23,473 nucleotides of DNA from a virus. Made by a program: the position numbers and the translations under genes. The stretch covers positions 1 through 23,473 of IMG/VR virus record IMGVR_UViG_3300008450_000468; one strand, given 5' to 3'. Below the pieces are notes generated by a model. The model was not told where the DNA came from, did not search any database, and saw only the letters and a list, made by a program, of their open reading frames with translations. Numbering within the stretch: position 1 is the stretch's first letter; each line of letters begins with the position of its first letter. Below are positions 1 to 23,473 of the stretch, piece by piece.

Positions 1-8
1 ACATAAAT

Positions 9-14
9 TAGGAG
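9..14 (+). promoter_or_regulatory. Ribosome binding site of the sheath gene
   Basis: TAGGAG lies five bases before the ATG at 20. It is a good Shine-Dalgarno match and fixes the sheath start. The window begins too close to this site to show the promoter. Confidence 0.8.
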
Positions 15-19
15 CAAAC

Positions 20-2137
20 ATGGCAGAAAAAATTGTATCACCTGGGGTATTTACCAACGAGGTTGATCAATCTTATTTACCGTCACGTATCGCCGCTATT
101 GGAGCAGCTGTTATAGGACCTACACAAAAAGGACCTGCAGGCATTCCAACCACAGTAAGTAGTTATTCTGAATTCTTACAAGTTTTCGGAGGAGTATTTA
201 CCAGTGGATCAGGCGCTAGTGAACAATCATATAAATATTTAACAAATTACGCGGCGCAGGAGTATTTGAAATATGCAGATACATTAACAGTTGTTCGTGT
301 TTTAGCGGGCGCATATACACCAGGCAGTTCAACCGTAACTAATCTAGTAACAACCGGGTTGACATTTGGAAGTGGTTCGGTAACATTATTACAAAGCGGT
401 GAATCTGAAGCAATACGTGTTACGACTCCTGCAGGATCTGTTGTAACGTTTATCGGACAAAGTAATCCAAATACAGATGCATCAGATGACAGTATTAGAT
501 TTTTTAATAGAGGATCTAATATAACTCAGTTTGCAAATAACTTCGCAACTGAATTTAATTCTGTGTCTAAGTTAAGCGCTTTTGCTGCATCAAATACTGC
601 TGGTCTTATACGTATTTCAGGTTCAGCAGCTGGTACTGGTGGAAATGGATTAGTTTTTGCTACTGGTTCAGGTGGAACATTTACGAATCAATTTACTACT
701 CAAGGTGGTACTAATACGACTGGCGCTGAAAATATATTTACATTATATACATTATCTGATGGTGCCGATCAAAACAGTTATACTGCGACTGAAGGTACTA
801 ACAATGTATTATCTAACGGTACAAGTAATAATATACGTTGGGAAGTAACATCTAAGAGCGATGCCAAAGGTACATTTAATCTTTCTATTAGAAGAGGTGA
901 TGATACTAGCAATAGAAAAATTATATTAGAACAATATAACAACTTAACCTTGGATCCAAATTCTCCAAATTATATTGCACGAGTAATTGGCGATCAAACT
1001 TATACAATGGTAGATTCTGGAACGAGTGATCCATTTTTGCAATTGTCAGGATCTTTTGTAAACCGTTCAAAATACATACGTGTAGATGTACATAAAAATA
1101 CTATTAACTATTTAGATAGCAATGGTAATGTAAGAGTTGGAAGTGCAAGCGGAAGTTTACCGGCTATTAGTTCTGGTTCATTTGCAAACGGAAGTGACGG
1201 TACAGTAGCTCATCCAAAAGCATTTTTTGAAAATATTAGTAATACCAATACTCAAGGATTTAATTTAGCTGATAGTACCGGCAAAAATGAGTATATCGAT
1301 GCTATACGATTATTAAAGAATCAAGATGAATATGATATTAACTTGTTAACATTGCCTGGATTATTTGATAATTTTACAAATCATGCAACAGTACTTACCG
1401 AAGCCGTTAACATGTGTGAAAGTCGTGGAGATTGCTTTTTAGTGTATGATCCAGTTGAATTTGCATCAACTATAGGTCAAGCTGTTACTAAAGCAGAAGC
1501 ACGCGATACTAATTATGCTGCGGTGTATTGGCCATGGGTTAAAATTCCAGATGCAGATTTAGGCAAAAATGTATGGGTGCCAGCATCTACTGTTATTCCT
1601 GGCGTATATGCATTTAATGATAGAGTAGCTGCTCCATGGTTTGCGCCAGCTGGTTTAAATCGTGGTGGTATTGATATCGCTGTACAGACTGAACGTAAAT
1701 TAACTCACTCTAATCGTGATACATTATATGAAGCAGCTGTTAATCCAATTGCAACTTTCCCTAATAGCGGTGTAGTTGTGTTTGGTCAAAAGACTCTTCA
1801 AAAGAAAGCATCTGCATTGGATCGTGTTAATGTGCGTCGTTTGTTAATTGCTGCTAAGAAATTTATTGCATCAACTACTAAGTATTTGGTATTTGAAAAT
1901 AATACAGCAGCAACTCGTAACAGATTCTTAAGTATTGCAAATCCATATTTTGAAAACATTCAGCAACGTCAAGGTTTATATGCCTTCAAGGTTGTAATGG
2001 ATGAAACAACTAATACTCCAGATGTAATTGATCGTAACGAAATGAAAGGACAGATTTTCTTGCAACCTGCCAAGACTGCTGAATTCATTATTGTTGATTT
2101 CAATATTATGCCAACTGGTGCTAGTTTTCCAGAATAG
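20..2137 (+). CDS. 18: Contractile tail sheath protein (T4 gp18-like)
   Basis: This is the tail sheath subunit, which polymerises around the tube and contracts during DNA injection. The N-terminus (SPGVFTNEVD, residues 7-16), the following stretch with AAVIGPTQKGPAG, and the C-terminal segment with GQIFLQPAKTAEFIIVDFNI are typical of myovirus sheaths. In this family the terminal strands join neighbouring subunits. At 705 residues it is somewhat longer than T4 gp18 (659). The extra length probably sits in the Gly/Ser/Thr/Asn-rich region at about residues 95-390, which I infer to be the surface-exposed insertion domains. The conserved C-terminal half starts near residue 430. The start is the ATG after TAGGAG. 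The tail tube gene follows 39 bases downstream, the usual T4-type order. The family call is secure; the domain boundaries are estimates. Confidence 0.96.
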   Translation: MAEKIVSPGVFTNEVDQSYLPSRIAAIGAAVIGPTQKGPAGIPTTVSSYSEFLQVFGGVFTSGSGASEQSYKYLTNYAAQEYLKYADTLTVVRVLAGAYTPGSSTVTNLVTTGLTFGSGSVTLLQSGESEAIRVTTPAGSVVTFIGQSNPNTDASDDSIRFFNRGSNITQFANNFATEFNSVSKLSAFAASNTAGLIRISGSAAGTGGNGLVFATGSGGTFTNQFTTQGGTNTTGAENIFTLYTLSDGADQNSYTATEGTNNVLSNGTSNNIRWEVTSKSDAKGTFNLSIRRGDDTSNRKIILEQYNNLTLDPNSPNYIARVIGDQTYTMVDSGTSDPFLQLSGSFVNRSKYIRVDVHKNTINYLDSNGNVRVGSASGSLPAISSGSFANGSDGTVAHPKAFFENISNTNTQGFNLADSTGKNEYIDAIRLLKNQDEYDINLLTLPGLFDNFTNHATVLTEAVNMCESRGDCFLVYDPVEFASTIGQAVTKAEARDTNYAAVYWPWVKIPDADLGKNVWVPASTVIPGVYAFNDRVAAPWFAPAGLNRGGIDIAVQTERKLTHSNRDTLYEAAVNPIATFPNSGVVVFGQKTLQKKASALDRVNVRRLLIAAKKFIASTTKYLVFENNTAATRNRFLSIANPYFENIQQRQGLYAFKVVMDETTNTPDVIDRNEMKGQIFLQPAKTAEFIIVDFNIMPTGASFPE

Positions 2138-2146
2138 TAGATGAGT

Positions 2147-2158
2147 AATATTTATATA
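2147..2158 (+). promoter_or_regulatory. AATATTTATATA motif upstream of tail tube gene
   Basis: This is one copy of a recurring intergenic ATATTTAT motif. It ends 18 bases before the tube ATG, with the ribosome site AAGGAG between. It is probably a phage promoter element that lets the tube be made separately from the sheath. The promoter role is inferred from recurrence and position. Confidence 0.5.
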
Positions 2159-2176
2159 AAATAAGGAGAACAGAAA

Positions 2177-2665
2177 ATGGCAGAATTATTATCACCTAAT
2201 GAAATTTTTTATACGGCGTATGAGCCTAAAATGGCTAACCGCTTTATTATGTATGTGGAAGGAATTCCGTCATATTTGATTAAAGCTGCATCACGTCCTA
2301 GCATTGACCAAGGTGAAGTCATTTTAGATCACATCAACGTTGAGCGTAAGTTGAAAGGAAAGAGTCGTTGGCAAGATGTAACTATTACATTGTATGATCC
2401 AGTTGTTCCATCAGGAGCACAGGCAGTAATGGAATGGGTACGTTTACACCATGAATCTGTAACCGGTAGAGATGGATATTCTGATTTTTACAAGAAGGAT
2501 ATTACATTTAACAGCTTAGGTCCAGTAGGAGATAAAGTTGAAGAATGGACTCTTAAAGGAACATTTATTAGTTCGGCAACTTTTGGTGACATGGATTGGA
2601 GTTCAGAAGATCCAGTAACTATTGAATTAACGTTGAAATACGATTACGCAATATTGCAATTCTAA
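2177..2665 (+). CDS. 19: Tail tube protein (T4 gp19-like)
   Basis: This is the major tail tube subunit, which stacks as rings to form the inner channel for DNA. At 162 residues it matches the size of T4 gp19 (163). Features typical of this family are the N-terminal PKMANRFIMYVEGIPSYLIKAA segment (given here only in outline), the DITITLYDP-type strand (DVTITLYDP), and the C-terminal strand ending TIELTLKYDYAILQF. It follows the sheath gene and starts at an ATG seven bases after AAGGAG. A strong terminator lies 26 bases after its stop, as expected for a highly expressed structural gene. Confidence is high from sequence pattern and gene order. Confidence 0.95.
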   Translation: MAELLSPNEIFYTAYEPKMANRFIMYVEGIPSYLIKAASRPSIDQGEVILDHINVERKLKGKSRWQDVTITLYDPVVPSGAQAVMEWVRLHHESVTGRDGYSDFYKKDITFNSLGPVGDKVEEWTLKGTFISSATFGDMDWSSEDPVTIELTLKYDYAILQF

Positions 2666-2691
2666 ATTGTATTTATATATGGTATGTAAAG

Positions 2692-2712
2692 TCCCTCCCT
2701 GGAGGGATTTTT
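2692..2712 (+). terminator. Rho-independent terminator after tail tube gene
   Basis: TCCCTCC pairs with GGAGGGA as a perfect seven-base stem around a very short loop, probably opened at its last pair to give a four-base loop. Five Ts follow directly. It is by far the most GC-rich stem nearby and sits just after the tube gene. A promoter-like motif follows at 2721, so this looks like a transcription unit boundary. Confidence 0.88.
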
Positions 2713-2720
2713 ACTATCTT

Positions 2721-2732
2721 AATATTTATATA
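2721..2732 (+). promoter_or_regulatory. AATATTTATATA motif after the tube terminator
   Basis: The 12 bases are identical to the copy at 2147 and begin eight bases after the T-run of the terminator, which supports a promoter role. The motif ends only three bases before the ATG at 2736. If it is a promoter box, that small gene would have almost no leader, or this promoter serves the genes further downstream. Confidence 0.5.
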
Positions 2733-2735
2733 TGA

Positions 2736-2990
2736 ATGAAAAAGAATGTAGATCCAATAGAACATTACGGTACTCGAATTAATGAGGAAATAACAATAGT
2801 GAGTGCTGCTATAGCTGGTATATTATTTGGCAGTACTATGGTTAGAGCTATTAAAACATTACAAAAAATAATGGGCGATAATCCAGAAGTAGAAGCTGCT
2901 GTTGCTGACTATAAAGCGCAGTCAGAACGTCTTAAAGACACTGTTGATAGAATACAGAAAGAAAAAAAGAAACGACATACTAAAAAGTAA
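2736..2990 (+). CDS. Small helical protein with one hydrophobic segment, tail cluster
   Basis: I do not recognise this 84-residue protein as a named family. Residues 20-38 form a hydrophobic stretch (VSAAIAGILFGS and flanks) that could be a membrane helix or a buried helix. Residues 40-75 are charged and look like a coiled coil, and the C-terminus is very basic (KEKKKRHTKK). The segment from residue 15 on can be laid against the 80-residue product at 4128-4370. Both have a VS-hydrophobic stretch, then a D/N-P-E turn, then a helix ending in I. The two may be paralogs. It lies between the tube gene and the tail chaperone-like genes, so a tail assembly role is plausible but unproven. No Shine-Dalgarno site precedes the ATG. 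Confidence 0.72.
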   Translation: MKKNVDPIEHYGTRINEEITIVSAAIAGILFGSTMVRAIKTLQKIMGDNPEVEAAVADYKAQSERLKDTVDRIQKEKKKRHTKK

Positions 2991-2994
2991 ATTC

Positions 2995-3006
2995 AATATT
3001 TATATT
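2995..3006 (+). promoter_or_regulatory. AATATTTATATT motif upstream of gp26-like gene
   Basis: This is another copy of the recurring motif, five bases after the stop of the 84-residue gene and 24 bases before the next ATG. The ribosome site AAAGGA lies between. It fits an internal promoter for the tail chaperone and tape-measure genes, which is an inference. Confidence 0.45.
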
Positions 3007-3030
3007 AAATAGGTTATAAAAAAGGAATAT

Positions 3031-3894
3031 ATGCCAACAGTTAACGATCAATACCCAATCAAGCCACAACATCAAATGTCAGATGAAGAATTAAAAATGG
3101 CCGCAATAGCACAATATACTAACTCTGCACCAGAAGCTAAAACATCAACATTCCCAACAGAAATTGTAGAACTTCCTAGTCGTGGATTATTATACCCAGA
3201 CGGACATGCATTACGTTCAGGTAAAATTGAAATGAAATACATGACAGCTAAAGAAGAAGATATACTTACCAATCAAAGTTATATCAAGCAAGGCGTGGTA
3301 TTGGATAAACTGTTTCAATCTTTAATTGTAACACCAGTAGATTATGATGATTTGCTTATTGGCGATAAAAATGCCGTAATGGTAGCAGCTCGTATTTTAG
3401 GTTATGGTAAAGATTATGAAACTGAAGTGGTAACACCTTCCGGTAACAATCAAAAAATTACTGTTGATTTAACTAAATTATCAGACAAAGAAATTGATGA
3501 ATCTTTATATACAGCTGGTAAAACGACATTTGATTTTCAACTACCAGCCAGTAAGCGCATAGTAACAGTGCAATTGGTTACAACTCGTATACAAAAGAAA
3601 ATAGACGCGGAACTTAAAGGTTTAGCAAAACTCAAGCAACAGGATTCCACTTTAACTACCATGCTCAAGCATGTAATAGTTGCATTGGATGGAGAAACAG
3701 AGCAATCTAAAATACGTAGATTTGTTGACTCAGAATTGCTAGCCATTGATTCTCGTGCCATCCGCCAATACATTAAAACCATAACACCTGATATTGATTT
3801 GAGTTATGAGTTCACTGATGAGGAGGACGGGGAGCCCTTTCGTCGTTCGATTACCATCGGATTGGACTTTTTTTGGCCTGACGCAAACCTATAA
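3031..3894 (+). CDS. 26: gp26-like baseplate hub / tail assembly protein
   Basis: This 287-residue protein resembles the T4 gp26 / T4-type baseplate protein family. The best-matching region is ELPSRGLLYPDGH (residues 47-59) with the following KIEMKYMTAKEEDIL block, a pattern seen in that family. The protein is helical in the middle and ends FFWPDANL. It sits between the tail tube and tape-measure genes, where many phages encode tail assembly chaperones. A reading frame in +1 (3806-4120) overlaps its last 89 bases, and both frames read through a run of seven Ts at 3868-3874. A fraction of ribosomes may therefore shift and make a longer fusion of about 362 residues. The start is the ATG seven bases after AAAGGA. 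The family call is good; its exact role (hub part or chaperone) is uncertain. Confidence 0.82.
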   Translation: MPTVNDQYPIKPQHQMSDEELKMAAIAQYTNSAPEAKTSTFPTEIVELPSRGLLYPDGHALRSGKIEMKYMTAKEEDILTNQSYIKQGVVLDKLFQSLIVTPVDYDDLLIGDKNAVMVAARILGYGKDYETEVVTPSGNNQKITVDLTKLSDKEIDESLYTAGKTTFDFQLPASKRIVTVQLVTTRIQKKIDAELKGLAKLKQQDSTLTTMLKHVIVALDGETEQSKIRRFVDSELLAIDSRAIRQYIKTITPDIDLSYEFTDEEDGEPFRRSITIGLDFFWPDANL

Positions 3895-4120
3895 AGTACA
3901 ATTACATGATCAAGTATTTGATCTAGTTTATCATGGTAAAGGATTCACTTATCATGAAGTGTACTCAATGCCAGTATATCTACGGCAATTCTATGTAAGA
4001 AAAAGTCAGCATATCTATTCTGAGGAAAAAAGGCGCATGAAAAGTCTATACGTGACGCCAAAAGCAAACAACCTAAAAAACCTAACATTAGACGTTAATA
4101 GATATTTATTAGAAATATAG
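3806..4120 (+). CDS. gp51-like downstream frame, probably reached by frameshift from the gp26-like gene
   Basis: The convincing part of this frame begins after the T-run (GLTQTYKV...). It contains VYHGKGFTYHEVYSMPVYLR, a segment like T4-type gp51 baseplate-hub assembly proteins and tail chaperone extensions. The first 23 residues, before the T-run, overlap the gp26-like gene and look like shadow translation. The only in-frame starts before the conserved part are the ATGs at 3806 and 3818. Neither has a ribosome site, and no start codon follows until the methionine inside the conserved segment. Either translation starts at one of those ATGs, or ribosomes slip +1 at TTT-TTT-T and join residue 281 of the upstream product to 81 residues of this frame. 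The next gene follows seven bases later. The function is assigned by context and motif, with moderate confidence. Confidence 0.7.
   Translation: MSSLMRRTGSPFVVRLPSDWTFFGLTQTYKVQLHDQVFDLVYHGKGFTYHEVYSMPVYLRQFYVRKSQHIYSEEKRRMKSLYVTPKANNLKNLTLDVNRYLLEI
3868..3874 (+). other. T7 homopolymer, candidate +1 ribosomal frameshift site
   Basis: In the gp26-like frame this reads TTT TTT TGG. A +1 slip of the Phe tRNA on TTT re-pairs perfectly and continues as GGC CTG ACG in the gp51-like frame. A -1 slip would stop after two codons at TGA (3879). A sequencing indel in the homopolymer would give the same appearance, so the raw reads matter. Confidence 0.5.
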
Positions 4121-4127
4121 GATATCT

Positions 4128-4370
4128 ATGAATAAATTAGAACGTAAAGCATATCAGCAAATTAATCTTAATGAAGGATTGGTTTCAGTAATAGCTAAGT
4201 TTTTTCTAGGTGGTAAGTTTCGCAGTGCCATGTCTGAGTTAGAAAAGATGAAAAAAGATGACCCAGAGTTAAAAGCCGGGCTAGCTAGTTTTTACCAAAA
4301 TTATAAGCTGTTAAGAAAAGATTTAGAAGATATTTGCGCAAAATATCCTCATTTTCCAAGTTGTAAATAA
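4128..4370 (+). CDS. Small helical protein upstream of the tape measure
   Basis: I do not recognise this 80-residue protein as a named family. It appears largely helical. A hydrophobic patch lies at residues 18-28 (GLVSVIAKFFL), followed by a charged stretch (KMKKDDPELKAGL) and a C-terminal coiled-coil-like helix ending in YPHFPSCK. It can be aligned without large gaps to the 84-residue product at 2736-2990, so the two may be paralogs flanking the gp26/gp51-like pair. It starts seven bases after the gp51-like stop, with AGGA upstream, and ends five bases before the tape-measure gene. That spacing argues for co-translation and a role in tail assembly, which is inference. Confidence 0.78.
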   Translation: MNKLERKAYQQINLNEGLVSVIAKFFLGGKFRSAMSELEKMKKDDPELKAGLASFYQNYKLLRKDLEDICAKYPHFPSCK

Positions 4371-4375
4371 GTATC

Positions 4376-6718
4376 ATGGCAGAAACTTATACTAAAGAAC
4401 AATTAGCTTTATTAGCGGAAGCGCAAAAAATGTCGAGGCTTATCGGCATTGATATGGAAAAACAAGCTGATATTCAAGCTGAAATTTTATCTGGCATTAT
4501 ACAAAACAAAGCACAATTACGTGAACAACTTGAAATAGTTAGAAAACATCTTAAGGAAGAAAAAGATCTGTTAAAAACTAAACAGGAGCAAGAAAAAGCA
4601 GCAGAAGATTATGCAGAGGTATTACAAAGTTCATTGACGCCGTTAAATAAAATGAAAAAAATATCAGCTGATACTTTACAAAAAGATATACAGAAAATAG
4701 ATAAAGCATTAGAACTTGAACAAATTACTAAAGATCAAGCAGATAGATTAAAACAGCAGTTAGAAACAATAAATAAAATAGCATCAAATCCAATTGCAAA
4801 AGTAGGATTTACGAGCGCCGTTGATACACTAGATTCCATGCAAAGTAGTATTAATGACTTTATGAAAAAGTTACCCGGCGGAGAAATGTTATCTAAAGCT
4901 TTGGGATTAGATAAACTAAGTGAAAAAATACAAAATTCAATACTCGAGGGTGGCAAATTAGGTATAGTCGGAGTAATTGCGGTAGCTGGTATTTTATATG
5001 CAGTATTATCAAGTATAACAAAAGAAGCAAGAGAATTTGCAACTGCTACTGGAGTAACATATGGCCAAGCCCGGCAAATTGCAGATGAGGCTAGAAAAGC
5101 TTCTTTAAGCTATAATAATCAGCTAGCAACCCAGAAAGATATATTAGCAGTACAACAAGAAACTATTAAAGCATTTGGTACTACTGCTATGTTAACCGGA
5201 GAGCAAGCTGCTAATGTAGCTGATTTAGGTAAATCATTTGGATATGGAGCACAACAAGCTGCATCGGTAAATAATGCATTTATGTCAATGGGCGCTACTG
5301 CTACAACAGCATATGAAGCGCAACAAAGTTTAGCAGCTGAAGCACTTAAGGCCGGCGTTAATGTAGGAGCAGTAACAAAAGATATTGCAGAAAATTCAAA
5401 ACAAACGGCTAAATACTTTGGAGGCAATGTTCAAGCCCTAAAAGACTCAGCAATACAAGCTGCAAAAATGGGCATGACATTAGATACCATGGCCAAGATA
5501 TCTGATAAGTTACTTGATGTACAAAGTAGTTTAACCGCACAGTTTGAATTTCAAGCGTTATCAGGTCGTCAAATTGATTTAGATTTAGCGCGTCAACTAG
5601 CACTTGAAGGTGATATTGCAGGAGCTGCTAAAGAAGTATTAAACGCAGTTGGTAGTACGGCTGAGTTTAATAGCATGAACATGCTTCAACGTAAAAAATT
5701 AGCCGAAGCTGTTGGAATGGAAGTTGATGAACTACAGCGATCATTGGTTATTCAAGAAAAGTTAGGCGATTTAACCGAAGATCAAAAAGCTGCTATGTCA
5801 GGATTAAATTTATCAGCAGCTGAACTAAATGATAAAACGCCTGAACAATTACAAGCTTTGTTAGCTCAGCAAGATGCTTTAATGAAAGCAGAATCAACCT
5901 TTGATAATATAAAATCACAGTTGTTAGTAGCATTAGTACCAGCGGCCGAAATGTTTGCTAGTGCAATTGCTGGTATTATGCCAATATTCAAATTAATGAA
6001 ACCAGTATTAATAGTTATTGGTAAATTAGTAGAAAGTATTGTTGCTCCGTTTAAATTCTTAGGAATGATAATTGATTATATACAATCTGGTATTGACTTG
6101 ATGAGCCAAAAGTTTTCTTTCCTAGAGCCTGTTATTAATGGTATTAGTACAGTATTTAGTTTTATATTTGATGTATTGTCATCAATTGGAGGCGTCTTGG
6201 GAGGAGTTTTAATTCCATATTTAACGTTGATGGCTGGAAAGGCAGTAGTAGGAGCATATAGAATGGTAGCTCAAGCAATTGCTGGTATATTTACTAGTTT
6301 CTCATCATATCCGTTTGGTGTAGGAATTCCATTAGCATTTGGAGTAGTTGGTGGTTTAACTGCTTTGATAAGCAAATTTACAACTAAAACTGGTGACTTG
6401 GCAATGCCATCCGGCGGTGGCCCTATAGTTACCAATCCACGAGAAGGAACAATATTCCAAGGAACTAAAAACGACGAAGTTGCCATGGGTCCTGGTGTTA
6501 TTGGAATGGCTCAACAATCTGGTACTGGTACTCAAACGGTTGTTAATAACGGTAGTAATACTGATATGACTGAAACTAACAACTTATTGCGTCAGTTATT
6601 AGGTAAGCAATCTGTTGCAGTTATCAATTGGGGTGATCGTGACACAAGTACATTAGGTAATAAATTAAAAGCAAATGATTCGTTTCGTACATCATATAAC
6701 GGGGGATATTCATCATAA
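4376..6718 (+). CDS. Tail tape measure protein
   Basis: This is the tape measure, which spans the tail tube lumen and sets its length. The evidence is the 780-residue length, the long charged coiled coil at residues 1-135, a hydrophobic segment at 196-214 (IVGVIAVAGILYAVLSS), an Ala-rich helical middle, and two large hydrophobic regions at about 515-570 and 593-665. A Gly-rich C-terminus follows (MPSGGGPIVTNPREGT near 680). Such hydrophobic blocks in a long helical protein are characteristic of tape measures. It lies directly after the tail chaperone-like genes, the standard position. T4 gp29 is shorter (590). By the usual rule of about 0.15 nm per residue, the tail would be near 115 nm. The stop codon shares its last base with the start of the next gene (TAATG). 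Confidence 0.9.
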   Translation: MAETYTKEQLALLAEAQKMSRLIGIDMEKQADIQAEILSGIIQNKAQLREQLEIVRKHLKEEKDLLKTKQEQEKAAEDYAEVLQSSLTPLNKMKKISADTLQKDIQKIDKALELEQITKDQADRLKQQLETINKIASNPIAKVGFTSAVDTLDSMQSSINDFMKKLPGGEMLSKALGLDKLSEKIQNSILEGGKLGIVGVIAVAGILYAVLSSITKEAREFATATGVTYGQARQIADEARKASLSYNNQLATQKDILAVQQETIKAFGTTAMLTGEQAANVADLGKSFGYGAQQAASVNNAFMSMGATATTAYEAQQSLAAEALKAGVNVGAVTKDIAENSKQTAKYFGGNVQALKDSAIQAAKMGMTLDTMAKISDKLLDVQSSLTAQFEFQALSGRQIDLDLARQLALEGDIAGAAKEVLNAVGSTAEFNSMNMLQRKKLAEAVGMEVDELQRSLVIQEKLGDLTEDQKAAMSGLNLSAAELNDKTPEQLQALLAQQDALMKAESTFDNIKSQLLVALVPAAEMFASAIAGIMPIFKLMKPVLIVIGKLVESIVAPFKFLGMIIDYIQSGIDLMSQKFSFLEPVINGISTVFSFIFDVLSSIGGVLGGVLIPYLTLMAGKAVVGAYRMVAQAIAGIFTSFSSYPFGVGIPLAFGVVGGLTALISKFTTKTGDLAMPSGGGPIVTNPREGTIFQGTKNDEVAMGPGVIGMAQQSGTGTQTVVNNGSNTDMTETNNLLRQLLGKQSVAVINWGDRDTSTLGNKLKANDSFRTSYNGGYSS

Positions 6719-8979
6719 TGGCACTATCTGAATTAACATCTAACTTATCATGGTACGGCACTAATGCTGGATTCCGTGCTGCTCAAAATGTTGAAGAAAC
6801 CCGATTCACATATGATCAAGGAGATTTAACAGTATCATCTGCACCAAGAGGATTTAATAATGCAGGATTTCAAAGCAATGCTTTTATACCTAGAATTTCC
6901 GGTAATGCTTTTAATATCAATGGGCAAGGAACTGCAACCCGATTATCACAATTAGGCGAAGGTAGTAAATTTCCTATAGGCCCAGAAGGTCAGATACATG
7001 ACTTTGATACTAAACGTACTGGATTTAGTATCAATGCTCGTTACGGTGATATTTTTAATAATAAGGTATTGAAAGGATTAGCTGCAACATATACTGCCGC
7101 ATCTCCTATTGATGATATGTATAATAAATACAAGGTACGTGAAGAAGTACATGATCCATATGGATATGCTAAAGCACCATTTATACTAAAAGGTATACAG
7201 CGTGATGGTAGTTCAGATCCAGAACGTTATGGAATGTCTGGAGTAACACTCCCATCATTAAATGTTCCTAATGGTGGTATCATAGTAAATGCTACACGCA
7301 CGGCTGATGATATTGTTCGTATTGGTAAATTTTTAATACGCCCCGACGGTTTAATGTTTATTGCCAAACAGCAAATACTGCGTCAAATGCTTCCTAACTT
7401 AGAAGGAACAATTACATTAAACCCAGTTATACCAGGTGGGTCTGTTGCCAAAGTAAATTCACAATCATTATACAATCCATTAAATACCATAGCAAGTATA
7501 TTAGGATTACCTATAGGAGCACGTTTTCGAAATTTTGGCGTTACGCCAATAGATGACGGAATATCACGGTACGAGGATGTAGTAGTTAAAAATCGTGTTT
7601 TAGACTCAATGAAAGTTGGATATAATAGATTAGGTCGATTAACTGAAGAGCGTGAGCGCTCGGTATTAAGTTTATTACCATATTGGAATTCTATTAGTTC
7701 ATTATCAGGTGGACCTGATTCATTGGGTGGATTAGGACCTACAATATTTAGCAAATCAACTAGAACATTGGACAAGGTAGATCAATTCTTAAACCCTCAA
7801 TATGATTATACTACACCATATCTTAAAACACGCTCTGGATTAGTAGCTACAGTTGATGCATCAAACAATGATCAAGAAAATATTGATAACAGAAAAAGTA
7901 GTACTATCACAATTAATCGTGCGTATACAGATCGCGCATATACTGAACTCAATTTGTTTAATTTTTTAAATTCTAGACCAAAAAATTCTTTAAAACAGTT
8001 AGTAATTAAAAATCGTGAAGAATCTGTAACAATTGGTTATGATTTTAATTTAACAGGTATCAGAGCTCAGTTAGCATTTCATAATGGTGAGATTAAAGGA
8101 TATGGAGGTTATGAAACAACTTTACTTAAAAATAGCTATACTAACCCATATATTGGCGAAGACCGATCTACTAATGATGATGATATAATAAACGCCGATG
8201 TTACTGATCAAATAGATGAATTGTCTAAAATTAATGGATTATATAGTAGAGTTATTAATGATGATGAGTTTACCGCAATATCTCAACGTGAAATAAACAA
8301 AGCTGCTAATATTGAAAACTATCGTGTATTGGCATATGCAAGTATACCAACTCGTAACGGTAAAAAAAGTAATTTAGATATTAATACTACAAACGGTAGT
8401 GTTGAATATAAATTTGATAAAACACCAATTGCATTATTAGCAGCTGAGAAAAAAATAAATACGATTGTTGATAGCAGTAAAGATAAAAATGTTTCAGATC
8501 GTTGGGATCGTGCATATGGAGATTTAATTAAATTTAATATTGGTGGTGTTGCGTTTTTTGCATATTTAACTAGTTTATCCATGTCAGATAGTTTTGGTAC
8601 TGATGAGAAAAAAGAATTGTTAGCACCATATGGTCAGTTTTTATACTCAGATCATTCACGTAGCGTCGATGTATCATTTATGGTCGTTGCAGATTCTGCA
8701 GCTCAATTAGAACGTCAATGGAGTAAACTAAGACAATTGCAACAACAATCTGGGCCGGTCAATATAAGTAGTGGAATGATACGACCAAAAACAAGTAGTT
8801 TAACGATTGGTGATATATACAATTCATTACCAGTTATATTAGAAAGTATTTCATTCTCTATTGACAATGAATCACCGTGGGAGATTACTGATACATATCA
8901 ACGGCCAATGTATATATCTGTAGATGTATCATGTCGTGTATTGCCATCAAGTAAAACTAGTTTACCAACAGTAGGATAA
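6718..8979 (+). CDS. Large tail/baseplate structural protein, C-terminal part tube-like
   Basis: The 753-residue product has no membrane segment or catalytic motif I can see. It is rich in Asn, Ser, Gly and aromatic residues, as phage structural proteins are. The N-terminal 200 residues look extended and low in regular pattern. Residues 595-740 form a more ordered stretch (GDLIKFNIGGVAFFAYL... then MSDSFG, and later ISFSIDNESPWEITDTYQRP). This is reminiscent of tail-tube-like beta domains in baseplate proteins that start the tube, such as T4 gp48/gp54. Placement between the tape measure and a gp53/LysM-like gene supports a baseplate or tube-initiator role. It overlaps the tape-measure stop by one base and is one base from the next gene. 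The structural role is likely; the exact homolog is not established. Confidence 0.78.
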   Translation: MALSELTSNLSWYGTNAGFRAAQNVEETRFTYDQGDLTVSSAPRGFNNAGFQSNAFIPRISGNAFNINGQGTATRLSQLGEGSKFPIGPEGQIHDFDTKRTGFSINARYGDIFNNKVLKGLAATYTAASPIDDMYNKYKVREEVHDPYGYAKAPFILKGIQRDGSSDPERYGMSGVTLPSLNVPNGGIIVNATRTADDIVRIGKFLIRPDGLMFIAKQQILRQMLPNLEGTITLNPVIPGGSVAKVNSQSLYNPLNTIASILGLPIGARFRNFGVTPIDDGISRYEDVVVKNRVLDSMKVGYNRLGRLTEERERSVLSLLPYWNSISSLSGGPDSLGGLGPTIFSKSTRTLDKVDQFLNPQYDYTTPYLKTRSGLVATVDASNNDQENIDNRKSSTITINRAYTDRAYTELNLFNFLNSRPKNSLKQLVIKNREESVTIGYDFNLTGIRAQLAFHNGEIKGYGGYETTLLKNSYTNPYIGEDRSTNDDDIINADVTDQIDELSKINGLYSRVINDDEFTAISQREINKAANIENYRVLAYASIPTRNGKKSNLDINTTNGSVEYKFDKTPIALLAAEKKINTIVDSSKDKNVSDRWDRAYGDLIKFNIGGVAFFAYLTSLSMSDSFGTDEKKELLAPYGQFLYSDHSRSVDVSFMVVADSAAQLERQWSKLRQLQQQSGPVNISSGMIRPKTSSLTIGDIYNSLPVILESISFSIDNESPWEITDTYQRPMYISVDVSCRVLPSSKTSLPTVG

Positions 8980-8980
8980 T

Positions 8981-9268
8981 ATGAATAGATATCAAGCAAC
9001 CCCACAGCAAAATGGAAAGTATTTAACTGCTGTATTACCTAATATAGAAGTGTCGCCAACAGATCTATATATATTTTCTAGGGAAGGAGACCGTTTAGAT
9101 TCATTGGCATTTACATTTTATGATGATACAAGTTTATGGTGGATAATTGCAAATGCAAATAACCTAGGCAAAGGCAGTATGATAGTTCCACCTGGTTTAC
9201 AAATACGTATTCCTAGAAACATTGGTAATTTATCAGAACGATTAAATCAATTACAAACAAATAGATAA
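8981..9268 (+). CDS. Baseplate protein with LysM-like fold (gp53 / gpX type)
   Basis: This 95-residue protein carries one LysM-like unit. The segment REGDRLDSLAFTFYDD, then SLWWIIANANN, then PPGLQIRIP (residues 34-78) matches the pattern of phage tail protein X and T4 gp53-like baseplate subunits. In these, the fold joins baseplate parts rather than binding cell wall. An AGGA ribosome site lies inside the end of the preceding gene, with one base between the genes, so translation is probably coupled. The hub gene follows six bases later. The family call is good; the choice between gp53-like and gpX-like is open. Confidence 0.85.
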   Translation: MNRYQATPQQNGKYLTAVLPNIEVSPTDLYIFSREGDRLDSLAFTFYDDTSLWWIIANANNLGKGSMIVPPGLQIRIPRNIGNLSERLNQLQTNR

Positions 9269-9274
9269 TAAGTT

Positions 9275-11326
9275 ATGGCATCAGATTTCTTTTTAAAGTC
9301 ACCGGTTGGGTCAGTTCAGTCTGCTATTACAAAACGTCGTAATTCGTGGAGTCCTATAGCTCGTGGTTGCCGTGTTACTATAACAGTTGACGGGCACCCC
9401 AATGCTAGCTTTCCAAATTCTAATCCAAATATACTGTTAGAGTTAGTTACTGTATCTGAAAACGGCGATTACATGACAGCCCGTAAATGTCAAATTGCTA
9501 TTACATGTTTGGATATCAATGATTTTAATAATATCATTGAACCAGCTTATGGATATATTGATGCCAAGAAAAATGTTAATATAAAATTTGAATGGGATGA
9601 TCCTTATAGTGATGCTGAGGTGGGAGGACCATGGCAGTTTCGTATATTAGATCCATCGTTTAAATACAATGCCGATGGAAGTATTTTATTAAATGTGTCT
9701 GGTATAGGAGCTGGTAGTACCGCCATGAGCGTCAACGTTTTTGATACAGCATTTGTTCGGTTTGGCGGAACATTTATAAGCGATTATAACTGGGTAAATA
9801 CGGCAAAACCTGTTGAAACATTATCTGATTATTTTTATTGGAAAATTCAAACAGAAACAAACACAATGAATGCTATATCATTTGATCCGCGACATGGATC
9901 TAACGGTGTACTTGAAGCAGGATTTTCTGATAAGTCTAGATGGCTTGTCGTAGATATGGCAGAAGAATTTTATGAAGCACCCGAACAGAGCGTTGGCGAT
10001 GCAAAAACTAGTTTACAATATGTTTCATTGATAGGAATTGTAGAAACAATAAACAAATATTATATTGGCGGTACAGGTGGTAGCGATAAACCACTTGAAA
10101 TTAAATGTAATCCACGTGGTGTTGTCAGTTATAAAACAGCAGATGGCGGATCATTTAAAATTTATAGTGCCAATCCAATGGTTGTTTATTTTCCTTATAC
10201 TGATCCAATGGCTTCAGATTATGTAGCATTTGGCGATGCGCCAACAAGTATACAGCAAGGTAAGTTCTTTGAACTATCAAAAAGTTCATTAGCTAAAACA
10301 ATGCTTCAAGCTTGTGATATTGGCAGCGGAGATTTATCTGGTATCATGATTAATATAGATCTATTAAAAAAGATTATCGGAGAATCATTGCAAAGTCAAC
10401 GTAACGATGTATCAGAAAACAAAGATGTATCTAAATTACCGTTAGATGTATTCTTTAAAAAGATATTTGATAGTATCAAAGAATTGTCAGGCGGAGCATT
10501 TGATTTAGAACTGCGTGTTAATAGTGAAGAAACAACGCCAAGTAAATCAATATATGAAATACGCAACCGTCGTGAGATAGCAGACGCATCTGTAACACCG
10601 GCTGTGTTTGAACCAAGAGATGGTAGTACATTGGACTTCACAATACAATCCAAAGTAACACAAGACTTAATTGCAGCTGCATATGGTTCACAAGTAAGTA
10701 GTAAGGGAGATTCTAGCGCAGCTACAACGACATTATCTCGCGATGAAGCCGAAATGAAAAAAGAGGGTACTGGATTGCCTACTTTTCAAGAGTTAGGTGA
10801 TGCTCGTAGTTTACGTTTAGTTGCAAGTGGATTTAAACAAGATGGTGTACAAGCCTGCACGGGTGTATTAAAACGATTAGTTTCTGAGCAATCAGCTGTA
10901 GAAAAAACCAAACAAACCAGTGTGTTATATCCTATAGAGTTTACGGCGACTATTTATGGATTAGATAAATTACGATTCGGCGACGCTGTTACAACATCAT
11001 TTCTACCAGCTAGGTATAAAAAGGAAGTGTCCGGAGCTCGTGTTATATTTACTGTATATGAGTTAGAACATAAGTATGAGGGTACAGGTGGGTCTGGTCA
11101 ATGGTATACATTGATAAAAACAATGTTAAGATTTATGCCAGCTAATAAATACATCGAACCAAATTATTCTGGGGCAACTCAATGGAATGATGAAGATGAA
11201 ACCAATACATTATTAACTAATATGACAACTAAGATACAACAAGAACAGAATAAGAAAGTAAAAGCAAATAACAAAACAAACAATCAATCCACGCAACAGC
11301 AACTTGATGATTTAGCACGACCATAA
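9275..11326 (+). CDS. Baseplate hub protein (gp27 / gpD-like)
   Basis: The 683-residue protein resembles baseplate hub subunits that sit under the tube and hold the spike. The clearest part is the C-terminal region from about residue 560: YGLDKLRFGDAVTTSFLP, then a strand with VIFTVYELEHKYEG and GSGQWYTLIKTMLRF. In hub proteins this pattern closes the tube-like beta domain. The N-terminal half (ITVDGHP..., ARKCQIAI...) also looks like beta-rich hub domains. The last 35 residues are Lys/Asn/Gln-rich and probably flexible. It follows the LysM-like gene and is four bases from the next gene. A hub role fits both sequence and context. I see no lysozyme domain in it, unlike some spike proteins. Confidence 0.8.
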   Translation: MASDFFLKSPVGSVQSAITKRRNSWSPIARGCRVTITVDGHPNASFPNSNPNILLELVTVSENGDYMTARKCQIAITCLDINDFNNIIEPAYGYIDAKKNVNIKFEWDDPYSDAEVGGPWQFRILDPSFKYNADGSILLNVSGIGAGSTAMSVNVFDTAFVRFGGTFISDYNWVNTAKPVETLSDYFYWKIQTETNTMNAISFDPRHGSNGVLEAGFSDKSRWLVVDMAEEFYEAPEQSVGDAKTSLQYVSLIGIVETINKYYIGGTGGSDKPLEIKCNPRGVVSYKTADGGSFKIYSANPMVVYFPYTDPMASDYVAFGDAPTSIQQGKFFELSKSSLAKTMLQACDIGSGDLSGIMINIDLLKKIIGESLQSQRNDVSENKDVSKLPLDVFFKKIFDSIKELSGGAFDLELRVNSEETTPSKSIYEIRNRREIADASVTPAVFEPRDGSTLDFTIQSKVTQDLIAAAYGSQVSSKGDSSAATTTLSRDEAEMKKEGTGLPTFQELGDARSLRLVASGFKQDGVQACTGVLKRLVSEQSAVEKTKQTSVLYPIEFTATIYGLDKLRFGDAVTTSFLPARYKKEVSGARVIFTVYELEHKYEGTGGSGQWYTLIKTMLRFMPANKYIEPNYSGATQWNDEDETNTLLTNMTTKIQQEQNKKVKANNKTNNQSTQQQLDDLARP

Positions 11327-11330
11327 TATT

Positions 11331-11897
11331 ATGTTACCACAACTACATACACCAGCATATAAAATTAAAAAGGGATATACTCCTGGCCAGGAATATATCA
11401 TAGTTGCTTCACAAGATGAGTATATTGGATTTTTTCATACATATCCAAATGGAGCTATTTATTCTGGCGATACATTTACACGAGGAAGTTTGCAATTGGA
11501 ACGTGTTACTAGATCATTTTTTGCTTCACGTAGTAACTTGACATATCGACAGTTATCCAAATTAGAGTTTTATAATCATCTAGACCCAGTTTTTTATATA
11601 GCCAAACCAACGGCGAAAGAAATTGAAACTGGTGTCATGACACGATTTATTTGTCAGAAACGTAATGAACCTCAGCGTATAATGGAGATTGATAGAACCC
11701 AAGCTATCAATGTAAATGCACAGAACCGTAAAGGTATAGATTTAAATCTATGGAATATTGTATCTGTTGAATGGACCATCCGAGGCAAACAAGAACATGT
11801 TCAGTCTGTTAATGATCGAGTACTTGCATTTATGGAACGCAAAATGCCTGGTTTGCGAAACTATCTTTTTGATTCTTTGGAATTTTATCAACAATAA
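11331..11897 (+). CDS. Conserved-looking tail/baseplate-associated protein, function unknown
   Basis: I cannot assign this 188-residue protein to a named family. A short motif near residues 33-46 (GFFHTYPNGAIYSG) looks like a small beta unit that I associate with phage tail or baseplate proteins. The C-terminal half holds RFICQKRNEPQRIMEID and a helical end (NDRVLAFMERKMPGLRNYLF). It has no signal peptide or membrane segment. It is four bases downstream of the hub gene, so it belongs to the tail unit by position. It is the last gene of that unit before the polymerase. A baseplate role is inferred from location only. Confidence 0.75.
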   Translation: MLPQLHTPAYKIKKGYTPGQEYIIVASQDEYIGFFHTYPNGAIYSGDTFTRGSLQLERVTRSFFASRSNLTYRQLSKLEFYNHLDPVFYIAKPTAKEIETGVMTRFICQKRNEPQRIMEIDRTQAINVNAQNRKGIDLNLWNIVSVEWTIRGKQEHVQSVNDRVLAFMERKMPGLRNYLFDSLEFYQQ

Positions 11898-11914
11898 TTT
11901 GGTATTGTAAAGCT

Positions 11915-11935
11915 TTGATCTTATATTTAGATCAA
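11915..11935 (+). promoter_or_regulatory. Hairpin overlapping the DNA polymerase start
   Basis: TTGATC at 11915-11920 pairs with GATCAA at 11930-11935 around a nine-base loop, TTATATTTA. The last base of the stem is the A of the ATG start. No Shine-Dalgarno site is visible. T4 DNA polymerase is known to repress its own translation through a hairpin at its ribosome site, so a similar control is conceivable here. With only six pairs the hairpin is weak. Confidence 0.35.
11920..11929 (+). promoter_or_regulatory. CTTATATTTA motif upstream of DNA polymerase
   Basis: The same ten bases occur at 16148 before the SSB gene and at 23341 before the last gene. The copy here and the last copy also share the preceding GAT. 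It may be a promoter element for replication genes, distinct from the ATATTTAT class. It also forms the loop of the hairpin at 11915-11935. Confidence 0.38.
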
Positions 11936-13242
11936 TGATAGTTGAGTCAAGTCAAGAGTTACAACATGTTAAAGATGCTATACGAGCAGGTGATAGTTTC
12001 TGGATTCCGGTTTATTCTGATGCTTATCGTCATTATCGAGAAAACCGCATAAGCTTTATTTACATATATAGTGTTGCAGAAGATCAGGACTATGTCGTTC
12101 CATTCCATCATTTGGATTGTTTAACCTTCAATACCGAACAAATACAAGAACTACAAAGTCAGGCAAGTATCTTTGTATTAGGTAAAAAGCGATTCCAAAA
12201 GACGTTCGGTAATACATGTTATGATGCGGATCTGTTTGCATGGTGGTATACCAATAAAATGTTACCATTAGATGAAACCAATACCACAGCTCATGACTTC
12301 TGGCAGCGTTGGTGGCACAATGAAACCAATATCAATGACTGGCTTCCAATAACAAAGCATTTAGAACGATGTGTGGCAATGCGTATGGTATTTATGCAAG
12401 TATATAATGCAAATAAAATATCCCCAGAGTTTATCACATATGATATGGAAACATGTCAAGCTTTTTCTGATATAGAATATAATGGTGTATATCAAAGTGC
12501 CAAGTCCTTGGCTTATACAGAATATAACTTGTACACTAGTACTGGCAGACCAAGTAATAAATTTGGCGGTGTTAACTTTGCGGCATTGAATAAAGAAGAT
12601 GGCAGTAGAAAACTATACTGTAGTCGACATGCAAAGGGAATGCTTGTTGAGTATGACTATGATGCTTATCATGTACGGTTAATTGCTGACTTGATAGGAT
12701 ATCATTTACCAACTGGTTCAGTGCATGAGTATTTTGGTAAACAATATTTTGATACCAAGCAATTAACGGCCGAGCAGTATGAACAAAGCAAGCAAATAAC
12801 ATTCCGTTTATTATACGGTGGTATAGATGATGAATTTGCTCAGATACCATTCTTTGCAGCTGTACAAAAGTATATTACCACATTATGGAAGTCATTTAAG
12901 CGTCAAGGTTATATCGTAACGCCAATATATCAACGGCATATGTTTCAACGTAATCTAGCAGATATGAATGCCAACAAGTTGTTTAACTATTTATTACAGG
13001 CATCAGAAACCGAATATAATATTAAGCGAGTATTGGATCTCAATAAATTGTTATTGTCATATCAAACCAAAATGGTATTGTATACTTATGACTCATTTCT
13101 GTTTGATTATGATATGCATGACGGCCGTCAACTGTTAATTGATATAAGAGATAGCATGAGCTTACAAGGTAAGTTTCCAGTTAAAATTAAAGCCGGAACC
13201 AATTATCATGAAATGCATGACATGACTTCCAAAGTCAGCTAG
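11935..13242 (+). CDS. Compact family A DNA polymerase with decayed exonuclease-like N-terminus
   Basis: The product would copy phage DNA. Pol I landmarks are visible in order: TSTGRPSN (residues 201-208, like the TGRLSS motif), motif A at D241 (DYDAYHVRLIADL), motif B with K286 and F290 (SKQITFRLLYGG), and motif C at D386 (YTYDSFLFDY). Both metal-binding aspartates remain. The usual motif C HDE is YDS, the position of the motif A Glu that acts as steric gate is His246, and the motif B Arg position holds Tyr282. Residues 20-110 look like a 3'-5' exonuclease fold (SFIYIYSVAEDQDYVVPF) lacking the DxE metal site, as in proofreading-deficient Bacillus enzymes. At 435 residues it is much shorter than T7 polymerase (704) or Klenow (about 605). 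A separate 5'-nuclease is encoded at 18127. The family call is good; activity is inferred. Confidence 0.83.
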   Translation: MIVESSQELQHVKDAIRAGDSFWIPVYSDAYRHYRENRISFIYIYSVAEDQDYVVPFHHLDCLTFNTEQIQELQSQASIFVLGKKRFQKTFGNTCYDADLFAWWYTNKMLPLDETNTTAHDFWQRWWHNETNINDWLPITKHLERCVAMRMVFMQVYNANKISPEFITYDMETCQAFSDIEYNGVYQSAKSLAYTEYNLYTSTGRPSNKFGGVNFAALNKEDGSRKLYCSRHAKGMLVEYDYDAYHVRLIADLIGYHLPTGSVHEYFGKQYFDTKQLTAEQYEQSKQITFRLLYGGIDDEFAQIPFFAAVQKYITTLWKSFKRQGYIVTPIYQRHMFQRNLADMNANKLFNYLLQASETEYNIKRVLDLNKLLLSYQTKMVLYTYDSFLFDYDMHDGRQLLIDIRDSMSLQGKFPVKIKAGTNYHEMHDMTSKVS

Positions 13243-13282
13243 ATATTTATTTTATAATAAAAGTTTTGACAATATTTATTAA
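13242..13282 (+). promoter_or_regulatory. Two ATATTTAT motifs upstream of ferritin gene
   Basis: GATATTTATTTT (13242-13253) and AATATTTATTAA (13271-13282) lie in the 51-base gap between the polymerase and the ferritin gene. The second ends 11 bases before the ferritin ATG. Two copies in one short gap suggest independent and perhaps strong transcription of the ferritin gene. The promoter role is inferred from the motif's recurrence. Confidence 0.5.
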
Positions 13283-13293
13283 AAAGAAATTAT

Positions 13294-13842
13294 ATGGCAG
13301 AGTTACCAAAATCAATAGTACAAACAGTAGTATCATCACAGGAAGGTGTTTTATTGCCAAAAACATTAACACCTGAAATTGTAGATATATTAAATGCTGC
13401 AATTGCAGAAGAGTATACAGCACATTATTTTTATAGAGGTGCTGCTAATTGGGCGCAGGGTGTTGGTTATACCAAGGCAGCTGCATTTTATGCCAATGAG
13501 GCAAATGCTGAGTTAGAGCATGCAATGAAATTGCAAAAATACATTGTGGATTGGAATGCAACACCGATATTACCGGCAGTTAAGTTTAACGGTCAATTTG
13601 CTCATTTAATTGACACTGTTAACAAGACTTATGCAATTGAATATCAGTTAGGCGAAAAATATATGAAATGGGCAAGTCAAATGTTCAATACACATTTAAT
13701 GACATTTAACTTCTTGCAAGAGTTTGTGGATATTCAAAATGAGTCAATAGCAGAATCATCAGATTTATTAAATGCTGCTCAGTTGGTAGATGTAAGTAAC
13801 AAATTGGATTTATTACATTATGAAGAAAGATACTTTGGTTAA
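13294..13842 (+). CDS. Ferritin (non-haem, FtnA-like)
   Basis: This 182-residue protein resembles bacterial ferritin, which oxidises Fe(II) and stores iron in a 24-subunit shell. From residue 26 it can be laid along E. coli FtnA almost without gaps. Ferroxidase ligands line up: E39 (FtnA E17), E73 and H76 in NAELEH (E50 and H53), E116 in YAIEYQLGEKY (E94), and Q148 in NFLQEFVDIQNE (Q127). FtnA E130 corresponds to S151, with E150 next to it, so the second iron site may be altered. The spacing of the four helices is kept. There is a 25-residue N-terminal extension and a short C-terminus without a clear fifth helix. Two promoter-like motifs precede it, and the next gene overlaps its end. It could sequester iron, limit oxidative damage, or be carried in the virion; none of these is shown. 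The fold call is strong. Confidence 0.88.
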   Translation: MAELPKSIVQTVVSSQEGVLLPKTLTPEIVDILNAAIAEEYTAHYFYRGAANWAQGVGYTKAAAFYANEANAELEHAMKLQKYIVDWNATPILPAVKFNGQFAHLIDTVNKTYAIEYQLGEKYMKWASQMFNTHLMTFNFLQEFVDIQNESIAESSDLLNAAQLVDVSNKLDLLHYEERYFG

Positions 13843-15235
13843 GATGATTGATTTGGATGATATACTCAATCCAATACCGGTGCAAAAAGAAGTTGCTCCA
13901 ATAATAACAGAGTCCATACAAGACACTGAGCCTGTAACAGAAACAGTTACAGCGGATTGGGATGAAGTAATTGCTGAGTGGTTTTATCGGTTGCCAAAAG
14001 GATTTGCGGAACAACCTTATACGGAGTCTGAACTTGAAGTTTTAGATCAAGTTATCGTGGAATACAAGGTAGGTGAGTTTAAACCAGTTATTAATGAAGC
14101 AAAACCAAAATCTGGACTAAGTCCGGCCGGTAAAGAATTTATGCAGAAGGTGTATGATAACGGAACTATACGAGACGAAGCATACCGACGTATAGAGTAT
14201 ATAGTATCACATGCACCGGCATCTCAGCAAGCAAAATGGAATAGTTTATTTCAAACATATAATTTAAAACAATATATTACTAGTGGCTGGAAAGAGTTTG
14301 TAGATTTCTTTGACATTGCGCCTCAGGGTATGGGCCGCGGAGAAATGATGGCAGTGCTAGCTATCAAAGGAGCTGCCTCTGGCGGTACCGAGCAAAAGGA
14401 TTTAATACTTCCGAACGCAACCTGGGAAGTAAAAGAAGACCCGGATAATATTCGAATGGCCAAATCTGGTTTTGGTGGTAAATTTAGATATGTAAAAGAA
14501 ACTAAGAAGTTTTACGAGTTATTAGACAGTATTGGATTAAATGGCGGCGAAGATGCTACAATTATAGAAAATCTTAATAAAGTATTTAATTCAGAAAAAA
14601 TAGCTGACGAGTTCATGAAAGTTTTGACTGTTAATTTTCGCGGCGATGGCTTTAAAGCAAAAAAGAAAAAAGGCGAAGAAGATGTAACAGCAGAAAACTT
14701 TTTTGAACGCGTTTCAAAAGCAGCTGAGTTACCATCTGGTGTTATAGAATTACATTATTTAGGTTATAAGGAATTAAATAGATTAGGTAAGTTAATTGTT
14801 AAAAATAAAGATTTAATTAACAATGCCAAATTGATTATACAAACAGCAAAGGCAGAAGGACAATTTTTTATTAGCTCAGATGATGCCACAAAAATACAAA
14901 AAGCCAAACCCGATCAATCAGTAAGTATCAAAGTTTCTACACCAGCAAAACAAGATATACGTGTATTTTTATATAACATACTTAAAATTATAAAATCACC
15001 TATGGTACAAGACCCAGAGTTATTACCTAAAGATTTTAATGACAGAAAGTATGCTTATTTCGCAGACGATGCTCTTCCGGGTTTTGTATATTATTTATCT
15101 GGTAATCCGCAACCATATTTAGGATATCCTAAAGATTTTATCATATATGGTATATCTCAAAATATGGGAAAGATGATGATTGGTCGTTTAGCCAGTAAAT
15201 ATGAATTTATTAAAGCGCAGCTGGCGTTAGATTAA
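13820..15235 (+). CDS. Protein with probable PD-(D/E)XK nuclease-fold domain
   Basis: The 471-residue protein is not one I can name. Residues 170-206 carry a pattern typical of restriction-endonuclease-like folds. E175 lies in a helix (MGRGEMMAVLAIKG), then D194 in QKDLILP, then E203-V-K205 in ATWEVKE. This is E...D...ExK spacing, with a strand before each acidic site. The rest is helical and charged, with a Lys-rich loop near residue 290 (FKAKKKKGEED). The first 90 residues are acidic and probably flexible. The start at 13820 overlaps the ferritin gene by 23 bases. An alternative ATG at 13844 begins one base after the ferritin stop, and neither has a clear ribosome site. Either way the two genes are probably co-translated. 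It could be a DNA-processing nuclease or a virion protein that keeps the fold. Confidence 0.7.
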   Translation: MKKDTLVKMIDLDDILNPIPVQKEVAPIITESIQDTEPVTETVTADWDEVIAEWFYRLPKGFAEQPYTESELEVLDQVIVEYKVGEFKPVINEAKPKSGLSPAGKEFMQKVYDNGTIRDEAYRRIEYIVSHAPASQQAKWNSLFQTYNLKQYITSGWKEFVDFFDIAPQGMGRGEMMAVLAIKGAASGGTEQKDLILPNATWEVKEDPDNIRMAKSGFGGKFRYVKETKKFYELLDSIGLNGGEDATIIENLNKVFNSEKIADEFMKVLTVNFRGDGFKAKKKKGEEDVTAENFFERVSKAAELPSGVIELHYLGYKELNRLGKLIVKNKDLINNAKLIIQTAKAEGQFFISSDDATKIQKAKPDQSVSIKVSTPAKQDIRVFLYNILKIIKSPMVQDPELLPKDFNDRKYAYFADDALPGFVYYLSGNPQPYLGYPKDFIIYGISQNMGKMMIGRLASKYEFIKAQLALD

Positions 15236-15252
15236 GTAAGAGAGGTCGATTA

Positions 15253-15639
15253 GTGAAGCCACAATTGTTATGTACATTTGCACATCGTAAAGATTTAGAT
15301 TTAATACTTGATTATATTGTATCATCATATGTAATCAGTGAACAACGTTTGTTTGTATTTTCTGATGAGACTATATACAATGATATGTATGTAACATTTA
15401 ATGTGGAGACAGCCGATACCAAACGCATAGCCAATACCATATTGGTTCATCGCAAAAAAGAAACCAATACCATGTATACCGTTAATGCTTTAAATGTTAT
15501 TATACGAGAAGCAAATAATGGTGTACTAGATAAATCGTTTATCATTAATTGGAATGCATATCGTAACTCCATACTGTTAACTTCAGATGATAGTTTACGG
15601 CATGTGCGATTAAAAATGTTTAAACGAGTTGATTTGTAA
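15253..15639 (+). CDS. Small conserved-looking phage protein, function unknown
   Basis: This 128-residue protein starts at GTG, with AGAGAGG about eight bases upstream. No closer ATG in the same frame gives a better start. It contains HRKKETNTMYTVNALNVII (residues 73-91) and LDKSFIINWNAYRNSILL, blocks that look like a compact mixed alpha/beta fold. It has no cysteine-rich site, catalytic motif, signal peptide or membrane helix. It is 17 bases downstream of the nuclease-fold gene and probably shares its transcript. I do not recognise a function. Confidence 0.75.
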   Translation: MKPQLLCTFAHRKDLDLILDYIVSSYVISEQRLFVFSDETIYNDMYVTFNVETADTKRIANTILVHRKKETNTMYTVNALNVIIREANNGVLDKSFIINWNAYRNSILLTSDDSLRHVRLKMFKRVDL

Positions 15640-15649
15640 TATTTATTTA
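15638..15649 (+). promoter_or_regulatory. AATATTTATTTA motif
   Basis: This copy of the recurring ATATTTAT motif overlaps the stop codon of the preceding gene and ends 20 bases before the next ATG. A ribosome site (AAAAGGA) lies between. It probably acts as an internal promoter for the 114-residue gene. Confidence 0.45.
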
Positions 15650-15669
15650 AAAAATATAAAAAGGAAAAT

Positions 15670-16014
15670 ATGAAAGCATCTGAATTTAGAAAACTAATAC
15701 GTGAAGAGATTGCTAAAGTGTTAAGAGAAGAGGATTCTTTTGGAGACGAAATAGCAAAACAAATACAAGCAGAACGCTTAGCACAACAGCGTAAGTTTAT
15801 TGCTTGGGCCAAACAAGCTGCAGCAAAACAAAATACAAGCTTAAACTTTAATGGAGATGCAATGGTAACTGTATCAATGGCTAAACTCGAGAGGAAGGGT
15901 ATATTGACACTTGAACTGGTAGAAAAGTGGAAAGCAGCGCCAGAAGGATCAGCAGAAAATGATCTATGGCAAGGATTGACGGTGCTGTTAACTCGATATA
16001 AAATATTAAGATAA
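15670..16014 (+). CDS. Small helical protein with KLIREEI-type N-terminus
   Basis: This 114-residue protein starts at ATG with AAAAGGAA just upstream. It opens with MKASEFRKLIREEIAKVLRE, an amphipathic helix of a type I recall at the start of several otherwise unrelated proteins in marine T4-like phages. That recollection needs a search. The middle (AERLAQQRKFIAWAKQAAAK) is basic and helical. The C-terminal part is mixed and ends LLTRYKILR. There is no catalytic motif. It is the last gene before a terminator at 16040. The N-terminal helix might be a targeting or assembly signal, which is speculation. Confidence 0.74.
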   Translation: MKASEFRKLIREEIAKVLREEDSFGDEIAKQIQAERLAQQRKFIAWAKQAAAKQNTSLNFNGDAMVTVSMAKLERKGILTLELVEKWKAAPEGSAENDLWQGLTVLLTRYKILR

Positions 16015-16039
16015 AAACTACACGCCCCCAGAATATTAG

Positions 16040-16063
16040 AGCCGGTTATAAGCCGGCTTTTTT
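16040..16063 (+). terminator. Rho-independent terminator before the replication genes
   Basis: AGCCGG at 16040-16045 pairs with CCGGCT at 16053-16058 around a seven-base loop, and the arm runs into six Ts (16058-16063). It ends the accessory block and is followed 13 bases later by an ATATTTAT motif, the same order as at 2692-2732. Confidence 0.88.
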
Positions 16064-16076
16064 ATTGGCTAAGGAT

Positions 16077-16087
16077 ATATTTATATA
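16077..16087 (+). promoter_or_regulatory. ATATTTATATA motif after terminator
   Basis: This copy of the recurring motif lies 13 bases past the T-run of the preceding terminator and 112 bases before the SSB start. It is probably one of two promoters in this gap; the second candidate is CTTATATTTA at 16148. Confidence 0.5.
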
Positions 16088-16096
16088 AAATAATAA

Positions 16097-16144
16097 ATGA
16101 CAACTAAAAAATATCTTACATTTCTCTTGGAAAATGAAAAGTAA
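16097..16144 (+). CDS. Possible 15-residue leader peptide
   Basis: ATG to TAA would encode MTTKKYLTFLLENEK. It starts nine bases after the ATATTTATATA motif and lacks a Shine-Dalgarno site. That arrangement resembles the 84-residue gene at 2736, which also starts right after the motif. It may be a real short peptide, a remnant of a lost gene, or chance in AT-rich DNA. I rate chance as quite possible. Confidence 0.22.
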   Translation: MTTKKYLTFLLENEK

Positions 16145-16147
16145 GTA

Positions 16148-16157
16148 CTTATATTTA
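16148..16157 (+). promoter_or_regulatory. CTTATATTTA motif upstream of SSB gene
   Basis: This is identical to the motifs at 11920 and 23341. It lies 42 bases before the SSB ATG, leaving room for a transcript leader with the ribosome site AAGGAG. It is a candidate promoter element for replication genes. Confidence 0.38.
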
Positions 16158-16199
16158 AAGAAAATTAATAATAACCAATAAATAAAAAAGGAGTACAAA

Positions 16200-16973
16200 A
16201 TGGCAATTAATTTAGATGCTATCAAAGCAAAACTTAACAAATTACAAACACAGACCACCCGTCAAAACAATCTGTGGAAGCCTGAACCAGGCAAGCAACA
16301 AATTCGTATTGTTCCATATCAATACAACAAAGACAATCCATTCCAAGAACTTTATTTCCATTATGATCTAGGTAAGAAGAATTTTTTATCTCCAATCACT
16401 CATGGTAATCCGGATCCGGTAGTAGAATTTGCAGAGAAGCTTAAATCTTCTGGTAATTCTGATGAATGGAAGTTGGGCAAGAAGTTGGAACCGAAGATGC
16501 GTTGTTATGTTCCAATTGTTGTGCGTGGTAAAGAATCAGAAGGTGTTAAATTTTGGGGTTTTGGTAAAACAGTCTATACTGAGTTGTTAGGGTTTATTGC
16601 AGACCCTGATTATGGTGATTTAACGGATCCAATGAACGGCCGTGACATTGTAATTGAATTCACCCCAGCTGAGGGTGGAGCATATCCAAAAACAGTTCTT
16701 CGTATTAAGCCTAATACGACACCATTAACGACAGATCGTAATGTTGCAGAAAAGATTGCTCAACAGCAACCAAATCTTTCTGAGATCTTCAAAGAACCAA
16801 GCTACGAAGAGTTGAAAGATGCTTTGACTCAATGGTTGAATGGTGGAGAAGAAGATGATACTAATACATCTGTTGGCACTGCATCACATGATGAAGATGA
16901 AGCACCATTTTCACCCAATGTGAGCAAAGTGGATGACGTAAGTGCAGCATTCGATGAATTGTTTAATGAATAA
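16200..16973 (+). CDS. 32: Single-stranded DNA-binding protein (T4 gp32-like)
   Basis: This 257-residue protein should coat single-stranded DNA during replication and recombination. Several features match gp32-type SSBs. The N-terminus is basic (AIKAKLNKLQTQTTRQ), where gp32 has its cooperativity motif. The core has NLWKPEPGKQQIRIVPY and VKFWGFGKTVYTELL, with aromatic residues suited to stacking on bases. The C-terminus is a long acidic tail (GGEEDD, DEDEAP) ending FDELFNE, the region that recruits partner proteins. T4 gp32 holds zinc with one His and three Cys residues, but here the only cysteine is C102, so that zinc site is absent. A strong AAGGAG site precedes the ATG. The recombinase gene follows 17 bases later with its own AAGGAG. 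Confidence 0.88.
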   Translation: MAINLDAIKAKLNKLQTQTTRQNNLWKPEPGKQQIRIVPYQYNKDNPFQELYFHYDLGKKNFLSPITHGNPDPVVEFAEKLKSSGNSDEWKLGKKLEPKMRCYVPIVVRGKESEGVKFWGFGKTVYTELLGFIADPDYGDLTDPMNGRDIVIEFTPAEGGAYPKTVLRIKPNTTPLTTDRNVAEKIAQQQPNLSEIFKEPSYEELKDALTQWLNGGEEDDTNTSVGTASHDEDEAPFSPNVSKVDDVSAAFDELFNE

Positions 16974-16990
16974 TCTAAAGGAGTTACAAA

Positions 16991-18130
16991 ATGGCGGTAT
17001 CTAAAAGCGAACTGTCGGATGAATTGGCCGGCGAATTAGCTAGCAACTTAAACAAGAAGTTTAAAGGATCAGGATACAAAACGGCATACTTTTTGGAGGG
17101 GGATGTAGATTCTCCCTCTAATGTATCCGGTTGGGTAGGTACTGGTTCTAGTATGCTAGATCTAGCAATCTCAAATAGACCTAATGGAGGATTTCCAATT
17201 GGTCGTATTGTAGAGATTACGGGTTTAGAAGCTTCTGGTAAGTCGTTGTTAGCAACACATGCCTTGGCTAATACACAGAAACAGGACGGATTAGCAGTTT
17301 ATATTGATACAGAAAGTGCTGTTAGCAGTGAGTTTCTAGAAGCAATAGGTGTTGATCTTAAAAAAATGTTATATGTTCCATTGGAGACTATGGAAGATAT
17401 ATTTGAAGCAATTGAATCTATTGTTGAATCAGTTCGTAAGTCAAACAAAGATCGTTTAGTAACTATTGTAGTTGACTCAGTAATGGGCGCATCTACTAAA
17501 GTTGAAATGGCAGCTGAGTTTGATAAGGATGGTTGGGCAACTAGTAAAGCAATTATCTTGTCAAAAGGTATGCGTAAAATTACTAATATGATTGCTCGTG
17601 AAAAGATTAGTTTGATCTTTACCAACCAGTTACGTTCTCGCTTAGGAGTAAGCTTTGGTGATCCATGGACTACTTCCGGCGGTAAAGCAATTCCATTCCA
17701 TGCATCGGTACGTTTGCGATTAAAGTCTGTAGGACAGATCAAAGCTAAAGATGCCAAAGGTGTAGAGCAAATCATAGGAATTAAAACTAGAGCTCAAGTA
17801 ATTAAAAATCGTATGGGTCCGCCCTTGAAGTCAATTGACTATGATATTTACTTTGAGTCTGGTATTGATAACTTTGGTGGTTGGCTTGAAGTGATGAAAG
17901 AGTATAAATTAGTAACTCAGGCGGGTGCTTGGTATACATATACTCGAACAAATGGAACTCCGGTAAAGTTCTTATCTAAAGATTTCCAAGGAGCGGTTGA
18001 AAATGACCCGACTTTGAAAGATGAGATTTACAGTGCTATTTGTGATGCTTATATTTTCCGTTATCAATCTGGAGCTATTGGCATTGATGATATTGAGATT
18101 GATGAGGATTTTATTAATGAAGAATCATGA
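16991..18130 (+). CDS. uvsX: UvsX/RecA-like recombinase
   Basis: The 379-residue ATPase should form filaments on single-stranded DNA and drive strand exchange and recombination-dependent replication. Walker A is GLEASGKS (residues 78-85) and Walker B ends at D162 (LVTIVVDS). A RecA-type block follows at 212-241: NQLRSRLGVSFGDP, then TTSGGKAIPFHASVRL, covering the loop L2 region and its strand. The N-terminus (residues 1-45) is a small helical domain. The C-terminus is acidic (IDDIEIDEDFINEES), as in many RecA and UvsX proteins. The position right after the SSB gene fits a partnership known from T4. The ribosome site AAAGGAG is strong. The stop codon overlaps the start of the 5'-nuclease gene by four bases (ATGA). 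The choice between UvsX and RecA lineage is not settled here. Confidence 0.92.
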   Translation: MAVSKSELSDELAGELASNLNKKFKGSGYKTAYFLEGDVDSPSNVSGWVGTGSSMLDLAISNRPNGGFPIGRIVEITGLEASGKSLLATHALANTQKQDGLAVYIDTESAVSSEFLEAIGVDLKKMLYVPLETMEDIFEAIESIVESVRKSNKDRLVTIVVDSVMGASTKVEMAAEFDKDGWATSKAIILSKGMRKITNMIAREKISLIFTNQLRSRLGVSFGDPWTTSGGKAIPFHASVRLRLKSVGQIKAKDAKGVEQIIGIKTRAQVIKNRMGPPLKSIDYDIYFESGIDNFGGWLEVMKEYKLVTQAGAWYTYTRTNGTPVKFLSKDFQGAVENDPTLKDEIYSAICDAYIFRYQSGAIGIDDIEIDEDFINEES

Positions 18131-19173
18131 ACAATAGGTTTCAAGAGATTTTTAAACAATTAGAAGTAGAACGTTCGCAGGAGAGATCGACAGATATCAA
18201 TAGCAATGTTTTAATTATTGACGGACTAAATACGTTTATCCGAGTGTTTTCTGCAGTACCTGCATTAAACGATGACGGTGAGCATATCGGTGGAGTAACA
18301 GGCTTTTTAAGGTCTGTTGCTGCCACTATCCGGCAATTCAAACCTAGTCGATGCATTATTGTCTTTGATGGTAAGGGCGGTTCGGCTAGGCGTAAAAAGT
18401 TATACCCAGATTACAAAGCTAATCGAGCTGTTAAAACTCAATTTAACAGATATGAAGAGTTTGCCAATCTACAAGATGAATCAGAATCTATGAAACGGCA
18501 ATTTGGTTGTACCATAGAATATTTACATCAACTACCGGTAACAGTATTGTCTATTGACAATGTTGAAGCCGATGATATCATTGCATATATAGCCAATGAA
18601 ATATATACAGAAGACAAACATCGAGTAACTATAGTTTCAACTGATAGAGATTTCTTACAACTAGTAAATGACCGTATCAATGTTTGGAGTCCTGTAAAAA
18701 AGATCTTATACACTCCAAGTGTGCTACAAGAAGAAATAGGTATTCCGTCACTTAATTACTTGATGTATCGTTCGTTTATCGGCGATAAATCAGATAATAT
18801 TCCAGGTATCAACGGCGTGGCTCTAAAAACAATGCTCAAGCATTTTCCTATCATGCAACGACCGCAAGAAGTGACAATTGAAGCTATTACTGAATATATT
18901 AGTCAGCAAGATAAGCCTACACGAATTCATGAAACAGTACGTGATAACATTCATATATTAGAACGTAACCATGATCTAATGCAACTTAAAAATGTTGATA
19001 TTCCCGGTAATACAAAGTTATTAGCTGTTGATATTGTTAACCAACCTATACAAAGAACTAACGTATATGAATTCAAAAGAATGTTTATGCGTGATAAAAT
19101 GTATACCATTATTAAAGATGTGGATACATGGTTAACAGCATTTAATACATTAAATAGTTACACAAGTCTTTGA
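18127..19173 (+). CDS. FEN-type 5'-3' exonuclease (T4 RNase H / Pol I 5'-nuclease family)
   Basis: The 348-residue enzyme should remove RNA primers and trim flaps on the lagging strand. The acidic metal-binding set of the family is complete: D32 (VLIIDGLN), D81 (IIVFDGK), E147, D149 and D150 (NVEADDI), D173 and D175 (VSTDRDF), and D220 and D223 (GDKSDN). The last pair runs into a helix-three-turn-helix DNA-binding segment (NIPGINGVALKT). RRKKLYPDYKANR (residues 89-101) is the usual conserved basic block near the helical arch. The gene overlaps the recombinase stop by four bases, so translation is coupled. Because the family A polymerase in this window lacks a 5'-nuclease domain, this separate gene probably does that work. 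It appears full length and active. Confidence 0.93.
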   Translation: MNNRFQEIFKQLEVERSQERSTDINSNVLIIDGLNTFIRVFSAVPALNDDGEHIGGVTGFLRSVAATIRQFKPSRCIIVFDGKGGSARRKKLYPDYKANRAVKTQFNRYEEFANLQDESESMKRQFGCTIEYLHQLPVTVLSIDNVEADDIIAYIANEIYTEDKHRVTIVSTDRDFLQLVNDRINVWSPVKKILYTPSVLQEEIGIPSLNYLMYRSFIGDKSDNIPGINGVALKTMLKHFPIMQRPQEVTIEAITEYISQQDKPTRIHETVRDNIHILERNHDLMQLKNVDIPGNTKLLAVDIVNQPIQRTNVYEFKRMFMRDKMYTIIKDVDTWLTAFNTLNSYTSL

Positions 19174-19202
19174 TTTTACGAAAATAGTTATTATAATAAA
19201 GT

Positions 19203-20558
19203 ATGACAGATAGATTAAGTAGTTATGGATATGCCTTCCAGATCAAAGTTATTACGGCTTTGTTTACAGATAAGGCATTTATGCAGCAGATCTCAGACAT
19301 ACTTTCAGCAAAGTATTTTGAAAGTGACGCCAATGAATGGATTGTTGAAACGGCGTTAGAGTATCATAAACAATATAAGACCAATCCGACATTAGAAGTA
19401 ATGAAGGTAAAGTTATCAGATGTTGATAATGATGTACTAAAAACTCAGATCAAAGAACATTTAAAAGAAGCCTGGAGATATGCCGAGGCAACCGATTTGG
19501 ATTTTATTAAACAGCAAGCTTTGGATTTCTGTAAGAATCAAGAAATTAAAAAAGCAATTTTATCATCCGTTGAATTATTAAAGATAGGAAGATATGATGA
19601 TATTAAAATGCAAATTGATAATGCCTTAAAGGCCGGCGGTGATAAAGAAATAGGACATGATTACATGACTAGTATAGATGAGCGATATACAGAGTCAGTA
19701 CGTGATACCAAAGAAACGCCATGGGAAGTTATTAATGAATTGACATCTGGTGGGTTAGGTAAAGGTGAACTAGGAGTGTTTGTAGCACCTGCCGGTATTG
19801 GTAAGTCGTGGGGACTTATTAATATAGGAGCGCATGCCATTAAGAAAGGTATGACAGTTATCCATTATACATTAGAGTTAAATGAAGCATATGTAGGATT
19901 ACGTTATGATTCAGTAGTAACCGGCATTGCCAATCAGAACCTTAAACATTATCAAGATCAGGTTAAAACAGAGTTGTCAAAATTAACTGGTAATCTTATT
20001 ATTAAATACTATCCAACCAAGACAGTATCAGTAATGGGCTTGCGTAGTCATATTGAAAAATGTATAATGCAAGGAAAGAAACCAGATGTTATCATTGTTG
20101 ACTATGCGGATTTGTTAAGAGGCCCTGGTGTTGAAAAGAGACATGAGTTGGAAGGTATATATGAAGACCTCCGCGGTATGGCAGGTGAATATGAAGTACC
20201 AGTATGGACAGCATCTCAAGCAAATAGATCAGCTCTTGAGGAAGATGTTATTGGAGCTGAGAAGATTGCTGAGTCATATGGTAAGGTAATGGTTGCAGAT
20301 TTTGTTATTTCATTGTCTCGAAAGGTACAAGATAAATTAGCTGGTACTGGTAGATGGCATGTCATTAAAAATCGATTCGGACCAGATGGTATTACATTAC
20401 CTAGTAAAATGAATACCAGTAGTGGACAAATTAACATATATGCAGATACGTCAGTACAAGGAAAGGATGCTCAGAAGCAAATGGATAATGGTAATGAGTT
20501 AGCTCGTAAGATGCTGGCTAGGAAATTCCAGGAAATTCAGAACAATGACTTTGAATAA
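19203..20558 (+). CDS. 41: Replicative DNA helicase (DnaB / T4 gp41-like)
   Basis: This 451-residue hexameric helicase should unwind DNA at the phage fork. Walker A is APAGIGKS (residues 195-202), Walker B ends at D300 (PDVIIVDYADLL), and a polar sensor block is WTASQANR (335-342). The arginine-finger region is around RWHVIKNRFGPDG. The N-terminal 150 residues are helical, like the DnaB/gp41 N-terminal domain that forms the collar and contacts primase. A linker leads into TPWEVINELTSGGLGKGE, the normal start of the RecA-like motor domain. It lies 29 bases after the 5'-nuclease gene. The ribosome site is weak (AATAAAG). Primase and clamp genes are not in the window. Confidence 0.92.
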   Translation: MTDRLSSYGYAFQIKVITALFTDKAFMQQISDILSAKYFESDANEWIVETALEYHKQYKTNPTLEVMKVKLSDVDNDVLKTQIKEHLKEAWRYAEATDLDFIKQQALDFCKNQEIKKAILSSVELLKIGRYDDIKMQIDNALKAGGDKEIGHDYMTSIDERYTESVRDTKETPWEVINELTSGGLGKGELGVFVAPAGIGKSWGLINIGAHAIKKGMTVIHYTLELNEAYVGLRYDSVVTGIANQNLKHYQDQVKTELSKLTGNLIIKYYPTKTVSVMGLRSHIEKCIMQGKKPDVIIVDYADLLRGPGVEKRHELEGIYEDLRGMAGEYEVPVWTASQANRSALEEDVIGAEKIAESYGKVMVADFVISLSRKVQDKLAGTGRWHVIKNRFGPDGITLPSKMNTSSGQINIYADTSVQGKDAQKQMDNGNELARKMLARKFQEIQNNDFE

Positions 20559-20607
20559 AAAAGTAAAGAAAAAGTTATCAAAACTGAACTGAGCTTAATC
20601 ACGACGG

Positions 20608-20619
20608 CATATTTATGTA
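20608..20619 (+). promoter_or_regulatory. CATATTTATGTA motif upstream of reductase gene
   Basis: This copy of the ATATTTAT motif sits in the 123-base gap after the helicase gene, 62 bases before the reductase ATG. TATAAAA follows at once. It probably drives separate transcription of the reductase block. No clear terminator is visible in this gap. Confidence 0.42.
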
Positions 20620-20681
20620 TAAAATTACGTAGTTTTAAAACATTTACAAACACATTATTAAATTAACTTTAAGGAAACATT

Positions 20682-22544
20682 ATGGACGTATCTAATCAAA
20701 TACTCTCCGACATAACCGTACACATGAAGTACGCAAAATATGTTCCGGAACTCCAACGGAGAGAAACATGGGCCGAGTTGGTAACCAGAAATAAAAACAT
20801 GCATCAAAAGAAATATCCAAACTTAGCAGATGAAATTGAAAATGTATATAAGTTTGTATACGATAAAAAAGTACTTCCATCAATGCGTAGTTTGCAATTT
20901 GGTGGTAAGCCAATTGAAATTTCACCTAACCGTATTTATAACTGTGCCTATCTTCCTATTGATGATTGGAGAGCATTTGGCGAAGTGATGTTTTTATTAT
21001 TAGGCGGTACTGGTGTAGGATATAGTGTTCAACGTCATCATGCAGAACAACTACCAGAACTTCATAAACCAAATACGGCCAGAGAACGTCGTTTCCTTAT
21101 CGCTGATAGTATTGAAGGATGGGCAGATGCCATTAAAGCATTGATGAAGTCTTATTATACTGGTGGGTCAAAGATTAAATTTGATTTTTCAGATATTCGT
21201 CCTAAAGGAGCTCGTTTGGTTACATCCGGTGGTAAAGCACCAGGACCTCAACCTCTTAAAGAATGTTTAATTAAAATTCAAGGTATTTTAGATGCAAAAG
21301 AAGATGGAGAAAAGTTATCACCTATTGAAGTGCACGATGTTGTTTGTCACATTGCAGACGCTGTATTGGCTGGGGGTATACGTCGTGCAGCTCTCATATC
21401 ATTGTTTAGCGCCGATGATGATGAAATGATTTCTTGTAAGTCCGGAGCTTGGTGGGAATTGAATCCACAAAGAGGCCGTGCTAATAACTCAGCAGTATTA
21501 ATGCGCCATAAGGTTACCAAAGAGTTCTTTATGGAACTTTGGAAGCGTGTTGAATTGAGTGGAGCTGGTGAACCTGGTATTTATTTAAGTAACGATAAAG
21601 ATTGGGGAACTAATCCATGTTGCGAAATTGCTCTTCGTCCATATCAATTCTGTAACCTATGCGAGGTAAATGTATCAGATATTGAATCTCAGGAAGATTT
21701 GAATAATCGAGTTAAGGCAGCTGCATTTATTGGAACACTTCAAGCCGGTTACACTGATTTCCATTATCTTCGTCCGGTATGGAAACGTACAACTGAAAAA
21801 GATGCATTGATTGGAGTATCAATGACTGGTATTGGTTCTGGTACAGTGTTAGGATATAACATGAAAGAAGCTGCCAAGACAGTTAAAGAAGAAAATGCTC
21901 GCATAGCAGGTATATTAGGTATTAATAGCGCAGCTAGATCAACTACCGTTAAACCAGCCGGAACAACTTCATTAACATTAGGTACTAGTTCAGGTATTCA
22001 TGCATGGCATAATGATTATTATATACGTCGTGTACGTGTAGGTAAGAACGAAGCAATTTACTCTTACTTGTCAATCTACCATCCAGAGCTAATTGAAGAT
22101 GAATATTTCCGTCCTCATGATACCGCAGTAATTTCAATACCACAAAAAGCACCAGTAGGAGCTATTCTAAGAACTGAATCTCCTTTCCAATTGTTAGAAC
22201 GTATTAAACGTATTACTTTGGAATGGGTTCGCCCTGGACATCGTAGTGGTAACAATACACATAATGTATCAGCAACTGTATCATTACGCGAACATGAATG
22301 GGATGCAGCTGGTCAATGGATGTGGGATAACAGAGAATATTATAATGGTCTTTCGGTATTGCCTTTTGATGGCGGAACATATAAACAAGCTCCATTTGAA
22401 GATATCACCAAAGAGCGTTTTGATGAACTCATGAATTCATTACATAGTATTGATTTGTCTAAAGTAATTGAATTAGATGACTCAACTAACTTATCTGGAG
22501 AACTTGCTTGTGCAGGTGGCGCATGTGAGATAGCAGCAGTATGA
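20682..22544 (+). CDS. nrdJ: Class II ribonucleotide reductase, adenosylcobalamin-dependent (NrdJ)
   Basis: This 620-residue enzyme reduces ribonucleotides to deoxyribonucleotides with coenzyme B12. Key residues line up with the monomeric Lactobacillus leichmannii triphosphate reductase. C88 (YNCAY) and C324 match the redox pair C119/C419. N311, C313 and E315 (NPCCEI) match N406, C408 (thiyl radical) and E410. The spacing between C313 and C324 is the same. The C-terminal pair C610 and C615 keeps the C-x4-C spacing of C731/C736, which passes electrons from thioredoxin. It is shorter than the 739-residue Lactobacillus enzyme. It needs no small subunit and no oxygen, but needs cobalamin from the host. 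The ribosome site is AAGGAA. Its stop overlaps the next gene by four bases (ATGA). I am confident of the class. Confidence 0.94.
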   Translation: MDVSNQILSDITVHMKYAKYVPELQRRETWAELVTRNKNMHQKKYPNLADEIENVYKFVYDKKVLPSMRSLQFGGKPIEISPNRIYNCAYLPIDDWRAFGEVMFLLLGGTGVGYSVQRHHAEQLPELHKPNTARERRFLIADSIEGWADAIKALMKSYYTGGSKIKFDFSDIRPKGARLVTSGGKAPGPQPLKECLIKIQGILDAKEDGEKLSPIEVHDVVCHIADAVLAGGIRRAALISLFSADDDEMISCKSGAWWELNPQRGRANNSAVLMRHKVTKEFFMELWKRVELSGAGEPGIYLSNDKDWGTNPCCEIALRPYQFCNLCEVNVSDIESQEDLNNRVKAAAFIGTLQAGYTDFHYLRPVWKRTTEKDALIGVSMTGIGSGTVLGYNMKEAAKTVKEENARIAGILGINSAARSTTVKPAGTTSLTLGTSSGIHAWHNDYYIRRVRVGKNEAIYSYLSIYHPELIEDEYFRPHDTAVISIPQKAPVGAILRTESPFQLLERIKRITLEWVRPGHRSGNNTHNVSATVSLREHEWDAAGQWMWDNREYYNGLSVLPFDGGTYKQAPFEDITKERFDELMNSLHSIDLSKVIELDDSTNLSGELACAGGACEIAAV

Positions 22545-22696
22545 GGACAGATGATTGGATTTCTAAATTAGCTTTAGAAGAGACAATGCAAGATTATTAC
22601 AAAGAAGATGGGCGTGTAGTTTTTACCGCCCACTTTCTGCGTAAACGTGGTTACTGTTGTAATAATGGATGTAGACACTGTCCATATAAAGATTAA
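22541..22696 (+). CDS. DUF5522-like four-cysteine mini-protein
   Basis: This 51-residue gene is easy to miss. It starts in the ATGA overlap with the reductase stop. The product has a helical first half (WISKLALEETMQDYY), then VVFTAHFLRKRGYCCNNGCRHCPYKD. The CC-x3-C-x2-C arrangement (C39, C40, C44, C47) followed by PY, with VFT and RGYCC before it, is the hallmark of the small DUF5522 family as I know it. The family's function is unknown; the cysteines probably bind a metal. Coupling to a reductase that depends on thiol chemistry is suggestive but proves nothing. The next gene begins two bases after its stop, so the three genes form one unit. Confidence 0.85.
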   Translation: MRTDDWISKLALEETMQDYYKEDGRVVFTAHFLRKRGYCCNNGCRHCPYKD

Positions 22697-22698
22697 TT

Positions 22699-23331
22699 AT
22701 GCTTAATAGTAATATACCTAGTTTTAAATGTTTTGTACGGCAATCATACTTTACAAAAAAAGAAAGTGATTCAAACATATTTCATCCATGTTATGCATTT
22801 GGAATACAATCTATTGCCGGTAAAATTTTAACATTTCATATCATGACTGACTATGGCATGTTACGATCTCGTGTTCCAATATCTGAAATATATTTACATC
22901 CTACTGAAATTGATATACCATATCATTATAAACAACTATGGGACTGCTTCGGTAATGATGTAACTGTTACAGAATTTGAGTATTTACAATATAAACGTTG
23001 TCAGGTAATATTACGTGATAAAACATTGGCATGGGCAACATATATGTTTACAATTGACTGGCAACATAATCCTTATAGTAATGAGCCTACTGATTATAAA
23101 TGTGGACATGTATTAGTTGCAGATGATGGCTATTTATTATGTATGCCAAACAATAGAATTTACTGGAAGGACTCGAATTGGGTCACTCGTGATTTTCCAA
23201 TCGATAAAAAAGAAATAAAAGTAGATACCGAGTTACTTAGTACCGAAACTGTTTCAGATCGATGGGTATCCGAGGATACAGATTCATTTTATTATGATAT
23301 AAAAAATGTTACAAAAGATTTGGAAAATTAA
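22699..23331 (+). CDS. Unknown phage protein
   Basis: I do not recognise this 210-residue protein. It is rich in Tyr, Trp, Asp and Ile and looks beta-rich. It has no membrane helix, signal peptide or nucleotide-binding motif. Several blocks look structured: FHIMTDYGMLRSRVPISEIYLHP, given here by its core DYGMLRSRVPISEIY, and WATYMFTIDWQHNPYSNE. The C-terminus is acidic. It starts two bases after the DUF5522-like gene and has no Shine-Dalgarno site, so it probably depends on translation of that gene. A role in nucleotide metabolism would be guesswork. Confidence 0.75.
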   Translation: MLNSNIPSFKCFVRQSYFTKKESDSNIFHPCYAFGIQSIAGKILTFHIMTDYGMLRSRVPISEIYLHPTEIDIPYHYKQLWDCFGNDVTVTEFEYLQYKRCQVILRDKTLAWATYMFTIDWQHNPYSNEPTDYKCGHVLVADDGYLLCMPNNRIYWKDSNWVTRDFPIDKKEIKVDTELLSTETVSDRWVSEDTDSFYYDIKNVTKDLEN

Positions 23332-23340
23332 AAGAAAGAT

Positions 23341-23350
23341 CTTATATTTA
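23341..23350 (+). promoter_or_regulatory. CTTATATTTA motif upstream of last gene
   Basis: This is the third exact copy of the motif seen before the polymerase and SSB genes, here preceded by the same GAT as at 11917. It lies 23 bases before the last ATG. It is a candidate promoter element. Confidence 0.38.
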
Positions 23351-23373
23351 ATTAAATCAAAAAATAATAAGTT

Positions 23374-23473
23374 ATGTTTAAATTCAAAGATGTAGAAGTA
23401 ACCTTCGATATGAAGCAGTTACCGTTTTATGATCAAGAGTATCTTAAAACAATGTGTTATGAAACAGTGAATG
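23374..23473 (+). CDS. Start of an unknown gene, cut by the window end
   Basis: An open frame starts at ATG and runs to the window end without a stop, giving 33 codons. The product begins MFKFKDVEVTFDMKQLPF. A CTTATATTTA motif and an AATAATAAG leader precede it. Too little is visible to name a family. Confidence 0.6.
   Translation, partial: MFKFKDVEVTFDMKQLPFYDQEYLKTMCYETVN

Follow-up and report, generated by a model that had tools for sequence, protein, structure and literature searches.

The window analyzed here, i.e., the whole stretch of 23,473 nucleotides (positions 1 to 23,473 of IMG/VR record IMGVR_UViG_3300008450_000468), contains on its plus strand two overlapping reading frames that lie downstream of a gene for the tail tube (2177-2665; match to phrog_4542 tail tube protein, E 9e-26) and upstream of a probable tape measure gene (4376-6718, 780 aa), and the same order is found in cultured relatives. 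The family search of the window gave no match for the product of 4376-6718, which was assigned by position and length; a tape measure is annotated at the same place in Flavobacterium phage immuto, Bacillus phage SP-15 and Listeria phage LIS04. The first of the overlapping frames, ORF1 (3031-3894, 287 aa), is assigned as a gp26-like, putative short tail assembly chaperone (TAC-N) on the basis of the open reading frame, a match to phrog_150 and a structural model. It overlaps with ORF2, which lies in the +1 frame, at GAC TTT TTT TGG CCT (3865-3879), where a run of seven T (3868-3874) directly follows a C at position 3867. From 3865 onward the 0-frame codons of ORF1 are GAC TTT TTT TGG CCT GAC GCA AAC CTA, followed by the stop codon TAA (3892-3894). 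The +1 frame is open as far as TAG at 4118-4120 and thereby provides an extension (3875-4120; the putative TAC C-domain, similar to the C-terminus of gp51) of 81 codons plus stop; the -1 frame of the window closes shortly past the ORF1 stop. With TTTT read as one step, the junction becomes ...GLDFF/GLTQTYK... and translation of the predicted frameshift fusion (TAC-NC, 3031-4120) gives 362 aa, in agreement with the preliminary description, which had predicted about 362 residues. The slip site had been placed at 3868-3874, which holds for the T-run, while the slippery codons TTT TTT TGG, on which tRNA-Phe can re-pair with UUU one base downstream, run from 3868 to 3876. The locus is flanked by two small ORFs (2736-2990 and 4128-4370) that resemble one another (28% over 60 aa, E 6e-7) and perhaps go back to a duplication. 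A tRNA gene was looked for in the window and none was found.

With regard to protein identity, ORF1 matched phrog_150 (baseplate hub) with an E-value of 1.5e-11, and among 40 members of the ORF1 family 39 matched the same phrog and 32 the Pfam family T4_baseplate. In hhalign comparisons, the ORF1 family aligned with gp26 from T4, KVP40 and Bellamy (E 5.6e-9) and the extension with the gp51 C-termini from these three phages (E 4.3e-7); a profile of the fusion family gave a weak score against T4 gp51 alone (E 0.09). Judged by these alignments, ORF1 is homologous to T4 gp26 and the extension to the gp51 C-terminus. Thus, of the gp26-like and gp51-like frames proposed initially, the former is borne out and the latter applies to the C-terminal part only: the second frame is not equivalent to a whole gp51, and what it matches is just the C-terminal part of gp51 in T4 and, in cyanophages and KVP40, the short gp51. 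Within T4, gp26 and gp51 have a common N-domain (E 2e-6). A search by sequence for a solved structure found none. The model of ORF1 (pLDDT 89) yielded the HK97 TAC 2OB9 as top Foldseek match in the PDB, with a weak score (E 0.24), and VIA-align placed YqbN (3KLU, Z 6.0), a phage tail chaperone relative, and 2OB9 (Z 5.2) on top, again with weak scores. The extension, modelled apart from ORF1, is predicted to form a helical hairpin. In PMC3004832, T4 gp26 and gp51 figure as hub assembly chaperones. The position of the locus, its gp26/gp51 homology and the TAC structures among the top, albeit weak, PDB matches all favor the tail-chaperone role that had been suggested before.

An IMG/VR search with the ORF1 protein revealed at least about 600 relatives, the best 80 of which were kept, and the set was then widened by searches with the protein from Flavobacterium phage immuto and with a distant huge-phage protein to 111 nonredundant loci. 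Of the best 80 of the at least about 600 relatives, every one (80/80) has a T-rich site at the same place with the ORF1 stop close by, which is much more than chance would produce, and the overlap at the T-run between tube and tape measure, noted beforehand for the window, is likewise present in all 80. Alignment of the relatives, in which the ORF1 stop lies 5-13 codons from the first slip codon, thus confirms that both overlap and T-rich site are kept. The +1 arrangement was found in 109 of the 111 nonredundant loci. These loci are related and not independent of each other; still, when clustered at 60% identity, a re-pairable codon pair is kept in 29 of 29 clusters. A scan with the 14-mer TTTTTTTGGCCTGA returned 120 contig stretches, nearly all of them representing the ORF1-type gene, and in 172 unique loci bearing the motif it is followed by a +1 frame that stays open for 55-104 codons. 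The sole exception is relative L026 (about 4817), in which the slip site is kept, yet the +1 frame closes after 18 codons. MAG contigs of bacteria and archaea contribute eight more loci with the same site and overlap, and the isolates Mel-JY01, immuto, SP-15 and RM378 share the same frame relation. Altogether, the family constitutes a large group of mostly uncultured, contractile-tailed phages.

Substitution rates in the extension of the relatives amount to 0.13, 0.08 and 0.35 for the three +1 codon positions, and this third-position excess shows that the extension evolves like a coding region read in the +1 frame. The statement that the second frame lacks a usable start proved correct, as the ATGs at 3806 and 3818 are not preceded by a ribosome site, are not conserved and are absent from relatives such as L004 (64% identical), in which the frame is nevertheless retained. 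In some loci, a +1-frame stop is situated one codon before the site. Could ORF2 nevertheless be a separate gene with its own start, e.g., at 3806 or 3818, possibly served by translational coupling? Such a proposal can draw on the two ATGs of the window, on a +1-frame start with an SD-like tract upstream in 18 of 109 loci and on two relatives, L300 and L306, that feature the extension as a separate ATG-started frame. It conflicts with start positions that are not conserved and with the 37 of 109 loci whose +1 frame, followed from where it opens to 5 codons beyond the site, contains no ATG, GTG or TTG at all. Moreover, in L300 and L306, whose separate start is of the kind that had been named as contrary evidence, the slip site is eroded (TTC TTG TAT or TTC CTT TGG CCA), so that they represent a small natural control. 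We therefore consider a separately started ORF2 very improbable.

In 109 of 109 loci, codon 1, codon 2 or both allow the P-site tRNA to pair again after moving one base downstream, in full accordance with the earlier observation that both frames pass through TTT TTT TGG and that tRNA-Phe re-pairs after a +1 slip. The most frequent sites are TTT TTT TGG CCT (n=63) and TTT CTT TGG CCT (n=23), followed by the rarer TTT TTT TTC, TTC TTT TGG, GCT TTT TGG, CTT TTT TGG, TTT CTA TGG, TTT CTA TTC, TTT CTT TAC, TTC TTT CGT, TTT TTT CAC and TTT TTT AGT. The window site fits a slip at either codon, the TTT CTA variants fit a slip at the first codon only (UUU to UUC), and TTC TTT TGG as well as GCT TTT TGG fit a slip at the second codon only (UUU to UUU). 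Where codon 2 specifies Phe it is always TTT (82 of 82), and where it specifies Leu it is CTT in 24 of 27 loci, although CTT accounts for 19% of Leu codons. The TTT bias by itself is not decisive because TTT reaches 76-93% in other conserved Phe columns and the site is only modestly higher. The base before the T-run is C in 84 and T in 3 of 109 loci, compared to a third-base background of 10% C and 38% T. In the window, the C at 3867 rules out a U_UUU_UUU -1 heptamer, which a T at this position would create, and the combination of a T before the run and a -1-frame extension, i.e., the -1 U_UUU_UUN type of cyanophages and KVP40, does not occur there.

The variety of sites also bears on further explanations for the fusion. 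Slippage could occur during transcription, with RNA polymerase dropping one base in the T-run and a normal ribosome reading the fusion, and the run of seven T in the window and most relatives would suit this mechanism. However, the junction is kept in loci with runs of just 3-5 T (TTC TTT TGG, GCT TTT TGG, TTT CTT TGG, TTT CTA TGG, TTC TTT CGT), and the bacterial slippage covered in PMC5009743 takes place on stretches of 9 A or T, which renders transcriptional slippage as improbable as a separate start of ORF2. The short-run variants also argue against a -2 shift into the same frame, as in phage Mu: on TTT TTT TGG a -2 slip along the T-run re-pairs too, but the tRNA is mismatched in TTC TTT TGG, TTT CTT TGG and TTC TTT CGT, where a +1 slip re-pairs, and we rate this possibility lower still. 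An assembly or sequencing error in the T-run that splits a single gene, as might be feared for error-prone homopolymers, is already refuted by conservation, the two frames being arranged alike in many independent assemblies as well as the four isolates. A conserved +1 programmed frameshift that gives rise to two tail assembly chaperones, one short and one long, is therefore by far the best explanation, and we hold it with high confidence.

Possible stimulators were sought upstream and downstream of the site. In the relatives, SD-like 5-mers are strongly enriched upstream at about -48 and at -33 to -28; one occurs within 60 nt of the site in 77 of 109 loci, and an SD-like purine tract at -30 is present in 40 of 109 loci vs. 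0.4% per position elsewhere. In the window, this Shine-Dalgarno-like tract is GAGGAGG (3820-3826). Where Glu-Glu is encoded at the tract it is mostly specified by GAG GAG, a combination used elsewhere in 13 of 192 cases. Spaced about 25-48 nt upstream (3820-3834 in the window; -50 to -25 from the site when relatives are included), the tract is too far away for an RF2-type effect and fits no known stimulator. Its interpretation as ribosome site of ORF2 was rejected, as a +1-frame stop separates tract and slip site in 26 of the 61 loci with a tract at -40 to -20. RNAalifold on 28 loci predicted no pairs that would indicate a conserved RNA structure around or after the site, and downstream folding falls only marginally under that of shuffled sequences (mean z about -1). 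In L044 and L056, inspection by eye suggested a stem joining the G-rich tract upstream to CUGACGCC downstream, which was discarded because complementarity within the own locus equals that between loci. Neither an SD at RF2 spacing nor a stimulatory RNA structure was thus found in the loci compared. Stimulators are common, not obligatory, for +1 programmed ribosomal frameshifting.

Based on these data, the following sequence of events is proposed. Most ribosomes would finish ORF1 at its stop and produce the short, gp26-like chaperone TAC-N, while a fraction would pause around UUU UUU UGG, where peptidyl-tRNA-Phe would advance by one base to another UUU that pairs just as well (in some relatives UUC); in other relatives, tRNA-Leu may slip from CUU onto UUU. 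Translation would continue in the +1 frame and add about 80 residues homologous to the T4 gp51 C-terminus, resulting in TAC-NC. If lambda gpG/gpGT serves as a model, the tape measure protein would be covered by many copies of the short form and few of the long one, and these would bring in the subunits of the tail tube, such that the efficiency of the frameshift would set the ratio of short to long chaperone.

The designation of the source as a T4-type phage needs qualification: it is a distant relative of T4, whereas classical T4-likes have a -1 site or separate genes. NNT TTT TTC is located before the last codon and stop of the gp26 gene in KVP40, Bellamy, Syn19, MED4-213, ACG-2014j and CC2, and close variants of it are present in phiM7 and XG4. 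In these phages the gp51 piece resides in the -1 frame, which fits the report that cyanophage gp51 has only about 20% of the normal length (Sullivan et al., 2010, PMC3037559). The canonical U_UUU_UUC -1 heptamer just before the gp26 stop in cyanophages, KVP40 and CC2 was seen in L314, L315, L325, L326, L328 and L331, the annotations of which appear without a joined gene. The -1 sites of T4-likes are probably already known: according to PRFect (PMC10885494), Vladimirov et al. (2022) showed that in some T4-likes a short gene occurs together with a longer, fused one, and the same work is cited in a 2025 paper (PMC12846349) with regard to -1 signals of the poly-T kind in chaperone genes of T4-likes. 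In the literature consulted, where Vladimirov et al. (2022) is represented by these citing papers, we found no mention of the +1 family. While tail-chaperone frameshifting itself is known, its +1 form on a gp26/gp51-type pair seems to be a new variant.

Taken together, we think it fairly likely that lineages have switched, on one orthologous gene pair and at the same Phe-Phe codons, among +1 shifting (UUU_UUU_UGG and alternatives), -1 shifting (U_UUU_UUC), separately started genes and the two genes of T4, with the base before the run (C vs. T) marking the direction. Tail-chaperone frameshifting has been reviewed as conserved in long-tailed phages "except T4" (PMC5009743). If such switching took place, T4-likes would not lack it and T4 would be the derived exception. 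A widespread family of far-T4 phages seems to have retained it as a +1 shift and without an obvious stimulator. Simple conserved +1 sites are uncommon in bacteria, and the family therefore offers many natural variants for testing forward slipping. Annotation can be corrected as well, as the gene annotated for the extension is truncated or misplaced in Mel-JY01, immuto, SP-15 and RM378 (L206 4824-5060, L207 4836-4946, L312 3321-3440, L313 3201-3377).

Among established systems, lambda gpG/gpGT resembles the window locus in its position upstream of the tape measure, its late shift site and the fact that one gene supplies a short as well as a long chaperone; it differs in that lambda shifts -1 and the window locus +1, on a gp26-type protein. 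Shifts of +1 in tail genes are known from HSTV-2 (PMC5009743) and from actinobacteriophages, for which PRFect counts 350 forward sites (PMC10885494), and what they have in common with the window locus is the +1 direction in a tail gene. The prfB (RF2) site CUU UGA C shares the +1 slip of a P-site tRNA, and the Flavobacterium clade has CUU UGG C, with the sense codon UGG instead of a stop and without an SD at RF2 spacing. The influenza PA-X site UCC UUU CGU is matched by UUC UUU CGU C in Streptococcus phage GXN1; the genes are unrelated and the likeness is convergent. The two parts of the window locus are homologous to T4 gp26 and to the C-terminus of T4 gp51, respectively, tail assembly chaperones according to Vladimirov et al. 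(2022) as cited in later papers; however, in T4 these are two divergently transcribed genes that do not use frameshifting, as opposed to one overlapping locus in the window, and T4 gp51 has its own N-domain. The gp26 genes of cyanophages and KVP40 have the same gene pair and the same Phe-Phe just before the gp26 stop, but there a U_UUU_UUC heptamer is present and the extension lies in the -1 frame.

Follow-up and report, generated by a model that had tools for sequence, protein, structure and literature searches.

The gene FTN, located at positions 13294..13842 of the viral record IMGVR_UViG_3300008450_000468 (a stretch of 23,473 nt, called here the window; the features described between 11935 and 16014 lie on its + strand), encodes a protein of 182 aa that, judged from sequence comparison, is a member of a phage-specific ferritin clade widespread in uncultured viruses. 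The best explanation of the data, which we hold with slightly more confidence than doubt, is that FTN is a working ferritin made late in infection that limits Fenton damage, probably docked on the product of the following gene, g13844. In particular, a dinuclear centre of the H type would let the protein bind and oxidise Fe(II), most likely within a cage of 24 subunits; with less free iron in the infected cell, the DNA and proteins of the phage would suffer less Fenton damage. The gene would have been gained as a moron-like insertion and would be transcribed from a structural-gene element, so probably late, and its product would probably be held on the g13844 protein via the N-terminal IDLDxxL peptide of the latter.

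Pfam and PHROG profile matches identify the window as a fragment of a T4-type phage, with genes for sheath, gp19-like tube, hub, gp32, UvsX, 5'-3' exonuclease, DnaB-like helicase and class II ribonucleotide reductase (RNR) distributed over its 23.5 kb. The upstream flank of FTN is a Pol A-like gene (11935..13242; PF00476, 4.4e-9) sitting between baseplate and replication genes, whose 435-aa product resembles family A polymerases, with a match confined to the polymerase domain and no PHROG family. Directly 3' of the class II RNR gene, positions 22541-22696 encode a 51-aa DUF5522 protein (PF17653, 2.6e-17) containing the KRGYCCNNGCRHCPY motif, and weaker DUF5522 matches occur close to RNR in L021, L025, L026, L028, and L029. 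The product of 22699-23331 matches phrog_3704, labelled ferredoxin (2.5e-40), an obvious Fe-S cysteine pattern being absent from its sequence; contig G012 encodes, about 1.5 kb from FTN, a protein that begins very similarly. As regards the hosts, photosystem genes, a clue to a cyanobacterial host, were found in none of 27 ferritin-bearing viral contigs, and the FSQ/FTQ endings of predicted signal peptides in G018 and G012 (L112-L131, L140-L147) hint at Bacteroidota.

FTN matches the Pfam Ferritin family PF00210 over the cut-off (2.3e-17, 63.7 bits; cut-off 24.5) and a single PHROG of unknown function, phrog_16594 (8.5e-12). Its best PDB sequence matches are bacterial non-heme ferritins, the top one being 3qz3 from Vibrio (2.7e-11), and the family profile retrieves 5c6f from Helicobacter (2e-20). 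An AlphaFold (AF2) monomer model built from 21 relatives (pLDDT 89.7, pTM 0.81) has five helices, at residues 27-57, 60-86, 105-131, 135-162, and 170-181, that form a four-helix bundle plus a fifth helix in the ferritin arrangement, and it superposes on 3qz3 with an rmsd of 1.2 A and TM scores of 0.82/0.91 (Foldseek). The open reading frame, the Pfam and structural matches and the T4-type neighbours thus bear out the preliminary description, which had placed a ferritin gene in a T4-type phage genome and proposed a predicted structure as a check.

The four-helix bundle with a short fifth helix is common to FTN and the FtnA proteins of E. coli (1eum), Vibrio and Helicobacter, which are its best sequence and structure matches. 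Unlike FtnA, FTN possesses an N-terminal extension of 24 residues (LPxSTVQNVVS..Q..VLLPKT; 13294..13365) that is kept in the clade of the window and is modelled as a low-confidence coil (pLDDT of residues 1-20, 48-62), and a conserved C-terminal segment, NKLDLLHYEERYF (the LDLLHYEE C-terminus; 13798..13836), which falls in the short fifth helix in alignment and model. Moreover, FTN scores 41.2 bits against the NCBI FtnA equivalog NF007638, below its cut-off of 178; such termini together with the sub-equivalog score would allow for a changed assembly or function.

The ferroxidase-centre residues E40 (13411-13413), Y47 (13432-13434), E73 (13510-13512), H76 (13519-13521), E116 (13639-13641), and Q148 (13735-13737), spanning 13411..13737, align to E17, Y24, E50, H53, E94, and Q127 of FtnA and never vary among 64 distinct proteins of the family wherever the column is covered (60 or more rows). 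Four of the ligands first listed as kept, E73, H76, E116, and Q148, are therefore confirmed, while the fifth, E39, was one residue off, since position 39 varies between D and E and the ligand is the invariant E40. Likewise, the serine reported at a second-site ligand does exist, as S151 at the position of FtnA E130, but it is not the only replacement: the third iron site of FtnA, which we take to consist of E49, E126, E129, and E130 as distinct from the dinuclear ligands, corresponds to A72, I147, E150, and S151 in FTN, so that this site is absent and the dinuclear site intact. Animal H ferritin is also devoid of the third site of FtnA and yet active, and S151 is therefore no argument against activity. 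The conservation of the ligands supports a predicted iron oxidation by FTN.

FTN is an accessory gene. Contigs that span the site and whose UvsX is at least 89% identical show the order polA-like gene, FTN, g13844; in the sister contigs L190, L191, L203, L207, L259, L265, and L273, where UvsX is 76-81% identical in those measured, the polA-like gene is directly followed by g13844. In a second lineage FTN is located 3' of RNR, often behind a dUTPase gene, and again directly before a g13844 homolog; L268/L270 represent this second position without FTN. With redundant contigs counted, the first site was spanned in 42 loci without FTN and 9 with it, and the second, at class II RNR loci, in 55 without and 3 with it; the Microcystis phage Mel-JY01 has the same gene order and no FTN. 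Because relatives without FTN show a clean empty site, the gene is best regarded as a moron-like insertion: it lies between two genes that adjoin in relatives. The element ATATTTAT precedes it, often in two copies, and no terminator was seen between FTN and g13844. One ATATTTAT copy is, however, already present before g13844 at the empty site, compared to two in the window, at 13243-13250 and 13272-13279; FTN was therefore inserted between the element and g13844.

The partner gene g13844 (13844..15235, 463 aa, with an alternative start at 13820 that overlaps FTN) is found as a homolog directly 3' of FTN at both genome positions in the clade of the window; the more distant FTN members L042-L075 are without it. 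The family is characterized by a short EWxYRxPKGYx motif near the N-terminus (EWFYRLPKGFA, 13976..14008) and a variable remainder. Ferritin-free homologs begin at this motif, with a Met 8-9 aa earlier; among 44 distinct homologs, a stretch of 40-85 residues precedes the motif in 30 of the 30 located right behind ferritin and in none of the 14 others, and [IVL]DLD occurs in 24 and none of them, respectively (Fisher 9e-12 for the extension and 3e-7 for [IVL]DLD, in related sequences that represent few independent events). In the window the extension starts with MKKDTLVKM from the alternative start (13820..13867) and contains the peptide IDLDDIL (13847-13867) beyond the FTN stop. The MKKDTS part overlaps the end of the ferritin gene in another frame and may be kept on that account. 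The simplest reading is that IDLDxxL is a candidate docking peptide for ferritin; in the 181-kb contig G007 the g13844 homolog is the only protein with an IDLD-type motif at its N-terminus. A transfer of FTN and the start of g13844 as one cassette accounts equally well for the co-occurrence, but does not by itself explain why IDLD is kept while the stretch around it changes fast. The g13844 proteins are modular, the start being conserved and the C-termini swapped (clusters c5, c13, and c201), with one form PD-(D/E)XK-like: a subset keeps E167, D186, and E195xK197 in the layout of such nucleases. The g13844 model (pLDDT 79) gave no PDB match at E below 0.9.

The timing of expression is suggested by the upstream element. 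Among 39 distinct regions upstream of FTN, 25 have ATATTTAT within 60 nt of the gene start, compared to 19 of 488 regions before replication genes (gp32, UvsX, exonuclease, helicase, RNR, and dUTPase; Fisher 3e-21, with sequences that are not independent). It also stands before the genes for tail tube (3/4) and hub (3/3), before two other late-type unit starts (9/10 and 7/7), and before some portal genes (3/9), and mid-operon tail genes are without it; its reverse complement, used as control, is almost absent upstream. From these motif statistics we infer that ATATTTAT is a late promoter of this phage group, akin in idea to TATAAATA of T4. Since it is the element used by structural genes, FTN is probably transcribed late, and a role tied to early DNA synthesis is disfavoured.

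The same element would suit a ferritin packed in the head, alone or via the g13844 peptide, and guarding the packaged DNA or carrying iron, somewhat like the ferritin-type cargo in encapsulins; this is possible but clearly less probable than a ferritin acting in the infected cell. Besides the structural-gene type of the element, such a location is suggested by the lineage L042-L062, in which FTN lies a few genes upstream of the major capsid gene gp23, and by several genomes in which genes with N-terminal tags, more often preceded by ATATTTAT in two of three genomes, are close to FTN. The tags, noted in the window and in L079-L147, recur on otherwise unrelated proteins: MKxSEFRKLIREEVRKVLKE in the clade of the window, where a protein encoded at 15670..16014 with ATATTTAT upstream carries it as MKxSEFRKLIREE..VL; MIKLxDILKE in G007, G017, and G012; and MKHIKLFEEFVNE on dozens of proteins in G011, G015, and G018. 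Since these tags look like the capsid targeting sequences of T4, they may, by analogy, be packaging signals. However, FTN shares no tag in any of eight large contigs, its nearness to tagged genes is a weak enrichment that is not significant overall (fractions 0.165, 0.129, 1, 1, 0.046, 0.071, 0.25, and 1), and a 24-mer could not pass the tail tube; on the first two grounds FTN was rejected as a tagged head protein. A combined form, a virus-specific module in which a late ferritin cage is recruited by IDLDxxL onto a modular g13844-type protein whose C-terminus varies and is nuclease-like in some members, the cage possibly going with it into the virion, is likewise offered tentatively.

An iron depot for early phage enzymes such as RNR, or a device starving the host of iron, is improbable. 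FTN is near replication or RNR genes in the clade of the window, and NrdB lies about 3 kb from it in G020; nevertheless, the RNR of the window is of class II, a B12-type enzyme for which iron is not needed, the class II loci mostly lack FTN, as counted above, and the element upstream of FTN differs from that of replication genes. The special protection of the B12 reductase put forward as one possible role in the preliminary description is not favoured either, because several ferritin-bearing phages carry the class I small subunit NrdB instead, most phages with class II RNR have no ferritin and the FTN element is of the structural-gene type; of its other proposals, the holding of iron or the protection of DNA may still apply. 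Late protection from Fenton damage is the most economical role for FTN and matches the reading of Kavagutti et al. (PMC6802176).

Even less probable is a reuse of the ferritin fold as a scaffold or regulator with no iron chemistry: the conserved terminal segments, the co-inherited partner extension and the loss of the third site of FtnA would be compatible with it, but the six residues of the ferroxidase centre are invariant across widely diverged members.

Two IMG/VR scans, by which the proposed ortholog search was answered with relatives and conserved neighbours in other viral contigs, yielded about 75 FTN loci of uncultured viruses, on contigs up to 385 kb, encoding the 64 distinct proteins. 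When 85,000 genomes of bacteria and archaea were scanned with the same profile, the one match was on a 3.2-kb contig from an actinobacterial MAG, which is most likely phage DNA because its gene order, dUTPase-FTN-partner, is that seen in phages. A cultured-phage collection queried with three family members gave no match; the positive control, E. coli FtnA, retrieved seven records from it, which look like bacterial DNA, the five examined being labelled UNVERIFIED. The tree separates 39 phage proteins, as a single clade (100/100) with a stem of 3.08 changes per site, from 25 bacterial ferritins, a narrow sample mainly of one class reached via the MAG. The median dN/dS of 0.087 (56 pairs) indicates purifying selection, and in close relatives the ferritins are 81-87% identical compared to 24-60% for tail genes. 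The idea that FTN is host DNA or a misassembly, suggested by the universality of ferritins in bacteria, was rejected as virtually untenable, since about 75 independent viral contigs have the gene amid conserved viral genes and it forms a clade apart from the sampled bacterial ferritins.

These loci also run against the earlier expectation that phages do not routinely carry ferritins, as do the report of Kavagutti et al. in 2019, which places ferritin among the ROS-defence genes of freshwater phages, and the UniProt entry A0A6J5MFB8 (also in BFVD), an uncultured-phage fragment named Ftn that is 69% identical to FTN and therefore probably of the same family. The ferritins of Kavagutti et al., like FTN, belong to uncultured tailed phages, and a literature search found no other paper on phage ferritin; ferritin in freshwater phages is thus already known from 2019, as a ROS-gene listing with no partner, empty site, promoter element or clade analysis in the available text (PMC6802176). 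The present analysis adds a definition of the clade, a census of its ligands, the empty sites, the promoter-like element and the partner extension inherited together with FTN. Among other viral proteins, the ferritin of giant viruses (NCLDV), with a proposed iron-supply role (PMC7136201), is by description similar in being virus-encoded and differs in belonging to eukaryotic viruses; phage Dps-like proteins, such as that of Lactobacillus phage Semele, with a proposed protection from oxidative damage (PMC6669764), share the ferritin superfamily with FTN but are a much weaker structural match (TM 0.63-0.71).

In this way a one-line mention of phage ferritin becomes a defined, widespread and phage-only clade, under strong purifying selection and with the ligands for iron oxidation kept, and directly testable clues are available on its timing (the structural-gene element), gain (the empty site), and contact (the peptide of the neighbouring protein, inherited together with FTN). 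If both the module and its carriage in the virion were true, FTN would be the first case of a tailed-phage particle component that handles iron. If the link between FTN and its partner holds, iron would be managed by phages in the late phase of infection or inside the particle, with a bearing on the way they withstand Fenton damage and on the viral control of iron in lakes.
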